Positions 1 through 64,000 of a DNA stretch of 64,000 nt are shown here, piece after piece; the first letter of the stretch is position 1, and the number at the start of each line of letters is the position of its first letter. The stretch lies in contig CAJQMT010000009.1 in NCBI GenBank assembly GCA_905479475.1, positions 1 through 64,000 of the forward strand, in the 5' to 3' direction. The position numbers and the translations under genes were made by a program. The DNA comes from an uncultured Flavobacteriaceae bacterium. GTDB taxonomy: Bacteria > Bacteroidota > Bacteroidia > Flavobacteriales > Flavobacteriaceae. The notes under the pieces were generated by a model. That model saw only the letters and a list, made by a program, of their open reading frames with translations. It was not told the origin of the DNA and ran no database searches.

Positions 1-1678
1 CCACATCTGGAGCTTGAACACCTTTCGATCTGACTCCGATAAACAGGGAACTAAACGTTCTTTCCTTGTGACGAATGTTCGCTCCAGCTCGTAATTTGAA
101 AGCACCGTCTTCGTCTAAATTTACAAATGTCATTTCGTCTTGAATGCGCGCGTTGTACTCTAAATCCTCTACTTTTTGACCTGATTTTCTTTGCTGAAAA
201 TCTCCCACGTGAGCAAATTGAAGTGTATTGTCATCTTTAAATACAAGTGGACTTAGATCTTCTGGCAAATCGGTTGCTTCGATATTGACTTCATTTCGAA
301 TTCGGTTCGGCTCTTCTGACAACACGTAATTCATACCCGCAGCCCATGTCAATTTATTGTTTTCTGAGAGGCGGTGTTCTGCCAACAACTGATTGACATA
401 CATCATCGTTTGTTTGGTGTTTTGATCTCTTACAAAAGCACCGTATTCTGCGGGATCTTGGTCAAAAACATAGCCCTCTCCATTACGCCCCTGCTCAAAT
501 AAATTTTCTTGTGTTTTATTCACAAACAAAGAATTGTAATTGATTTTGTTATTGTCGTTGATTCTCAATCCAATATTCAACAAGCCTGTCGTATTCATGT
601 TTACTCCATAGAGCTCTGTGTCTGTAAATGAATTGTTCAAAACATTTGATCTGTAACTTTTAAAAATACCTTGTCTATGGCTGAAGGATTTTGAGTGACT
701 TGCCGTCGCAAAAACCGTCAAATCTTTTTCACCCAAAAAGAATTTTTTTCCTCCTGAAAAAGAAATACCGAAATTCATTGGGGTATTTGCTGTTTTCGTA
801 TTCCATGATTGTTTTGTAATCGCCTCTTTTAGCGTATGCTTTTTGGTATGAAAACCAAATGTCAAATCGTCGTAATTTTGGGTCACACGAAAGTTGTCTC
901 TGATATCACCTTTCAATACATTCGTGTTTGCTCCTGTTTGTACACCGATAGAGAATCCGTTTTTCGAATATTTTTTTGAAATTACGTCCACGCTTCCCGA
1001 TGCCTGATCTGAATAATTTGCTGTGAAATAGGTTTTGCTAATTGCCACGTTTTGAATGATTCCTGTTGAAAACAAATTCAAATTTACGTTCTTATTTTCA
1101 ACATCGTCAGAGGGTATCGGTAAACCATTCATGGTTGTCGATAAGTACCGGTCTCCCAATCCTCGTATGTATACTGCTGACGAACTTTCACTTTTTGCGA
1201 CACCTGCTATTTTCGTGGTTGCCCCAGAGGCATTCGATACGCCTACTTTCGTCAAGCGTTGCGCTCCGATACTTTCTTTGATGAGAACAGCCTTCTTTTG
1301 TTCCACCAACAACGCTGCTTCTTTTTCTTTGGAAACCACTGCTTTCACCACTACCTCATCCAAACCAACTCCTTCGCTTGCTCCTATGGTTTGATTCAAC
1401 TCTATCGATTCTCCCGATACGACCGTAATTGTTGTTTCAGCCGTTTCGTATCCAACAAAACTAAAAACGATCGTCCATTCTCCTTCTGCTACGTTCAATG
1501 TATAGTTCCCATCAAAATCTGTGGTTACCCCTACTGTGGTTCCTTTTACAAATACATTTGCAAACGGCAACGGCTCGTTGTTCATTTCTTTGTCTGTAAC
1601 AACTCCCATTACCGTCCCTCTTTGTGCAGAGATCAAGTTTGCCAACAATATTACAAATACGATTAATAATTTTCTCAT
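1..1678 (-). CDS. TonB-dependent outer-membrane receptor, N-terminal part (runs off left edge)
   Basis: Reading the minus strand from the ATG at 1676-1678 gives an open frame with no stop to the window edge, about 559 codons. It begins with a signal peptide (MRKLLIVFVILLANLISAQ). A carboxypeptidase-regulatory-like beta domain follows, with the typical 'GVTTDFDGNYTLNV' turn, then a plug domain containing 'YIRGLGDRYLSTTMNG' and the first beta strands of the barrel. This layout is standard for Bacteroidota TonB-dependent receptors, which import ligands across the outer membrane using TonB-ExbBD energy. The substrate cannot be read from the sequence. It is divergent from a PhoB/PhoR-like two-component system, so control by that system is a reasonable inference. 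A weak -7 element (GAATTTTG, minus strand 1704-1711) lies upstream. Family assignment is firm; the barrel C-terminus is outside the window. Confidence 0.9.
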   Translation of the reverse strand, partial: MRKLLIVFVILLANLISAQRGTVMGVVTDKEMNNEPLPFANVFVKGTTVGVTTDFDGNYTLNVAEGEWTIVFSFVGYETAETTITVVSGESIELNQTIGASEGVGLDEVVVKAVVSKEKEAALLVEQKKAVLIKESIGAQRLTKVGVSNASGATTKIAGVAKSESSSAVYIRGLGDRYLSTTMNGLPIPSDDVENKNVNLNLFSTGIIQNVAISKTYFTANYSDQASGSVDVISKKYSKNGFSIGVQTGANTNVLKGDIRDNFRVTQNYDDLTFGFHTKKHTLKEAITKQSWNTKTANTPMNFGISFSGGKKFFLGEKDLTVFATASHSKSFSHRQGIFKSYRSNVLNNSFTDTELYGVNMNTTGLLNIGLRINDNNKINYNSLFVNKTQENLFEQGRNGEGYVFDQDPAEYGAFVRDQNTKQTMMYVNQLLAEHRLSENNKLTWAAGMNYVLSEEPNRIRNEVNIEATDLPEDLSPLVFKDDNTLQFAHVGDFQQRKSGQKVEDLEYNARIQDEMTFVNLDEDGAFKLRAGANIRHKERTFSSLFIGVRSKGVQAPDV

Positions 1679-1754
1679 TATATTTAGGTCTTATTTTACG
1701 CTGCAAAATTCTGTAGATTTCGTGAGCAACTAGTTATGTCTAGTTTATGCTTAT

Positions 1755-1802
1755 TTAAACTTAATGTTAAGTATTGTGCTTGACGTTAAATGATTGTTAA
1801 CA
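1755..1802. promoter_or_regulatory. GTTAA direct repeats, Pho-box-like, between divergent TonB receptor and response regulator
   Basis: GTTAA occurs at 1766-1770, 1785-1789 and 1796-1800. The last two are exactly 11 bp apart, and TTAA also occurs at 1755 and 1761. Repeats one helical turn apart, sitting just upstream of a candidate -33 (TTTG, 1808-1811) and -7 (TATTTTTG, 1828-1835), are the usual layout of sites for OmpR/PhoB-family regulators such as the encoded neighbour. The repeats are seen directly; the regulator assignment is inferred. Confidence 0.4.
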
Positions 1803-1807
1803 GAACT

Positions 1808-1847
1808 TTTGCTAGATTTTTAATCGTTATTTTTGTTAAAAAGGAGG
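1808..1847 (+). promoter_or_regulatory. Promoter and strong Shine-Dalgarno of the response regulator gene
   Basis: TTTG at 1808-1811 and TATTTTTG at 1828-1835 match the Bacteroidota -33/-7 pattern with a short 16-bp spacer. AAGGAGG at 1841-1847 sits 7 nt before the ATG at 1855, a full-strength Shine-Dalgarno site. Such sites are unusual in this phylum and it is the clearest one I saw in the window. Confidence 0.5.
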
Positions 1848-1854
1848 TTTAACC

Positions 1855-2547
1855 ATGGATAAAAAGGAAATCAAAATATTGCTTGTTGACGATGAGCCTG
1901 ACATTTTAGAGATTGTCGGTTACAATCTAAAAAACGAAGGGTATCAAATTTACACGGCAAACAATGGTGTGAAGGCCATCGAAAAAGCAATCAAACACAA
2001 ACCTCATTTGATACTACTCGATATCATGATGCCTGAAATGGATGGGATTGAGGCTTGTGAAAAAATACGCAATACGGAAGGGCTCGAAAACACGGTCATT
2101 TCTTTTTTAACTGCGCGTGGTGAAGATTATTCGCAAGTGGCGGGTTTTGATGCAGGCGCGGATGATTATATCACCAAACCTGTCAAGCCTAAAATTTTAG
2201 TGAGCAAAGTAAAATCGCTGCTCAGACGAATAAAAGACAACGGCAGCTCCCAGGATATAACTACATTGGGAAATATCGTCATTGACAGAGAAGCGTATTT
2301 GATTGTAAAGGATGGAAAGAAAATTATTTTGCCTCGCAAAGAATTTGAGCTCTTCTCATTACTGGCATCCAAACCTGAAAAAGTTTTCAAACGCGAGGTT
2401 ATTTTAGACCGCGTATGGGGAAATGAAGTGGTTGTTGGAGGAAGAACTATCGATGTTCACATTCGAAAGTTAAGAGAAAAATTTGGAGACACGTATTTTA
2501 AAACTGTAAAAGGTGTAGGATACAAATTTGTGCTGAATGAAAGTTAA
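1855..2547 (+). CDS. PhoB/OmpR-family response regulator
   Basis: This 230-residue DNA-binding response regulator has a receiver domain (about residues 7-120) with the acidic pair D12/D13, phospho-acceptor D56 in 'LILLDIMMP' and the switch lysine in 'YITKPVKP'. It ends with a winged-helix DNA-binding domain (about 135-228, 'RTIDVHIRKLREKFG'). Phosphorylation by the kinase encoded next, with which it overlaps by 11 bp, should control its DNA binding in the cytoplasm. Spacing and sequence resemble the PhoB/PhoP group more than other OmpR regulators, but the exact stimulus cannot be proven from sequence. The ATG at 1855 is fixed by an AAGGAGG site 7 nt upstream. Confidence 0.93.
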   Translation: MDKKEIKILLVDDEPDILEIVGYNLKNEGYQIYTANNGVKAIEKAIKHKPHLILLDIMMPEMDGIEACEKIRNTEGLENTVISFLTARGEDYSQVAGFDAGADDYITKPVKPKILVSKVKSLLRRIKDNGSSQDITTLGNIVIDREAYLIVKDGKKIILPRKEFELFSLLASKPEKVFKREVILDRVWGNEVVVGGRTIDVHIRKLREKFGDTYFKTVKGVGYKFVLNES

Positions 2548-3574
2548 AAACCCCTATTCTTTTTCGTTTTCAACCGCATTGATCTTTAGTTTTTCTGTTT
2601 CGGTTGGATATTTTTGTATTCTGTACTTCAAATATCAAGTTTCTGATTTCAAAATTACTTTTTATATTTTCATTGCCACTCTTATTTTCTCTTTTATCCT
2701 CCTACAATCACGTGTAAAAAACTTTATTTTTAATCGGGTTCGACAAATTTATGAGGATGTTTCTTTATTGGACCTCAACAGCTTGAACAAAAATATCATC
2801 ACCACGGATATTGAATCGCTCTCTAGGGAAGTGAAAAAATTTGCGGAAGACAAACAACTGGAAATTGAATCTTTGAATGAAAGAGAAGCATATAGAAGAG
2901 AGTTTTTAGGAAATGTTTCGCACGAGTTGAAAACTCCTTTGTTTACAGTTCAAGGCTATTTATTAACCCTGATTGAAGGGGCTGCTGACGACAAAGAAAT
3001 TAGAAATCGTTACTTAGAAAGAGCCAATATTGGTGTTGAACGCTTGGCTTCTATTGTAAAAGATTTGGATATGATTTCCAAATTGGAAAGCAACGAATTG
3101 AACATTCAGGTAGAGCCTTTCAATATTTTGGAAGTTGTGCAAAATGTCTTTGATCTTTTTGAAATGAAAATCAAAAAGAAAAATATGGTCTTGCGATTTG
3201 ACAAACTATATGAGTTTCCCATTTACGCGCTCGGTGACCCTGAAAAAATAGAGCAAGTACTCATCAACCTCATTGTTAATGCAATTAAATATGGGGAATT
3301 TGGGGGCACGGTAATGGTGTCTATCGAGTCCTCAGCCACCAACAAAATTCTTCTGAAAGTCATTGACAACGGAGAAGGGATCAAAAAAGAAAATATCGGT
3401 CGTATTTTTGAGCGCTTTTATAGAGTTGACAAAAGTCGTTCTAGAGACCAAGGGGGCTCTGGTTTAGGTTTGGCAATTGTAAAACATATTATTGAAGCGC
3501 ACAAGGAAACCATTTCTTTAGAAAGTGAATACGGCAAAGGTTCTACCTTCTATTTTACACTGAAAAGAGCTTAA
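2537..3574 (+). CDS. Membrane sensor histidine kinase (PhoR-like)
   Basis: The 345-residue protein has two N-terminal membrane segments (about residues 11-31 and 40-57) with only a few residues between them, so it has almost no periplasmic sensor. A HisKA domain follows with H129 in 'FLGNVSHELKTPL'. The HATPase domain carries the N-box (N244-N248, 'NLIVNAIKYG'), the G1 box (D277-G281) and the G2 box (306-311, 'GGSGLGLAIV'). It should autophosphorylate and pass phosphate to the response regulator whose gene it overlaps by 11 bp, which implies translational coupling. The lack of a large periplasmic domain is typical of PhoR-like kinases that sense through a transporter or accessory protein. That link is inference. 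Confidence 0.92.
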   Translation: MKVKNPYSFSFSTALIFSFSVSVGYFCILYFKYQVSDFKITFYIFIATLIFSFILLQSRVKNFIFNRVRQIYEDVSLLDLNSLNKNIITTDIESLSREVKKFAEDKQLEIESLNEREAYRREFLGNVSHELKTPLFTVQGYLLTLIEGAADDKEIRNRYLERANIGVERLASIVKDLDMISKLESNELNIQVEPFNILEVVQNVFDLFEMKIKKKNMVLRFDKLYEFPIYALGDPEKIEQVLINLIVNAIKYGEFGGTVMVSIESSATNKILLKVIDNGEGIKKENIGRIFERFYRVDKSRSRDQGGSGLGLAIVKHIIEAHKETISLESEYGKGSTFYFTLKRA

Positions 3575-3616
3575 TGATGATTCTTTCTGACTGCTCTCGA
3601 TCTCTTTTTTTTATTG

Positions 3617-4621
3617 CTAGGAAATCTCGTAATTCAATTTTTGACTGAGCAATCTCTGTAATTTTTTATTTGAGGAGAAGAGCAAGCGAATTATTTTCTT
3701 TTGAAACCCTTTTCGGTTTTGATACTGGTCATACGATTCTTTCTTCCATTTAAAATCCTCTTTATAAAAGTCTGTTGGACTTGTGTAAACATATGCAAAG
3801 TCATGGAGAATACTCGCGGTGGAAACGTCCGTTTGCAGTTGCTTCAGACTAGGAGCCATCAGAGTGGTTTTTCTCTCTCTGCACTCTTTTTTCAAAAGAT
3901 CACAAACCTCTTGATAATTCGGTAAAATCTTTTCAATACTAAAATTACTATAGGTTGTATTTCCCAATTTTTTAATTGGTCTTATTTGTAAGACATCCAC
4001 TTTTATTCCTTCAAAAACAGACCAAAATTGAACTAATTCATTAAAATTATCTTCATTGAAAGTGTAATTTACTCTCAATTGAAAGTCTGGAAACTCTTCT
4101 TTTACTTCGGTAATGTAACGCAATGTTTGAAGAAATTTTTGAAAATCCCCTTTTCCCATCATCTCTTCATATGTTTCTTTGACGGTCCCGTGCAAAGAAA
4201 CTGTAATCTCATCCAATCCTGATTGACACCAATTTTTCAATTCTTCTCTCTCAATCAAATTTGCATTTGTAGTCATCGAAATATATGGAACCTGGTAGTC
4301 TTTTCCTAGCTGTATTACCTTCCCTAAATCCTTATACAAAGTGGGCTCTTTTCCACATCCTATTTGAAATTTAAGAGCTCTCTTTAAAAGGGCCTTTCCT
4401 AAAAGAGGCAAGTCTTCAACGGGGAAAATTCCTTTTGTTTTTTTGACATAGTCTTTGTCAGTAAAATAACACATTTTACACCTCAAATTACAGGCATTTA
4501 CGGGATCGAAATGAACTGCTAAATACCTCTTCTTCAGAATATGCAATACATACAAGCCTAAAAGCTTGATTCGATTGCTTTTCAGAAGGCTATTTAGCCT
4601 AAGTAACTTGTAGTACCTCAT
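3617..4621 (-). CDS. Radical SAM protein of unknown substrate
   Basis: The 334-residue protein carries the CX3CX2C cluster motif at C44, C48 and C51 ('NACNLRCKMCYF') that binds the [4Fe-4S] cluster cleaving S-adenosylmethionine. 'TTNANLI' and 'LDEITVSLHG' further along fit the radical SAM TIM barrel. The few other cysteines (C88, one in 'WCQ', two near residue 245) do not form an obvious SPASM or auxiliary-cluster motif. It lies 18 bp downstream of purD and near an initiating glycan transferase, so it could modify a surface glycan or lipid. Proximity is the only evidence, and I do not assign a reaction. Confidence 0.8.
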   Translation of the reverse strand: MRYYKLLRLNSLLKSNRIKLLGLYVLHILKKRYLAVHFDPVNACNLRCKMCYFTDKDYVKKTKGIFPVEDLPLLGKALLKRALKFQIGCGKEPTLYKDLGKVIQLGKDYQVPYISMTTNANLIEREELKNWCQSGLDEITVSLHGTVKETYEEMMGKGDFQKFLQTLRYITEVKEEFPDFQLRVNYTFNEDNFNELVQFWSVFEGIKVDVLQIRPIKKLGNTTYSNFSIEKILPNYQEVCDLLKKECRERKTTLMAPSLKQLQTDVSTASILHDFAYVYTSPTDFYKEDFKWKKESYDQYQNRKGFQKKIIRLLFSSNKKLQRLLSQKLNYEIS

Positions 4622-4639
4622 ATTCGGAAAAAATATTTT

Positions 4640-5914
4640 CTATTTCAAATCAAAACCAATATCTGTACGGAAATTCATTTCCTCAAAACAAACTTTTTGT
4701 AGATTATTGTAGGATTTTTGCAGAGCTTCTTCCATGGTGTCTCCAAGGGAAGTGAAAGCCATTACTCTCCCTCCATTGGTCACAATATTTTCTCCAGAAA
4801 TTGTGGTTCCTGCATGAAAAACAGTCGTTCCCTCCACACTTTCTAAGCCTTTGATTATTTTCCCTTTTTCATAGGCCTCTGGGTATCCTCCTGCAACTAC
4901 CATCACAGTTGTTGCTGTTTGATCCGTTAATTCGAATGATTTTTCATGCAATGTTTGCGTGGCTACTCCTTGAAACAACTCTAACAAATCGGACTGAATT
5001 CTTGGAATGACAACTTCTGTTTCTGGGTCTCCCATACGAACATTGTATTCAATCACAAATGGATTCCCGTCAATATTCATCAAGCCTATAAAAATAAACC
5101 CTCTATAATCGATACCGTCTTTTTGCAAGCCGTCAATCGTTGGTTTTACCACACGCTCTTCTACTTTGGCTAAAAAAGCTTCATCTGCAAAAGGTACGGG
5201 AGAAATAGCGCCCATACCTCCTGTGTTCAGGCCTTTGTCTCCTTCACCAATTCTTTTGTAATCTTTTGCTGAAGGCAATACCTTGTAGCTTTTTCCGTCT
5301 GTTAAAACAAAAACAGATAATTCTATTCCGTCTAAATATTCTTCAATCACCACTTTTGAAGAGGCTTCTCCAAACTTTTGATTGGTCAACATGTCCTCTA
5401 GCTCGGACTTGGCTTCTTCTAAAGATTCTAAAATCAAGACCCCTTTTCCTCCAGCTAGACCGTCTGCTTTTAATACAAATGGCGGCTTCAAAGTTTCAAG
5501 AAAAGTTTTTCCTGCTGCCAATGTTTCTTTTGTAAAGGCTTCGTAAGCGGCCGTTGGAACGCCGTGTTTTTTCATGAATTTTTTAGAAAATTCTTTACTG
5601 CCCTCCAATTCTGCTCCGTCTTTTTTAGGACCAATCACGGGAATGTGTTTTAAGTCCTCATCACTAAGAAAATAATCGTGCACACCCGCAACTAAAGGAG
5701 CTTCAGGCCCCACAATAACCATTGAAATACCGTTCTCCAAAACTTCTTTTTTTACGGCCTGAAAATCTACTGGGTCAATCGGCAAATTTGTCGCTATTTT
5801 TGCGGTCCCTGCATTTCCAGGAGCCATAAAAAGTGTTGGTTTTTGATTGCTTTGAGATAATTTCAATGCAAACGCATGTTCTCTTCCTCCTGCGCCTAAA
5901 ATAAGAATGTTCAT
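4640..5914 (-). CDS. purD: Phosphoribosylamine-glycine ligase
   Basis: The 424-residue ATP-grasp enzyme joins glycine to phosphoribosylamine with ATP, step two of de novo purine synthesis. It begins with the PurD signature 'MNILILGAGGREHAFALKL'. The ATP-grasp core holds 'LKADGLAGGKGV' (about 149-159), 'TGGMGA' (231-236) and the Mg-binding 'MGDPETE' (294-300). The frame stays open for 35 more codons upstream, but those would overlap the sugar transferase gene and lack similarity, so the ATG at 5912-5914 is the start. It lies between a radical SAM gene and a sugar transferase rather than in a purine operon. Confidence 0.97.
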   Translation of the reverse strand: MNILILGAGGREHAFALKLSQSNQKPTLFMAPGNAGTAKIATNLPIDPVDFQAVKKEVLENGISMVIVGPEAPLVAGVHDYFLSDEDLKHIPVIGPKKDGAELEGSKEFSKKFMKKHGVPTAAYEAFTKETLAAGKTFLETLKPPFVLKADGLAGGKGVLILESLEEAKSELEDMLTNQKFGEASSKVVIEEYLDGIELSVFVLTDGKSYKVLPSAKDYKRIGEGDKGLNTGGMGAISPVPFADEAFLAKVEERVVKPTIDGLQKDGIDYRGFIFIGLMNIDGNPFVIEYNVRMGDPETEVVIPRIQSDLLELFQGVATQTLHEKSFELTDQTATTVMVVAGGYPEAYEKGKIIKGLESVEGTTVFHAGTTISGENIVTNGGRVMAFTSLGDTMEEALQKSYNNLQKVCFEEMNFRTDIGFDLK

Positions 5915-5955
5915 TGTATATTGTTTGTTTATTCCCGAAATATCGAGACAAGGTG

Positions 5956-6531
5956 TTACTTTCCTTTTCCTTTTACAACCACTATTAGGGTATAAAAGAT
6001 GATTTTTATATCTGTCCACAAAGATAAGTTATCTAAATAAACTAAATCGTATCTCGCTCTTAATTTCATTTGCTCTAAAGAATCTGCGTATCCGTAGCGA
6101 ATTTGACCGAGAGAAGTGATTCCAGGTCTTAATTTTTGAAGTTCTTTGTAGCGGGGAATATGGCTAATTATCAAGTTTAAAAAATGTGCTCTTTCTGGAC
6201 GGGGCCCTACAATGCTCATTTGACCTTTTAAAACATTGAAAAATTGAGGAAACTCGTCAATTCTGTATTTTCTTAAAAATTTTCCAAATTTTGTAATTCG
6301 TTGGGTTTCTTCTATTGATAGCAATGGGTCGTTCACAGGAGGAACACCTTTCATACTTCGAAACTTGTATATCTGAAATGGTTTCCCGTTTCTTCCCATT
6401 CTTAGTTGCTTGTAAAAAGGCTGCTCTCCTGTGGTCAAAACTATAATCAGTGCAACAAAAGGAGCCATCCAAATCAAAAACAGAAGGAGTACTAATGAAG
6501 AAAATAAAATATCCAATAATCGTTTCGGCAT
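5956..6531 (-). CDS. Undecaprenyl-phosphate sugar phosphotransferase (bacterial sugar transferase family)
   Basis: The 191-residue protein is a minimal PglC/WcaJ-type monotopic sugar transferase. An N-terminal hydrophobic re-entrant segment (about 4-33) is followed by 'QIYKFRSM', 'KYRIDEFPQFFNVLKG' and 'MSIVGPRPE', the conserved catalytic Asp-Glu dyad and Pro-Arg-Pro motif of the family. It should start a glycan by moving a sugar phosphate from UDP-sugar onto the lipid carrier at the inner membrane. The usual long N-terminal membrane region of WcaJ is missing, as is normal for the small subfamily. It starts 9 bp after the rnpA stop and is followed by purD; no other glycan genes are adjacent, so the glycan is unknown. 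Confidence 0.88.
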   Translation of the reverse strand: MPKRLLDILFSSLVLLLFLIWMAPFVALIIVLTTGEQPFYKQLRMGRNGKPFQIYKFRSMKGVPPVNDPLLSIEETQRITKFGKFLRKYRIDEFPQFFNVLKGQMSIVGPRPERAHFLNLIISHIPRYKELQKLRPGITSLGQIRYGYADSLEQMKLRARYDLVYLDNLSLWTDIKIIFYTLIVVVKGKGK

Positions 6532-6540
6532 AACTTTATT

Positions 6541-6933
6541 CTAGTGTTTTTCGTTGTTTTTTTCTTTGATGCTTGCTCTAAACTCTAATGCCAATTTTTT
6601 CATTTTCGTATTCAACAAATCAAGAGAAACCTCTTTTTTGTTCAAAAAAATAATCATGGCATTGCAATCGCTTGTTAATTCCTCCAAAAAAAATGTTTTG
6701 CGCAAACGAAAAGATTCTCGCATCAAGCGTTTGATTCGGTTTCTATCAACAGCTCTGGGAACTTTTTTTTTGGGTACGGAAACACCTGTAAGTAATTTTG
6801 GGTGTAAACTTTTTTCTCCTTCCAAAAACACTAGTCGTAAAGGGTACGAAGTGATTGTTCTTCCGCAGATAAACAATTCTTCGATGCTTTTCTTACTCTT
6901 TAATTTGTCTTTTTTTCCGTAGGTATTCTTCAT
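6541..6933 (-). CDS. rnpA: Ribonuclease P protein component
   Basis: The 130-residue basic protein has the RnpA fold. It carries the RNR signature at residues 61-76 ('AVDRNRIKRLMRESFR') and 'GVSVPKKKVPRA' just before it. It binds RNase P RNA and helps process the 5' ends of precursor tRNA. In many bacteria it follows rpmH near oriC; here rpmH is not adjacent. It heads the minus-strand run rnpA, sugar transferase, purD, radical SAM. Confidence 0.95.
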   Translation of the reverse strand: MKNTYGKKDKLKSKKSIEELFICGRTITSYPLRLVFLEGEKSLHPKLLTGVSVPKKKVPRAVDRNRIKRLMRESFRLRKTFFLEELTSDCNAMIIFLNKKEVSLDLLNTKMKKLALEFRASIKEKNNEKH

Positions 6934-6965
6934 TATAGCAAAAATAACTATAATTGTTGAATTTC

Positions 6966-9464
6966 TTAAAAAAGATAACGCACGGATGCGGAATAATTTC
7001 TTCCTGCTGCACTTATCCCTGAGGCAAATTCTTTGTAATGTTGATCAAAAATATTGTCAACTCTTAGCTGCAGATCAACATGGGTTTTTAATTCGTAATC
7101 AAAAGAACAATTTAAAACGGCCCATTTCGGAGTCCCTGCGTATTTTTCATCAGCTTTTATTGCATTTTCATCGATAATAGGGGTTTGTTCAATATTGTCA
7201 ATTCCTTCGCTTAGGTTGTAGTCTACTACTTTTTTTGCGGCGTTAAACACGCAATGAAGCGTCGTCTGCAATCTGCGCTTTTTGAATCCCATTGAAATAT
7301 CTCCAAAAAGTGGAGGAATGGAAGATAGTGGTTCTTTTGTATCGAGAGTTCTTCCTTGGGTGTGTGTCAAAGATCCATTTGCAAACCAGTGTTCATTTAT
7401 TTCTCCTCTAAAACTGAATGTTCCTCCTCGAACATAGGCCCTTCCTCTATTTGAATTGGCAAAAACTTGTGTTAACTCTCCTTCGTACTCTATTTCCGAA
7501 AAACCTTCTTTTTGAGCAACAATATCAAAGGGAGCCCTGATAATGTAATTGTCTAAAATCGTATGATAGGCATTAAATTCTACATGAAATCTGCGGTTTT
7601 TCGTAGAATGTCTGATTCCTGCTTCTAAATTGTATGCATACTCCGGTTTTAGATTTATGTTTGGTACCGTCACGCTCCTATTTTTCTCTCTGATTTTACC
7701 GATATCGTCAATATTTGGAGAACGAAAACCAGAAGACAATACCAAACTAAATTTTGTCAAATTTGACGGTTTATAAATATGTCCTATGGTCGCTGTTGCC
7801 GAAGCGTTATTCAAAGAAATTTTTTCACTAGGAATTGCAATTGCTGTCTCTGAAGAAATTCCCCAAGAAGCATTTAATCGTGTATTGGTCAAACGTATTC
7901 CTGTATTCAACGTGTTTTTAGCATCTATATCTTGACGATACCCTACGTACATGGCCTGGGTAGAATAATCGCTTCCTTCGTTTGGATATCGTGTCTGAAC
8001 ATCAAAATGGCGGTCAACCCCAATAATTTTATTATTTGAAAAATCAACGTCTAAAATTGCACCTGTAGCCTTGGAATGAACCTTGTTGTAAACCGCCTCT
8101 AAACCGTATGTTAAAATTCGATTGCTCTTCTCTGTCAATGCTACTGAGAAGTCAGCATTGATACTAAAAACTTTTACATTTTCCTTTCTAGTAGCGCGCT
8201 CAAACAGGCACGAAAATTTCCTTTGAATTCTCGATTCTTTAATGTCTTGGTAAGCCAAAGTGATCGTTCCTTTGTCTATCCAGCTATTGACCTCTTCTAA
8301 AGATATTTGGGTAGAAAAAAGAAGTCTTTTTTGAGGGCCGTAGGACCATTCTGCAAATTTCAAATCTCCAGAATTAGTTCGCTCTGTAAGTTTGTCAAAC
8401 CTCGGAATGTGAGAGGATTCTGAATATTGAAAATTCAGCATCATCTCAGTATCGTTTGATACTGGTAAATAAATTTTTTGTAGGAAATCTTTTTGAGAAT
8501 AGCCAGTATTTCTTTGCACATTCGGATTTGTATTTACATCGCTTGTGCTCTTAAAAACGTCTGCTGTGTTTTTTGAATACTCGAATACCTTTCCCCAATG
8601 ATCAAAACCATGTGACCGCCTTTTTCCCATTCGCAAATCTCCAAAAGTAGAAAGAGATACATTCGTGTAAAAAGCACATTTTTGAAAACTCAATTCTGCA
8701 TCAAATTGAGTGGTGAATTCATTGTTTACCGAATTTACTCTGCTAAACAAGGAAGAATTTACTTCTTTGGACTGAGAGGTTTTCAAGTTTTTCGTGTAAT
8801 AATGAATGATTCCTCCCAAAGCATCAGATCCATAAGACATGGAGGCTGGTCCAAAAATAACTTCGACCCTGTCCAACATAGACGGAGAAACCGTAAGTGT
8901 GTTTTGAAGGTGTCCTTTTCTATAAATCGCGTTGTTCAAGCGTACACCATCTATAACCAGAAGTACCCGGTTAGACTCCATACCTCTCAGCACAGGACTT
9001 CCTCCCCCAAGTTGTGTTTTCTGAACCTTGATTCCAGGAGCCAATGCTAACAAATCTGCAGAGGTTTGAGGAGATCTTTTTTGTATTTCTTTTGCGGTAA
9101 AAATCACCGTTTGTTCTGCAATTCGGTCTAAATTCTCTCTTCCTTTTGAAAGGGATAACACAACTTCTTCTAATTTTTCTGTCACTTTATTTAAAACTAC
9201 CAAAAAATCTTTTTGACGCAACTTTCTGTAATCTGTTTTTAACTTTACATAGGAGTAATGGTATACAAAAAGGTCGGCGTTTTTTGAAAATGAAGAAATA
9301 TCTACTTTCCCTTGGCTGTTTGTAAAAACGATGATGGATTTGTCTTTATTGGATATGGAAACACCTTTTACAGGAAGTCCTGAATCATTTTCCACTATTA
9401 TGAGCGTTTGTGCTTTCACAAAAACGCTGCAAAACAAAGAAAGTGCTATTACTATTTTCATCAT
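6966..9464 (-). CDS. TonB-dependent receptor, heme/siderophore-receptor-like
   Basis: The 832-residue outer-membrane receptor has a signal peptide (residues 1-18, ending 'FVKAQ') and a short carboxypeptidase-like beta domain. The plug (about 110-225) contains 'GGGSPVLRGMESNRVLLVID' and 'VEVIFGPASMSYGSDALGG', followed by a 22-strand-type barrel ending in an aromatic residue ('SVRYLF'). The barrel motif 'SGFRSPNIDDIGKIREKN' followed by 'LKPEYAYNLEAGI' resembles the FRAP/NPNL region of heme and hemoglobin receptors, so iron or heme uptake is likely but unproven. Its ATG overlaps the recO stop by 4 bp (ATGA), putting it in the porZ-like-recO operon. Confidence 0.88.
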   Translation of the reverse strand: MMKIVIALSLFCSVFVKAQTLIIVENDSGLPVKGVSISNKDKSIIVFTNSQGKVDISSFSKNADLFVYHYSYVKLKTDYRKLRQKDFLVVLNKVTEKLEEVVLSLSKGRENLDRIAEQTVIFTAKEIQKRSPQTSADLLALAPGIKVQKTQLGGGSPVLRGMESNRVLLVIDGVRLNNAIYRKGHLQNTLTVSPSMLDRVEVIFGPASMSYGSDALGGIIHYYTKNLKTSQSKEVNSSLFSRVNSVNNEFTTQFDAELSFQKCAFYTNVSLSTFGDLRMGKRRSHGFDHWGKVFEYSKNTADVFKSTSDVNTNPNVQRNTGYSQKDFLQKIYLPVSNDTEMMLNFQYSESSHIPRFDKLTERTNSGDLKFAEWSYGPQKRLLFSTQISLEEVNSWIDKGTITLAYQDIKESRIQRKFSCLFERATRKENVKVFSINADFSVALTEKSNRILTYGLEAVYNKVHSKATGAILDVDFSNNKIIGVDRHFDVQTRYPNEGSDYSTQAMYVGYRQDIDAKNTLNTGIRLTNTRLNASWGISSETAIAIPSEKISLNNASATATIGHIYKPSNLTKFSLVLSSGFRSPNIDDIGKIREKNRSVTVPNINLKPEYAYNLEAGIRHSTKNRRFHVEFNAYHTILDNYIIRAPFDIVAQKEGFSEIEYEGELTQVFANSNRGRAYVRGGTFSFRGEINEHWFANGSLTHTQGRTLDTKEPLSSIPPLFGDISMGFKKRRLQTTLHCVFNAAKKVVDYNLSEGIDNIEQTPIIDENAIKADEKYAGTPKWAVLNCSFDYELKTHVDLQLRVDNIFDQHYKEFASGISAAGRNYSASVRYLF

Positions 9465-10183
9465 TGACTAAACAATTCTTTCAATACTTGAATGGATCGA
9501 GGCCTTCGGAATCCTGATAAATGAAGTTCAAAATATTTCATAAGAACCTCTAATAATTTTTGTCGGTCAGCCACGTTTAAAAGTACAGCTTCTGGAGTAT
9601 CAAAATTTGTGCCTAACAGCCCTTTGAAAAGAATTAATTCTTTACCAGACACAAAATCAGTATACGGTGGGTTCTCTAAAAACCTTCCTTCTTTGAGTCC
9701 AAAATAATTTTTTTCACAACCGGATATTTCTGGATAAAAACCTAAGTATTTGGTGAGATTTATTAAAAAAACCAAATGAAAGTTTTCTGAATTTTGATGT
9801 AAATCTAGCCATTTTAAGGATGTTTCTAAAAAAAGAAAAAGCGCTGTGTTCTCTTCATTTTCTTGCAAACAGTTGTTCAATACTTCCGCTAAAAAATAGG
9901 CGACCGCTTGTTTTGTGTAATTCTGATACAAGGATTCGTACGGGTACGTAATTCGGGTCTCTTTTAGGGTGTTTAAATTTCCTTTGTTATTGTGAGAAGC
10001 GGTGAGCTCTAATTGGTTCAAAGGTTGAAAATATGCGGGCTTTAATTTGCCTTTCTTACTTTTTAGAATACCTCGAAGCATGTACGACTTCATGCCAGAT
10101 TTTTTTGTAAAACATTTTACAATCAAACTGGAATCTCCATATTTAATGGAATTCAAAACAATGGCTTGTGTGGTGATTTGCAT
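9461..10183 (-). CDS. recO: DNA repair protein RecO
   Basis: The 240-residue protein matches RecO in length and layout. An N-terminal OB-fold ('TQAIVLNSIKYGDSSLIVKC', residues 5-24, and 'GMKSYMLRGI') is followed by a helical C-terminal domain. RecO loads RecA onto SSB-coated DNA with RecR. The start overlaps the upstream porZ-like stop by one base (TAATG) and the stop overlaps the downstream receptor by 4 bp, so all three are probably translated from one message. Confidence 0.93.
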   Translation of the reverse strand: MQITTQAIVLNSIKYGDSSLIVKCFTKKSGMKSYMLRGILKSKKGKLKPAYFQPLNQLELTASHNNKGNLNTLKETRITYPYESLYQNYTKQAVAYFLAEVLNNCLQENEENTALFLFLETSLKWLDLHQNSENFHLVFLINLTKYLGFYPEISGCEKNYFGLKEGRFLENPPYTDFVSGKELILFKGLLGTNFDTPEAVLLNVADRQKLLEVLMKYFELHLSGFRRPRSIQVLKELFSQ

Positions 10184-12498
10184 TAGTTGACTATGGCAAT
10201 TTTAGTTGTGGAGGTTTGAGCGCCTTCTGCGTTGAATAGCAATACAATATAAACTCCTGAGGCCACTTTATTTCCTGATAAATTCTTTTTATTCCAAACA
10301 ACTTTCCCTCCAAGACTAGACTGCCCTTCAAGGGTATTGGTCTCAAAAACCAAATTTCCTGCAATGTCCAAAATTTTAATATTTGTCCCATAAGGCAGCG
10401 TTGCTCCGTCTTTTCCTGAAATAGTTACTTCATTGTGTTGTTGCAATACAGGGTTGGGAAAGGCATAGACCTCTGTCAATTCTACTCCATAAGGAGCTAT
10501 ATCACTATCAAAAGAAACCATTCCTTTGTCCGTTAAAAAATATAGTTTTCCTGTGCTTTCATCTATTTGTATTCTCCGAATATTATTTGATGGCAGTGGT
10601 GAATTTTCGGTATTAAAACTCGCGAGTGTTACATCTCCGTTATAGTTGGTTTGTACAACACCTCCATTTGTGGTTCCAAACCATTTGTTATCTGCTCCAT
10701 CTACCAAAATTGCATTTACTTCTGAGGTTCCTAAGAGCTTTTGATTGGATCCATCGTCAACAATAATAACCGGTGCTGGGTCTTCAAAACTGCCAGAAAA
10801 GACATTGTTTACATCTCTCAAAACAACCAAACCTTGGGAGGTTCCAATCCAAATATTATTCCTAGCATCTGCAGCTATGGCTCTCACATTATCCGCTGGA
10901 AGTCCGTTTTCTCCTGTCAATATTACCGGTTCATTCGTTAGTGAAGAGTATCCAAACAAGCCTAATCTTCGTGTTCCTATCCAGATATTATCTCGGTCGT
11001 CAACGATCATTTTATTCATATCTACGGACAAGCCTGAAACCCCCATATCGTGATCAGACCAAGTTCCGTCGGGTGTTCTTTTCTTCAAAACCGTCCCAGG
11101 AGCCAAGCTATTTGCTGCCCAAAAATTTCCGCTACTGTCAAATCCTGTTCCATCGACTCTAACGGTGACATAAGTGATTAATTCAGGCAAAGCTTCTTCT
11201 AAATTACTGTTATAATTGTTCCAAAAGTCAACATATTCGTTGTCTTCTAACACCAAAACCCCTCCTGTTTCGTTGCTTGGAGTGCCGTTGGTTCCGGCCC
11301 ATGAGCTCGCATAGACTTTCTCTACATTTTCTGGATCGAATGTTATGTGAACCAAGTCTTTTGCGTTGAAAGATGCGTAGGGAATGTGAACCCATTCAAA
11401 ACCGTTGTAATGACTGATGTCTTTTTTCATTCCAAGTGGGCCATACGATCTATTGTACCCTCCATAAACAGTCCACACATGATTGTTTTTCACGGAGATT
11501 GAAAAAATGTTATTTGACAGCGGACCTTCAGGATGAATTTCTGTAAATTTTGATGGGTTTTCCAAAACGCTTTTCAACACGCCCTTGTCCGAAGTTCCTA
11601 AAAAAACAGTGGTTCCATGGATCAAAACTGAATTGATATCACTTTCCGCAAACGTTACTGTTTCTGTGTAATTCACATCAAAAACTTTGGCGTTTGAGCG
11701 AGTTCCTACAATCAAATTTGCTGTATCTGAATTTAAGTCCACTACTGATGAAGACATTCTTATTTTCTGTTCAAGTGTATCTTCATTCACTATTTTATAA
11801 ACATCTCTCCCTTTACTACACAACAAATCTCCTTGGAATAATTTAAAATTGTCAAAACTTCCTGAAAAACGCACGGTCCAATTGTTAAAATCATTCAAGT
11901 TTTGGTCCAAATTAGCTGTATAAACACCCGCTTCAGTAGCTGCGTAAATTGTATTGCTGTTGATTATGATATCGTATATAGCTACTGCAGAAGAGTTGCT
12001 TCCTATAAAAAAGGTATCTCTAAATTCTTTGTTTAAAATATCGTAAGTAACAATTCCAAATGGCATGGACAAATAGAGAACATTGTTGTGTTCGTAAATG
12101 CTGTTGATTTTCTTTTCATTGGATACTTCAGAAAGCGCTATGGCTACAACCTTGTCTACAATTTCATTGTTATCAATGATGTCAATTATTCCATTCTCAT
12201 AACCTACCACCAGCATCGAGTTTGCAGCGCTATAGTGCACTGCAGAGGTTGCGCCCCCTGACAACCCTTGAATGGAAGACAGCTTTCTTAATTCTTCTAA
12301 ATTTTGGTCATAAACAAACACAGAATTGTCAACTATTGAGTACAGGTCGTTTCCTCCCAATGCAAAGTCTTTTATATTACTGTAGGAATAAAAATCCTCC
12401 CATCTTGCACTGTAATCTGTCTGTGCCCAAAAATTAAAAGTTACTAGAAAAACAAAAAGCCTTATTAGTCCTATAAATTTCTGATGTTCTCTGCTCAT
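10183..12498 (-). CDS. porZ: Type IX secretion protein, PorZ-like two-propeller protein
   Basis: The 771-residue exported protein starts with a signal peptide (MSREHQKFIGLIRLFVFLVT, residues 1-20, cut near 'NFWAQ'). Two beta-propeller regions follow, with repeated 'NNIWIGT' and 'NKWFGTTNGG' blades, and a C-terminal type A sorting domain ('AFPNPVLQQHNEVTISG ... GVYIVLLF'). PorZ belongs to the cell-surface attachment complex of the type IX secretion system and helps deliver anionic lipopolysaccharide. The layout and recO neighbour match PorZ in other Flavobacteria. An upstream TTG start (12540) is possible in frame, but a TATATTTG promoter element lies inside that extension, so the ATG at 12498 is preferred. 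Confidence 0.82.
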   Translation of the reverse strand: MSREHQKFIGLIRLFVFLVTFNFWAQTDYSARWEDFYSYSNIKDFALGGNDLYSIVDNSVFVYDQNLEELRKLSSIQGLSGGATSAVHYSAANSMLVVGYENGIIDIIDNNEIVDKVVAIALSEVSNEKKINSIYEHNNVLYLSMPFGIVTYDILNKEFRDTFFIGSNSSAVAIYDIIINSNTIYAATEAGVYTANLDQNLNDFNNWTVRFSGSFDNFKLFQGDLLCSKGRDVYKIVNEDTLEQKIRMSSSVVDLNSDTANLIVGTRSNAKVFDVNYTETVTFAESDINSVLIHGTTVFLGTSDKGVLKSVLENPSKFTEIHPEGPLSNNIFSISVKNNHVWTVYGGYNRSYGPLGMKKDISHYNGFEWVHIPYASFNAKDLVHITFDPENVEKVYASSWAGTNGTPSNETGGVLVLEDNEYVDFWNNYNSNLEEALPELITYVTVRVDGTGFDSSGNFWAANSLAPGTVLKKRTPDGTWSDHDMGVSGLSVDMNKMIVDDRDNIWIGTRRLGLFGYSSLTNEPVILTGENGLPADNVRAIAADARNNIWIGTSQGLVVLRDVNNVFSGSFEDPAPVIIVDDGSNQKLLGTSEVNAILVDGADNKWFGTTNGGVVQTNYNGDVTLASFNTENSPLPSNNIRRIQIDESTGKLYFLTDKGMVSFDSDIAPYGVELTEVYAFPNPVLQQHNEVTISGKDGATLPYGTNIKILDIAGNLVFETNTLEGQSSLGGKVVWNKKNLSGNKVASGVYIVLLFNAEGAQTSTTKIAIVN

Positions 12499-12502
12499 AT
12501 TA

Positions 12503-12510
12503 CAAATATA
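12503..12510 (-). promoter_or_regulatory. -7 element of the porZ-like operon
   Basis: The minus strand reads TATATTTG and ends 4 nt before the ATG at 12498. A TTTG lies 23 bp further upstream. Transcription would begin at or just before the start codon, suggesting a leaderless or near-leaderless message. Confidence 0.5.
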
Positions 12511-12579
12511 TTTATTATTATTCGAAACCTTGACAAACAATTAATTTAGTAGTTTTATAAAAAAACATTTGACAACAAA

Positions 12580-13056
12580 ATGAATCCTGAAATAGAACGA
12601 AAATTTTTGGTGAATAATACTTTTTTTATCAAAGAAAGTTTTGATCAAAAACTAATCAAACAAGGTTTTTTAAACTCTGATAAAAATAGAGTTGTGCGCG
12701 TGCGTGTCTCTGACGAACAAGGTTTTTTAACCATCAAAGGGAAAAGTAACAAAAGCGGCACGAGTCGATTTGAGTTTGAAAAAGAAATCACTCTTGAGGA
12801 AGCAAACTTTCTATTAGAGCTCTGTGAAAAAGGAGTCATCGAAAAAACACGGTACCTCATAAAATCGGGAAAGCATACTTTTGAAGTAGATGTATTTTCA
12901 GGAAAAAATAAAGGTTTGGTAGTTGCTGAAATAGAATTAACCGAAGAGAATGAAAGTTTTGCAACACCTTCGTGGCTAGGCAAAGAAGTAACTGGTAATG
13001 TGAAATATTACAATTCTGAACTGTCTAAAAACCCTTACAAAAATTGGAGAATATAA
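12580..13056 (+). CDS. CYTH-domain triphosphate hydrolase
   Basis: The 158-residue protein begins with 'MNPEIERKFLV', the EXEXK signature (residues 4-8) of the CYTH triphosphate-tunnel family. It continues with 'RVRVSDEQGFLTIKGK' and 'EVDVFSGKNKGLVVAEIEL', the alternating charged strands of the tunnel. Short single-domain bacterial members are usually inorganic tripolyphosphatases; adenylate cyclase activity is less likely. It acts in the cytoplasm and needs a divalent metal. It is divergent from the porZ-like operon and convergent with a PlsC-like gene. Confidence 0.88.
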   Translation: MNPEIERKFLVNNTFFIKESFDQKLIKQGFLNSDKNRVVRVRVSDEQGFLTIKGKSNKSGTSRFEFEKEITLEEANFLLELCEKGVIEKTRYLIKSGKHTFEVDVFSGKNKGLVVAEIELTEENESFATPSWLGKEVTGNVKYYNSELSKNPYKNWRI

Positions 13057-13123
13057 TTCCTTTGCTAAAAACATCGCAACAAAAACTCAATCGATTTTAA
13101 ACGATAAATTATCAATCTATCCT

Positions 13124-13870
13124 TTAGAAGCGTTCAGAATTTATTAATTCTTGGTAAATTAAATTGTAAGCTTCTTTTTTCAACTCTTTTTCAGCATCAA
13201 TTTCTAACTTTTCCGTTGAAAAAATTGGTAATTTTTTTACTCTCAAAACCCCTGGAGAACCGCTAAAAAAAGTATACGAAAAATACTTCTTACAGTCATA
13301 AAAAACAATAGGGGCTATGGGTAACTTGTGTTTTATTGCCAAACGAAATGCCCCTTTTTTAAAATCATATAACACAATTGATTCGTCAGCAGGAACTAAG
13401 CCTTCCGGAAAAATACAAATACTCAAACCAGTATCAATTCTTCTTTGTGCTTCTCTAAATACTTGTTGTCTACTTTTAGAATCGGCTCTATCCACTAAAA
13501 TACAGGTTTTTTTGTAAAAATATCCAAAAACGGGTATTTTTGCCAATTCTGATTTTCCCACAAAAACGAAAGGGTTTTTAACGACTGCCAACATCAACAT
13601 AATGTCAATTATAGAAGTGTGATTGGCAATAAAAACGTAGCTTTTTTCAGGTATAGCCTCTTCTATCACCTTTTGTGACACTCGAAACCCCATGCCTATC
13701 AGAATTATTTTTGCCCAAATTTGAGCTGTTTTAAAAAATAATGTGTACCATTTTTCTTTGGCTGTTACAATCAACAAAACAGGAGCTCCTAAAAGTAGGA
13801 CTATCCCAAAGAGAATATAAAACCAAATGCGCCATAGCAATCTGAATACATTACCTACTAATTTTTTCAT
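13124..13870 (-). CDS. 1-acyl-glycerol-3-phosphate acyltransferase, PlsC family (first copy)
   Basis: The 248-residue inner-membrane acyltransferase has N-terminal membrane segments (about residues 10-40), the HX4D motif in 'FIANHTSIIDIM' and the substrate motif 'IFPEG'. It should acylate lysophosphatidic acid to phosphatidic acid in phospholipid synthesis. The longest frame starts at a TTG 6 codons upstream (13888). A TACTTTTG element lies within that extension, so the ATG at 13870 is chosen. A second PlsC-family gene lies at 35727, so one of the two may be specialised. Confidence 0.88.
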   Translation of the reverse strand: MKKLVGNVFRLLWRIWFYILFGIVLLLGAPVLLIVTAKEKWYTLFFKTAQIWAKIILIGMGFRVSQKVIEEAIPEKSYVFIANHTSIIDIMLMLAVVKNPFVFVGKSELAKIPVFGYFYKKTCILVDRADSKSRQQVFREAQRRIDTGLSICIFPEGLVPADESIVLYDFKKGAFRLAIKHKLPIAPIVFYDCKKYFSYTFFSGSPGVLRVKKLPIFSTEKLEIDAEKELKKEAYNLIYQELINSERF

Positions 13871-13875
13871 GTTTT

Positions 13876-13883
13876 CAAAAGTA
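13876..13883 (-). promoter_or_regulatory. -7 element of the PlsC-like gene
   Basis: The minus strand reads TACTTTTG, 5 nt before the ATG at 13870, again leaving almost no leader. It excludes the longer TTG start. Confidence 0.5.
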
Positions 13884-13930
13884 CTCAAAATCTAGCAGAC
13901 CTTTCTAATTGACATTTATCTCTTTGAAGC

Positions 13931-13962
13931 TTGAAAAAATTCTTATAGAATGTTTACTTTTG
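13931..13962 (+). promoter_or_regulatory. trpS promoter
   Basis: TTG at 13931-13933 and TACTTTTG at 13955-13962 are separated by 21 bp, within the Bacteroidota -33/-7 range. The ATG of trpS follows 18 nt later. Confidence 0.6.
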
Positions 13963-13980
13963 TAGTTCAAACATACCAAA

Positions 13981-14949
13981 ATGTCAAGAATATTAACAGG
14001 TGTTCAAAGTACTGGAACCCCCCATTTAGGAAATTTATTAGGAGCTATTATACCTGCTATTGAAATGGCAAACAATCCAAACAACGAGTCGTTTTTGTTT
14101 ATTGCAGACATGCACTCATTGACCCAAATAAAAGACGGTGACGTCCTAAGAAAAAACACCTACAGCACTGCTGCTGCCTGGTTGGCTTTTGGTTTAGATG
14201 TTGAAAAATCTGTATTTTACAAACAAAGTGATGTTCCTGAAGCAACGGAGCTTTCATGGTATTTGAGTTGTTTTTTCCCTTACCAACGATTGACATTGGC
14301 CCATTCTTTTAAAGACAAAGCAGACCGTTTGGAAGATGTAAATTCTGGATTGTTTTCTTATCCAATGCTCATGGCTGCTGATATATTATTGTACGATGCA
14401 GAAATTGTTCCTGTCGGTAAAGATCAATTGCAACACCTCGAAATGACACGCGATGTTGCGAGTAGATTCAATCACCAAATGGGAGAAACTTTTATTTTAC
14501 CAGAAGCTAAAATCCAGAAAGATACTATGTATGTTCCTGGTACTAACGGAGGTAAAATGAGTAAGTCTCAAGATAACACCATTGATATTTTTTTAGAGGA
14601 TAAAAAATTACGGAAACAAGTGATGAAAATTCAAACGGATAGCACTCCTTTAGAAGAACCTAAAAATCCGGATACTTGTAATTTATTTGCTCTGTATAAA
14701 TTGATTGCTTCTGAGAAACAAATCGAAGACTTAAAAGCCAAATATTTGGGTGGACAATTTGGCTATGGACACGCAAAACAAGCTTACTACGAGCTTCTTA
14801 TCGATACTTTCTCTGCCGAAAGAGAGCGTTATCATTATTACATGAACCACTTAGATGAAATAGACAAAGCGCTACTAATTGGGGCGGAAAAAGCACGAAA
14901 TATTGCCTCAGGAGTTCTGAAGCGAACACGTAAAAATTTAGGGTATTAA
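13981..14949 (+). CDS. trpS: Tryptophan-tRNA ligase
   Basis: The 322-residue class I aminoacyl-tRNA synthetase charges tRNA-Trp with tryptophan. The HIGH-type motif is 'TGTPHLGN' (residues 11-18) and the KMSKS loop is exact at 192-196 ('GGKMSKSQD'). Length is normal for bacterial TrpS. It is convergent with rpiB and their stop codons overlap by 4 bp, with no terminator hairpin between them. Confidence 0.97.
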   Translation: MSRILTGVQSTGTPHLGNLLGAIIPAIEMANNPNNESFLFIADMHSLTQIKDGDVLRKNTYSTAAAWLAFGLDVEKSVFYKQSDVPEATELSWYLSCFFPYQRLTLAHSFKDKADRLEDVNSGLFSYPMLMAADILLYDAEIVPVGKDQLQHLEMTRDVASRFNHQMGETFILPEAKIQKDTMYVPGTNGGKMSKSQDNTIDIFLEDKKLRKQVMKIQTDSTPLEEPKNPDTCNLFALYKLIASEKQIEDLKAKYLGGQFGYGHAKQAYYELLIDTFSAERERYHYYMNHLDEIDKALLIGAEKARNIASGVLKRTRKNLGY

Positions 14950-15377
14950 GAACAGCTGATTTTAGATACTCTATTTTGGTGACGTCCTCCTTCAAATGTG
15001 GTATCTAAAAAAGTTTCAACCATTTGTAATGCTTGGGGAATAGAAGTAAACCTTGCAGGTATACACAAAACATTTGCATTGTTATGCTGTTTGATAAGTG
15101 AAACGATTTCCTTGGTCCAACACAAACCAGCACGAACATTTTGATATTTATTTGCCGTCATTGCAACACCGTTAGCACTTCCACAAATAAGAACACCAAA
15201 ATCTACTTTACAAGTATCTACTACTTCAGCGACCTTGTGTGCAAAATCTGGATAGTCCACACTGTCAAAACCATCTGTTCCAAAATTTAAAACATCAATT
15301 CCTCTCTGTTCTAACAACTTTACAATAGCAAATTTGTATTCTGGTCCCGCATGATCATTTCCTATGGCTATTGTCAT
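14946..15377 (-). CDS. rpiB: Ribose-5-phosphate isomerase B
   Basis: The 143-residue protein matches RpiB/LacAB isomerases, which interconvert ribose 5-phosphate and ribulose 5-phosphate in the pentose phosphate pathway. 'MTIAIGNDHAGPEYK' opens the fold, 'LICGSANGVAMTANK' holds the catalytic cysteine and the anion-binding loop, and 'HNNANVLCIPAR' is conserved. The open frame extends 17 codons upstream to 15428, but the promoter at 15403-15434 lies inside that extension, so the ATG at 15377 is used. Confidence 0.95.
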   Translation of the reverse strand: MTIAIGNDHAGPEYKFAIVKLLEQRGIDVLNFGTDGFDSVDYPDFAHKVAEVVDTCKVDFGVLICGSANGVAMTANKYQNVRAGLCWTKEIVSLIKQHNNANVLCIPARFTSIPQALQMVETFLDTTFEGGRHQNRVSKISCS

Positions 15378-15402
15378 CTTATGTATGGTGTTAATTTGAA
15401 AA

Positions 15403-15434
15403 CAAAAGTACAATAAAATGTAGCCCACTACAAA
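15403..15434 (-). promoter_or_regulatory. rpiB promoter
   Basis: On the minus strand, TTTG (15431-15434) and TACTTTTG (15403-15410) are separated by 20 bp, an ideal Bacteroidota -33/-7 arrangement. It lies 25 nt before the rpiB ATG. Confidence 0.65.
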
Positions 15435-16095
15435 ACATTAAGTAGCAAACAATTCAATCTTCTTTTTTATAAAATCGTTCGTTATCAACAACACTTCTGA
15501 CAACTTTTTATTAAAATATTATAAATAAGCCAATTAGCTTGTTTTATAAATTGTTAACAAATAGAAGTAAAAAAAGAACAACTAAATTTGTTTTATTCTT
15601 TTAAAAAAACAATACAGCGTTGCTTACCAGTTATGCAAATTTATTTTCAATTATTTTAAGAGGAGTTATAAACATTTTAAAGGCCACTTATCAATAGTTT
15701 AATTTCTAAATATCATTAAAAAAGATAGTGCTGTTTTCAAATAAGAAGCTTGTTAACAACCTTTGTAAGGGTGATGATTTTTAATAGTTTATCTATTTCA
15801 TAACTTGTGAATAGCTGTTTATAAACTAAATGATTCTTATTTTCCAATTAATTTTCAAACAAATTATACCAGCTATTCACACTACATCATATACCATAAT
15901 AGTTTTTTTTAAATTTAAAAGAAAAATTAATTATATATATATCTGTTCATAACTACTTTTCAAATAGTATTCTTCTTATTTTACAGTAAGAATAAATAAT
16001 AGCTGAATTTAAAAGAGTAATTTTGTTTGCAGATGTAAAAACAAAAAATTAAGTTGATGATTGTTTTTGTACTTTTATTATTTAACAAACGATAG
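15435..16095. other. Gene-free AT-rich block, candidate chromosomal origin (oriC)
   Basis: About 660 bp with no credible open frame, far longer than other gaps here. It holds an extreme AT stretch (about 15896-15943, with TTATATATATAT) that could be an unwinding element. Five sites differ by one base from the DnaA-box consensus TTATNCACA: 15482-15490, 15631-15639, 15806-15814 (minus), 15873-15881 and 15944-15952 (minus). Two TTGTTAACAA palindromes lie at 15551 and 15750. Genes point mostly away from it on both sides, and parS-like sites lie 8-10 kb away. These facts are seen; origin function is inferred. A long regulatory leader for rnr is the alternative. Confidence 0.5.
15806..15881. repeat. 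12-bp perfect inverted repeat carrying DnaA-box-like ends
   Basis: TGTGAATAGCTG at 15806-15817 and its exact reverse complement CAGCTATTCACA at 15870-15881 are separated by 52 bp. Each arm contains CTATTCACA, one base from a DnaA box, in opposite orientation. The spacing is too wide for a simple terminator and no T run follows. Confidence 0.75.
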
Positions 16096-18300
16096 ATGCC
16101 AAATAAAAAGAAATTTTATAAAAAGAAGGGAAATGTTATAAAAAACCTGACCCGAAATATCATAGCTATTTTGAATAAAAATAGTGCACAAAGTTTAAAT
16201 TACAAGCAAATTTGTTCAAAATTAGAAATCAAACATGCGGATGGGAGAGCTCAGGTAATTGCAAAGTTAGAAGAACTCAAAGGACAAGGCAAGTTAGAAG
16301 AAACAGGAAAAGGGAAATACAGTGTGCATGAGAGTAAAAATTACCATGTAGGAGTGTTAGATCTTACTTCAAGTGGTAATGGTTATTTGGTTTGTGATGA
16401 TTTTGAGAAAGATGTTTTTATACCTTCTACAAACGTAAATAGAGCATTACACAATGATACGGTAAAAGTTTTTGTGTACAATAAAAGAAGAAGTTCGAAA
16501 AAAGAAGGAGATGTTGTCGAGATTATAGAAAGAGCAAAAACAAATTTTGTTGGGGTGTTACAATTGAGTAAAAATTTTGGTTTTGTAATACCAGACAATC
16601 CGAAAATGTACGCAGATATTTTTGTTTCCAAAGATCACTTAAATGGAGCGGTTGATGGAGACAAAGTAATAGCCAATTTAACCGATTGGCCGCAAAACTC
16701 AAAAAATCCTTTTGGAGAAATTACACAAGTATTAGGAAAGCCAGGAGAACACAATACTGAAATTCACAGTATTTTGGCAGAGTATGGTTTGCCTTATGAA
16801 TTTCCTAGTAGAGTTGAACAAGAAGCAGAAAATTTAGATGTAACTATTACTCCAAAGGAAATTTCGAAACGACGGGATATGCGGAATGATTTGACCTTTA
16901 CTATAGATCCAAAAGATGCTAAAGATTTCGATGATGCATTATCTTATAAGTTGTTAGAAAACGGAAATTATGAGATAGGAATTCACATAGCAGATGTTTC
17001 TCATTATATAGATCAAAATTCTGAATTAGAAAAGGAAGCTTACGAGCGAGCTACTTCTGTATATTTGGTAGATAGAGTAGTTCCGATGTTGCCAGAAAAA
17101 TTATCCAATGGTGTGTGTTCGTTGCGCCCACATGAAGAAAAATTAACTTTCTCAGCTGTTTTTGAATTGAATGAGAATGCTACTATTGTCAAGGAGTGGT
17201 ATGGAAGAACCGTTACGTATTCCGATCAGCGTTTCGCATACGAAGAAGCACAAGTGATTATAGAAGAAGGAAAAGAGAACGAAACCATTACGATTTCTGA
17301 AAAGATTTCAATTCAAGAAGGGAGTTATGTTGTCTCAAAAGAAATCGTAAATGCGGTTTTGAAAATGGATGCTCTGGCTAAAAAAATGCGTAAGAAACGT
17401 CTGAATGCAGGAGCCATAACTTTTGATAAAGTAGAAGTAAAATTTCAGCTAGATGAAGATGCGAACCCGTTGGGAGTATTTTTCAAACAATCCAAAGACG
17501 CAAACAAATTGATTGAAGAATTCATGCTGTTAGCCAATAGAAAAGTTTCTGAATTTGTAAGTAAAAAAGGAGGGAAGGATAATAAAAACACATTTATTTA
17601 CAGAGTACATGATGAACCCAATATAGACAAGTTAACGGCTTTGCAAGGAATTGTGCAGAAATTTGGATATCAAATAGATATACAATCAAGAAAATCTACT
17701 TCCGAGTCGATGAATCAGTTACTGAAAGATGTACATGGTAAAGGCGAGTCCAATATGATTGAAACCTTGGCAATTCGTTCTATGAGTAAGGCAGAGTATA
17801 CCACTCAAAATATTGGACATTATGGACTGGCATTTGGGTATTATTCTCACTTTACCTCTCCAATCCGAAGATATCCAGACGTGATGGCACATCGTTTGTT
17901 GCAACATTATTTAGATGGAGGTAAAGCACCCAATCAAGAAGAATACCAAGAAAAGTGCAAGCATTCATCAGAAATGGAGTATTTAGCAACCAAAGCAGAA
18001 AGAGATTCTATCAAATACATGCAAATAAAGTACATGCAAGATCATGAAAATGAAGAATTCAAAGGCGTAATTTCAGGAGTGACGGATTGGGGTATCTATG
18101 TAGAAATCATTGATAACAAATGCGAAGGAATGATAAGAGCCCGAGACTTGACGGACGATCACTATATTTTTGATGAAAAACAATACGCTATGGTTGGTCA
18201 AGACTCAAAGAAAAAATATCAATTAGGAGATGAAGTTACGGTAAAAGTGAAACAAGCAGATTTAGAAAGAAAACACCTAGACTTTCATTTAGTTATATAA
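16096..18300 (+). CDS. rnr: Ribonuclease R
   Basis: The 734-residue 3'-5' exoribonuclease degrades structured RNA. Its order is an N-terminal winged-helix region, cold-shock domains (about 80-220), the RNB catalytic domain with the acidic cluster 'TIDPKDAKDFDDALS' (about 270-284), and a C-terminal S1 domain ('FKGVISGVTDWGIYVEI'). Length is typical of Bacteroidota RNase R. A weak promoter element (TACTTTTA, 16070-16077) lies upstream. It is followed 18 bp later by a head-GIN gene and is the first plus-strand gene right of the candidate origin. Confidence 0.96.
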   Translation: MPNKKKFYKKKGNVIKNLTRNIIAILNKNSAQSLNYKQICSKLEIKHADGRAQVIAKLEELKGQGKLEETGKGKYSVHESKNYHVGVLDLTSSGNGYLVCDDFEKDVFIPSTNVNRALHNDTVKVFVYNKRRSSKKEGDVVEIIERAKTNFVGVLQLSKNFGFVIPDNPKMYADIFVSKDHLNGAVDGDKVIANLTDWPQNSKNPFGEITQVLGKPGEHNTEIHSILAEYGLPYEFPSRVEQEAENLDVTITPKEISKRRDMRNDLTFTIDPKDAKDFDDALSYKLLENGNYEIGIHIADVSHYIDQNSELEKEAYERATSVYLVDRVVPMLPEKLSNGVCSLRPHEEKLTFSAVFELNENATIVKEWYGRTVTYSDQRFAYEEAQVIIEEGKENETITISEKISIQEGSYVVSKEIVNAVLKMDALAKKMRKKRLNAGAITFDKVEVKFQLDEDANPLGVFFKQSKDANKLIEEFMLLANRKVSEFVSKKGGKDNKNTFIYRVHDEPNIDKLTALQGIVQKFGYQIDIQSRKSTSESMNQLLKDVHGKGESNMIETLAIRSMSKAEYTTQNIGHYGLAFGYYSHFTSPIRRYPDVMAHRLLQHYLDGGKAPNQEEYQEKCKHSSEMEYLATKAERDSIKYMQIKYMQDHENEEFKGVISGVTDWGIYVEIIDNKCEGMIRARDLTDDHYIFDEKQYAMVGQDSKKKYQLGDEVTVKVKQADLERKHLDFHLVI

Positions 18301-18318
18301 TTTTTATAAATTTATGAA

Positions 18319-19002
18319 ATGAAAAAATGGATTCGAATCAGCCTTTTGTTGTGCTCACTGTGTTGTTTTGCACAAGACGTTATTGTAGATAATTTAAAGG
18401 ATTTTGATGAATTGAAAGTTTTCAACGGACTGGAGGTAAACCTGGTGAAGTCAGATATACAAAAGTTGGAAATAAAAGGTTTGAAGGCTACACAGGTTGC
18501 GGTGCGTAACAAAAAAGGAGTCTTAAAAATATCCATGAAATTGAAAAGTATTTTTGATTCGAAATCTGTTAAAATTCAATTATTTTACAAAGAAAATATT
18601 GCAGAATTGGATGCCAACCAAGGGGCCGTTATAACATCAAATGAAAAATTTGTGCAGCCACAATTGAATATTGATGTTCAAGAAGGAGCAAATATAAGAC
18701 TTGATGTAGATGTTGACTATTTAAAAGTGAAAGCCGTTACAGGCGGAAATATATATGTTTCGGGAAAAGCAAAATCCCAGAAAGTTGAAATATCGTCAGG
18801 AAGTAACTACAACGCTTTGGATTTGAAAACCAAACAGACTGACATTACTGCAGGTACAGGAGCAGATGCTCAAATTTACGTACAAGATATTTTAGATGCG
18901 AAGGTTAAATTGGGAGGTGTGGTACGCTATATAGGTTTTCCAAAATCTATTAAAACCACGAAGTTTTTAGGTGGAATGATTCACGAAAAAGAAGAAGAAT
19001 AA
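18319..19002 (+). CDS. Exported head-GIN domain (DUF2807) protein
   Basis: The 227-residue protein has a clear signal peptide (MKKWIRISLLLCSLCCFAQ). A right-handed beta repeat region follows, typical of the head-GIN/DUF2807 family ('FNGLEVNLVKSDIQKLEIKG', 'VQEGANIRLDVDVDYLKVKA', 'EISSGSNYNALDLKTKQTDI'). Such proteins are common in Bacteroidota and sit in the periplasm or at the surface; no biochemical role is settled. It is 18 bp downstream of rnr and probably co-transcribed. Confidence 0.85.
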   Translation: MKKWIRISLLLCSLCCFAQDVIVDNLKDFDELKVFNGLEVNLVKSDIQKLEIKGLKATQVAVRNKKGVLKISMKLKSIFDSKSVKIQLFYKENIAELDANQGAVITSNEKFVQPQLNIDVQEGANIRLDVDVDYLKVKAVTGGNIYVSGKAKSQKVEISSGSNYNALDLKTKQTDITAGTGADAQIYVQDILDAKVKLGGVVRYIGFPKSIKTTKFLGGMIHEKEEE

Positions 19003-19041
19003 ATTAGTATCCGCGCTTTTAAGGAATAGAAATCAATTTAG

Positions 19042-19049
19042 TATCTTTG
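19042..19049 (+). promoter_or_regulatory. tatA promoter, -7 element
   Basis: TATCTTTG at 19042-19049 lies 17 nt before the tatA ATG. A T-rich TTTT at 19017-19020 may act as the -33. Confidence 0.5.
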
Positions 19050-19066
19050 TTTATAAATAGAAAAAA

Positions 19067-19261
19067 ATGAGCCAATTTAGTGTGTTTTTAGGAATGATAG
19101 GAGGCCCTCAGGTCATCATTATCATAGTAGTTGTGTTGTTATTGTTTGGAGGAAGAAAAATTCCAGAATTGATGCGTGGATTGGGAAGCGGTATCAAAGA
19201 GTTTAAAAATGCCTCTAAAGAAGATGATAAAATTGACAATACAAAAGAAGAGAAAAAATAA
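19067..19261 (+). CDS. tatA: Sec-independent translocase subunit TatA/E
   Basis: The 64-residue protein has one membrane helix (about residues 12-28, 'QVIIIIVVVLLLFGGRKIPE') followed by an amphipathic helix with the conserved 'FGGRKIPELMRGLG' and a charged tail. TatA oligomers form the pore that exports folded proteins. It stands alone with its own promoter and a strong terminator; tatC is not in the window. Confidence 0.93.
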   Translation: MSQFSVFLGMIGGPQVIIIIVVVLLLFGGRKIPELMRGLGSGIKEFKNASKEDDKIDNTKEEKK

Positions 19262-19282
19262 AAAGACATCAATGAAAAACGA

Positions 19283-19314
19283 AAAACAGGAACCCAAAGG
19301 TTCCTGTTTTTTTT
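19283..19314 (+). terminator. Intrinsic terminator after tatA
   Basis: A 12-bp perfect stem (19283-19294 with 19299-19310) closes a CAAA loop and runs into a T tract. The stem core is AGGAACC/GGTTCCT. Confidence 0.85.
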
Positions 19315-19525
19315 GAAACTCCTGATGAGTTGTCCATAATTTTCACGCTAAAACCCCCCAGTTTTCCGCGAAAAAATAAAACACAAGATTTTCGGGTGTT
19401 GTAACAATAACCAACCCTTCTTAAATTAGATGATTGTTGTTGGTACAAATGAAAGCAAAAAAAAGAAAAGAATATAAAAGATGTTACCAAGAGGTTGTTT
19501 TAGTGACGAATGGGAAGGTTAAATG

Positions 19526-20399
19526 TTAAGATGAAACTTTAGATAGAACCCGTTCAGAATAACTTCTTGATACAGGAATAGGAAAGTCAAGGATGTTCAT
19601 GTGAAGATAGTAACCTCTGGCATTTCCTGTTACCTTTTGAACGCTGTTTGTGTTTATAATATAAGATTTATGGCAACGTATAATCCAATTGTAAACCGAT
19701 AATTGAAGCATGACTTTGTGGAGTGGAAGTCGGAGTATTTTTTCGTCCAAGCCATTATCATGAGTCAAAAAAAAAACTGGTATAATTTTTTTCACTACTA
19801 ACATAGGTCAACCGATCTATATTGAAAACTAAGACTTCATCTTTATTGTTACCATGGATTTTAATTTCTATGATGTCTGAGTTCTTTTTTGAAGAAAGGT
19901 TTCTGCTCTCCATGATCCGAGCCGAAATTTTTTCTCTTTTTTTTCGATAATACATTTCAGTGTATAAGGTATATAAGAGAATAGGAAATGTGCCAACAGA
20001 CAATGTTTTGAGCAAGGATTGTGTAAAAGAGCTCCGTGTAGGCAGTTCGTATCTGCGAAAGAAGAAGTCTTGGTATTTAAAGTTGAATAAAGATATGGAA
20101 GAAAGGACTAAGGATAAAAATAAAATATTTTTTGCTACGTTGTAGTTGTCTTCGTTTGCAAAATTTTTGAAAACAACAAAAAACAGCAATGTATAGGTGT
20201 AGGTTACAAGAAATGTGATGCCGCCGAACCCTAATGTGAACAAAACCTTATTGTTGTCCATCAAAGAAATATGAAAGGGTTCAAAAACAATAAGGAATAA
20301 AAATACAGATGCACCTAACATTAGATCGGTCCATAAGTTTGTTATGAGGTTCGTATTCACAAAATAGGGCCGTTTCAACCAAGAAAAAACTTTTTGCAT
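19526..20399 (-). pseudogene. LytTR-family membrane regulator, frameshifted at a T10 run
   Basis: Two overlapping minus-strand frames make one gene. The first (start 20399) encodes about four membrane segments and the start of a LytTR DNA-binding domain ('NIDRLTYVSSEKNYTSFFF'), then stops at about 19758. The second frame resumes with 'LTHDNGLDEKILRLPLHK', 'IRCHKSYIINTNSV' and 'FPIPVSRSYSERVLSKV', the rest of a LytTR domain. The shift falls in a run of ten T on the coding strand (A run at 19767-19776); nine T would restore one frame. It could be a broken gene, a phase-variable or slippage-expressed gene, or a sequencing error. Intact members are membrane-bound transcription regulators. Confidence 0.8.
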
Positions 20400-20421
20400 A
20401 GAGGTAGAGGTAGTTTAGCGG

Positions 20422-21324
20422 TTACTTAGATCCGCCAGAATTGTCGTTGATTTTGTTTGCAGCGACCAAGCTAGTCACCATATCGTTCAGCATTGAACTT
20501 GCGGCATTGGGGTTGTTGGGAAGAAGAATGAGGTTGCTGTTGGTATCAGAACCGATCGATTGCAGGGTATCGTAATGTTGCGTAATGACAATCAATGCCG
20601 ATGCTTCTTGTGAATTGATGCCTGCTTTGTTAAGGACATCTACGGATTCTTCGAGTCCTTTTGCAATTTCTCTTCGCTGGTCTGCAATCCCTTGGCCTTG
20701 AAGGCGCTTGCTTTCTGCTTCTGCTTTTGCCCGTTCTACGATAAGAATGCGTTGGGCGTCACCTTCAAATTGAGCCGCTAATTTTTCCCGCTCCGCAGCG
20801 TTGATTCTGTTCATCGCTTCTTTTACTTGCGAATCAGGGTCAATATCCGTTACCAGAGCTTTTACAATGTCATAACCGTAGTCTAACATCGATTGTTTCA
20901 ATTCGCGCTGAATGGCTTGTGCAATATCGTCTTTCTTCTCAAATACATCGTCTAGCTTCATTTTTGGAACTTCCGCTCTTACCGTGTCAAAGATATAAGC
21001 CGTAATCTGATCGTGTGGATTTTGGAGTTTGTAAAAAGCATCGTATACTTTTTCTCGGAGAATTTGAAACTGAACAGATATTTTTAATTGAACAAAAACA
21101 TCGTCTTTGGTTTTGGTCTCTACAATAACATCCAGTTGCTGAATTTTCAGACTCACACGGCCAGCGATTTTGTCGATAAATGGAATTTTAAATTGCAGTC
21201 CAGATTGACGGATGCTTAAAAATTTACCAAAACGTTCTACAATGGCAGTAGTTTGTTGTTTGACAATAAAAAAGCCAAGGATAACGATAAGAAGTACGGG
21301 TAGGAAAAAAATAAAATTTGTCAT
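20422..21324 (-). CDS. SPFH/stomatin-family membrane protein (QmcA-like)
   Basis: The 300-residue protein has one N-terminal membrane helix (about residues 3-21). The SPFH/band 7 domain follows ('VERFGKFLSIRQSGLQFKIP', 'VFVQLKISVQFQI', 'DPHDQITAYIFDTVRAE'-like region), then a long alanine/glutamate-rich coiled coil ('AERAKAEAESKRLQGQGIAD'-like). Such proteins oligomerise into membrane cages that organise proteases or lipid domains. No NfeD partner gene is adjacent. It lies 22 bp upstream of the broken LytTR gene. Confidence 0.9.
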   Translation of the reverse strand: MTNFIFFLPVLLIVILGFFIVKQQTTAIVERFGKFLSIRQSGLQFKIPFIDKIAGRVSLKIQQLDVIVETKTKDDVFVQLKISVQFQILREKVYDAFYKLQNPHDQITAYIFDTVRAEVPKMKLDDVFEKKDDIAQAIQRELKQSMLDYGYDIVKALVTDIDPDSQVKEAMNRINAAEREKLAAQFEGDAQRILIVERAKAEAESKRLQGQGIADQRREIAKGLEESVDVLNKAGINSQEASALIVITQHYDTLQSIGSDTNSNLILLPNNPNAASSMLNDMVTSLVAANKINDNSGGSK

Positions 21325-21499
21325 AGCAACGTAATTTAATTAGTTCGTAAAAATGTAAATTACAAAAAATCAAATGCACATGCAAAGGTTTTTAAAAAGA
21401 TTCTAGGTTTTTTATGTTGGTTTTCAAGCAATGACTCATGTAGGCAAGCGCTCTATTATAAAAATCGCATCAATGGAATTCATCCTTTTTGAGACATAG

Positions 21500-23026
21500 T
21501 TAGCCTAAGGTATCTATGGCTTTTGCGATACGTGCAAGGGTGTTATCTTTTCCGATCAAGGCAATGATATCAAATAAGTGCGGGCCTTTTAAGGCACCTA
21601 CCAAGCTCAACCGCAAAGGTTGCATGACTTTTCCAAAGCCAATTTCTTCAGAGGAAATCCATTCTTTGAGCACCTTTTCAGTGTTTTCAGAAGAAAAATC
21701 TTCGATACCTTGGAAAACAGTCATGACGTTCTTTAGAATTTCTGCCGTGAAAGGTTTCCATTGCTTTTTGGTTGCTTTGGCATCAAACTCAGAAGGGTTG
21801 ACAAAAAAGAAACTACCTAAATCCCATAAATCATGAACAAATACAGTGCGTTCTTTTACCAAAGAGACCACTTGGTTGATATAAGCGGGTTCCGAAGCTA
21901 TGCCGTGTTGTTTTAAAATGGGCAAAAACAAAGCAGTCACGGCCGCGTTGCTTCTGTTTTGAAGGTATTGCTGGTTGAACCATTTAGTTTTCTCAGGGCT
22001 AAACTTTGCACCCGATTTACTCACTCTGTCTAAAGAAAATGCAGCGGTCAATTCCTCCAAAGAAAATAATTCTTTCTCGGTTCCTGGGTTCCAACCGAGC
22101 AAAGCAAGCATATTTATAAAAGCTTCAGGTAAATAACCTTCCTCTCTGTATCCTCTTGAAGTTTCTTTGTTTTTGTCATTGGTATATTTCAGTGGAAATA
22201 CAGGAAAACCTAATTTATCTCCATCACGCTTGCTTAATTTTCCTTTTCCCACAGGTTTTAAAATCAAGGGCAAATGCGCAAATTGAGGAGACGTCCATTT
22301 CAAAGCCTCGTACAAGGCAATGTGAAGAGGAAGTGAGGGCAACCACTCTTCACCACGAATGACGTGACTAATGCACATTAAATGATCGTCCACAATATTC
22401 GCCAAATGATATGTTGGCATTCCGTCACTCTTAAACAATACTTTGTCGTCCAAAAGTTCTCTTTTGAAAGATACTTGTCCTCGAATCAAATCCTCTGCAT
22501 CAAGAGTTGCAGCATCAATTTCTGGCTGGTACATCATAAATCGAATGACATAAGCGTCTCCATTGGCAATCCTTTGCCCAACTTCCTCCTTGGAAAGAGA
22601 GGTAGAATTGGTCAATTTGTTTCTGTTGTGCCAATTGTAAATAAATGTTTTTCCGTTTGCCTCGTGGTCTTTACGATGAGCATCCAGTTCCTCGGCAGTA
22701 TCAAAAGCATAATAGGCATGACCTGTTGAAATCAATCGTTCGGCGTATTCTTTGTACAAGCCTTTTCGTTCAGATTGTCTGTAAGGGCCATATTTTTCAT
22801 TTTTACCTGGTCCTTCGTCAAAAGAGATACCACACCATTCCAATGCATCAATGATGTATTTTTCCGCATTCGCAACGTATCGTGTTTGGTCGGTGTCTTC
22901 AATTCGTAAAATAAATTCACCACCATGTTTCTTTGCGAATAAATAATTGTACAAAGCTGTTCTAACACCTCCAATATGTAAAGGTCCAGTTGGACTAGGA
23001 GCAAAGCGCACTCTAACGTTGTTCAT
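21500..23026 (-). CDS. gltX: Glutamate-tRNA ligase
   Basis: The 508-residue class I synthetase charges tRNA-Glu. 'RFAPSPTGPLHIGGVRTALY' at the N-terminus is the HIGH region and 'GKLSKRDGDKLGFPVF' the KMSKS-type loop. The open frame extends 10 codons further to 23056, but a TATTTTTG element (23046-23053) lies in that stretch, so the ATG at 23026 ('MNNVRVRFAPS') is the start. It is divergent from ybeY. The insert with 'FPVFPLKY' is common in Bacteroidota GltX. Confidence 0.96.
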   Translation of the reverse strand: MNNVRVRFAPSPTGPLHIGGVRTALYNYLFAKKHGGEFILRIEDTDQTRYVANAEKYIIDALEWCGISFDEGPGKNEKYGPYRQSERKGLYKEYAERLISTGHAYYAFDTAEELDAHRKDHEANGKTFIYNWHNRNKLTNSTSLSKEEVGQRIANGDAYVIRFMMYQPEIDAATLDAEDLIRGQVSFKRELLDDKVLFKSDGMPTYHLANIVDDHLMCISHVIRGEEWLPSLPLHIALYEALKWTSPQFAHLPLILKPVGKGKLSKRDGDKLGFPVFPLKYTNDKNKETSRGYREEGYLPEAFINMLALLGWNPGTEKELFSLEELTAAFSLDRVSKSGAKFSPEKTKWFNQQYLQNRSNAAVTALFLPILKQHGIASEPAYINQVVSLVKERTVFVHDLWDLGSFFFVNPSEFDAKATKKQWKPFTAEILKNVMTVFQGIEDFSSENTEKVLKEWISSEEIGFGKVMQPLRLSLVGALKGPHLFDIIALIGKDNTLARIAKAIDTLG

Positions 23027-23045
23027 CTGAAAAAAATTTAAAAGG

Positions 23046-23053
23046 CAAAAATA
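23046..23053 (-). promoter_or_regulatory. gltX -7 element
   Basis: The minus strand reads TATTTTTG, 19 nt before the gltX ATG. No clear -33 was found. Confidence 0.5.
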
Positions 23054-23149
23054 CAAAAATCCTGTGCTTAGACGAGAAATCTAACTATTTAGTTTGAAAA
23101 CTATTTGAGCGAGCACAATATTGAAAAGCAAACAGTCAACACTTTTAAG

Positions 23150-23157
23150 TATCTTTG
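23150..23157 (+). promoter_or_regulatory. ybeY -7 element
   Basis: TATCTTTG at 23150-23157, 14 nt before the ATG at 23172. It lies inside the longer open frame and so sets the start. Confidence 0.55.
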
Positions 23158-23171
23158 CCAAAAATTTTATC

Positions 23172-23582
23172 ATGATACAATTCAATTATGAAACAAAGTT
23201 CAAACTAGAAGAGGAAGCGTTGCATTCAAATTGGATTTTACGATGTATCAATTCTTATGGTTTTGAATTGGGTGAGTTGAATTATGTGTTTTGTGACGAC
23301 GCCTATCTGCTGAAGTTAAATGTTGAATTTTTAGAACACGACACATTCACGGATATTATTAGTTTTGATTATACCATGGGCAAATTGGTGAGTGGTGATG
23401 TTTTTATTTCTGTGGAACGTGTGCGAGAAAATGCGAAAGAATTTGGGGTCTCTTCACGAGAAGAGATAAAACGCGTGATGATACACGGTGTATTGCATTA
23501 TATGGGCTACAAGGATAAGAGTGAAGAGCAGAAATCTATTATGAGATCCGAAGAGGATAGCTGTATAAAGTTATTTAAATAA
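23172..23582 (+). CDS. ybeY: Endoribonuclease YbeY
   Basis: The 136-residue metal-dependent RNase acts in 16S rRNA 3' maturation and ribosome quality control. The family motif is 'MIHGVLHYMGYKDKSEEQ': the first two histidines of H-x3-H are present, while the usual third histidine (GYDH) is replaced, a form I recall from Bacteroidota. 'DTFTDIISFDY' matches the conserved loop. The longest frame begins 17 codons upstream at 23121, but the promoter lies within it, so the ATG at 23172 is chosen. A parS-like site separates it from mnmG. Confidence 0.93.
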   Translation: MIQFNYETKFKLEEEALHSNWILRCINSYGFELGELNYVFCDDAYLLKLNVEFLEHDTFTDIISFDYTMGKLVSGDVFISVERVRENAKEFGVSSREEIKRVMIHGVLHYMGYKDKSEEQKSIMRSEEDSCIKLFK

Positions 23583-23606
23583 TTGAAAATCAAATAGTTA
23601 ATACAT

Positions 23607-23622
23607 AGTTCCACGTGGAACA
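23607..23622. other. parS-like partition site, upstream copy
   Basis: AGTTCCACGTGGAACA matches the ParB-binding parS consensus TGTTCCACGTGGAACA in 15 of 16 positions. GTTCCACGTGGAAC (23608-23621) is a perfect palindrome. It lies between ybeY and mnmG, ending 9 nt before the mnmG ATG. An identical 16-mer follows mnmG. Function as a ParB-loading site is inferred from the consensus. Confidence 0.8.
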
Positions 23623-23631
23623 TGAATCGGA

Positions 23632-25509
23632 ATGAGTTTATTTACAGATACATATGACGTAATTGTAGTCGGTGGGGGTCATGCAGGATCAGAAGCCGCA
23701 GCAGCAAGTGCAAACATGGGAGCAAAAACTTTGTTGGTTACCATGAGCTTACAGAATATAGCACAAATGAGTTGTAATCCGGCTATGGGGGGAATTGCCA
23801 AAGGCCAAATAGTGCGTGAAATTGACGCCCTAGGTGGGTATAGCGGTGTCGTCACAGATGAAACAGCCATTCAGTTCAAGATGCTCAATAAGAGCAAAGG
23901 TCCTGCGATGTGGAGTCCACGTGCACAAAGCGATAGAATGCGTTTCGCAGAAAAATGGCGCACCATGCTGGAGCAAACTGATAATTTGGATTTTTACCAA
24001 GACATGGTTCGAGGTTTGTTGATTGAAGAGAATCAAATCAAAGGAATCAAAACAACACTTGGATTTGATATCAAAGCTAAAACAGTAATCATAACAGCAG
24101 GTACATTTTTAAACGGCTTGATTCATATAGGCGAAAAAACTTTTGGAGGAGGTAGAGCTGGTGAAAGTGCCTCTACAGGAATTACCGAAGATTTGGTTAA
24201 AGTTGGTTTTGAATCAGGTCGAATGAAAACTGGTACTCCGCCACGTGTAGACGCACGATCTTTGGATTTTTCGAAGATGATAGAGCAACCAGGAGATGCA
24301 AATCCTGAAAAATTTTCTTACCTATCAGAGACAAAGACCTTAGAGGAACAACGTAGTTGTTATATGGCGTACACGTCGCAGGAAGTCCATGATTTGTTGC
24401 GTACGGGTTTTGATCGATCTCCTATGTTCAATGGTCGAATTCAAAGTACAGGACCGAGGTATTGCCCCTCTATTGAAGATAAAATTGATCGATTTGCGAC
24501 CAAAGACAAACATCAAATTTTTGTGGAGCCTGAAGGTTGGGATACGACAGAGATTTATGTAAATGGCTTTTCTACGTCTTTGCCAGAAGATGTGCAGGAC
24601 GAAGCCTTGCGTAAAGTTGCGGGTTTTGAAAATGTCAAGTTTTTACGTTTTGGTTATGCGATCGAATACGACTTTTTTCAACCGACTCAATTGAAACATA
24701 GTTTGGAGACTAAGCTTGTGAAAAATTTATTTTTTGCAGGACAAATTAATGGAACCACAGGATATGAAGAAGCAGCAGCTCAAGGAATGATGGCTGGAAT
24801 AAACGCTGCATTAAAAGTTCAAAAGAAAGAACCATTCGTTTTAAAGCGCCACGAAGCTTATATTGGTGTGTTGATTGATGATTTGATTACTAAGGGGACA
24901 GAAGAGCCTTATCGAATGTTTACATCGCGTGCAGAATACAGGACTTTGTTACGTCAAGACAATGCGGATTTGCGACTGACACCAAAAGCATATGAGCTGG
25001 GTATTGCATCGCAAGAGCGTATGGATCGGGTGATTGAAAAACAAAAGAAGACAGATTTGTTTGTGTCTTTTTTAAGAGACACAAGCGTAGGTCATGAAGA
25101 CGTAAACCCTATTTTAGAAGAGAAAAATTCTGCATTGATTTCGCAGTCGATGAAAATGTTTAAGTTGGCCGCGCGTCCGCAATTGAATTTTGAAGATGTA
25201 AAGAAATTCCCAAAAGTTTCAGAGTTTATTGAGGCTAATGGAATTGATAGAGAAGTAGTAGAGCAAACGGAAATTCATGTGAAATACGCCGGATATATTG
25301 ACAAAGAGAAAAGAAATGCTGACAAGCTTACGCGTTTAGAAAACGTCACGATACCAGAAAACTTTGATTATTCAAAAGTGAAATCTTTGTCTACAGAAGC
25401 ACGACAAAAATTGACTTTAATAAAACCTGTCACGATTTCACAGGCAAGCAGAATTAGCGGCGTTTCTCCGAGTGATGTTTCTGTTTTATTGGTGTATATG
25501 GGTCGCTAA
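23632..25509 (+). CDS. mnmG: tRNA U34 carboxymethylaminomethyl synthase, FAD subunit MnmG
   Basis: The 625-residue flavoprotein works with MnmE to modify U34 of certain tRNAs. The FAD-binding motif is 'DVIVVGGGHAGSEAAAA' (residues 8-24). 'CNPAMGGIAKGQIVREIDAL', 'GTFLNGLIHIGEK' and 'PPRVDARSLDF' are GidA family signatures. The C-terminal helical MnmE-binding domain ends 'GVSPSDVSVLLVYMGR'. Length is normal. It is bracketed by identical parS-like sites, and gidA next to the origin is a common arrangement in bacteria. Confidence 0.98.
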   Translation: MSLFTDTYDVIVVGGGHAGSEAAAASANMGAKTLLVTMSLQNIAQMSCNPAMGGIAKGQIVREIDALGGYSGVVTDETAIQFKMLNKSKGPAMWSPRAQSDRMRFAEKWRTMLEQTDNLDFYQDMVRGLLIEENQIKGIKTTLGFDIKAKTVIITAGTFLNGLIHIGEKTFGGGRAGESASTGITEDLVKVGFESGRMKTGTPPRVDARSLDFSKMIEQPGDANPEKFSYLSETKTLEEQRSCYMAYTSQEVHDLLRTGFDRSPMFNGRIQSTGPRYCPSIEDKIDRFATKDKHQIFVEPEGWDTTEIYVNGFSTSLPEDVQDEALRKVAGFENVKFLRFGYAIEYDFFQPTQLKHSLETKLVKNLFFAGQINGTTGYEEAAAQGMMAGINAALKVQKKEPFVLKRHEAYIGVLIDDLITKGTEEPYRMFTSRAEYRTLLRQDNADLRLTPKAYELGIASQERMDRVIEKQKKTDLFVSFLRDTSVGHEDVNPILEEKNSALISQSMKMFKLAARPQLNFEDVKKFPKVSEFIEANGIDREVVEQTEIHVKYAGYIDKEKRNADKLTRLENVTIPENFDYSKVKSLSTEARQKLTLIKPVTISQASRISGVSPSDVSVLLVYMGR

Positions 25510-25517
25510 GAAGCGAC

Positions 25518-25533
25518 AGTTCCACGTGGAACA
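25518..25533. other. parS-like partition site, downstream copy
   Basis: The same 16-mer AGTTCCACGTGGAACA begins 9 nt after the mnmG stop codon. The centre-to-centre distance between the two copies is 1911 bp. No T run follows, so it is not a terminator. Confidence 0.8.
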
Positions 25534-25586
25534 ATAACTAAAAAGACAATCAACACTTGTTTTTTTGTATTAATATTGAAAACTTT

Positions 25587-26501
25587 ATGACAGCGAGAGC
25601 AATAAATCAACCCCCGAAACCTTCGACTTTTGAAACTTATGTATCTTGTAGAGATCACTTAGGTTCTGATGAAAAATTTGATTTGCTTTTAGACGACAAT
25701 TTGGATTTATTGTTGACTACGCCCAAACCAGCAACAACAGATTTGGGGCGTTATTACAATAGCGCGGCCTATATTTCTCATACAGATGCAAGAAAATCAT
25801 TGCTAGACAGGGTATATCACATCGTGAAGAACTACTCCTTAAAAAAGAAATTAAAACTGGTCAATGCGTTCAATACAGATAGGATTAAAATTTTAGACAT
25901 TGGATCTGGTACCGGTGACTTTTTAAATATTTGTGCAAACCATGGTTGGAACGCAAGCGGCATAGAGCCCAATGAAAAGGCGAGAACTTTGGCGATGGCA
26001 AAATGCGTCAATTCAGAAATTGCGCTGTACAAATCAGTGGAAGAGTTAAAAAAAGAACCTGGCGCATTTTTAAGTTACGACGTGATCACATTGTGGCATG
26101 TTTTGGAACATATGCCGAACCTTGACGAAACTATTTTCAATCTGAAAAAATTATTGAAGCCCGAAGGTGTCTTGGTGGTCGCTGCTCCAAATTTTAAAAG
26201 CTACGACGCTGAGTACTATAAAAAGTATTGGGCAGCCTTTGATGTGCCTAGGCATTTATGGCACTTTTCACAAACAGCCATTCGAAGACTGTTCTTTTTT
26301 CAAAGTATGGAAGTTGTGAAAACACTTCCAATGAAATTTGATTCTTTTTACGTCTCACTTTTAAGTGAGCGTAACAAAAACAAAAAAAATAACTATTTAA
26401 AAGCTTTTTGGATTGGATGTAAATCCAATTGGAAAGCAAGACGCACAAGAGAGTATTCGTCACTTATCTATGTGATTAAAAACACCAAAAAGTGGTTTTA
26501 A
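25587..26501 (+). CDS. Class I SAM-dependent methyltransferase
   Basis: The 304-residue protein has the Rossmann methyltransferase motif I 'ILDIGSGTGDFLNICANHGW' and motif 'DVITLWHVLEHMPNLDET' typical of the Methyltransf_23 group, followed by 'LKPEGVLVVAAPN'. The substrate is unknown; close types act on small molecules or glycans. The start at 25587 (MTARAINQPPKPS) was chosen over a TTG 10 codons upstream. It follows mnmG and the second parS-like site. The 257 bp after it contain no gene that I can support. Confidence 0.87.
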   Translation: MTARAINQPPKPSTFETYVSCRDHLGSDEKFDLLLDDNLDLLLTTPKPATTDLGRYYNSAAYISHTDARKSLLDRVYHIVKNYSLKKKLKLVNAFNTDRIKILDIGSGTGDFLNICANHGWNASGIEPNEKARTLAMAKCVNSEIALYKSVEELKKEPGAFLSYDVITLWHVLEHMPNLDETIFNLKKLLKPEGVLVVAAPNFKSYDAEYYKKYWAAFDVPRHLWHFSQTAIRRLFFFQSMEVVKTLPMKFDSFYVSLLSERNKNKKNNYLKAFWIGCKSNWKARRTREYSSLIYVIKNTKKWF

Positions 26502-26758
26502 AGCGATGTACGCGATTTTTTTTACGCGAACATAGATTTTCCTTTGTTTCTTGTTAAAAGGCGCTTAGAGTGTTTTTATAGCGGGTTTTTTAAATAGCTT
26601 TCTTCTATAGTAAAATAAAAAACTGATAGTATTTTGTTATGCTTTGTTTTTTCTACCAAAGAGCTCAAGAGTATGCTCGTATGTAAAAGAGCAATGCTAG
26701 ATGTTGAATTTTCATATTGGTTGTTGAAGTAATTGCAATTTTGAATGACTCTTTCAGT

Positions 26759-27898
26759 TTAAACTTCTTTCAAGTGCAACAGTTTGGTCAACTTTACCGA
26801 GAGGTCTAATAAAATGATTTTTGCATTTCCATTACGCTCAATGTGGTACAGGGCGTCGCTTACCTCTTTTTCAATAGCCAAAATATTACTACCGTGGATG
26901 AAAGGAGCAAATTTGTTCAAGTCAAAACTCTTGTCTTCTGTAGCAATAAAAACCAATTCTGTTGCTTTGTAATTTGTGAGTAATGCCTGTCTAAAAAATT
27001 GAAGGCAATAGTGCAGAAATCGTTTTTGCGTTTCTCGTCCAGATTTGGCAATTGTATCACTCCATTCAATTAAATGTTCAACAACAGCGGCATTTCCTTT
27101 TGCTTTGAAAGCACAACGAACCCACAAAACAAACCATTTCTCAAAGATCAAATCATCAGAGTCGTGGCGCAGTATATGCAAGGCTTTGTTGTAATTTCCT
27201 TCTGCTTGGTGTGCGATTTTAGAAGCCTCAGCATGGAAAGATTTTTCTTGTGACATCAAGGTGTCTGCAATGTCTTTTTCGCTTAAAACAGGGAAATGCA
27301 AAATTTGACAACGAGATAAAATAGTATTGATGATTTGTTCTTCATTTTCGGCAACTAGAAGAAAAACAGTTTTTTCAGGGGGTTCCTCCAACAGCTTCAG
27401 CAATTTATTCGCGGCCGAGGTATTCATTTTTTCTGAGTGCCAAATAATCATGACTTTGTATCCTCCCTCATACGATTTTAACTGCAGTGATTTTACAATT
27501 TGTTCTGCTTCATCAACACCGATTTGACCCTGTTTGTTTTCAATGCCAATGTGTTGAAACCAATTGAACAAATTTCCATAAGGTTGTTCTTTGACAAAAC
27601 TTCTCCAGTCATCTAAAAATAAGCTACTAACAGGGTGTTTTTTCACCTTGCTGTTGGGCGCAACAGGAAATGCAAAATGCAAATCAGGATGGGCCAACTT
27701 TTCGCATTTGATATGACAAGAATCGACCTCTTTGCTCGTTGCACACAAAACATAACGGGCATAGGCAATGGCAGTTGGCAAGGTGCCAGAACCCTCTTTA
27801 CCAACAAATAATTGCGCATGCGGGATACGTCCGTTGTCAGCCGAAGATTTCAGGTGATTGATAAGGTGTTGTTGTCCAATAATTTCGTCAAAAAGCAT
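26759..27898 (-). CDS. holB: DNA polymerase III subunit delta' (clamp loader)
   Basis: The 379-residue AAA+ protein has 'MLFDEIIGQQHLINHLKSSA' and 'PHAQLFVGKEGSGT', where the P-loop lysine is missing, as expected for a delta' that does not hydrolyse ATP. It also has 'AANKLLKLLEEPPEKTVFLL' and the sensor-type 'LSRCQILHFP'. It is part of the clamp loader that places the beta clamp on DNA. Three cysteines (in 'LCAT', 'SCHIKCEKL') leave the usual zinc site incomplete. The ATG at 27898 is used; the frame includes a TTG two codons upstream. Confidence 0.88.
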   Translation of the reverse strand: MLFDEIIGQQHLINHLKSSADNGRIPHAQLFVGKEGSGTLPTAIAYARYVLCATSKEVDSCHIKCEKLAHPDLHFAFPVAPNSKVKKHPVSSLFLDDWRSFVKEQPYGNLFNWFQHIGIENKQGQIGVDEAEQIVKSLQLKSYEGGYKVMIIWHSEKMNTSAANKLLKLLEEPPEKTVFLLVAENEEQIINTILSRCQILHFPVLSEKDIADTLMSQEKSFHAEASKIAHQAEGNYNKALHILRHDSDDLIFEKWFVLWVRCAFKAKGNAAVVEHLIEWSDTIAKSGRETQKRFLHYCLQFFRQALLTNYKATELVFIATEDKSFDLNKFAPFIHGSNILAIEKEVSDALYHIERNGNAKIILLDLSVKLTKLLHLKEV

Positions 27899-27901
27899 GT
27901 G

Positions 27902-27909
27902 CAAATATA
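27902..27909 (-). promoter_or_regulatory. -7 element of the delta' gene
   Basis: The minus strand reads TATATTTG, then CAC and the ATG at 27898, so only 3 nt separate them. A leaderless message is likely if this element is used. Confidence 0.5.
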
Positions 27910-28094
27910 CAATTTCAGAATTATCAAACCTTTTACATCGGTAAAAACCCTTGTGCTTTTTTTGAGACTTGTTTCCGAAATTCGAACCTTTGATGGTGTC
28001 TCACTCATATTAGAACCAAGAAGTGCTTCCAGCAGCTTACAAAAACGTTGTAGTAGCTTTTGTTTAAAAAATGATTCGTATTTCTCAATTTCTT

Positions 28095-28102
28095 TATCTT
28101 TG
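28095..28102 (+). promoter_or_regulatory. pgk -7 element
   Basis: TATCTTTG at 28095-28102, 24 nt before the pgk ATG. It lies inside the long upstream extension of the pgk frame and argues against that extension being coding. Confidence 0.55.
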
Positions 28103-28126
28103 TGTCCAACTTTAAGAATATATAAA

Positions 28127-29308
28127 ATGAAAACAATTAATGACATCCATTTTGGAGGAAAGAAAGCCTTGATTCGTGTAGATTTTAATGTGCCTTTAAA
28201 TAAGGAGTTTCAAGTAACAGATATCACAAGAATCAAAGCAGCGAAACCGACAATTATAAAGGTTTTGGAAGATGGAGGCGCCGCAGTATTAATGTCGCAT
28301 TTGGGACGTCCAAAAGGAGTTGAAGCAAAGTTTTCATTAGGACATATAGTTGAAAAAGTGAGCGAAGTTTTGGGAGTACAAGCAAAATTTGTAGAAAGTT
28401 GTGTAGGTACAGATGCAGAAGAAGCTGTAGCAGCTTTGAAGCCAGGAGAAGTGTTGATTTTAGAAAATTTACGTTTTCACAAAGAAGAAACAGTTGGAGA
28501 TTTGGCTTTTTCAGAACAACTTTCAAAGTTAGGAGATATTTATGTGAATGATGCTTTTGGAACGGCACACAGAGCGCATGCATCTACAACCGTAGTTGCA
28601 CAGTTTTTTGAAGAAAAAGTAGCAGGACTTGTAATGGAAGCCGAATTGGTAAATGCTCAAAAAGTGTTGTCGGATGGAGAAAAGCCAGTGACAGCGATTA
28701 TGGGAGGAGCCAAAGTTTCCGACAAATTACTGATTATAGAAAAATTATTAGATGTTGCTGATAACATTATCATCGGTGGAGGAATGTCTTACACTTTTGC
28801 AAAAGCACACGGAGGAGAAATAGGTCTTTCATTGTGTGAAGATGACAAGATAGAATACGTACTTGAATTGGAAAAGAAGGCAGCCGCAAAAGGAGTCAAT
28901 TTGATTTTCCCTGTTGACACTTTAATTGCAGATGATTTTTCAAATGATGCGAATACACAAGTGGTTCAAAGAGGAACGATCCCTGCAGGATGGGAAGGTT
29001 TGGATATCGGACCTGCCTCTAGTGAATTGTTTGCAGCAACCGTAAAAAATTCAAAGACAGTTTTGTGGAATGGGCCAATGGGAGTTTTTGAAATGGAAAC
29101 ATTTGAAAAAGGAACTGTTGCCATTGCCAATGCGGTAAAAGAAGCAACACAAAACGGTGCGTTTTCATTGATTGGAGGAGGCGATTCAGCTTCTGCGATT
29201 AACAACTTAGGATTTGGTGAAGATGTATCTTATGTTTCTACAGGAGGAGGAGCCTTGTTAGAATACATGGAAGGAAAAGTATTGCCAGGAGTCGCTGCGA
29301 TTTCTTAA
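28127..29308 (+). CDS. pgk: Phosphoglycerate kinase
   Basis: The 393-residue glycolytic enzyme transfers phosphate from 1,3-bisphosphoglycerate to ADP. 'RVDFNVPLN' near the N-terminus is the PGK signature, with 'VLMSHLGRPKG', 'FGTAHRAHASTT' and 'GGGDSASAINNLG' of the substrate and nucleotide sites. The frame is open another 105 codons upstream, but that part overlaps the divergent delta' gene and contains the promoter, so the ATG at 28127 is the start. A strong terminator follows. Confidence 0.97.
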   Translation: MKTINDIHFGGKKALIRVDFNVPLNKEFQVTDITRIKAAKPTIIKVLEDGGAAVLMSHLGRPKGVEAKFSLGHIVEKVSEVLGVQAKFVESCVGTDAEEAVAALKPGEVLILENLRFHKEETVGDLAFSEQLSKLGDIYVNDAFGTAHRAHASTTVVAQFFEEKVAGLVMEAELVNAQKVLSDGEKPVTAIMGGAKVSDKLLIIEKLLDVADNIIIGGGMSYTFAKAHGGEIGLSLCEDDKIEYVLELEKKAAAKGVNLIFPVDTLIADDFSNDANTQVVQRGTIPAGWEGLDIGPASSELFAATVKNSKTVLWNGPMGVFEMETFEKGTVAIANAVKEATQNGAFSLIGGGDSASAINNLGFGEDVSYVSTGGGALLEYMEGKVLPGVAAIS

Positions 29309-29333
29309 AACCAACAATACAAAACAATACAAG

Positions 29334-29365
29334 ACGCTTTTGATTTATTTCAAAAGCGTTTTTGT
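29334..29365 (+). terminator. Intrinsic terminator after pgk
   Basis: A perfect 10-bp stem (29334-29343 with 29350-29359, ACGCTTTTGA/TCAAAAGCGT) with a 6-nt loop is followed by T residues. Confidence 0.85.
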
Positions 29366-29490
29366 ATTTTTAAAACTTTCTCTGATCATGCAGTTCTTTG
29401 AGACCTTTTGGCTTCTGAGACTTGTAAGTAGCATTTTTGCTTTTAATTGGACCTTTCTTTAAAAAGAAGCACAAAAGAACCCATAGCCAT

Positions 29491-29826
29491 ATGTCTGAAC
29501 TGAATTTTTTTGAGAAGTGTTACCAAGTGGCCAAACAGATCCCTTTTGGAAGGGTGACAAGTTATGGAGCGATTGCAAAATACTTAGGAACAGCCCGCTC
29601 CGCAAGAATGGTTGGTTGGGCAATGAATGCATCTCACAGAAATAAGGATATACCCGCTCATAGAGTCGTCAATAGAAAAGGTTTGCTGACTGGGAAACAC
29701 CATTTTCAAGGCGGTAATTTGATGCAACAATTACTCGAAAATGAAGGAGTATTTGTTGTTGACAATCAAATTCAGAATTTTCAAGAAATTTTTTGGGATC
29801 CGTCAGAAGAATTGCAAAGACGCTAA
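29491..29826 (+). CDS. Alkyltransferase-like (ATL) DNA-binding protein
   Basis: The 111-residue protein has the winged-helix DNA-binding domain of O6-alkylguanine-DNA alkyltransferases ('IPFGRVTSYGAIAKYLG', 'ARSARMVGWAMN'). The active-site motif PCHRV is PAHRV at residues 55-59, so the acceptor cysteine is alanine (A56). Without it the protein cannot remove alkyl groups. ATL proteins instead bind O6-alkylguanine and hand it to nucleotide excision repair. The ATG at 29491 is preferred to a TTG 18 codons upstream, where the sequence is lysine-rich and unlike the family. Confidence 0.88.
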   Translation: MSELNFFEKCYQVAKQIPFGRVTSYGAIAKYLGTARSARMVGWAMNASHRNKDIPAHRVVNRKGLLTGKHHFQGGNLMQQLLENEGVFVVDNQIQNFQEIFWDPSEELQRR

Positions 29827-29904
29827 AATAGTTGCTCATACAAAGAAGCAATGTTCTTATCGAGAATAATTATAGATAAGACTGGTTTTATAAAGTTTTC
29901 ACAG

Positions 29905-29912
29905 TACCTTTG
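29905..29912 (+). promoter_or_regulatory. mrp-nifU promoter, -7 element
   Basis: TACCTTTG at 29905-29912 fits TAnnTTTG and lies 20 nt before the mrp ATG. Confidence 0.5.
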
Positions 29913-29932
29913 TTGTCGTAAATCAAGAGATT

Positions 29933-31066
29933 ATGAGTATTCAAAAAGAAGCAGTTAAAAGTGCTTTAGAAGAAATAACAGCGCCAGGAGAAGGGAAGAG
30001 TTTGGTAGAAAATAACAATGTAAAAAACATCGTTATTTTTGGAAATGAAGTAGTTGTGGATGTCGCCATTAGCAATCCAACCTTGCAAGCTAAGAAAAAG
30101 ATAGAAGCTGAAATTTCAAAAATAATCAAAGAAAAAGTCACTGCAGAAGCAGTGGTGAAAGTAAATGTAGCAACCAAGCCTGTCGAAAACAAAAAGAACC
30201 CGAATGAGATAAAAGGAGAAAAACTTCCAGGAATCCAAAATATCATCGCAATTGCATCGGGAAAAGGAGGTGTTGGGAAATCTACCATCACAGCAAATAC
30301 AGCAGTTACTTTGGCCAAAATGGGCTTTAAAGTAGGTGTTTTAGATGCCGATGTATACGGTCCCTCTATGCACTTGATGTTTGATGTTGCCCAAGAGAAA
30401 CCAATTTCTGTGAATGTAAATGGGCGTTCAAAAATGAAACCCATCGAAAACTATGGAATCAAACTATTGTCCTTAGGTTTCTTTACCAACCCAAACGAAG
30501 CGGTTATCTGGAGAGGACCAATGGCCTCAAAAGCTTTGAATCAAATGATTTTTGATGCAGACTGGGGGGAGTTGGATTTTTTATTGATTGATTTGCCTCC
30601 CGGAACGGGAGATATCCATCTTTCTATTGTTCAGGCTTTGCCAATAACAGGTGCTGTGGTTGTCAGTACTCCGCAAAACATTGCTTTGGCGGATGCTAAA
30701 AAAGGAGTGGCCATGTTTCAGCAAAAAAACATCAATGTCCCAGTTTTAGGAATTGTAGAAAACATGAGTTATTTCACTCCCGAAGAACTGCCTGAAAATA
30801 AATATTATATCTTTGGCCAAGACGGAGCTAAAAATTTAGCGGATGACATCCAAACAAAATTTTTAGGAGAAGTCCCATTAGTACAAGGAATACGTGAAGC
30901 AGGAGATGTTGGACATCCCGTAGCATTGCAGGAAAAAACACCTTTGGAAAAGGCGTTTCAAGAAATCACGAGAAACATGCTATCGGAGTTGTTAGAACGG
31001 AATGAAAACCTTCCTGCCACAGAAGTTGTAAAAATTACAACCATGAGTGGATGTTCTACAAAATAG
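29933..31066 (+). CDS. Iron-sulfur carrier ATPase Mrp/ApbC
   Basis: The 377-residue protein has an N-terminal MIP18/DUF59-like domain (about 1-90) and a P-loop ATPase domain with 'IASGKGGVGKST' (107-118), 'VLDADVYGPSMH' and 'LIDLPPGTGDIHLS'. It should bind and deliver Fe-S clusters. The CPxC pair found in many homologs after 'VENMSYF' is absent, a form I associate with Bacteroidota. Its stop is 13 nt before the NifU-like ATG, making a two-gene Fe-S operon. Confidence 0.9.
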   Translation: MSIQKEAVKSALEEITAPGEGKSLVENNNVKNIVIFGNEVVVDVAISNPTLQAKKKIEAEISKIIKEKVTAEAVVKVNVATKPVENKKNPNEIKGEKLPGIQNIIAIASGKGGVGKSTITANTAVTLAKMGFKVGVLDADVYGPSMHLMFDVAQEKPISVNVNGRSKMKPIENYGIKLLSLGFFTNPNEAVIWRGPMASKALNQMIFDADWGELDFLLIDLPPGTGDIHLSIVQALPITGAVVVSTPQNIALADAKKGVAMFQQKNINVPVLGIVENMSYFTPEELPENKYYIFGQDGAKNLADDIQTKFLGEVPLVQGIREAGDVGHPVALQEKTPLEKAFQEITRNMLSELLERNENLPATEVVKITTMSGCSTK

Positions 31067-31079
31067 AAAAAATTTGGAG

Positions 31080-31325
31080 ATGGAAAATCAAGAATTAACA
31101 AGTATTGTTGAAAAAGCATTGGAAGAAATTCGTCCATTTTTAATTTCTGATGGAGGAAATATTTCCTTGGTTTCAATAGAAGAAGATATTGTAAAGGTTA
31201 GGTTAGAAGGAGCATGTGTTGGCTGCTCTATCAATCAAATGACACTTCGAAATGGCGTTGAGGCGTCTATCAAAAAACACGCACCTCAAATTAAAAAAGT
31301 CATCGACATAAGCAGTGTGATGTAA
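31080..31325 (+). CDS. NifU C-terminal-like Fe-S scaffold protein
   Basis: The 81-residue protein is a stand-alone NifU C-terminal domain. It has 'EIRPFLISDGGNISLV' and the cluster-binding CxxC at C46/C49 ('EGACVGCSINQMT'). Such proteins hold a [4Fe-4S] cluster as scaffold or carrier. It follows mrp directly. The frame also runs 11 codons upstream into the mrp end, but the ATG at 31080 starts the conserved part. Confidence 0.9.
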   Translation: MENQELTSIVEKALEEIRPFLISDGGNISLVSIEEDIVKVRLEGACVGCSINQMTLRNGVEASIKKHAPQIKKVIDISSVM

Positions 31326-31348
31326 AAAGATGTTTGAAAATTTCACAC

Positions 31349-31386
31349 AAGCTTAACGAATGAAATCGTTGAGCTTTTTTATTTTT
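31349..31386 (+). terminator. Intrinsic terminator after the mrp-nifU operon
   Basis: An 11-bp stem with one T-G wobble (31349-31359 with 31366-31376) and a T-rich tail. Confidence 0.75.
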
Positions 31387-31427
31387 GACCTTGTTCCAAT
31401 TTGGTAAGGAAACAAATTCAATATGAG

Positions 31428-32198
31428 ATGAAAAAAATACGGTTTATTGTAACAATGTTCTTTTTTACCAGCCCACTTTTTGCTCAGACAGGAAGTGAGG
31501 TTTTCAAGAAGGGGGAACATTTAAAATACAGGATTTACTACGGAATTATAAATGCAGGCTATGCAAGTTTTGAAGTAAATGAAAAAAACACGGAAAAAGA
31601 TAGTTTGTACCATTTCAAAGGAAAAGGATGGACAACGGGCATGACCAAATGGTTTTTTCATGTAAAAGACACCTACGAATCTTTTGTAGACAAAAAGTCA
31701 CAACTTCCACGTTATTTTAAAAGAAGAGTAAACGAGGGGGGATATATTATTAACCGAGACATTTATTTCGACCCGCTTGAAAAAATAGCAAAAATTGAGG
31801 ATCACAAGAATAAAACAGTCAAAGAAGTTCCTGTTGAAAAAGTGCACGATATGATTTCTGCGATTTACCATTTAAGAAGCCAAAATATAGAAGATTTGGT
31901 GATTGGGGAAAGTTTGGAGTTGAAGATGTTTTTTGATGCAGAAACGTTTCCTTTCAAATTGAAATATTTGGGGACACAAATTTTAAAAACAAGATTTGGC
32001 AAAATAAAGTGTTTCAAACTTCGTCCTTTGGTTCAATCGGGTAGGGTCTTTGAAGAAGAAGAAAGTTTAACCATTTGGGTGTCATCTGATAAAAATAGAA
32101 TTCCAGTGAGAATCAAAGCTTCCCTAGCAATCGGGGCTTTAAAAGTTGATTTGTATCAGTACAAAGGATTGTCACACCCTTTTCGTATTATTTTGTGA
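31428..32198 (+). CDS. DUF3108-family exported protein
   Basis: The 256-residue protein has a signal peptide (MKKIRFIVTMFFFTSPLFAQ). A beta-rich domain typical of DUF3108 follows ('FKKGEHLKYRIYYGIINAGY', 'GKGWTTGMTKWFFHVKDTYE', 'RVNEGGYIINRDIYFDP', 'TLTIWVSSDKNRIPVRI'-like end). The family is found in Bacteroidota and Proteobacteria envelopes without a defined role. It is followed 48 bp later by an M23 lipoprotein, a common pairing. The ATG at 31428 was chosen since the signal peptide begins there. A TATTTTTG at 31380-31387 may be its promoter. Confidence 0.82.
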   Translation: MKKIRFIVTMFFFTSPLFAQTGSEVFKKGEHLKYRIYYGIINAGYASFEVNEKNTEKDSLYHFKGKGWTTGMTKWFFHVKDTYESFVDKKSQLPRYFKRRVNEGGYIINRDIYFDPLEKIAKIEDHKNKTVKEVPVEKVHDMISAIYHLRSQNIEDLVIGESLELKMFFDAETFPFKLKYLGTQILKTRFGKIKCFKLRPLVQSGRVFEEEESLTIWVSSDKNRIPVRIKASLAIGALKVDLYQYKGLSHPFRIIL

Positions 32199-32207
32199 GA
32201 AAAGTTG

Positions 32208-32215
32208 TAAATTTG
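32208..32215 (+). promoter_or_regulatory. -7 element of the M23 lipoprotein gene
   Basis: TAAATTTG at 32208-32215 is followed by CAGCTAG. The surrounding 27 nt (32201-32227) match the sufA promoter at 48119-48145 except at the two 'nn' bases. Confidence 0.55.
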
Positions 32216-32246
32216 CAGCTAGAAAATTTTAGAAAACCAAGATCAC

Positions 32247-33476
32247 TTGAAACGCTTATTTCCTCTTTTCTTTTTCTCGCTTTTTATCCTTTCTTGTGGA
32301 GGTAAAAGTGACGAAAACGCTTCCGCTAAAAAAGAAGAAGAATCGACCAAACCAATTTACAAGTTCGGATACAAGCTGAACGATTTTAAAGTGGTTCATG
32401 ACACAGTGGCGCATGGTGAAAGTTTTGGAGAAATATTAGACAGACATCATGTTTGGTTCCCCGAAATTTTAAAAATTTCAAAAAAAGTTAAAAATGTCTT
32501 TGACGTAAGAAGGCTAAGAGCAGGAAAGCCATATACTATTTTGGCGGCTAGAGATTCTACCGAGAAAGCGCAAGTTTTTATCTACCAACACGATTTGATC
32601 AACCATACGATTATCGATTTTAAAGACGCTGTGATTGTTGCTGAAAAAGCCAGAAAAAAAGTCAAAACGGTGTTGAAAAAAGCGTCGGGAGTCATTACAA
32701 GTTCCTTATCAGAAGCCCTTGACAAACAAGGTGTGAATGCAATGGTTGCAAATGATTTGTCAGAAATTTATGCTTGGACCATTGATTTCTTTCGATTGCA
32801 AAAAAACGATCGTTTCAAAGTTATTTACGAGCAAAAATATATTGATGATACGATTCCTGCAGGTGTTGGAAGAATTCAGGCAGCACAATTCGAACATGTC
32901 AATAAATCGTTTTATGCCTTCAAATACGTTTCCGATTCCATAAGTGGCATCCAAGAATATTACGATGAGAAAGCCAATCATTTGCGAAGAGCGTTTTTAA
33001 AAGCTCCTTTGAAATTTAGTCGCATTTCTTCTCGGTACAATTTGAAAAGAAAAATTGCCTTTTACGGTCGGGTAAAACCTCACAAAGGCACAGATTTTGC
33101 CGCACCCGTAGGCAGTCCTATTATGAGTACAGCAAACGGGAGAGTGATTGAATCTAGATATAGAGCAGGCAACGGAAATTATGTCAAAATTAGACACAAT
33201 TCCACCTATATGACCCAATATTTGCACATGAAAAGTCGCAAGGTAAAAGTGGGACAGTATGTCAAGCAAGGACAGGTGATAGGCTATGTGGGAATGACAG
33301 GGAATACATCTGGTCCACATGTGTGTTATCGTTTTTGGAAAAATGGGGTGCAAGTTGATCCGCTAAAACAAAAATTACCCGCCGCTAAGGCAATGAAAAA
33401 ATCTATAAAACCAAAATATTTAGAATTCATTCAGTCCGTGAAAGAGGAGCTGGATGCAATTGAATATGTAAATTAA
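32247..33476 (+). CDS. M23 family metallopeptidase lipoprotein, TTG start
   Basis: The 409-residue lipoprotein has a signal peptide with lipobox cysteine at C17 ('SLFILSCGG'). A LysM/OapA-like region ('[20 protein letters not shown]') precedes a C-terminal LytM/M23 peptidase domain. The zinc motif H..D is in '[13 protein letters not shown]' and the final HxH is 'GPHVCYRF', with cysteine and tyrosine after the histidine. It should cut peptidoglycan cross-bridges or regulate such cutting. The start is TTG: no in-frame ATG lies between the upstream stop at 32220-32222 and the signal peptide. Confidence 0.88.
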
Positions 33477-33487
33477 AAAAGACGAAA

Positions 33488-35044
33488 ATGGCTTTAAAAA
33501 ACGTAAATCCTACACAAACAAATGCATGGGCAAAATTAGATGCTCATTTTGAAGAAATCAAAAACACGCATTTGAGAGATTTGTTTGCGAACAATTCGAA
33601 TAGAAAGGAGGAGTTCAATCTTCAATTTAAAGATATAAACATTGATTATTCTAAAAACAGAATCGATGGAAAAACCAAAGAATTATTACTGGAATTGGCA
33701 GATGAAGTAGCGTTGAAAGACGCCATTTCAAAATATTTCGGAGGTGCAAAAATAAATGCCACAGAAGAGAGAGAAGTATTGCATACCGCCTTGCGTGCGT
33801 CCAAAGAGGTGCTTGTAGATGGAGAAAATGTGGTAGACGCCGTTCAGAATACTTTACAGAAAATAAAAGGGTTTACCAACAAAGTGCTTTCGGGAGATTG
33901 GAAAGGATACACTGGGAAAAGTATTACGGACGTGGTGAACATTGGTATCGGAGGTTCTGATTTGGGGCCTCAGATGGTTGTAGATGCTTTGAAATATTAC
34001 AAAACTCCTCTTGGAGTGCACTTTGTATCCAATGTAGACGGCGATCATGTCTCGGAAGTGATCAAAAATTTAAACCCAGAAACAACCCTGTTTTTAATTG
34101 TTTCTAAAACATTTACTACGCAAGAAACCATTTCCAACGCAATGACGATCAAAGAGTGGTTTTTACAAGGAGCTACTGAGGCAGATATTGCAAAACATTT
34201 TGCAGCAGTTTCTACCAATTCAGAAGCCGTTGCTAATTTTGGAATCGATGCTGCCAATGTGTTCACAATGTGGAACTGGGTAGGAGGCCGTTTTTCTTTG
34301 TGGAGCGCGGTAGGACTCTCTATCAGTTTGGCAGTAGGTTTTGACAATTTCAAGGCCTTGTTAGAGGGAGCCTCTGAGATGGACACTCATTTTGAAACCG
34401 CGGATTTTGAAGATAATATTCCTGTAATGTTGGCTTTATTAAGTGTTTGGTACAACAACTTTTTTGGAGCAGAAACAGAGGCTATCTTGCCGTATTCTCA
34501 ATATTTGGAAAAATTGAGCCCGTATTTGCAACAAGCTATTATGGAAAGTAATGGAAAAAGTGTGGATAGAAATGGAGATACAATTGATTACCAAACAGGA
34601 ACGATTGTTTGGGGAAGTACAGGGACCAATATGCAACATGCATTTATGCAATTGGTACATCAGGGAACCAAATTGATTCCTTGTGATTTTATTGGATACG
34701 AAACATCGTTGTACGGAAAAGAAGAGCACCATAATAAATTGATGTCTAATTTTTATGGACAACAAGAAGCATTGTGCAACGGAAAAACGAAAGAAGAAGT
34801 GATTTCTGAAGGAAAAACAGCGGCTGCAGTTGTACCGTTCAAGGTCTTTGGAGGAAATAAACCAAGCAATGCTATTTTGATTGAAAAATTGACGCCAAAT
34901 TCTTTGGGAAAATTGATTTCCATGTACGAACACAAGATTTTTGTGCAAGGAATTGTTTGGAACATCTACAGCTACGACCAATGGGGTGTTGAGCTTGGAA
35001 AGGTATTGGCCAACAAAATATACGCGGAAAAATACCAATCCTAA
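33488..35044 (+). CDS. pgi: Glucose-6-phosphate isomerase
   Basis: The 518-residue enzyme interconverts glucose 6-phosphate and fructose 6-phosphate. It has '[16 protein letters not shown]', '[12 protein letters not shown]' (sugar phosphate site), '[14 protein letters not shown]' and the C-terminal '[20 protein letters not shown]'. Length is slightly short of the usual 550 but typical for Bacteroidota. It starts 11 nt after the M23 gene, so the two may be co-transcribed. A terminator follows. Confidence 0.97.
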
Positions 35045-35062
35045 TGCCTAAAAAACGGCAGA

Positions 35063-35088
35063 AAAAGACGGTGAAAACCGTCTTTTTT
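35063..35088 (+). terminator. Intrinsic terminator after pgi
   Basis: A 10-bp stem (35063-35072 with 35077-35086) with a GAAA tetraloop is followed by T residues. Confidence 0.85.
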
Positions 35089-35246
35089 CGTTTTAAAAAA
35101 AAGGGTTTGGCTTGTCTCTCTTTTGCGTCAGAATTTTTCCCACACCTAAAAAGGGTTTCATAAATTTAAATTCGGCAATGGAAGTAACTTTTGAGGCCCA
35201 ATGAAATTTCAAGAAAGATTCTGTATCGTAGTTTCTAAGGGATTAG

Positions 35247-35254
35247 TATCTTTG
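35247..35254 (+). promoter_or_regulatory. -7 element of the cytochrome-like membrane gene
   Basis: TATCTTTG at 35247-35254, 25 nt before the ATG at 35280. Confidence 0.5.
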
Positions 35255-35279
35255 CTCAAACACATAAAAACATAGAATT

Positions 35280-35705
35280 ATGAAAGAAGTACATTCTTAT
35301 TGGGCCTATTTGGTATTGGTAGTTTTAATAGCGGCTGTGGTGAACGCCCTATTGGGATTGAAAAGCAAAAAGGAATTTGCCTCTAAAGATTTGCGATTGG
35401 GCTTATTTGCCTTGATTTTTTCGCACATACAATTGCTCATAGGTTTGGGATGGTATTTTATGTCTGACTGGTACAAGGCAATGAAGATTTCAGGTTTTGG
35501 AGCAGTGATGAAAAACGCCGATTCAAGATTGATATTGGTAGAACATCCAACGGTGATGATATTGGGAATTATTTTGATTACAATCGGTTGGTCAAAACAT
35601 AAAAAACAAACAACAGCTGCTGCAAAATTTAAAACCTTTGCCACCTTTTACGGCCTTGCTTTGTTGTTGATATTGTCAAGAATTCCATGGAATCAGTGGT
35701 TCTAA
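35280..35705 (+). CDS. Four-helix membrane protein, cytochrome b-like, function unknown
   Basis: The 141-residue protein has four hydrophobic segments (about residues 9-26, 42-60, 92-107 and 122-136). Histidines lie near the membrane faces (H5, H49, H90, H103 by count). Homologs in this group are often called cytochrome B, but no haem motif is diagnostic here. It lies 21 bp before a PlsC-family gene and near an acyl-ACP desaturase, so a role in lipid metabolism or electron supply is possible. I do not assign one. Confidence 0.7.
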   Translation: MKEVHSYWAYLVLVVLIAAVVNALLGLKSKKEFASKDLRLGLFALIFSHIQLLIGLGWYFMSDWYKAMKISGFGAVMKNADSRLILVEHPTVMILGIILITIGWSKHKKQTTAAAKFKTFATFYGLALLLILSRIPWNQWF

Positions 35706-35726
35706 AATCAGAACAAAAGAGTTGAA

Positions 35727-36461
35727 ATGAAAAACATACTTGCATATCCGCTCTCCGTCATTCATTATTTGATATACGGCTTATTGTTGGTTGTTTTTCA
35801 TCCATTGCAATGGTTGACCTTGCATTTGTTTGGGTATACAGCGCACAAAAAAACAGTCGATTATTTGAATTTTATGCTCATTGGATGCATGTATCTTTTC
35901 GGGACACGTGTGAGATTTATCAACAAGCATGAAATACCGAAAAACGTTCCAGTTATAATTGTGAGCAATCATCAAAGTGCGTATGACATTCCCCCCATTT
36001 CTTGGTTTTTGCGTAAAACCCACCCAAAGTTTGTCTCCAAAATTGAATTGGGGAAAGGGATTCCAAGTGTTTCCTTCAATTTAAAATACGGAGGATCTGT
36101 TTTGATCGATCGTAAAGATGCCAAGCAGGCTTTGATCTCAATAGCAAATTTTGCTAAAGACCTTGAAAAGAACAAGTGGTCAGGCGTTATTTTCCCCGAG
36201 GGGACAAGAAGTAAAACAGGGGTTCCAAAGCGGTTTTCTGAAAACGGCTTAAAAATAATGACCAAGCACGCACCCTCGGCCTATATACTTCCGGTGACCA
36301 TTAACAATTCTTGGAAATTGGTGCAAAAGGGTGTTTTCCCGCTCGGTATAGGGGAAAAGTTCAGTATGGAAGTACACGAAGCAATTCCCGTTTCCTCAAT
36401 GAAGTTTGAGGATTTATTTCAAAAAGTGGAAGAAACCATTAAAAACGCAGTAACTTTGTAA
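35727..36461 (+). CDS. plsC: 1-acyl-glycerol-3-phosphate acyltransferase, PlsC family (second copy)
   Basis: The 244-residue protein has N-terminal membrane helices, the catalytic HX4D motif 'VSNHQSAYDIP' and the phosphate-binding 'IFPEGTRSKTGVP', a stronger PlsC match than the copy at 13124. It should make phosphatidic acid at the inner membrane. It is followed 21 bp later by an acyl-ACP desaturase, making a small lipid operon with the membrane protein upstream. Confidence 0.92.
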   Translation: MKNILAYPLSVIHYLIYGLLLVVFHPLQWLTLHLFGYTAHKKTVDYLNFMLIGCMYLFGTRVRFINKHEIPKNVPVIIVSNHQSAYDIPPISWFLRKTHPKFVSKIELGKGIPSVSFNLKYGGSVLIDRKDAKQALISIANFAKDLEKNKWSGVIFPEGTRSKTGVPKRFSENGLKIMTKHAPSAYILPVTINNSWKLVQKGVFPLGIGEKFSMEVHEAIPVSSMKFEDLFQKVEETIKNAVTL

Positions 36462-36482
36462 CCTATCCTAAAAAATAGCTAA

Positions 36483-37475
36483 ATGTCCATTTACAACGTA
36501 CGCAAAGAGGTAATGCTGAACCTCGAAAAAAACATTGAATCCACTTTTGGTAAATTTTTAATTGCCCCAGAAGAGATTTGGCAGCCTACGGATTTTCTTC
36601 CAAATCCACAATCGGATACCTTTCTTGAAGAAGTAAAAGAAATTAGAGAACTCTCCAAAGAGCTCGATGATGATTTTTGGATTTCTTTGGTTGGAGATAT
36701 GATTACGGAAGAGGCTTTGCCAACTTACGAGTCTTGGTTGTTAGATTTAGATGGCATCGACCAGCACGGAGAAGAAAAAGGATGGTCGAGTTGGATTCGT
36801 CGTTGGACAGCGGAAGAAAACAGACACGGAGATGTTTTGAATAAATACATCTACCTTTCTGGACGTGTAAACATGCGTGAAGTTGAAGTTACAACCCAGC
36901 ATTTGATAGCCGATGGTTTTGATATCGGAACCTCACGGGATCCTTACAAAACTTTTATTTACACGAGCTTTCAAGAATTGGCAACCTATGTTTCTCACAA
37001 CAATGTCGCAAAGATAGCGCGGAAAGCAGGCATGAAAGGTTTGGCAAAAATGTCAAAAATTATTGCAGGAGATGAAATGCGTCATCACTTGGCATATGTA
37101 GAATTTGTGCGTCAAATTTTTGCAGTAGACCCAAGTCAGATGATGATCGCTTTTTGTGATATGATGAAGTATAAAATTGAGATGCCAGCAATGTATTTGC
37201 GTGAATCCTTTGGAAAAAAAGCTTCGTTGTTTGATAAATTTTCCGATGTTGCACAAAGATCAGGGGTTTATTCGGCTTTCGATTATATCGATATTTTAGA
37301 AAAACTGAACAAAGCTTGGGATATTGAAAACTTTAGAGGATTGAGTGAAGAAGCAGACAAGGCAAGATCCTTTTTGATGCGTTTGCCAGAAAGAATGCGC
37401 AGAATAGCCAATAGAATTGTGGTACCAGATACCGATTACAATTTCAAATGGATGCAGCCTTTGGTTGTAAAATAA
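36483..37475 (+). CDS. Acyl-ACP desaturase (ferritin-like di-iron)
   Basis: The 330-residue soluble desaturase has the paired di-iron motifs EExxH in 'TAEENRHGD' (about residue 112) and 'AGDEMRHH' (about 196), plus 'DIGTSRDPYKTFIYTSFQEL'. It should introduce a double bond into ACP-bound saturated fatty acids in the cytoplasm using ferredoxin-type electrons and O2. It follows plsC and probably shares its promoter, linking desaturation to membrane phospholipid acylation. Confidence 0.92.
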   Translation: MSIYNVRKEVMLNLEKNIESTFGKFLIAPEEIWQPTDFLPNPQSDTFLEEVKEIRELSKELDDDFWISLVGDMITEEALPTYESWLLDLDGIDQHGEEKGWSSWIRRWTAEENRHGDVLNKYIYLSGRVNMREVEVTTQHLIADGFDIGTSRDPYKTFIYTSFQELATYVSHNNVAKIARKAGMKGLAKMSKIIAGDEMRHHLAYVEFVRQIFAVDPSQMMIAFCDMMKYKIEMPAMYLRESFGKKASLFDKFSDVAQRSGVYSAFDYIDILEKLNKAWDIENFRGLSEEADKARSFLMRLPERMRRIANRIVVPDTDYNFKWMQPLVVK

Positions 37476-37479
37476 TATA

Positions 37480-37512
37480 AAAAAGGCTTTCTAATTTTGG
37501 AAAGCTTTTTTT
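37480..37512. terminator. Bidirectional terminator between desaturase and mutarotase genes
   Basis: A stem of GGCTTTC with GGAAAGC flanked by A and T runs on either side (with one bulged G) lies between the two convergent stops and can serve both strands. Confidence 0.7.
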
Positions 37513-37514
37513 AC

Positions 37515-38384
37515 TCAGCCATGTACCTCAATGCTGTAGGAACAGTTGAACGTGTTTTCCGAATCCAAAGAAAGAATCCCCTCTTTTTCCTCAAGTTTTT
37601 GAGATGTATGGATAGAATCCGCAATGCCTAGCCAGGGTTCAATGCAAACAAAAGGAGCATTGGGTTTGGACCAAATTCCGAGAAAAGGAAAATCTGGATA
37701 AGACAAAGTGACTAGTTTTCCCTCTTCTTTGTGAACCAAAGTTACCCTTTTTGAATTCATTTTTTTTAGTACCAGTGCATCGTTGTCAAAAATAGTGCTG
37801 TGCAAGTTCAATCGATTTGAATTTTTGAGAAGATTTGCTGTTTGAGAGCCGATGAGCCCCTGTTCTAGCAAATGTATTTCCGCAGTTTCTTCTTTCTCAA
37901 AAAGCAATTGATTTCGGTCGTAACTTTCCTCTGGATTTTGTAACGAACAGCGAAAAGCGGGGTGCTCGCCTAATGAAAAATAAAGAATTTCTTCCCCTTT
38001 ATTCACCACCGTGTGTGCAATGGTAAGGATGTTTTTGTGTAGTTGGTAGCTCGTGATAAATTCAAAATCAAACGGGTAGTTTTTCAATGTTTCCGCATTG
38101 CTTTGCAAAGAGAAAGTTAGTTTGGTGTCGGATTGAGCGACCAATTTGATGGCATTGCTACGTCTAAAAAAACCGTGTTGAGGCAAATGATAAGCAGCCC
38201 CTTTGTGGAAGTAAGTATCGTTTTTTAGCTTTCCCACAAAAGGAAATAAAATGGGCGCTTGACCTCTCCAAAAACGCGGATCTCCCTGCCATAAATATTC
38301 TTTTCCGTTGGACACAAGACTTGACAATTCTGCCCCTGTATTTTTCACAGCGATTTTGATAAAAGAATTTTCTAAAGTATGCAT
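37515..38384 (-). CDS. Aldose 1-epimerase family protein (LacX-like)
   Basis: The 289-residue beta-sandwich protein has 'GAELSSLVSNGKEYLWQGDP', 'PILFPFVGKL' and 'LPQHGFFRRSN' of the LacX branch of galactose mutarotase-like proteins, and 'SLGEHPAFRCSL' with the conserved histidine. It probably equilibrates sugar anomers or hexose phosphates in the cytoplasm. Its sugar is not known. It is convergent with the desaturase gene and sits next to an omega-amidase gene. The mutarotase-fold protein at 45780 is a distant relative. Confidence 0.85.
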   Translation of the reverse strand: MHTLENSFIKIAVKNTGAELSSLVSNGKEYLWQGDPRFWRGQAPILFPFVGKLKNDTYFHKGAAYHLPQHGFFRRSNAIKLVAQSDTKLTFSLQSNAETLKNYPFDFEFITSYQLHKNILTIAHTVVNKGEEILYFSLGEHPAFRCSLQNPEESYDRNQLLFEKEETAEIHLLEQGLIGSQTANLLKNSNRLNLHSTIFDNDALVLKKMNSKRVTLVHKEEGKLVTLSYPDFPFLGIWSKPNAPFVCIEPWLGIADSIHTSQKLEEKEGILSLDSENTFNCSYSIEVHG

Positions 38385-38429
38385 ATAAGTTTTAGATTTT
38401 GAAATGGGAAGGTTGTGAAAAAAATGGGT

Positions 38430-39206
38430 TTATAAATGAAAAAGGTCTCGATCTTTTAAAAAGGGGAATTCAGTTCGGATGCTTGCCAATTTTTTTTTGC
38501 TCAGAGTAACTGTAAATATGTCTTCTGTTTCTGTCTCTGATTTTTGAAGGATGTTTCCCAATGGGTCGATGACTTGCGAATGACCGTTGTATTCATGTCC
38601 GTTTCCGTCTATTCCTACTCGATTGACACCCACGCAATAGGATTGGTTTTCAATAGCGCGGGCTTTTAATAAGACGTCCCAAGTATCAATTCTTGGTTTT
38701 GGCCAATTGGCAACAAAGAGCGCAACATCGTAGTTCTCCGTATTTCTTGACCAAACTGGAAAACGCAGATCGTAACAGATAAAAGGACTGATTTTCCAGC
38801 CTTTGTATTCAAAGAGCAAGCGATGTGTTCCTGGCGAATAAACCTGGTCTTCTCCTGCAAAATGAAACAAATGTTTTTTGTCGTAGTGTATTAAATTTCC
38901 CGAAGGATGTACAAAAACAAAACGATTGAAATACTGGCCGTTTTCTTCTATGATCAAACTGCCAGCAATCGCGGCATTGTGTGTTTGAGCTTGTTTTTGC
39001 ATCCATTGAACAGCTGTACCGTCCATTTTTTCAGCCATGATTTTTGGATACATGTCAAATCCAGTGGAAAACATTTCTGGCAAAAGAATCAAGTCCGTTT
39101 GTTCCTTTATGGATTGGATTTTTTGAGAAAGACGCGCCAAATTCGCAGAAACGGATCTCCACAAGGGATCCTGTTGTACGAGTGTTATTTTTAAGAAATT
39201 TTGCAT
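38430..39206 (-). CDS. Nitrilase-family omega-amidase
   Basis: The 258-residue carbon-nitrogen hydrolase has the Glu-Lys-Cys triad: E44 ('LLPEMFSTGFDM'), K110 ('HYDKKHLFHF') and C144 ('PFICYDLRFPVW'). The closest type is YafV/NIT2-like omega-amidase, which hydrolyses alpha-ketoglutaramate and related amides as part of methionine salvage or amide repair. Length and motif order fit well. It lies 45 bp upstream of the LacX-like gene on the same strand. Confidence 0.88.
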   Translation of the reverse strand: MQNFLKITLVQQDPLWRSVSANLARLSQKIQSIKEQTDLILLPEMFSTGFDMYPKIMAEKMDGTAVQWMQKQAQTHNAAIAGSLIIEENGQYFNRFVFVHPSGNLIHYDKKHLFHFAGEDQVYSPGTHRLLFEYKGWKISPFICYDLRFPVWSRNTENYDVALFVANWPKPRIDTWDVLLKARAIENQSYCVGVNRVGIDGNGHEYNGHSQVIDPLGNILQKSETETEDIFTVTLSKKKLASIRTEFPFLKDRDLFHL

Positions 39207-39389
39207 GACATGTTAGCGGCTTTGGTCGAAAAATGTGAGACGAAACAGTTCCTCTCTTCTCTAGGTAAAGATATTAAAATCTATAAGGAATTTTTAAAAA
39301 GAGAAGCTTGTTTTCGAAATAGTATTTCCTTGCTACAAATCAACGTTTCGATTTTTTTGTACTTTGTAAAAAATTGAAAACTTATTTTT

Positions 39390-39902
39390 ATGAAATCAAA
39401 AAGAGCCAAAGAATCATTGTCCATTGCTACAGATTTGGTATTGCCGAGTGACACCAATGCCCTACACGGAATTTTTGGAGGAGAATTGTTGGCGCGTATG
39501 GACCGTATTTGTTGCATTGCCGCGCAACGACATGCCGAAGCCATTGCAGTAACCGTAGCGGTCAATCATGTGCAATTTGGAAAACCCGTTCCCTTAGGAA
39601 GTACCCTTACCATTGAGGCCAAGGTTTCCAGAGCTTTTGGTTCTTCCATGGAAGTTTATGCAGATGTATGGACAGAAAATAGAACCACTAGAAAACGGAC
39701 GAAGGTAAACGAAGGGATTTATACATTCGTAGCCGTAAATTCCAAAGGGAATTCCATTCAGGTGCCAGCCTTTATTCCTGAAACAACCCTAGAAAAAAAA
39801 CGTTTTGATGCTGCTTTGAGGCGACGTCAACTGAGTTTGGTATTGTCTGGGAAAATGGCTGCCAAAGAGGCGACAGAATTGAAAGCTTTGTTTGAAGAAT
39901 AA
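39390..39902 (+). CDS. Acyl-CoA thioesterase, hotdog fold (YciA-like)
   Basis: The 170-residue protein has the hotdog acyl-CoA hydrolase signature 'PSDTNALHGIFGGELLARMD' and 'VTVAVNHVQFGKPV', placing it in the YciA/BACH group. It should hydrolyse acyl-CoA thioesters. The C-terminal tail ('AALRRRQLSLVLSGK') is charged and typical of these proteins. A TACTTTG motif about 25 nt upstream is a near-match to a -7 element. It is divergent from the omega-amidase gene. Confidence 0.9.
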   Translation: MKSKRAKESLSIATDLVLPSDTNALHGIFGGELLARMDRICCIAAQRHAEAIAVTVAVNHVQFGKPVPLGSTLTIEAKVSRAFGSSMEVYADVWTENRTTRKRTKVNEGIYTFVAVNSKGNSIQVPAFIPETTLEKKRFDAALRRRQLSLVLSGKMAAKEATELKALFEE

Positions 39903-39911
39903 GAAATATGG

Positions 39912-41156
39912 CTACAAGCGCAGCAACCAGTATTTTGGATTTTGTTTTTGAGTATCTTTCCAGATTTGAAATTTCAAAATGGTTTTTCCTGTGACCCTGT
40001 CTGTGTGTATTTTTCCAAGACTTTGATTCAAAGAAATCCGATCTCCTTTTTTTACCGCTACCGTTGCCAAATTGCTGTACAAAGAAATGTAGTTTCCGTG
40101 CTGAACCATCACTGTTTTGATACCGCTTGAACCTATTTGGATGGCAAGTACCGACCCTTCAAAAATAGCTTGGGCATCTGCTCCTTTGTTGGTTGCAATA
40201 TGAATTCCATTGCTTTGAATGGTAATCCCACTCAAGGTTTTGTGTGGTATTTTTCCAAAATTACGAACCACCAAAGCATTTGCCACAGGCCATGGTAATT
40301 TTCCTTTGTTCAGTTCAAATTTAGAAGCCAATGCTTTGGCCTCTGGAGTCAGAGAAAACCCTTTGCTTTTCGCTTTGTTCTTTTTCTTTGAAGCCGCAAT
40401 GGCAGCGCGAATTAACCGCTCTATTTGCTGGTCTATTTTTCGTTCTTCGGCTTGCTTTTTCTTGATTTCAGCAATGTATTTCTTCTCTTTTGACTTGACT
40501 TGTTTTACAAGAATTTCTTGTGCTTGTTTTTCAATTTCAATGACAGATCGTTCTGTTTCGTATTCGCTTAGAAGATTTTCTTTTTGGATTTTTTGTGCCT
40601 TTAAATCGGCATTCAGGTTTTCAATATTTTTGGTGTTGACTGCAATTTGCTTCCCTTGTTTCTTGCGGTAGTCAGCATATTGGTTCATGTATTTATATCG
40701 TTTGTAGGCTTGCAAAAAGTTTTCAGAAGAAAAAAGAAACATCAGCCTGCTTTGTAGCGATTTGTTTTTGTAAGATTTGTGAATCATTGCGGCATAATCC
40801 TTTTTCAAGAGCGCCAATTCTGCTTGAAGCGTTTTTATTTTTTCTGAATGCCGAAGAATTTTCGAGTCCAAGACCCTACCTTCCTCTTGGATGGTCTGAA
40901 TGAGTTGCTTTCGAACGGAGATTTTTTTTCTTAAATTCCCAATTTCATTTAAAATATTTTTTTCTTGCTTTTTGCTTTGGAACAAGAGGGTATTGACTTT
41001 TTTAATTTCCCGCTGTAGTTGCGTTCTTTTGGCTTCCAATTTCTTTTGAGACTGTTGCGCAAAGTTGGGCGTGCTGTAACATAAGAACACCAAAAGCAAT
41101 AATTGTAAAAGCGGATTCGTTTTTCGGAAGGAAAAGAAAAGACAACAGGAATTCAT
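39912..41156 (-). CDS. EnvC-like murein hydrolase activator with degenerate LytM domain
   Basis: The 414-residue exported protein has a signal peptide followed by a long coiled coil (about residues 35-270, rich in K, Q and E) and a C-terminal LytM domain ('FGKIPHKTLSGITIQSNGIH', 'VMVQHGNYISLYSNLATVAV'). The zinc ligands of active M23 peptidases (HxxxD and HxH) are not intact: the loop reads 'HIATNKGAD' and the end 'ILKFQIWK'. It therefore probably activates amidases during division, like EnvC, instead of cutting itself. It follows a DUF4292 gene, with 3 bp between them. Confidence 0.87.
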   Translation of the reverse strand: MNSCCLFFSFRKTNPLLQLLLLVFLCYSTPNFAQQSQKKLEAKRTQLQREIKKVNTLLFQSKKQEKNILNEIGNLRKKISVRKQLIQTIQEEGRVLDSKILRHSEKIKTLQAELALLKKDYAAMIHKSYKNKSLQSRLMFLFSSENFLQAYKRYKYMNQYADYRKKQGKQIAVNTKNIENLNADLKAQKIQKENLLSEYETERSVIEIEKQAQEILVKQVKSKEKKYIAEIKKKQAEERKIDQQIERLIRAAIAASKKKNKAKSKGFSLTPEAKALASKFELNKGKLPWPVANALVVRNFGKIPHKTLSGITIQSNGIHIATNKGADAQAIFEGSVLAIQIGSSGIKTVMVQHGNYISLYSNLATVAVKKGDRISLNQSLGKIHTDRVTGKTILKFQIWKDTQKQNPKYWLLRL

Positions 41157-41159
41157 AGC

Positions 41160-41927
41160 TTAGAGTATCTTTTTATATCCCGAAGGAATTTTATAAGGGA
41201 AAGAGAGCTTCTTTCCTACAGAAACCGACTTGTATTGGACACGAAGATGGGCCTTGTTTTTTTCGTCTTCAGCACGAATGTCTATTTGGCTGGGGAGATG
41301 GGTGTCTTTGATTTTTTTATAATTTTTATACGAAATTGACAAAGCGCCTTTTTTTCGAAGGCTCTCAATTTTTTGTTTTTCGATTTTGTAGTGCAAGGGG
41401 TGTATCCAAAAGAAAAGTTTTGCCAGAGAATTTTCTTTTTTCAAAGTCAACAAATGGGCCTGTTGGTCGATACGTGACACGAAATCTTTTGATTTGAGCG
41501 GAACGATGGCATCTCCAACCAACATATTTTGAAGCATGGAAAAATTGAGGTCTGTTCCCAAAAGCGCCTGCAAGGATGTAAAGTCACCCTCGTAATAGGT
41601 TTTTAAGGGTTTGATGTAGTAGCTCACACGGTTTGGTGTGATCAAAGCTTTGAGTACAGGAAAACCAAAAATGGAACCGCTCATCCAAATGGTTTCGTCT
41701 TTTTGCATCCGCAAGCTCACGGAAAAGTTTTTTGAATCGTTTCCTTTTTTGAAATTCACTTTCAAAGCGGCTTTCAACGTTGCTTCGTCAAAGGTGTTTT
41801 TGTAATGGTTTTTGAGAACTCTTTTGGAAGATTCTTTGACAAGTGCTGCTCTGTCGGTTAAATTCTTATTCGACCCACAGGAAAAAAGCACAAAAGCAGC
41901 AATTAAAAAAAGAGACTTGAATTTCAT
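41160..41927 (-). CDS. DUF4292 lipoprotein
   Basis: The 255-residue lipoprotein has a signal peptide with lipobox 'FVLFSCGSNK' (C17). 'LRMQKDETIWMSGSIFGFPV', 'VSYYIKPLKTYYEGDF' and 'SIDIRAEDEKNKAHLRVQYK'-like segments follow, typical of DUF4292. The fold resembles LolA-like lipid carriers. Next to an EnvC-like gene, it may help with envelope assembly in Bacteroidota. That is inference; no function is assigned. Confidence 0.85.
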   Translation of the reverse strand: MKFKSLFLIAAFVLFSCGSNKNLTDRAALVKESSKRVLKNHYKNTFDEATLKAALKVNFKKGNDSKNFSVSLRMQKDETIWMSGSIFGFPVLKALITPNRVSYYIKPLKTYYEGDFTSLQALLGTDLNFSMLQNMLVGDAIVPLKSKDFVSRIDQQAHLLTLKKENSLAKLFFWIHPLHYKIEKQKIESLRKKGALSISYKNYKKIKDTHLPSQIDIRAEDEKNKAHLRVQYKSVSVGKKLSFPYKIPSGYKKIL

Positions 41928-42023
41928 GAATAGGGTTCAAAAATAAGATGGAACGAAAGAATCAGGTGGCAAGATACGTTTTTTGCGTCGAAAATGGAAG
42001 GTTTTTCCCAAACAGGACAGCGC

Positions 42024-43712
42024 CTATTTGCCTTTCGGAATGGCGTCAATTAACTTTTGAGTATACGAAGATTTTGGTTGTGCATAGAGGGCGTCCGCAT
42101 CTCCGATTTCTTCGATTTTTCCTTGGTTCATCACCACCAATTGATCGGACATGTACTTCACTACCGATAGGTCGTGTGAAATAAAAATATATGTAAATCC
42201 AAAATCTTTTTTCAAATCGTTGAGAAGGTTCAAAACTTGTGCTTGTACAGAAACATCTAAAGCGGATACAGATTCATCACAAACAATCAATTTGGGTTGC
42301 AGTGCAATAGCTCTGGCAATGCCAATGCGCTGCCTTTGTCCACCTGAAAACTCGTGAGGGTAGCGATTGTAATGCTCAGGGGCAAGGCCTACTTTTTTTA
42401 AAATTTCCAAAACCTTTGCTTTCCGTTCCGAATTATTCGAATACAGCTGATGCACTTTCATAGGTTCTAAAATAGCTTCACCAACCATTAGACGCGGATT
42501 CAAAGAGGAAAAAGGATCTTGGAAAATAATTTGAATGTCTTTTCGGATCGATTTTTTTTCTCGCTCTGAAAGTTGGGTGATGTCTTTTTCTTGGTAAAAA
42601 ATCTGCCCACTTGTCGCTTTTTCTAGATGCACCAAAGTTCTTCCTAAGGTAGATTTTCCACATCCTGATTCGCCGACCAAGCCCAAGGTTTCTCCTTCGT
42701 AAAGTTCAAATGAAATGTCATTTATGGCCTTGACAACGCTGTTTTTTTGAAACCACCAAGTCTTATTACCCACAAACTCTTTTTTCAAGTTCCGAATCTC
42801 TAAAAAGGGCTTTTTTGCATAAATTTTTTGATGAAAAGCGCTGCGCTCTTTCTTTGTATAGACACTCTTATCCACGGTATTTTCAATAAAATCGATCACA
42901 GAAGGCAATTTTTTCAAACGTCTTGTTTGACTTGGTTTTGAGCGTATCAAAGCTTTTGTGTACGGGTCTTTTGGTTTTTCAAATACAGCTTTGACCGTTC
43001 CCTGTTCCACAATTTCTCCTTGGTACATGACCAACACGCGTTGACATATTTCTGAAACCAAGGCCAAATCGTGCGAAATGAATAAAATACTCATTTCAGT
43101 CTCCTGTTGCAAGTCCTTTAAAAGCTGGATGATTTCTTTTTGTATTGTAACATCTAGTGCGGTGGTGGGTTCGTCAGCAATCAAAAGTTGCGGTTTGCAT
43201 GCGATGGCCATCGCAATCATGACGCGCTGTTTTTGTCCACCTGAAAGCTGATGTGGATAGTGCTTGTAGATTTCATCAGGTCTCGGTAGTTTGACTTTTT
43301 CAAACAAGTCAATTACTTTGGCCTTGGCCTCTTTTTTGCGAAGCGATGTGTGCTGTAAAATAATTTCTAGGACTTGATAACCACAAGTAAGGCTTGGATT
43401 TAAAGAACTCATAGGTTCTTGAAAAATCATAGAAATTTTATTCCCGCGGATGTTTTGAAACTGCTTTTCCGAAAGCGATAAAATGGAATGGTCTTCAAAA
43501 AAAACAGTCCCTTCTATTTTTGTTTCTTTTGGAAGCAACCCTAAAAGAGCCAAGGAAGATACAGATTTCCCACTACCAGATTCTCCAACAATGCCTAAAA
43601 TTTCATTTTTGTGAATTTCAAAAGAGCTGTTTTTCACAACGGCATGCTCCTTCCCGTCCGAAGAAAAAGAGATGCTGAGGTTACTTGTTTTTAACAAAGG
43701 TTTTCTACTCAT
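42024..43712 (-). CDS. Peptide/nickel-type ABC transporter ATPase, two fused domains
   Basis: The 562-residue protein joins two ABC ATPase domains. The first has Walker A 'GIVGESGSGKS' (residues 40-50) and signature 'LSGGQKQR'. The second has 'GLVGESGCGKSTLGRTL' and 'FSGGQRQRIGIARAIAL'. Both carry the C-terminal oligopeptide/dipeptide-family tail region. It is the ATPase part of a dipeptide, oligopeptide or nickel importer of the YejF/GsiA type. No permease or binding protein is adjacent, so its partners are elsewhere. Confidence 0.9.
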   Translation of the reverse strand: MSRKPLLKTSNLSISFSSDGKEHAVVKNSSFEIHKNEILGIVGESGSGKSVSSLALLGLLPKETKIEGTVFFEDHSILSLSEKQFQNIRGNKISMIFQEPMSSLNPSLTCGYQVLEIILQHTSLRKKEAKAKVIDLFEKVKLPRPDEIYKHYPHQLSGGQKQRVMIAMAIACKPQLLIADEPTTALDVTIQKEIIQLLKDLQQETEMSILFISHDLALVSEICQRVLVMYQGEIVEQGTVKAVFEKPKDPYTKALIRSKPSQTRRLKKLPSVIDFIENTVDKSVYTKKERSAFHQKIYAKKPFLEIRNLKKEFVGNKTWWFQKNSVVKAINDISFELYEGETLGLVGESGCGKSTLGRTLVHLEKATSGQIFYQEKDITQLSEREKKSIRKDIQIIFQDPFSSLNPRLMVGEAILEPMKVHQLYSNNSERKAKVLEILKKVGLAPEHYNRYPHEFSGGQRQRIGIARAIALQPKLIVCDESVSALDVSVQAQVLNLLNDLKKDFGFTYIFISHDLSVVKYMSDQLVVMNQGKIEEIGDADALYAQPKSSYTQKLIDAIPKGK

Positions 43713-43867
43713 TTTTTTGGTTTTGCGCCCTTGTTGCTAAAGTACATTTTTATAAAGGAATTTTGGAATCGAAGGCAAATGTGTTTTTGGTAAAGGTACA
43801 TTAGTTTTCCATTTTCTTTGCACCGATGAAAAAAGGTTTGATTTCTTCCAGAGCAGCACATTTGTAG

Positions 43868-43875
43868 TATCTTTG
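43868..43875 (+). promoter_or_regulatory. ABC-F gene -7 element
   Basis: TATCTTTG at 43868-43875, 19 nt before the ATG at 43895. Confidence 0.55.
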
Positions 43876-43894
43876 TCCATTGAAAATTAATTGT

Positions 43895-45763
43895 ATGAAT
43901 TACCTATCAGTAGAAAATATTTCCAAGTCGTATGGAGAGCGTGTCTTGTTTGAAAATTTGTCTTTTGGAATTAACAAGGATCAAAAAGTAGCTTTTGTTG
44001 CTAAAAATGGTACTGGAAAAACCTCTATTTTGAACATTATCGCTGGCAAAGACACTTCTGATACAGGTCAGGTAGTTTCCAGAAAAGATTTGAATATCGC
44101 TTATTTGGCACAAGAATCTCTTTTTGATCACAATGCTACGATTGAAGAAATTGTTTTCAAATCGGAAAACCCTGTTTTAAAAGTAATTCAACAGTACGAA
44201 AAAGCGTTGGAAAATCCAGACGATGCAGAAGCTTATCAAAAAGCGTTTGATTTGATGGATCATCACAATGCATGGGATTTTGAAACCCAATACAAGCAAA
44301 TTCTTTCCAAATTAAAATTTGACGATGTTCATCAAAAAGTAGGAAAACTTTCTGGAGGCCAAAAAAAGCGTTTGGGACTCGCCACGGTACTGATCAACAA
44401 GCCCGACTTGTTGATTTTGGACGAACCGACCAACCACCTAGATTTGGAGATGATAGAATGGCTAGAAGCCTTTTTTAAGAAGGAGAAAATGACCTTGTTC
44501 ATGGTGACACACGACCGATATTTCTTGGAACGTGTGTGCAATGAAATTATTGAATTAGACAACGGACAGTTGTATAGATACAAAGGGAGTTATTCTTATT
44601 ACCTTCAGAAGAAAGAGGAGCGAATAGCCTTGGAACAGGTGGTGCAAGAAAAAGCAAAAAACTTGTTTAAAAAAGAATTGGATTGGATGCGTCGTCAGCC
44701 AAAAGCGCGGACCACAAAATCCAAATCTAGGATAGATGATTTTCATGAAATTAAAGAAAAGGCGCACAACCGAAGAATCGAACACAAAGTTCAGCTAGAG
44801 ATTAATATGGAACGATTGGGTTCTAAAATTCTAGAACTGCATAAGGTGTACAAATCATACGGTGATTTGAAAATTATGGATGGATTTGAATATGTTTTTA
44901 AAAGAGGAGAACGTATTGGAATCATCGGAAAAAATGGGACAGGGAAATCCAGTTTTCTGAATGTCATAACGGAAAAAGAACCTGTGGATCAAGGAAAAGT
45001 AATTTTGGGGGAAACCGTGAAATACGGGTACTATACTCAAAAAGGAATCCAAGCCAAAGCAGGGCAAAAAGTTATAGAAGTAATCAAAGAATTTGGAGAA
45101 TACATTCCACTAGCCAAAGGAAATAAAATTTCTGCCGGTCAATTGTTGGAGCGTTTTCTGTTTTCTAGAAAACGGCAATACGACTTTGTAGAGAAATTAA
45201 GCGGAGGAGAGCAAAAGCGCTTGTACCTCTGTGCTGTTTTGATTCAAAACCCAAATTTTTTAATTTTAGATGAGCCTACCAACGACCTAGATATTGTGAC
45301 ACTCAATGTATTGGAAAACTTTTTGTTAGATTTTCCAGGGAATTTATTAGTGGTATCACACGATCGTTATTTTATGGATAAAATTGTAGACGCCTTGTTT
45401 GTGTTTCGCGGACAAGGAGTCGTCGAAAATTTTCCAGGAAACTATTCCGATTTTAGAGCCTATGAAGACTCGAAACCAAAAGAATCGTCCGTAAAAAAGG
45501 AAGTAGAAAAGAAGGAAGTTTTCGAAGCTCCAAAGAAAAAAAATCAGCTCAACTACAATGAAAAAAGAGAATACGGATCTTTGGAAAGCGATATAGCGAA
45601 GTTAGAAAAACAGAAAGTACAGATAGAATCTCAATTTTCAAAAGGAGAGGTCGCAGAGGACAGAATCAATGAGTTTTCTCTAAAACTTCAGAATATCATT
45701 GATGAAATTGATCGAAAAGAAGAACGTTGGTTTGAGCTTTCTGCCAAGGTAGAAGGAGAATAA
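43895..45763 (+). CDS. ABC-F family ATPase
   Basis: The 622-residue cytoplasmic protein has two ABC domains without membrane parts ('VAKNGTGKTSILNIIAG' and 'IGKNGTGKSSFLNVI'). They are joined by a charged linker ('KKELDWMRRQPKARTTKSKS') and followed by a coiled-coil C-terminal tail. This is the Uup/EttA-type ABC-F layout. Such proteins bind the ribosome E-site and regulate translation, or act in antibiotic protection. The long Lys/Glu-rich tail matches Uup most closely. The start at 43895 is preferred over a TTG 5 codons upstream, supported by the promoter position. Confidence 0.93.
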   Translation: MNYLSVENISKSYGERVLFENLSFGINKDQKVAFVAKNGTGKTSILNIIAGKDTSDTGQVVSRKDLNIAYLAQESLFDHNATIEEIVFKSENPVLKVIQQYEKALENPDDAEAYQKAFDLMDHHNAWDFETQYKQILSKLKFDDVHQKVGKLSGGQKKRLGLATVLINKPDLLILDEPTNHLDLEMIEWLEAFFKKEKMTLFMVTHDRYFLERVCNEIIELDNGQLYRYKGSYSYYLQKKEERIALEQVVQEKAKNLFKKELDWMRRQPKARTTKSKSRIDDFHEIKEKAHNRRIEHKVQLEINMERLGSKILELHKVYKSYGDLKIMDGFEYVFKRGERIGIIGKNGTGKSSFLNVITEKEPVDQGKVILGETVKYGYYTQKGIQAKAGQKVIEVIKEFGEYIPLAKGNKISAGQLLERFLFSRKRQYDFVEKLSGGEQKRLYLCAVLIQNPNFLILDEPTNDLDIVTLNVLENFLLDFPGNLLVVSHDRYFMDKIVDALFVFRGQGVVENFPGNYSDFRAYEDSKPKESSVKKEVEKKEVFEAPKKKNQLNYNEKREYGSLESDIAKLEKQKVQIESQFSKGEVAEDRINEFSLKLQNIIDEIDRKEERWFELSAKVEGE

Positions 45764-45779
45764 TTTTTTCAAAATAAAA

Positions 45780-46664
45780 CTATCCCAGGTTTTGAAAGTG
45801 ATATTTTCGGCCCCATTCAAGTGTTTGTTTGGGATTTACAACAACGTCAAAAAACAATTCAGGACTGATCACATGTTGGCATCCCCAAAGATTTATTTTG
45901 CGTGTTTCAAAACTGGTTGTTTCTCGAATCCCAATATTTTTTTCTCGATGGATCAGTTCCCAGCTCGGTTTTACCAATTTACTTCCAGAAAGGTTGCTAA
46001 AAAAATAAACTTCCTTCGGAGTGTTTTCGAAACCGATGGATTTTGAGTCTATGTTGACAAGGTTTTCTGGATTGATGTGTTCTCCAAATAAAGCTGGTTC
46101 GAGCAAAAAAGGAAATTTTAAAAGGTATTCTTTTCCCATGGACAAGTGATCGATGGCCAAAAAGTTATGATTGTATTCTTCTGTTTTGATTGTCTTTTCT
46201 CCTGTGTTTGTCAGTTTGTAATGAATGGTAAAACCCGAATCAGACAAGGTTATCTCTTTGCTTAGGATGTATGCGTAGCCATTTATCAGCTTCGAGGCAC
46301 ATTTTATTCTAATTTTACCTTCATTCTGTTCTACTTCAAAAGAAGCAGGTTTTATTTTGTAAGCTTTGGAAAAATCGTAAGGTCCTTCTTCTTTTTTCAA
46401 AAGACCAACACCTATTTTATGAAACCAATCTCCGACGGGAGTTTCGTCATACCCAATCGCATTTTCAATTCCAAACTCGTTGTAAAAAGCCCTTCCAAAA
46501 GAACTATTAGGAGAAGTATTCGGTTTTTCAACACCAAAAACGGGTATGTTTTGATACCGAATGGAAACAATTTTTCCCGTCCAGTCGAAGCGCGCATGTT
46601 GGTAATTTTCCAAAGGGGTATCGATGCAAATTTCGAGATTTTTGTTTTTCAGAAATAATGACAA
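45780..46664 (-). CDS. Galactose-mutarotase-fold protein of unknown function
   Basis: The 294-residue protein shows the galactose mutarotase-like beta sandwich ('RFDWTGKIVSIRYQNIPVFG', 'SFGRAFYNEFGIENAIGYDE', 'ITLSDSGFTIHYKLTNTGEK', 'TEEYNHNFLAIDHL') but not the typical GalM catalytic set. It may be a sugar-binding or carbohydrate-modifying enzyme. It is convergent with the ABC-F gene and stands next to thiL. The assignment rests on fold-like motifs only. Confidence 0.65.
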   Translation of the reverse strand: MSLFLKNKNLEICIDTPLENYQHARFDWTGKIVSIRYQNIPVFGVEKPNTSPNSSFGRAFYNEFGIENAIGYDETPVGDWFHKIGVGLLKKEEGPYDFSKAYKIKPASFEVEQNEGKIRIKCASKLINGYAYILSKEITLSDSGFTIHYKLTNTGEKTIKTEEYNHNFLAIDHLSMGKEYLLKFPFLLEPALFGEHINPENLVNIDSKSIGFENTPKEVYFFSNLSGSKLVKPSWELIHREKNIGIRETTSFETRKINLWGCQHVISPELFFDVVVNPKQTLEWGRKYHFQNLG

Positions 46665-46764
46665 AAGAAAAAGATTAGAGAGGATTTACAAATTACAAAA
46701 AACACGGCACAAATAACTAAAACAGGAGGCACGGATCACAAAAGCACGAAATAGAGAATTTATT

Positions 46765-47820
46765 TTAAGCATCGTTTTTGAGCATGGCATCCCACCCTTG
46801 TGCTGTCAACTCCATTTTTTGATTCGCCCTGGTAACCAAATGGATTCCTTCGTTTTCTGGGGTCATGTGTCCGATAATTGAAAAATTAGGATTGCCTTTA
46901 ACTTTGTTGAAATCATTTTGAGAAATGGTAAATAACAATTCATAGTCTTCTCCGCCGTTTAAGGCTACAACTGTACTGTCCATATTGAATTCTTCGGAAG
47001 TAGAGATTACTTGTGGATCTAAAGGAAGTTTGTCTTCATACACATTGCAACCAAGCGCAGAGCTTTTACAAAGATGAATGACTTCAGAAGACAATCCATC
47101 AGAGATGTCAATCATACTGGTGGGTTTGATTTTCAAGTCTTTCAATAATTTTGAAACGTCCTTTCTTGCCTCAGGTTTTAATTGTCGTTCTATCAAATAC
47201 GTGTATTGATCCAGATCGGGTTGCTGGTTTGGATTGACATCAAAAACCTGTCGTTCTCTTTCCAAAACTTGCAAGCCCAAGTAGGCAGCTCCCAAATCAC
47301 CTGAAACTACGAGCAAATCATTTTCTTTGGCACCGTCTCTGTAAACGATGTCTTTTTCTGCGGAAGTTCCTAGAGCCGTAACGCTTAGAATCAATCCTGT
47401 TTTAGAGGAAGAAGTATCTCCTCCTACCAGATCGATTTGATAGGTGTCACAAGCGAGTTGAATACCGGCATACAATTCTTCCAAAGCTTCCAATGGAAAT
47501 CGGTTCGAAACAGCGATAGATACCGTGATTTGAGTCGCTTCGGCATTCATAGCATACACGTCTGATAAATTTACCATCACAGCTTTGTATCCCAAATGCT
47601 TCAAAGGCATGTATGTTAAATTGAAATGAATTCCTTCAATCAAGAGATCAGTGGTGACAAGTGTTTTCAGACTAGCATGATCGATGACAGCCGCATCGTC
47701 ACCGACACCTTTTCGCGTTGAATCTTGTGTTATTTTAAAATGTTCGGTCAAATGACGGATCAATCCAAATTCTCCCAATTCAGAAAGGTTTGTTTTGCTT
47801 TGTGATTTGTCTTCGATCAT
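46765..47820 (-). CDS. thiL: Thiamine-monophosphate kinase
   Basis: The 351-residue ATP-dependent kinase makes thiamine pyrophosphate. It has the ThiL/PurM-fold motifs 'KGVGDDAAVIDH', 'TDLLIEGIHFNLTYMPLKHL' and 'DLVGGDTSSSKTG', with 'DISDGLSSEVIHLC' and the C-terminal 'ALNGGEDYELLFTI'. Length is normal. No other thiamine gene is adjacent. It is divergent from sufA. Confidence 0.95.
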   Translation of the reverse strand: MIEDKSQSKTNLSELGEFGLIRHLTEHFKITQDSTRKGVGDDAAVIDHASLKTLVTTDLLIEGIHFNLTYMPLKHLGYKAVMVNLSDVYAMNAEATQITVSIAVSNRFPLEALEELYAGIQLACDTYQIDLVGGDTSSSKTGLILSVTALGTSAEKDIVYRDGAKENDLLVVSGDLGAAYLGLQVLERERQVFDVNPNQQPDLDQYTYLIERQLKPEARKDVSKLLKDLKIKPTSMIDISDGLSSEVIHLCKSSALGCNVYEDKLPLDPQVISTSEEFNMDSTVVALNGGEDYELLFTISQNDFNKVKGNPNFSIIGHMTPENEGIHLVTRANQKMELTAQGWDAMLKNDA

Positions 47821-48092
47821 AAGAATGTTGTATTTTTTTAACTATTTGTACTCTGTTTAGTAGCCTCCGAATGCAAAAATCTTTCTTTTTTTTGGATTGA
47901 AGAAATAAAACGATCGGATAAAAGAGAGGAAAGAACTTTTATTTCCGTGGCAAAGGCTTTTTAGCAACTGAGCGAATGAAGAGAAACACGGCGGCAGGGC
48001 TTGCTTTTCTGCTAGGAGTGATCAAAGTATTTTTTCTTGGCCGGAGATGTTTTTGAGATAAGAAAACTCTATGTAAACATAAATAAAACAAC

Positions 48093-48107
48093 TTAGATTT
48101 GTTCTAA
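48093..48107. promoter_or_regulatory. Operator-like dyad overlapping the sufA -33 region
   Basis: TTAGATTTGTTCTAA at 48093-48107 is a perfect TTAGA-N5-TCTAA inverted repeat. TTTG at 48098-48101 in its centre would be the -33 element, so a bound protein would block the polymerase. An iron- or cluster-responsive regulator is plausible, given the suf operon. The regulator is not identified. Confidence 0.45.
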
Positions 48108-48125
48108 ATACTCTAATCAAAGTTG

Positions 48126-48133
48126 TATCTTTG
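48126..48133 (+). promoter_or_regulatory. suf operon promoter, -7 element
   Basis: TATCTTTG at 48126-48133. The transcript leader is about 25 nt. The region 48119-48145 matches the M23 lipoprotein promoter at 32201-32227 at 25 of 27 positions. Confidence 0.6.
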
Positions 48134-48163
48134 CAGCTAGAAAATGGTATAACAAGTTTCGGT

Positions 48164-48493
48164 ATGATAAAAGTTTCAGACATCGCTAAGAAAAAAGTCA
48201 TTGAATTGATGCGTGACGATGGTTACAACGCCGCCACAGATTTTGTGCGTGTTGGTGTAAAAAGTGGAGGTTGTTCAGGGTTGTCGTACGATTTGGATTT
48301 TGATAAAAACACCAAAGAAGACGATAAGATTTTTGAGGACAATGGTGTGAAAATAATCGTTGACAAAAAAAGCTTTTTGTATTTGGTAGGAACAACATTG
48401 GAATATTCAGGAGGTTTGAATGGTACAGGCTTTGTTTTCAACAATCCAAATGCAAGCAGAACATGTGGTTGTGGAGAATCATTTTCATTGTAG
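48164..48493 (+). CDS. HesB/IscA-family Fe-S carrier (SufA-like)
   Basis: The 109-residue A-type carrier has three conserved cysteines: C37 ('KSGGCSGLSYDLDF'), C101 and C103 ('RTCGCGES'). These bind an Fe-S cluster or iron for transfer to apoproteins. The frame is open 11 codons upstream from a TTG, but that part is downstream of the -7 element only by a few bases, so the ATG at 48164 is the start. It leads the suf operon. Confidence 0.93.
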   Translation: MIKVSDIAKKKVIELMRDDGYNAATDFVRVGVKSGGCSGLSYDLDFDKNTKEDDKIFEDNGVKIIVDKKSFLYLVGTTLEYSGGLNGTGFVFNNPNASRTCGCGESFSL

Positions 48494-48562
48494 CATTCAA
48501 GGATTAAAAAATAAATAAAACAGTATTAAAGCTGACATAGCTTTAAACTTTTAAGTTAGTAT

Positions 48563-50008
48563 ATGAAATATACAGAAGACGATTTAAAGAAAGAACTGGA
48601 AACTCAGGAATACGAGTATGGGTTTTACACAGAACTAGAATCAGATACGTTTCCAAAAGGATTGAACGAGGCGATTGTTCGTGCTATTTCCAAAAAGAAA
48701 AACGAGCCAGAATGGATGACAGAATGGCGTTTGGATGCATTCCGTATTTGGGAGCAAATGGAAGAGCCAGAATGGGCAAACGTGCAATACGAGAAGCCAG
48801 ATTTTCAAGCGATTAGTTATTATTCGGCACCTAAAAAAGCAGATCCTAATAAATCTTTAGACGATGTAGATCCTGAACTGTTAGAGATGTACAAGAAATT
48901 AGGAATCTCCGTAGATGAGCAGAAAAAACTGCAAGGAGTCGCTGTAGATATTGTGGTAGATTCTGTTTCCGTTGCCACCACTTTCAAAAAGACCTTGGCA
49001 GAAAAAGGAATTATTTTTATGCCTATTTCAGAAGCGATTCAAGAGCATCCAGAATTGGTCAAAAAATACATGGGAACAGTGGTTCCAAAAACAGATAACT
49101 TTTATGCTGCGTTGAATTCTGCGGTCTTTACAGACGGTTCGTTTTGTTACATTCCAAAAGGAGTGAAATGTCCGATGGAGTTGTCGACGTATTTTCGAAT
49201 CAACGAAGGAGGAACAGGTCAATTTGAAAGAACCTTACTGATTGCTGACGAAAGTAGCTATGTAAGTTACCTTGAAGGGTGCACAGCACCTGCGCGTGAC
49301 GAAAATCAATTGCACGCAGCCGTGGTTGAGCTCATTGCTTTAGACGACGCTGAAATCAAATACTCAACTGTTCAGAACTGGTTTCCAGGGGATAAGAATG
49401 GAACGGGAGGGGTTTTTAATTTCGTAACAAAAAGAGGAATTTGCGAGACCAATGCAAAGATTTCTTGGACCCAGGTAGAAACAGGGTCCGCGGTGACTTG
49501 GAAATATCCCTCTTGTATTTTAAAAGGGAACAATTCTGTCGGAGAATTTTATTCCATTGCAGTAACCAATAATTTTCAGCAAGCAGATACTGGAACAAAA
49601 ATGATACACCTTGGAAAAAACACCAAGAGTACGATTATTTCCAAAGGTATTTCTGCAGGAAAATCCCAAAACAGTTACCGAGGATTGGTACAAATCAATT
49701 CAAGAGCCGAAAATGCTCGGAACTTTTCACAATGCGATTCCTTATTGATGGGCGATCAATGTGGAGCTCATACGTTTCCATATATAGAAGCAAAAAATAC
49801 AACCGCGCAAATAGAACACGAAGCAACGACGAGTAAAATTGGAGAAGACCAACTTTTCTATTGCAATCAACGAGGAATAGACACAGAAAAAGCCATTGCT
49901 TTGATTGTCAATGGATTTAGTAAAGATGTATTGAATAAATTGCCGATGGAATTTGCTGTGGAAGCACAAAAATTATTAGAAATCAGTTTAGAAGGATCCG
50001 TTGGGTAA
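48563..50008 (+). CDS. sufB: Fe-S assembly scaffold SufB
   Basis: The 481-residue protein is the SufB subunit of the SufBCD scaffold. It has '[20 protein letters not shown]', '[20 protein letters not shown]' and '[20 protein letters not shown]', the parallel beta-helix core, and the C-terminal '[20 protein letters not shown]' with the conserved cysteine and glutamine region. It accepts sulfur and iron to build clusters. Length matches Bacteroidota SufB. It is 69 bp after sufA. Confidence 0.97.
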
Positions 50009-50070
50009 TTCTTCAATCGATTCGTTAGAATTATACAGTTGCATATTTCAAGAAATTAACAAGAGAGAAA

Positions 50071-50823
50071 ATGTTAAAAATAGAGAATTTACAAGCGAGA
50101 ATAGAGGATAAAGAAATCCTAAAAGGATTGAATATAGAGGTAAAAGCAGGAGAGGTACATGCGATTATGGGGCCAAATGGAGCAGGAAAAAGTACCATGG
50201 CATCTGTCATTGCAGGAAAAGAAGAATACGAAGTAACAGGAGGAAGCATAGAATTGAACGGAGAAGATATCAGTGAATTGGCACCCGACGAAAGAGCACA
50301 CGCCGGGGTCTTTTTGTCTTTTCAGTATCCTGTGGAAATTCCTGGAGTTACTGTAACCAACTTTATCAAATCTTCTATCAACGAATCTAGAAAAGCACAA
50401 GGACTGGAAGAAATGCCAGCAAAAGATTTGCTTAAGAAAATTCGTGAAAAATCAGAGTTGTTGGAAATTGATCGCAAATTTTTATCACGCTCGTTGAACG
50501 AAGGATTTTCAGGGGGAGAGAAAAAACGAAATGAAATTTTCCAAATGGCCATGTTAGAACCGAAATTGGCGATTTTGGATGAAACAGATTCAGGTTTGGA
50601 CATCGATGCTTTGCGAATTGTTGCCAACGGTGTCAATAAGCTAAAGTCGAAAGACAATGCAGTGATTGTTATCACACACTACCAACGTTTGTTAGACTAT
50701 ATAGTACCAGATTTTGTACATGTTTTATACGATGGTAAAATTGTAAAGTCAGGAACCAAAGAATTGGCTTTGGAGCTTGAAGAAAAAGGCTACGACTGGA
50801 TAAAGGAAGAATTGAACGCATAA
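50071..50823 (+). CDS. sufC: Fe-S assembly ATPase SufC
   Basis: The 250-residue ABC ATPase drives SufBCD. Walker A is 'MGPNGAGKST' (residues 33-42), signature 'EGFSGGEKKRNEI' and Walker B 'LAILDETDSGLDID', exactly as in SufC. It sits between sufB and sufD in the usual order. Confidence 0.97.
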   Translation: MLKIENLQARIEDKEILKGLNIEVKAGEVHAIMGPNGAGKSTMASVIAGKEEYEVTGGSIELNGEDISELAPDERAHAGVFLSFQYPVEIPGVTVTNFIKSSINESRKAQGLEEMPAKDLLKKIREKSELLEIDRKFLSRSLNEGFSGGEKKRNEIFQMAMLEPKLAILDETDSGLDIDALRIVANGVNKLKSKDNAVIVITHYQRLLDYIVPDFVHVLYDGKIVKSGTKELALELEEKGYDWIKEELNA

Positions 50824-50855
50824 TAGTTTCTGAACGGTTGTTTTTTTAGATAAAA

Positions 50856-52211
50856 ATGTCCGCAGAAAACATAGAATTAATGAAACAAATGGATTTAAAA
50901 GAAAAACTAATATCTTCATTTTTAGCATTCGAAAATCAAGTAGATGTTGACGTCGATTCGAAGGTACATGACGTGCGTTCAAAGGCATTCTCTAATTTCG
51001 AACAACAGGGTTTTCCAACCAAAAGAGATGAAGAATGGAAGTACACCAACTTGAGTTCTTTGTTGAAATCGAATTACAACATATTCTCAAAGGGAGAGGC
51101 CTCGTTGACCTACAAGGATGTAAAACAATATTTTATCAATGAAACCGATTGTTACAATTTGGTTTTTATCGATGGAAAATTCAATGCTTTTTTGTCAAAC
51201 ACAACCCATGACGGATTGGATGTTTGTGTTATGTCAGCTGCTTTGACCAAGCCAAAATACGAGGAGGCAATCAATACTTATTTCAACAAGTTGGCCAAAG
51301 AAAACAACAGCTTGTCTGATTTGAATACGGCTTTTTCCGCAGAGGGTGCGTATGTCAATATTCCGAAAAATACGGTGGTTCCAAAACCCATTCAAATTTT
51401 AAATTTTTCTACAGGAAGCGAGCAAGAAATTTTAATTCAACCTCGAAATTTAGTGATTGTTGGAGAAAATGCCCATGTGCAAATTATAGAGCGTCACCAA
51501 AGCTTGACGGGGAACAATACGTTGACAAATGCGGTAACTGAGATTTTTGTAAACAAAAGAGGAATCGTTGATTTTTACAAAATGCAAAACGATGTGGAAA
51601 CAGCTTCTTTAATTGATGGAACTTTTGTTTCACAACAAAAAGACAGCGTTGCTTCCGTACATACTTTTTCTTTTGGAGGAAAATTGACTCGTAACAATTT
51701 AGAATTTTATCAAAACGGAGAGCATTGTGTGTCTCACATGAATGGGATTTCTATCTTGGATGGCAAACAGCATGTAGACAACCATACATTGGTGCAGCAC
51801 AAAGCGCCCAACTGCGAATCTCACGAAATGTACAAAGGTATTTACGACGAAAAATCTACCGGAGTTTTTAACGGGAAAGTGATTGTAGAACAGGCAGCAC
51901 AAAAAATCAATGCTTATCAGCAGAATAACAATATTATTGTTGGAGACAAAGCTTCTGTAAATTCAAAACCACAATTGGAAATTTTTGCGGACGATGTGAA
52001 ATGTTCTCATGGTTGTACCATTGGACAGTTGGATGAGAGTGCTTTGTTTTACATGCAGCAACGAGGGATTCCCAAAAAAGAAGCAAAAGCATTGTTGATG
52101 TATGCTTTTTCCAACGACGCTTTAAAAGATGTCAAAATTCCTGAACTGAAAACAAGAATAAATGCTATTATTGCTGAAAAATTAGATGTGAATATTGGCT
52201 TTGATCTGTAA
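50856..52211 (+). CDS. sufD: Fe-S assembly scaffold SufD
   Basis: The 451-residue SufD partners SufB and SufC. It has 'KRDEEWKYTNLSSLLKSNYN' near the N-terminus, the beta-helix core, and the C-terminal 'DDVKCSHGCTIGQLDESALF' and 'YMQQRGIPKKEAKALL' with the conserved His and Cys. The gene is the last of this suf run: a terminator follows and the next gene is on the other strand, so sufS and sufE are absent here. Confidence 0.96.
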   Translation: MSAENIELMKQMDLKEKLISSFLAFENQVDVDVDSKVHDVRSKAFSNFEQQGFPTKRDEEWKYTNLSSLLKSNYNIFSKGEASLTYKDVKQYFINETDCYNLVFIDGKFNAFLSNTTHDGLDVCVMSAALTKPKYEEAINTYFNKLAKENNSLSDLNTAFSAEGAYVNIPKNTVVPKPIQILNFSTGSEQEILIQPRNLVIVGENAHVQIIERHQSLTGNNTLTNAVTEIFVNKRGIVDFYKMQNDVETASLIDGTFVSQQKDSVASVHTFSFGGKLTRNNLEFYQNGEHCVSHMNGISILDGKQHVDNHTLVQHKAPNCESHEMYKGIYDEKSTGVFNGKVIVEQAAQKINAYQQNNNIIVGDKASVNSKPQLEIFADDVKCSHGCTIGQLDESALFYMQQRGIPKKEAKALLMYAFSNDALKDVKIPELKTRINAIIAEKLDVNIGFDL

Positions 52212-52234
52212 CATCAATTTTTTTGAAACACATA

Positions 52235-52263
52235 AAAACCGACTCAATTGAGTCGGTTTTTTT
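52235..52263 (+). terminator. Intrinsic terminator after sufD
   Basis: A 26-nt perfect palindrome (52235-52260) forms an 11-bp stem with an AATT loop and is followed by T residues. It ends the suf operon. Confidence 0.85.
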
Positions 52264-52335
52264 ATGCATTGTTAAGAAGAAGTCTTAGGTATACATCGTG
52301 CATAAATAAAATACATCTTATGTTACTATTGACAT

Positions 52336-53703
52336 TTATTCAATGGAAGAAAGAATGTTTTTAATCAATTGATCGGCGTGCGCATAAATATCTTTTTTGT
52401 CTTCATGTGTCAAGCCAAGTCGCACGACGACCAAGTCCATGGAAGGAATAACCATTGTAAATTGACCATGGTAACCATAAGCAAAGTACATGTCATTTGG
52501 AACATTTGGGAATCCATCTAAAGTAGTCGTTCGAAAATGGCCTCCATAACTATAGTTAGATGCTTTCGTTGGTTTTGCCACGTAATCTGCCCAAGATTCG
52601 TTAAAAATTTGAGTGCCATTCCAGTTCCCTTTGTGCAAGTAGAGCAAGCCTAATTTTGCCCAGTCTCGGGCCGTGGCCCAAGCATATGAGGAACCTACAT
52701 AATTTCCTTCCATGTCTGTTTCAAACAGCATCGAGCTCATGCCTATCTTATCAATCAACTCCGTGTATGGGAAATCTAAATACTCTTGTTGTGTCTTAAA
52801 TTGAGCGCGTATAATGCCAGAAATTAAATTTGTTGTACCCGAAGAATAGTTAAAGTGACTTCCTGGGGCATATAAGAGTTCTTTATACGCTTGCGTTTTT
52901 GTCATGTCTCTTTCCAAGAACAACATTCTTGTTACATCAGAAATTTGGGTATAATCTTCCTCCCAAGCCAATCCACTTGTCATTTTTAACAAATGATTTG
53001 TAGTAATTTTTGAGCGATCATCTTTTTCCCAGTTTTTTAAATTCAATAGTTCTACAACGGGTTTTTGTATATTGATTTTTTTTTGGTAGTCTAAAACACC
53101 CACAACAGTGGCAAGTAAACTTTTTGCCATGGACCATCCAAGAAGAGGGGTGTTTTTATTGAAATTATCACCATACTGCTCAGCGATCAAATGGTCTTTG
53201 TAAATAACGATTACAGCGCGTGTATTTTTATTAAATTCTTTATTGTCTTCAGTGAAAGCATCATCTATTGCAATCTTAAGTTTGTTGTAATCAATGTTTG
53301 CAAAATTTGAATCAGAAGGAGCTCCCATTCCATAGGGGTAGGGTAGCGCATAAGTGTTCGGAATTCTTGTAGGAGTCAAAAACTTTTGACCAATGTCAAA
53401 TTCATCGTCAATGACGACAGATCCAAGACCTTCTCTAAAAAAAGAAGTTCTTTTCAAAATGCCAAAAACAGAAGAAGTAGCCGTTTTTAAATTCGCATCA
53501 GCCGTTGTTTTTGCCAATCTTACAGGCGGAACATTGTGGTCTTTGTTTTGAACGCTTTGTTCTGAGCGATTTGCATAAAACACATTTGTACCCATGCTTT
53601 TTGCAGCATAGCCTGCAATGATATTCAGTTTGGGATATTGGGTATAAAGCACCCCAGAGATAGTTGCAATCCCCACTAAAAAAAAAACTCTTTTTATACG
53701 CAT
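52336..53703 (-). CDS. Serine hydrolase, beta-lactamase/class C family
   Basis: The 455-residue exported protein has a hydrophobic N-terminus (about residues 4-24) and a penicillin-binding-type hydrolase domain. SxxK is at S191-K194 ('GWSMAKSLLATVVGVLDY'), the Tyr motif is 'NYSSGTTNLISG' and the third motif is 'YGYHGQFTMV'. Such proteins may be esterases, carboxypeptidases or lactamases; sequence alone does not decide. No resistance context is present, so a metabolic or envelope role is most likely. Confidence 0.87.
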   Translation of the reverse strand: MRIKRVFFLVGIATISGVLYTQYPKLNIIAGYAAKSMGTNVFYANRSEQSVQNKDHNVPPVRLAKTTADANLKTATSSVFGILKRTSFFREGLGSVVIDDEFDIGQKFLTPTRIPNTYALPYPYGMGAPSDSNFANIDYNKLKIAIDDAFTEDNKEFNKNTRAVIVIYKDHLIAEQYGDNFNKNTPLLGWSMAKSLLATVVGVLDYQKKINIQKPVVELLNLKNWEKDDRSKITTNHLLKMTSGLAWEEDYTQISDVTRMLFLERDMTKTQAYKELLYAPGSHFNYSSGTTNLISGIIRAQFKTQQEYLDFPYTELIDKIGMSSMLFETDMEGNYVGSSYAWATARDWAKLGLLYLHKGNWNGTQIFNESWADYVAKPTKASNYSYGGHFRTTTLDGFPNVPNDMYFAYGYHGQFTMVIPSMDLVVVRLGLTHEDKKDIYAHADQLIKNILSSIE

Positions 53704-53823
53704 ATACTATATGTTTATCCAATTGGGGATGATTCATTAAGATACTAAAAAAACCTTATTTGAAAAAACTCTCTGTTAGCAAGCGCACTTGAGCGTTTCA
53801 AAATAAAAGAGGTAATTTTCATA

Positions 53824-54255
53824 CTATACACCTGTGCTACCAAAGCCTCCAGTTCCTCTGGCAGTTGCGCCAAGTTCTTTTACCTCTTTCCATTCGGCAC
53901 GTTCGTGTTTGGCAATCACCAACTGGGCAATGCGCTCCCCATCGTTGATTGTAAAATCTTCGTTCGAAAGATTGATAAGAATGACGCCTATTTCACCTCT
54001 ATAATCCGCATCAATCGTACCTGGACTGTTCAAAACAGTAATTCCTTTTTTCGCGGCCAAACCACTTCGCGGTCTTACTTGTGCTTCTGTACCTATGGGC
54101 AAGGCAAGAAATAATCCTGTGGTTACGATGGTTCTTTCCAAAGGTTTCAAAACAATAGTATTTTCAATATTAGCTTTCAAGTCCATGCCAGCAGAGGCCA
54201 AGGTTTCGTAATGTGGCAATGCGTGTTTTGACTTGTTAATGATTTGGATTTTCAT
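53824..54255 (-). CDS. dut: dUTP pyrophosphatase
   Basis: The 143-residue trimeric enzyme hydrolyses dUTP to dUMP and keeps uracil out of DNA. All five motifs are present: 'AGMDLKA', '[12 protein letters not shown]', '[15 protein letters not shown]', 'GERIAQLVI' and the C-terminal '[10 protein letters not shown]'. It lies 3 bp downstream of the flippase gene. Confidence 0.97.
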
Positions 54256-54258
54256 GTT

Positions 54259-55716
54259 TTAATTCGGTTGTTTTTGTTTCGAGATAAAGCGATTCAATTC
54301 TTTTCTTTCTAAAACATACGTCAATAAAAGAAATATTGAAATCAATAAAATATTGTAGGCAAAATTACCTTGAAATTTTAAAAAAGACAAACTGGAAAAT
54401 CCACAGCTTGCAAAAAGGTACCATCCAATTCTTTTCAAGTCGTAAGGAACAGGATATATTTTTTGTCCCAGTAAATAGGAAATAACGGTCATAGAAAAAT
54501 AGGCTCCCAACGTGGCCCAAGCAGCTCCAATAAACCCATTAGAAGGTATAAAAATGTACAATAGCACCACAGTGACCAAAGCTCCAAAAATAGAGATATA
54601 CATGCCGTAATGGGTTTTGTCCGTCAATTTATACCAAATGGATAGATTGTTGTAAATGCCTAAAAATAAATTGGCAATTAAAATAATAGGAACAATAGAC
54701 AGGGCTTTAAAATAGGCTTCGTTTCCTAAAAACAAGTGTGCAATGTGCTCGAGGAAACAAACAATAACCAACACAAAAATGGCACCGACAATAACAAACC
54801 ATTTTAAAATCAAAGCATAGGTTTTTGGGGCGTTTTTCGTGGTGGCGTGGTTGAAAAAAAAGGGCTCTGCACCCAACCGAAAAGCCAAGATAAACAGCGA
54901 CATGATGACACTTATTTTGTAAGCACCCGCATAGGCACCCATCACGCTTTTTCCAAGCCAACTCTCCAATAATAATTTGTCTAAATTTTCATTGGTAGTG
55001 TAGGCCAGCCCTGCAACCATAATTGGCCAGCTATATTTGAGCATTTTTTTGAAAACTTGTTTGTCAAAGTCAAATTTAAATTTTAGAAGAATAGGAATCA
55101 CACAAATAAAAGTAATCGCACTGGCAATCACATTTGCCATAAAAATAGACTGCTCTTTAAACAAAGGATTGTAAGCCGATTTCAACAGTTCGGGAATGTT
55201 TTCTAATTGCGGTAAAAACCACAAAAAAAGAAGGTTGAAAAAAGCGTAGATTGAAATATTCAAAACTCTGAAAAGCGTGTATTTTAGAGAAGCCCCTGTA
55301 ACTCTTAAATAAGCAAAAGGGATGACGACCAGTGTATCTAAAATAGCAATCCAGATAAGTAAACTCAGATAAGTAGTATTTGAAAAACCGAGAATACTTG
55401 AGAGTTCTTGACGAAAAAATAGCAATACCAACAAGGCAAGAAGTGTGCTTATAAAAACGCTGATAAAGGAAGTAGCAACGACTTTTTCTTTGTTTTTTTC
55501 AGCATTAAAAAAGCGAAAAAATGCGGTTTCCATACCATAAGTCAATACAATATTAAAATAAGCAGCCCATACGTAAAAAGAAGTGTTGATGCTGTATTCG
55601 CTCGTAGTCAAAGTACTTGTGTGTAATTTCACCAAAAGAACATTGATTGCTTTGGGCAGTACTGCGGCAAAACCATAAATAAGGGTGTCTTTAAAAAAAC
55701 GTTTTAGGATACTCAA
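54259..55716 (-). CDS. Polysaccharide flippase-like multispanning protein (MATE/Wzx family), TTG start
   Basis: The 485-residue protein has about 12-14 membrane helices and the flippase-like start 'LKRFFKDTLIYGFAAVLPKA', with 'WPIMVAGLAYTTNENLDKLL' in the middle. It should move lipid-linked glycans across the inner membrane. The longest frame starts at an ATG 23 codons upstream (55785), but a TATATTTG element (55739-55746) falls in that stretch. The TTG at 55716 is therefore preferred. It forms an operon with dut. Confidence 0.85.
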   Translation of the reverse strand: MSILKRFFKDTLIYGFAAVLPKAINVLLVKLHTSTLTTSEYSINTSFYVWAAYFNIVLTYGMETAFFRFFNAEKNKEKVVATSFISVFISTLLALLVLLFFRQELSSILGFSNTTYLSLLIWIAILDTLVVIPFAYLRVTGASLKYTLFRVLNISIYAFFNLLFLWFLPQLENIPELLKSAYNPLFKEQSIFMANVIASAITFICVIPILLKFKFDFDKQVFKKMLKYSWPIMVAGLAYTTNENLDKLLLESWLGKSVMGAYAGAYKISVIMSLFILAFRLGAEPFFFNHATTKNAPKTYALILKWFVIVGAIFVLVIVCFLEHIAHLFLGNEAYFKALSIVPIILIANLFLGIYNNLSIWYKLTDKTHYGMYISIFGALVTVVLLYIFIPSNGFIGAAWATLGAYFSMTVISYLLGQKIYPVPYDLKRIGWYLFASCGFSSLSFLKFQGNFAYNILLISIFLLLTYVLERKELNRFISKQKQPN

Positions 55717-55738
55717 AATCAATTTGTAAGGTATCTCG

Positions 55739-55746
55739 CAAATATA
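55739..55746 (-). promoter_or_regulatory. Flippase-dut promoter, -7 element
   Basis: The minus strand reads TATATTTG, 22 nt before the TTG start at 55716. It lies inside the longer open frame. Confidence 0.55.
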
Positions 55747-55805
55747 ACAAACTGTTCTCAATCTGAATAAGTCTTCGAAAAACATATTTGATACGTAATA
55801 ATTCT

Positions 55806-55813
55806 TATTTTTG
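55806..55813 (+). promoter_or_regulatory. gpsA -7 element
   Basis: TATTTTTG at 55806-55813. TTTG at 55787-55790 may be the -33, with a short 15-bp spacer. It lies inside the upstream extension of the gpsA frame. Confidence 0.5.
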
Positions 55814-55841
55814 GCTTTTTAGAACCAAGTGGAAAGAGCGT

Positions 55842-56837
55842 ATGAAAGACACATTAAAAGTAGCGGTATTAGGAGGAGGTAGCTGGGCAACTGCTATTGT
55901 AAAAATGTTATGCGAAAATTTAAATACGGTAGGTTGGTATATGCGATCTGAAAATTCAGTTCAATACATCCAAGAAAATAAGCACAACCCCAATTACTTA
56001 TCTTCCACGGAATTTGATACCAAAAAACTTTTCTTAAGCAGTGATATCAATGAAATGGTGGCCTATGCAGATGTTTTGATTTTTGCCATTCCTTCTGCGT
56101 TTTTAGGAGAAGAAATTGCAAAGGTGGATTTGCCGCTTCTTGATAAAATTGTTTTTTCTGCAATCAAAGGAATTGAACCAAAAACAGGTTTGATTGTGGG
56201 AGAGTATTTCAACAAAGAATTGGATGTTCCTTTTGAAAATATAGGTGTGATTACCGGTCCCTGTCATGCCGAAGAAGTCGCGATGGAACGTTTGTCTTAT
56301 TTGACCATTGCTTGTCAGGATGAAGAGAAAGCCCAAAAATTTAGCAGCTATTTAGCAGGAGATTATATCAAGTGCAAGGTGTCTGATGATATTATAGGAA
56401 CCGAGTACGCAGCCATGTTGAAAAATATTTATGCCATGGCAGCAGGAATTGCACATGGATTGGGCTATGGTGATAATTTTCAGGCAGTTTTGATGTCGAA
56501 CTCCATTCGTGAAATGAAACGCTACATTAAAAAAGTGCATAAAATGAAAAGAAACATCAACAATTCGGCCTATTTAGGCGATTTGTTGGTAACAGGATAT
56601 TCGACGTTTAGCCGCAATCGAATGTTTGGAAATATGTTAGGAAAAGGCTACACCGTAAAAGCAGCGATGCTTGAAATGAACATGGTTGCAGAAGGCTACT
56701 ATGCTGTGAAAAGCGCTTTTGAATTGAAACAAGAAAATGCTGCCAAAACACCAATTATTGATACTGTCTACAATATTGTTTATTTAAAAAGAAGTCCAAA
56801 ACGACAATTCAAGTTGCTGACAGAATTGTTGGATTAA
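55842..56837 (+). CDS. gpsA: Glycerol-3-phosphate dehydrogenase [NAD(P)+]
   Basis: The 331-residue enzyme makes glycerol 3-phosphate for phospholipid synthesis. The NAD-binding motif is 'VAVLGGGSWATAIVKML', followed by 'IKGIEPKTG' and 'GPCHAEEVA', 'LKNIYAMAAGIAHGLGYGDN' and 'LGDLLVTGYSTFSRNRMFG'. The 18-codon upstream extension contains the promoter, so the ATG at 55842 is chosen. It is convergent with a small unknown gene. Confidence 0.95.
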   Translation: MKDTLKVAVLGGGSWATAIVKMLCENLNTVGWYMRSENSVQYIQENKHNPNYLSSTEFDTKKLFLSSDINEMVAYADVLIFAIPSAFLGEEIAKVDLPLLDKIVFSAIKGIEPKTGLIVGEYFNKELDVPFENIGVITGPCHAEEVAMERLSYLTIACQDEEKAQKFSSYLAGDYIKCKVSDDIIGTEYAAMLKNIYAMAAGIAHGLGYGDNFQAVLMSNSIREMKRYIKKVHKMKRNINNSAYLGDLLVTGYSTFSRNRMFGNMLGKGYTVKAAMLEMNMVAEGYYAVKSAFELKQENAAKTPIIDTVYNIVYLKRSPKRQFKLLTELLD

Positions 56838-56842
56838 AAAAG

Positions 56843-57244
56843 TTATTTAAGCAACACCCCTTCCTTTTGAAGTAAAGGAATCATCCGAAGAGCCCCTTCT
56901 TTGATGGTCCCTTTCTTAAAAGTGAATGTTTTATCAAACATGTTAGTCCCTTCAAAAAAAGTAACTTCGAAAATATTGTTCAATCGAAGCACAGCAGGAT
57001 TGATATATTCTACTTTGGCAAAGGATTTTGCCGGGAGTTTTTCTATCTTTTTTCGGAGTACAGAAGTTTTTAATTGCGTGGTTGCTTCGTCTCCCTTAGA
57101 AACTATCAAAACCATTTCAAGAGCAACTTCTTTGTGATTGATGATATATGCATTCCAATCATCGCATTTGAAATCGTCGTTGTATTCTTTGACAATTGCC
57201 ATAAACACATCGGTCACTTCTGGAATGAGAATGTCTTTTTTCAT
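56843..57244 (-). CDS. Conserved hypothetical protein, unknown function
   Basis: The 133-residue protein is soluble with no signal peptide or membrane helix. It mixes acidic and basic stretches ('YNDDFKCDDWNAYIINHKEV', 'KKIEKLPAKSFAKVEYINP', 'TNMFDKTFTFKKGTIKEGAL'). I do not recognise a named domain. Normal codon use and a clean end 5 bp after gpsA suggest a real gene. It lies 60 bp downstream of pheS on the same strand, so the two may be co-transcribed. Confidence 0.7.
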   Translation of the reverse strand: MKKDILIPEVTDVFMAIVKEYNDDFKCDDWNAYIINHKEVALEMVLIVSKGDEATTQLKTSVLRKKIEKLPAKSFAKVEYINPAVLRLNNIFEVTFFEGTNMFDKTFTFKKGTIKEGALRMIPLLQKEGVLLK

Positions 57245-57304
57245 TGCTTTCTTATATGCTGAATTTGGATCAAGTGTTGATTAACTATTTTTCAGTCTGA
57301 TGTC

Positions 57305-58324
57305 TTAAAGTACCGATTTAAATTGTTCCAAGAAACGGACGTCATTTTCGTAAAACATTCGAATATCAGGGATTTGGTACAACAACATGGCAATACGTTC
57401 AATGCCCATGCCAAACGCATAACCACTGTATTTTGTAGGATCTATATTCGCGTTTTTTAGGACATTTGGATCCACCATTCCACAGCCCATAATCTCAAGC
57501 CATCCGGTTCCTTTGGTTATTTTATAATCCGTTTCGGTTTCAAGTCCCCAATAAATGTCTACTTCGGCGCTAGGTTCTGTAAACGGGAAAAAAGAAGGAC
57601 GCAAACGAATTTTAGATTTTCCAAACATTTCTTTCGTAAAATACAACAAGGTTTGTTTCAAATCAGCAAAAGAAACGTCTGTATCAATGTACAAACCCTC
57701 TATTTGGTGAAATATACAATGTGATCTTGCAGAGATATCCTCGTTTCTAAAAACACGTCCTGGTGAAAGTGTTCGGATCGGAGGGGTGTTATTTTCCATA
57801 TACCTTGTTTGCACAGAAGAAGTATGAGTTCTCAGTAATAAATCAGGGTTTTTTTCAATAAAAAAGGTATCCTGCATGTCACGTGCAGGGTGGTATTCTG
57901 GTAAATTTAATGCTGTAAAATTGTGCCAGTCGTCTTCAATTTCAGGCCCTTCAGAAATGGTAAATCCAATGCGATTGAAAACCTCAACAATCCGATTTTT
58001 TACAATTGATATAGGATGACGAGCCCCGAGTGGAATAGGCTCAGCCGGCCGTGTTAAATCGCCGTAAGAACTTTGAGATTCGGTTGCGCTTTCAAAAGCA
58101 TCTTTCAATTCATTTACCTTGTCTGTTGCAGCACTTCTCAAATTATTCAAGGCTTGACCAATCTCTTTTTTCAAACTGTTTTCTACATTTTTGAACTCTC
58201 CAAACAAGTCTTTTAAGATCCCTTTACTTCCTAAGTATTTGATCCTAAAAGATTCCACTTCTTCCTTTGAGTTGGCTTTGAAAGCTTTTACTTCTAAAAT
58301 CAGTTCGTTTACTTTGTCTAACAT
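57305..58324 (-). CDS. pheS: Phenylalanine-tRNA ligase alpha subunit
   Basis: The 339-residue class II subunit has the N-terminal coiled coil and '[20 protein letters not shown]', '[20 protein letters not shown]' (motif 1 region), '[12 protein letters not shown]', '[20 protein letters not shown]' (motif 2) and '[18 protein letters not shown]' (motif 3). It charges tRNA-Phe as an alpha2-beta2 complex. pheT is not adjacent. Confidence 0.97.
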
Positions 58325-58343
58325 TGTATGTGCAATTAGGCTG

Positions 58344-58351
58344 CAAATTTA
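58344..58351 (-). promoter_or_regulatory. pheS -7 element
   Basis: The minus strand reads TAAATTTG followed by CAGC, the same run seen after the M23 and sufA -7 elements. It lies 19 nt before the ATG. Confidence 0.55.
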
Positions 58352-58517
58352 ACAAAACAAACAGACCTGTACTACTTTTTTAGGGGATTAGTAATGTGTA
58401 TCTATCAAAAGGATATTTTGGTTTGAACGTTCTCAATTTTTAGAAGAGAGGAGCGTAGCAGTCAAAGTTTAAAAAAACGAGTATCTTGGAGTAAAAAAAA
58501 TAATTAAAATCGTACAT

Positions 58518-59870
58518 ATGGAAAGCCAACAAGAAGCAATCGATAAGTTTATGGAGGGAGTAAAAGCCCGAAACATGCACGAGCCTGAATTTTTGCAAGC
58601 GGTACAGGAGGTAGCAGAAACGGTAATACCCTATATCAAAAGTCATGATATTTACAAAGGAAAGTACATTTTAACCCGAATGGTGGAGCCAGAGCGGGTC
58701 ATTATGTTTCGTGTTTCTTGGGTGGACGATGCAGGAATAATACATGTGAACAGAGGTTTTCGAGTTCAAATGAATTCTGCCATTGGTCCCTACAAGGGAG
58801 GACTTCGTTTTCATCCAAGCGTGAACCTGAGCATCTTGAAATTTTTGGCCTTTGAACAAGTTTTTAAAAACTCGCTGACGACACTGCCTATGGGTGGTGG
58901 TAAAGGAGGTTCAGATTTTGACCCTAAAGGAAAGTCAGATGACGAAATCATGCGTTTTTGTCATGCTTTTATGTCGGAATTGTTTCGTCATATCGGGCAT
59001 AATATAGATGTCCCTGCTGGTGATATTGGAGTGGGCGCAAGAGAAGTTGGTTTTTTGTTTGGGATGTATAAAAAGATCTGCAACAACTTTACTGGCGTTT
59101 TAACGGGCAAAGGATTGACTTGGGGGGGGTCTCTTATTCGGCCGGAGGCCACGGGTTATGGCAATGTTTATTTTGCCCAAAATATGTTGGTTCAAAAAAA
59201 GGATTCCTTTGAGAGAAAAACTGTGGTAATTTCTGGGTCGGGAAATGTGGCACAATATGCCGCTGAAAAAGTCATACAGTTAGGAGGAAAGGTAGTTTCT
59301 TTGTCCGATTCGTCAGGAACACTTTTTGATGCAGAAGGCATAGATGCGGAAAAATTGGCTTTTGTGATGCAATTAAAAAATGTAAAAAGAGCGAGGATTT
59401 CGTCGTATGTAGAAACATATCCTCATGCCCAATTTTTGAAAGGGAAAACACCTTGGTCTATTCCCTGTGAAGTTGCCTTGCCGTGCGCAACACAAAATGA
59501 ATTGGATGTGAAAGCAGCTGAACAATTGCTAGCAAACGGTTGTATTTGCGTGAGTGAAGGTGCCAATATGCCTTGCACTCCAGAGGCCATACAAGCGTTT
59601 CAGAAAGCAAAAATACTCTTTGCTCCTGGAAAGGCTTCCAATGCAGGAGGAGTGGCTACATCGGGCTTAGAAATGACCCAGAATTCATTGCGTTTCAAAT
59701 GGTCTCGTAACGAGGTAGATGCCAAATTAAAGGAAATTATGGAAGACATTCACAATTCATGTGCCCGCTATGGAACGGACCCATCAGGCTATGTTGATTA
59801 TGTCAAAGGAGCAAATATTGCAGGTTTTGTAAAAGTAGCCGATGCTATGTTGGCACAAGGAATTGTTTGA
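58518..59870 (+). CDS. gdhA: NADP-type glutamate dehydrogenase
   Basis: The 450-residue hexameric enzyme interconverts glutamate and 2-oxoglutarate plus ammonia. It has 'GPYKGGLRFHPSVNLSILKF', 'LPMGGGKGGSDFDPKGKSDD' with the catalytic lysine, 'VPAGDIGVGAREVGFLFG' and the NAD(P) domain 'VVISGSGNVAQYAAEK'. Length and motifs match the NADP-linked bacterial type. It stands alone, with TATCTTGG as a near-match -7 element upstream. Confidence 0.96.
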   Translation: MESQQEAIDKFMEGVKARNMHEPEFLQAVQEVAETVIPYIKSHDIYKGKYILTRMVEPERVIMFRVSWVDDAGIIHVNRGFRVQMNSAIGPYKGGLRFHPSVNLSILKFLAFEQVFKNSLTTLPMGGGKGGSDFDPKGKSDDEIMRFCHAFMSELFRHIGHNIDVPAGDIGVGAREVGFLFGMYKKICNNFTGVLTGKGLTWGGSLIRPEATGYGNVYFAQNMLVQKKDSFERKTVVISGSGNVAQYAAEKVIQLGGKVVSLSDSSGTLFDAEGIDAEKLAFVMQLKNVKRARISSYVETYPHAQFLKGKTPWSIPCEVALPCATQNELDVKAAEQLLANGCICVSEGANMPCTPEAIQAFQKAKILFAPGKASNAGGVATSGLEMTQNSLRFKWSRNEVDAKLKEIMEDIHNSCARYGTDPSGYVDYVKGANIAGFVKVADAMLAQGIV

Positions 59871-59915
59871 GAAAACACCTCTAATTAGAAGTTTTTTTCA
59901 ACGGTCAGAAGTTTC

Positions 59916-61478
59916 TTAAAGATTCATTTCTAGCCAGTTCATTCTTTCGACAAACCAGTATTTCAAATAGTCTACCTCTTCTTGGTACGTATTAAAAACC
60001 ACAAAGTTTGGCCAAACGTATCTTCCAATAAGATCCCATCGGGCATCATTGTTTTGCTGAGCTGAGCGCAAACGATTTGCATAAAAGTCCATTTTTCCTA
60101 AGATGAAGTCTTGGTTGTTTCTAAAATATGCAAAACGCTCTTTCACCTTTGCAGCAAAGTCAGGATCTTGGAACAATCGGTTGTACCAAGCATTGTCTCG
60201 AATCCAAAATCCATTAGGGTACGCACAGTCGGAATAATCTACATTACCAAAAGCGAGATCAAAGTCCCAAATAGGACCCATTTTTATTTTTTCTCCCGGC
60301 ATCACATGCAAATAAATACTGGAGTAATCTTTGGCATCTTGGTTTTTTGTGATTTCATTGATAAGGTAATAATCAATGAAGCTATCCACGTCAATATATT
60401 TCGCATAACCATTGACAGGATCTTTGAAAGAATTGCTTTTTAAGGTGTCTTCAAAATCTTCAATCAGATTTTTGATATAGTTGTATTGCGTGTCATTGAA
60501 ATTTACCTTTGGTTCTTTGATGTTGAATAAAAAGTGGTCTCTATCGTGGGTGTTTCTGTAGTTGTAAGTTCTAAAAAAAACATCGTCAGCATCCAATCGA
60601 CCCGGCTGGTCAATTTCTATCAAATATCCCGTGTCGCCTAAGACAACTCTCTGGTTGCTTTCTTCTACTTTTTGAATAACGTGATACGTTCCGTTGTAAG
60701 CACCGTTGATATAAACGTCACTAAAAACACTGAGAGGTGTCCAGTCCAAATTACTGAGGTATCCCATCTCAAGGGCAACTTTATTTCGAATAAGGGTTTT
60801 GTCTGAATATTCTGCTAAGAACACCCATTTTCGATCTTTTGGTAGGTCGAATATTTTTTCTTGTTCGAGGAATTTCAGTTGATATGCTTTTTTATCGTTG
60901 AGCCATGTGGAGTTTCCTCGACCTCTAATTTCCACGTCTTTTTCCTCGAAATCAGGGATTATTCCAGCCCCGGAAATCGAAAACGTAGAGGTTTTGTAAT
61001 AATCTCTGGAGTCGATATCTCTGCCGTCACTGGTGCTTATATATGTGATGGGAAGCTCTTCAAAACTACTCAAACGGACTTCGTATTCGAGCGTAGTTCC
61101 ATCACTTTTTCGGGCTTCGTAAGTAACGGCGCTAGTAAAGTCATTGGGAGTAATACCACTTGTTTGAAGTACATTGTTGACACGAATTTCTGTCCCACTG
61201 TGTTCGAAAGAAGCGATGAGTTCTGTGGGATTGACACCACTTGCAATAGTTCCCGAAATTTTAGTATCGGAAATCGTTAAAATAAGATCTTCACTCAGTG
61301 ATGAGTTTCGCTCTGCGAGGAAAGAAAAACTTGAAATTTCAAGAATCTCTTCGTTGCCGTTTGGATTCTCTTCTTCGTCATTGGGAATTTCTTCGGAAAT
61401 ATTCGTACGAATCTCCTCGTCAACATTACACGAGGTTATGAGCAATAGAATACAGAAGAAATAACGAAATTTAATCAT
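59916..61478 (-). CDS. CotH-kinase-like lipoprotein
   Basis: The 520-residue lipoprotein has a signal peptide with lipobox 'LLLITSCNVD' (C17) and an acidic linker. A beta-sandwich N-terminal region precedes a CotH-like domain ('IRGRGNSTWLNDKKAYQLKF', 'LAEYSDKTLIRNKVALEMGY', 'GPIWDFDLAFGNVDY'). CotH proteins are atypical kinases that can phosphorylate surface proteins. Bacteroidota versions often sit in polysaccharide loci, as here: the gene overlaps the GH3 gene by 8 bp. Kinase activity is not shown. Confidence 0.85.
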   Translation of the reverse strand: MIKFRYFFCILLLITSCNVDEEIRTNISEEIPNDEEENPNGNEEILEISSFSFLAERNSSLSEDLILTISDTKISGTIASGVNPTELIASFEHSGTEIRVNNVLQTSGITPNDFTSAVTYEARKSDGTTLEYEVRLSSFEELPITYISTSDGRDIDSRDYYKTSTFSISGAGIIPDFEEKDVEIRGRGNSTWLNDKKAYQLKFLEQEKIFDLPKDRKWVFLAEYSDKTLIRNKVALEMGYLSNLDWTPLSVFSDVYINGAYNGTYHVIQKVEESNQRVVLGDTGYLIEIDQPGRLDADDVFFRTYNYRNTHDRDHFLFNIKEPKVNFNDTQYNYIKNLIEDFEDTLKSNSFKDPVNGYAKYIDVDSFIDYYLINEITKNQDAKDYSSIYLHVMPGEKIKMGPIWDFDLAFGNVDYSDCAYPNGFWIRDNAWYNRLFQDPDFAAKVKERFAYFRNNQDFILGKMDFYANRLRSAQQNNDARWDLIGRYVWPNFVVFNTYQEEVDYLKYWFVERMNWLEMNL

Positions 61479-63309
61479 TTTTTTTGTGTTTTAGTGTGAG
61501 TCCGTATCCTAATGGATAGAGAGGTTTGATGGAAGTATCCCAAAAATTAGGTCCGTATTTTCCCGAAAAATCCTCGACAGATTTTGGCCATGAATGTGGA
61601 AGTTTTCCTGTAAAATCTGCAGTTCCAAAAAGAACATCTGCAAGGCCATCACCTTCAGATCCAGGCAGCCACGCTGCAACAAAGGCATCAGATTGTTTAA
61701 TTTGATCGGTAACCACCAAAGGACGACCAGAGACCAATACAGTAACCACTTTGACCCCTAATTTTTTATACGTATCAATATACTCTTGGTGTTTTTGAGA
61801 CAAGGTCAATTGGTAGGTGCCGGAACCATCTCCAATATCTCCAAAGAATTCAGCGTAAGGAGTTTCTCCTACTACCACAATCGCAACATCTGCGTTGCTG
61901 TATTTTTCCGTCGCTTTTTCGTCATAGATGACGGTACCTTTTGCTGCATTTTGGATGCCTTTTAAGAGTGTAGTACCCCCTTTATAATTTTCTTGAACCC
62001 CTTGCCAACGAAGTGTCCAACCTCCTGACTGGAGACCTGTGTTATTTGCATGTTCGCCTACGACAACAATGGTAGGTATTTCGTTGGACAATGGCAGCAC
62101 AGTATTGTTTTTAAGCAGTACCATCGATTCACTTACAGCTTGTCTTGCGATTTTTCGGTGTTCTTCGCCTCCAATGGTAGCGATCAAAGAAACATCTGGA
62201 AAAGGATTTGTAAAAAGACCCAAACGAAATTTTTGTCTGAGGACTCTCTTCACAGCATCATTGATTCGTTCTATGGAAACAACGCCACTATCGACGGCAG
62301 TTTTCATTTCACTTTGAAACAAATCTAAATCGCCATCCACAGTCATTAGCATGTCTACTCCTGCATTGACCACGTCTGTTTTTCCAAATCTTGAATATCC
62401 CTTCCAGTCCGAAACGACAATACCATCGAATTGCATTGCTTTTTTCAGTGTATCTGTGATGAGCGCTTTGTGTGCGTGCATCGCTTTTCCAGAAAGTGTG
62501 TTGAAAGAAGCCATGATAGCACCAATTCCTTGGGCTACAGCAGTTTTATAGGGAGGTAAGAGTCGTTCACTTATTTCTTGAGGTCCGAGCGTTGTATTGC
62601 CTCCTTCTTTTCCATAATCGGTAGCACCATCTCCGATAAAATGTTTGGCAGTTGCCATGACAGTAGTCGGTTCAGATAAATTACCTTGATGTCCTTTGAC
62701 AGAGGCTTTGGTCAATTTTTCTGTCAATTCGGTACTTTCTGAAAATGCTTCGTAGACGCGTCCCCATTTTTCGTTGTAGGGAATCGCAACACAGGGTGAA
62801 AACACCCAGTTAAATCCAGTCGCTTGAGCTTCAAGAGCTGTAATAGCGGCAGCTTTTTCCACAAGTTGTTCGTTGTGTGTAGCTCCCATTCCAATATTGT
62901 GCGGAAAAATTGTAGCGCCATCAAAGGTGTTTTGTCCGTGAACAGCATCTACCCCAATTAGCAAAGGAATACCGAGACGAGTGGACAAGGCTTGCTTTTG
63001 CAATGCAATGAATTTTTCTTGCCAGCCTTTCGCTCCTTTTCCAGGAGCAGGGCCGTCTGTATGTATGACAGAACCAATGAATTTTGAAGCGATTTCACTG
63101 TTCTTGGTGATGTCACTGAAATGACGCACTTGTGACATCTGACCTATTTTTTCTTCTAAGGTCATCAATGCCAACAACGAGTCAACTTTTTGCTCAATAC
63201 TTTGTGTTGAGTTCATTTCTTTCACAGGAAATTCACAGGCAACAAAAGAGCTAAAAAAAAGGATAGCTAAGGTAATTTTATGGAAAGCGTTGCTTCTTTT
63301 CTTTTGCAT
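61471..63309 (-). CDS. Glycoside hydrolase family 3 beta-glucosidase (BglX-like)
   Basis: The 612-residue lipoprotein has a signal peptide ending in a lipobox ('FFSSFVACEF', C26) and a two-domain GH3 fold. 'GVDAVHGQNTFDGATIFPHN' and 'ATAKHFIGDGATDYG' mark the catalytic barrel, and the nucleophile is D301 in 'GIVVSDWKGYSRFG'. The second domain contains 'PTIVVVGEHANNTGLQSGGW'. It should release glucose from beta-glucans such as laminarin in the periplasm or at the surface. It is co-transcribed with the CotH-like gene (8-bp overlap) and with the upstream partial gene. Confidence 0.93.
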   Translation of the reverse strand: MQKKRSNAFHKITLAILFFSSFVACEFPVKEMNSTQSIEQKVDSLLALMTLEEKIGQMSQVRHFSDITKNSEIASKFIGSVIHTDGPAPGKGAKGWQEKFIALQKQALSTRLGIPLLIGVDAVHGQNTFDGATIFPHNIGMGATHNEQLVEKAAAITALEAQATGFNWVFSPCVAIPYNEKWGRVYEAFSESTELTEKLTKASVKGHQGNLSEPTTVMATAKHFIGDGATDYGKEGGNTTLGPQEISERLLPPYKTAVAQGIGAIMASFNTLSGKAMHAHKALITDTLKKAMQFDGIVVSDWKGYSRFGKTDVVNAGVDMLMTVDGDLDLFQSEMKTAVDSGVVSIERINDAVKRVLRQKFRLGLFTNPFPDVSLIATIGGEEHRKIARQAVSESMVLLKNNTVLPLSNEIPTIVVVGEHANNTGLQSGGWTLRWQGVQENYKGGTTLLKGIQNAAKGTVIYDEKATEKYSNADVAIVVVGETPYAEFFGDIGDGSGTYQLTLSQKHQEYIDTYKKLGVKVVTVLVSGRPLVVTDQIKQSDAFVAAWLPGSEGDGLADVLFGTADFTGKLPHSWPKSVEDFSGKYGPNFWDTSIKPLYPLGYGLTLKHKKND

Positions 63310-63320
63310 CTGTCGCGGTT

Positions 63321-64000
63321 TTATTTTTTTAGAGAAACAATTATTTGTTGAATCTCACCTGTTCGTCTAAATATTTTTGAGCTGGTTTGTGCATCAATAC
63401 GCAACGTTTCAAATTCCAATACAGAAGATTCTTTGAAAACAACTTGGATACCTTCTTGTTCTGAGAGTTGATAAACCACAGGGATTTGACAATAAGTAAA
63501 CGCCAAAGCACCTTGTTCTAGAACAATTTCTTTAGACGATTTGTCGAGATCAACATAGGTAAAAACACTTTGCGTTTCTAAAAATTCTTCTTTTCTGAGT
63601 AGTTGTGGATTGAAGTTGATGTTTCCATCTTCCACAAAGATTCCCAATTCTCCAAAACGACTTAAGAAATCTTCCTTTACTTGTCCAGTCATTCCTGGTT
63701 GCTGTGCTCCTTTTCCTGCAGGAGTATGTGAATAGGGGTCTGTTGGGAAAGCACCGTATAGCTCAGGAGATTTGTGCAAGCCAATTCCTTCGTTTATTCC
63801 ATAGTAGTGTTTCATCAGTCCGCGAATCGTTGCCTCGTTTTCCCCGTTTTTGATGGCCAACAAACAGGTTTCTTGTACACTGAGCAATAATTTAGAAACC
63901 ATGTGCCAGTAAATAGATCCAAGCCCTTCATAGCCAAAGAAAGTTCCAGACCTCCCTGTAAAGGCTTTGTGATTAAAGATACCTTCGAAGGTGTCTAACA
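63321..64000 (-). CDS. C-terminal part of a large unknown protein (runs off right edge)
   Basis: The minus-strand frame is open from the window edge to the stop at 63321, about 226 codons in view. The ATG at 63902 is internal: residues before it ('FTGRSGTFFGYEGLGSIYWH') read as a folded domain. 'GAFPTDPYSHTPAGKGAQQP' is a conserved-looking Gly/Pro-rich loop, and a beta-rich end follows. I recall similar large proteins next to glucan-degrading genes in Flavobacteria, but I do not assign a function. It ends 12 bp before the GH3 gene and belongs to the same operon. Confidence 0.7.
   Translation of the reverse strand, partial: LDTFEGIFNHKAFTGRSGTFFGYEGLGSIYWHMVSKLLLSVQETCLLAIKNGENEATIRGLMKHYYGINEGIGLHKSPELYGAFPTDPYSHTPAGKGAQQPGMTGQVKEDFLSRFGELGIFVEDGNINFNPQLLRKEEFLETQSVFTYVDLDKSSKEIVLEQGALAFTYCQIPVVYQLSEQEGIQVVFKESSVLEFETLRIDAQTSSKIFRRTGEIQQIIVSLKK

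Follow-up and report, generated by a model that had tools for sequence, protein, structure and literature searches.

A conserved core in the rpiB–rnr gap marks a probable chromosomal replication origin in Flavobacteriaceae

The gene-free gap between rpiB and rnr

The window analyzed here, a 64,000-nucleotide stretch covering positions 1–64000 of the 71,104-base contig C9, belongs to a Flavobacteriaceae genome of 1.84 Mb in 54 contigs. Within it, rpiB and rnr diverge around a region without genes, which an earlier note had singled out as a candidate replication origin. The features of the locus and of its right-hand neighborhood are as follows.

14946–15377, minus strand: rpiB (ribose-5-phosphate isomerase B), left flank; NCBIfam/Pfam matches, start placed at ATG 15377
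15378–16095, no strand: putative oriC region, no genes, 718 bp, 78% AT; composition, skew and box scans
15482–15490, plus strand: putative DnaA box TTATCAACA; box scan
15666–15674, plus strand: putative DnaA box TTATAAACA; box scan
15806–15817, minus strand: left half of a perfect 12-bp inverted repeat (other half at 15870–15881), with a CTATTCACA box in reverse orientation
15816–15824, minus strand: putative DnaA box TTATAAACA; box scan
16096–18300, plus strand: rnr (ribonuclease R), right flank; NCBIfam/Pfam matches
23608–23621, no strand: parS-like site GTTCCACGTGGAAC, just before mnmG; genome-wide motif scan
23632–25509, plus strand: mnmG/gidA, origin-proximal marker gene
25519–25532, no strand: second, identical parS-like palindrome GTTCCACGTGGAAC, just after mnmG; genome-wide motif scan

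Most homologues of RpiB align only from about residue 17 or 18 of the open reading frame that starts at GTG (14946–15428), so the true start is probably the ATG at 15377, and the longer frame is 17 codons too long. With this correction, the gene-free block described in the earlier note was borne out and extends over 718 bp (15378–16095). Its AT-richness, which had been called extreme, is 78.5% compared with 62.9% for the window as a whole; among 660-base segments of the 64 kb, AT content peaks in the one that starts at 15463, and the best one elsewhere reaches 69.8%. A long TA-rich tract is present as described, at ~15930–15942, and the segments of lowest DNA stability in the 64 kb (60, 100 and 150 bp) start at 15882, 15902 and 15874, so that a stretch predicted to open easily adjoins the putative DnaA boxes. 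The claimed strand bias also holds, with 10.1 of 13.3 kb of coding sequence on the minus strand to the left of the gap and 13.1 of 17.3 kb on the plus strand within the next 20 kb to the right. Two TTGTTAACAA palindromes, spaced 199 bp, lie at 15551–15560 and 15750–15759. Among the named matches listed, the closest RNase R proteins include those of Tenacibaculum, Polaribacter, Algibacter, Kordia, Aquimarina and Flavobacterium, and on this basis the family, labeled f1, is taken to be Flavobacteriaceae; a genome of the same genus (G002) is listed at 4.6 Mb, a large difference from 1.84 Mb within one genus label.

The single best GC-skew changepoint in the 64-kb window is at 15985, and the positions within 2 log units of it (15536–16238) take in most of the rpiB–rnr gap. 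The cumulative GC-skew minimum of the window falls at 15984, and none of 500 permutations of 1-kb blocks gave a changepoint as strong. To the right of the gap, GC3 skew is +0.124 for plus-strand genes and +0.126 for minus-strand genes; this equality indicates that gene strand is not the cause of the right-side skew. To the left, GC3 skew is weak (−0.001 for nine minus-strand genes and −0.066 for four plus-strand genes).

The earlier note had counted five near-matches to the DnaA box, and this claim stands only in part. For the classical E. coli-type box, no enrichment was detected in the gap when TTATCCACA was scanned with at most one mismatch against a Markov null (one site, P = 0.19), and eight sites were found with at most two mismatches (P = 0.011). 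The form TTATNCACA is absent from the gap and occurs 70 times genome-wide compared with 81 for its reversed control, so the classical box gives no support. In contrast, the family-type box TTATNNACA, a form picked after looking at the gaps of relatives, has four exact copies in the gap (P = 0.003), a count attained by 0.4% of sliding windows. Over 23 gaps (22 relatives and this genome; seven of 30 loci were left out, having no rnr within the 3.4 kb fetched), TTATNNACA was observed 85 times against 12.4 expected and TTATTAACA 28 times against 1.8. The gap thus contains a box cluster above chance for TTATNNACA and not for TTATCCACA with at most one mismatch; the E. coli-box argument is weak, and the case is carried by the family-specific box together with the core described below. 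The arms of the inverted repeat (15806–15817 and 15870–15881) place CTATTCACA boxes face to face.

As the note had stated, parS-like sites lie nearby: AGTTCCACGTGGAACA occurs at 23607–23622 and 25518–25533, 7.5 and 9.4 kb from the gap. The only two perfect GTTNCACGTGNAAC matches in the 1.84-Mb genome are those flanking mnmG, and the perfect parS-like sites are therefore concentrated 7.5–9.4 kb from the candidate origin. Also in agreement with the note, dnaA is not adjacent, being on contig C25, and it lies 0.9–1.9 Mb from the core in nine complete relatives; that Bacteroidetes origins are commonly far from dnaA is already in print (PMC4755523). Six single-contig genomes (G014, G089, G118, G138, G154 and G195) were deposited with dnaA within ~1 kb of base 1, and in the two that were checked, G014 and G118, the core is 0.9 and 1.8 Mb away, respectively. 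The single-contig chromosome of G025 starts inside the orthologous rpiB–rnr gap, and the site has therefore probably been used by someone before.

A conserved core in the family and beyond

The rpiB–rnr gaps of 22 relatives have a common block of near-constant length (98–101 bases as cut). A core sequence model, R1, was trained on these 22 relatives with the present genome left out, and its best match in this genome is at 15860–15954; the next independent site scores 14.1 bits (E = 0.08), and a 15-bit match is the same place on the opposite strand. This core contains the least stable 60 bp of the window and overlaps the corresponding segments of 100 and 150 bp. Core anatomy was read from A3, a set of 53 distinct family cores (22 training and 31 held-out) obtained from 60 loci after leaving out six second loci of the same genomes and L003, whose core lies outside the locus and gave no match. 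Its parts in the present genome are as follows.

15860–15954, plus strand: origin core, ~95 bp; R1 match, 35.3 bits, E = 1.9e-8
15864–15872, plus strand: first tandem box-like 9-mer TTATACCAG, half-site; A3 columns 6–14
15873–15881, plus strand: second tandem putative DnaA box CTATTCACA (common family form CTATTAACA); A3 columns 15–23, box scan
15884–15899, plus strand: DnaA-trio-like run of trinucleotide repeats (minus-strand reading, 3'→5'); A3 columns 26–40
15903–15942, no strand: T-tract/A-tract plus TA run, putative DNA unwinding element; stability scan of the 64 kb
15944–15952, minus strand: closing reverse putative DnaA box TTATGAACA; A3 columns 87–95

The first 9-mer is a TTATACC-type half-site (columns 6–14) in which T6, T7, A8 and T9 are nearly invariant. 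It is followed by the box TATTAACA in columns 16–23 and by two variable bases. Within the repeat element, columns 28, 31, 34, 37 and 40 are A in 53, 52, 53, 51 and 49 of the 53 cores, respectively; a T-tract, an A-tract and a TA run come next, and the closing reverse box has G88, T89, A92, A94 and A95 in all 53.

The top R1 match adjoins rnr or rpiB in 13 of 13 family genomes, two of which (G040 and G056) were training genomes, while the match in a third (G023) is weak (E = 0.0037). When 148 genomes of the order were drawn, all 21 family members had their best match (E ≤ 0.01) upstream of rnr and on the same strand. Among held-out family genomes, including the present one, the best match is beside rnr or rpiB in 31 of 31: in 28 the core lies 71–2148 bp upstream of rnr on the same strand, and in G017, G019 and G044, for which the rpiB side only was examined, it lies within 0.55 kb of rpiB. 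A scan of named loci covered the best 80, of which 42 (L233–L273 and L285) were assigned to a Flavobacteriaceae-like group from their titles and RNase R identity, one of them being titled only 'Bacteroidia bacterium'. Among these best 80 matches listed, a set that is not independent of training (L244 versus G048), the core was found upstream of rnr in 39 of the 42; none was detected in Flavivirga L240 (4 kb upstream of rnr scanned), L246 (1.3 kb) or L243 (0.2 kb). No core was found in the other 38 loci, several of which have short upstream flanks (e.g., L286, L287, L298 and L301). Among these 38 are L274, L278, L280 and L294, from Soonwooa, Kaistella and Chryseobacterium, which we take to be Weeksellaceae; here rpiB and rnr are adjacent, co-directional and 42–403 bp apart, whereas in Flavobacteriaceae they diverge around the proposed origin.

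To follow skew in relatives, 20-kb segments were taken at places all around the chromosomes of nine complete genomes. In six of the nine (G040, G056, G059, G021, G024 and G025), GC3 skew switches from negative to positive right at the orthologous gap; in two (G014 and G032) it does so within 0.4 Mb, while one (G023) is in conflict; the gap thus sits at the GC-skew minimum in the 64-kb window and, with these exceptions, in the sampled relatives. In G014, GC3 skew is −0.029 in the first 10 kb right of the gap and rises to +0.244 in the following segment. To the left of the gap in G032, it is +0.018 over 10 kb and −0.145 in the segment beyond, and the left arm is mixed, with positive values in stretches at least 1.5 Mb away. 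In the conflicting genome, rpiB and rnr are 37 kb apart, and GC3 skew is already positive at 963–983 kb, that is, 9–29 kb left of the core (991.8 kb), although raw skew flips at the core over 3–4 kb (−0.115/+0.083). This genome (L230, L229) thus has a core next to rnr that is degenerate and a DnaA whose pocket is divergent and carries an insertion, and its raw and GC3 skews disagree around the core; its origin region has possibly been rearranged recently. At finer scale, when the 20 kb around the core were scanned for the strongest raw-skew changepoint, it fell at most 0.4 kb from the core, with the direction expected of an origin, in three of seven family loci (G040, G059 and G014). In the other four (G056, G021, G024 and G032) it is 3.8–6.8 kb off and in the opposite direction, and there the local raw skew is dominated by gene-strand effects.

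Outside the family, 25 of 127 genomes have an R1 match at E ≤ 0.01, mostly weak, and nine of these 25 had loci to inspect. Seven have the core next to a divergent rpiB (52–58% identity to the RpiB of the window) and without rnr; five belong to family f7 (G174, G101, G133, G149 and G118), one to f15 (G113) and one to f3 (G062). In G141 and G060, it adjoins a gene of ~500 aa, which also flanks the core in f7. Such a ~500-aa repeat protein, with YYY.GA.SSEG-like motifs, flanks the core in other families of the Flavobacteriales (L162, L164, L166, L168, L169, L171 and L172); by eye, it resembles YwqK/MORN repeats. In the single-contig genomes G118, G174 and G062, GC3 skew differs between the arms, and raw GC skew over 10 kb on each side flips at the core (−0.063/+0.072, −0.132/+0.167 and −0.153/+0.237, respectively). 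All three have their strongest local changepoint at most 0.2 kb from where the core begins, although the 2-log interval is wide (3.7 kb) in G118; GC3 skew has the wrong sign in one 10-kb half in G118 (left of the core, +0.049) and in G062 (right of the core, −0.086). Even without rnr as its neighbor, the core thus marks an origin.

Probable origin function and alternative explanations

The skew of the window, the skew of relatives and the placement of the core beside rnr or rpiB collectively support the proposal of the earlier note, and we conclude that the rpiB–rnr gap is very probably a bidirectional chromosomal oriC. A different reading would place the true origin at mnmG or the parS-like sites (23.6–25.5 kb), with the gap merely nearby. 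Ori-Finder has put oriC adjacent to or at mnmG in two other Flavobacteriaceae (PMC11278836 and PMC12843772), and mnmG and the parS-like sites are 7.5–9.4 kb from the gap. The label 'adjacent to mnmG' in those reports may denote simply the rpiB–rnr gap. The skew changepoint interval (15536–16238), however, excludes mnmG; the gap holds both the conserved core and the DNA of lowest stability; and the core in other families marks the skew flip in other gene contexts. We consider an origin at mnmG improbable, at a few chances in a hundred.

Two further explanations deny the gap a role in replication or treat it as an accident, and we give each very little weight. The core could be a regulatory or leader element of the divergent rpiB and rnr promoters, as it occupies a divergent intergenic region by the same genes in most family loci. 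It lies, however, up to 2.1 kb from rnr, it accompanies rpiB without rnr at skew flips in other families, which argues against an rnr leader element, and it is missing from the four presumed Weeksellaceae loci in which the two genes are adjacent and co-directional. Rfam and terminator scans of the core gave nothing above threshold, with a best Rfam match (E = 1.3) under the gathering score and no terminator-like site; such an element is thus barely credible. The same applies to a local compositional accident, in which a gene-strand switch happens to coincide with an AT-rich spacer. A strand switch alone shifts raw GC skew, as it does in the four relatives noted above, and the TTATCCACA near-matches are close to chance, but the right-side GC3 skew is the same for both gene strands, and the arrangement and the core recur across the family, which makes coincidence scarcely conceivable.

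The position of the gap, the anatomy of its core, the skew and the parS-like sites are direct computational observations. From them, we infer DnaA binding, melting, initiation and segregation at the oriC proposed here, and a plausible sequence of events can be outlined. DnaA–ATP would bind the dispersed TTATNNACA boxes and also the pair of co-oriented 9-mers (15864–15881). A DnaA oligomer would then grow rightwards along one strand over the trinucleotide repeats (15884–15899) and melt the unstable T/A tract (15903–15942), bounded by the reverse DnaA box, where helicases would load. Forks departing both ways would give rise to the sign change in GC skew, and parS, 7.5–9.4 kb away, may let ParB/ParA move the new origins.

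The core helps to locate an origin that is easily misplaced at dnaA; several relatives were deposited from dnaA, far from the skew flip. As a means of finding origins in draft genomes from a large environmental family, it would aid chromosome orientation, growth-rate (peak-to-trough) estimates and replicon maps.

Trinucleotide repeats, DnaA residues and comparison with known origins

The repeat element of the core was compared with the basal unwinding system (BUS) of B. subtilis, which comprises DnaA-box#6/7 and DnaA-trios. Read 3'→5' on the other strand, the commonest repeats are GAT, ATT, ATT, GGT and AGT. The third base is T in all five repeats in 44 of 53 cores, compared with 0.9% of shuffles; purines occupy the first position in 49, 53, 53, 45 and 48 of 53 (repeats 1–5); and the middle base is A in 40, 7, 2, 1 and 8 of 53. 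GAT stands first in 38 of 53, but across the 53 family cores the BUS trio consensus 3'-GAT-5' with a conserved middle adenine was not found, and the repeats mostly read 3'-RNT-5'. The present genome and G002 of the same genus carry a 1-nt insertion after the third repeat, and owing to this extra base the element of the window is outside the 44 all-T cores. By a published search rule, a box must have three or more 3'-NAN-5' trios no farther than 16 bp away (PMC8287927). This rule passes 36 of 53 family cores, but it also passes 63.8% of shuffled sequences and is therefore without discriminating power here; the window's own element passes only via a run starting 14 nt from the box. The repeat register is supported by G174 (f7), in which the homologous frame reads GGT-AAT-AAT-GAT-GAT, close to canonical trios. 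Repeat counts in the comparison that included f7 leave out rows with a misplaced box (e.g., L167, L163, L159 and L176) and G060, from which no DnaA was recovered.

In B. subtilis DnaA, Asn187 contacts the middle adenine, and Arg202 and Glu228 contact the guanine (PMC10721633). The corresponding residues are Gln, Ile and Val in the DnaA of this genome and in 11 of 12 family relatives, with which twelve further family DnaAs agree; the twelfth relative, G023, has Gln, Ile and Ala plus an insertion, and its core is also the weakest. We considered whether loss of Arg202 and Glu228 is special to this family and rejected this, as every other DnaA recovered from class Bacteroidia lacks both. Among 30 DnaAs sampled from other classes of the phylum, 21 have Ser or Thr at 202 and Glu at 228. 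Covariation of the Asn187-to-Gln change with a T or G middle base was rejected as well: Gln187 is present in six of seven f7 DnaAs too, and the repeats of G174 have a middle adenine in four of five.

We hypothesize that, with the guanine contacts gone, the first base may be any purine while the third is constant. A bolder proposal, which we advance tentatively and hold to be possible but somewhat doubtful, is that a rewritten trio code governs origin opening in Flavobacteriaceae and perhaps more widely in class Bacteroidia. DnaA would read 3'-purine-N-T-5' steps, T being the constant letter, through a pocket that has lost both B. subtilis guanine contacts (Arg202 to Ile and Glu228 to Val). If this is true, the published trio rule would miss or mis-register the unwinding elements of these bacteria. 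The constant-T run offers a direct test of how strict DnaA is for the B. subtilis trio sequence.

Few defined Bacteroidota origins were found in the literature searched. The origin of Tenacibaculum dicentrarchi was predicted by Ori-Finder (PMC4759079), and the skew-based origin of Blattabacterium lies in dapB (PMC2768785). In the main texts of the open-access literature, we found no paper on a conserved core or on rpiB–rnr as oriC, and none in the open-access literature linking the DnaA-trio with Bacteroidetes. The Ori-Finder predictions for Mariniflexile and Algorimicrobium share the mnmG neighborhood, rather than dnaA, with the present locus; they differ in that the accessible text of those reports gives no defined core and labels the site mnmG rather than the rpiB–rnr gap.

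The locus shares with bacterial oriC regions in general the gene-free AT-rich DNA, the DnaA-box cluster, the unstable stretch, the GC-skew minimum and the nearby parS, and differs from them in the remote dnaA and in a box consensus of TTATNNACA instead of TTATCCACA. Like the BUS, the 53 family cores have two co-oriented 9-mers next to the repeats, the first being only a half-site, then a short spacer, a repeat run and AT-rich DNA, and the trinucleotides are arranged along the strand that leads 3'→5' from the boxes outward. Unlike the BUS, the commonest repeats are 3'-GAT-ATT-ATT-GGT-AGT-5', with T as third base and mostly T or G in the middle of repeats 2–5, and the better-conserved box is 2 nt from the repeats, whereas the reported peak is at 10–13 bp (PMC8287927). 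The origin location, which is well supported, is thus new but of a known type, and the trinucleotide run represents a variant form of BUS trios.
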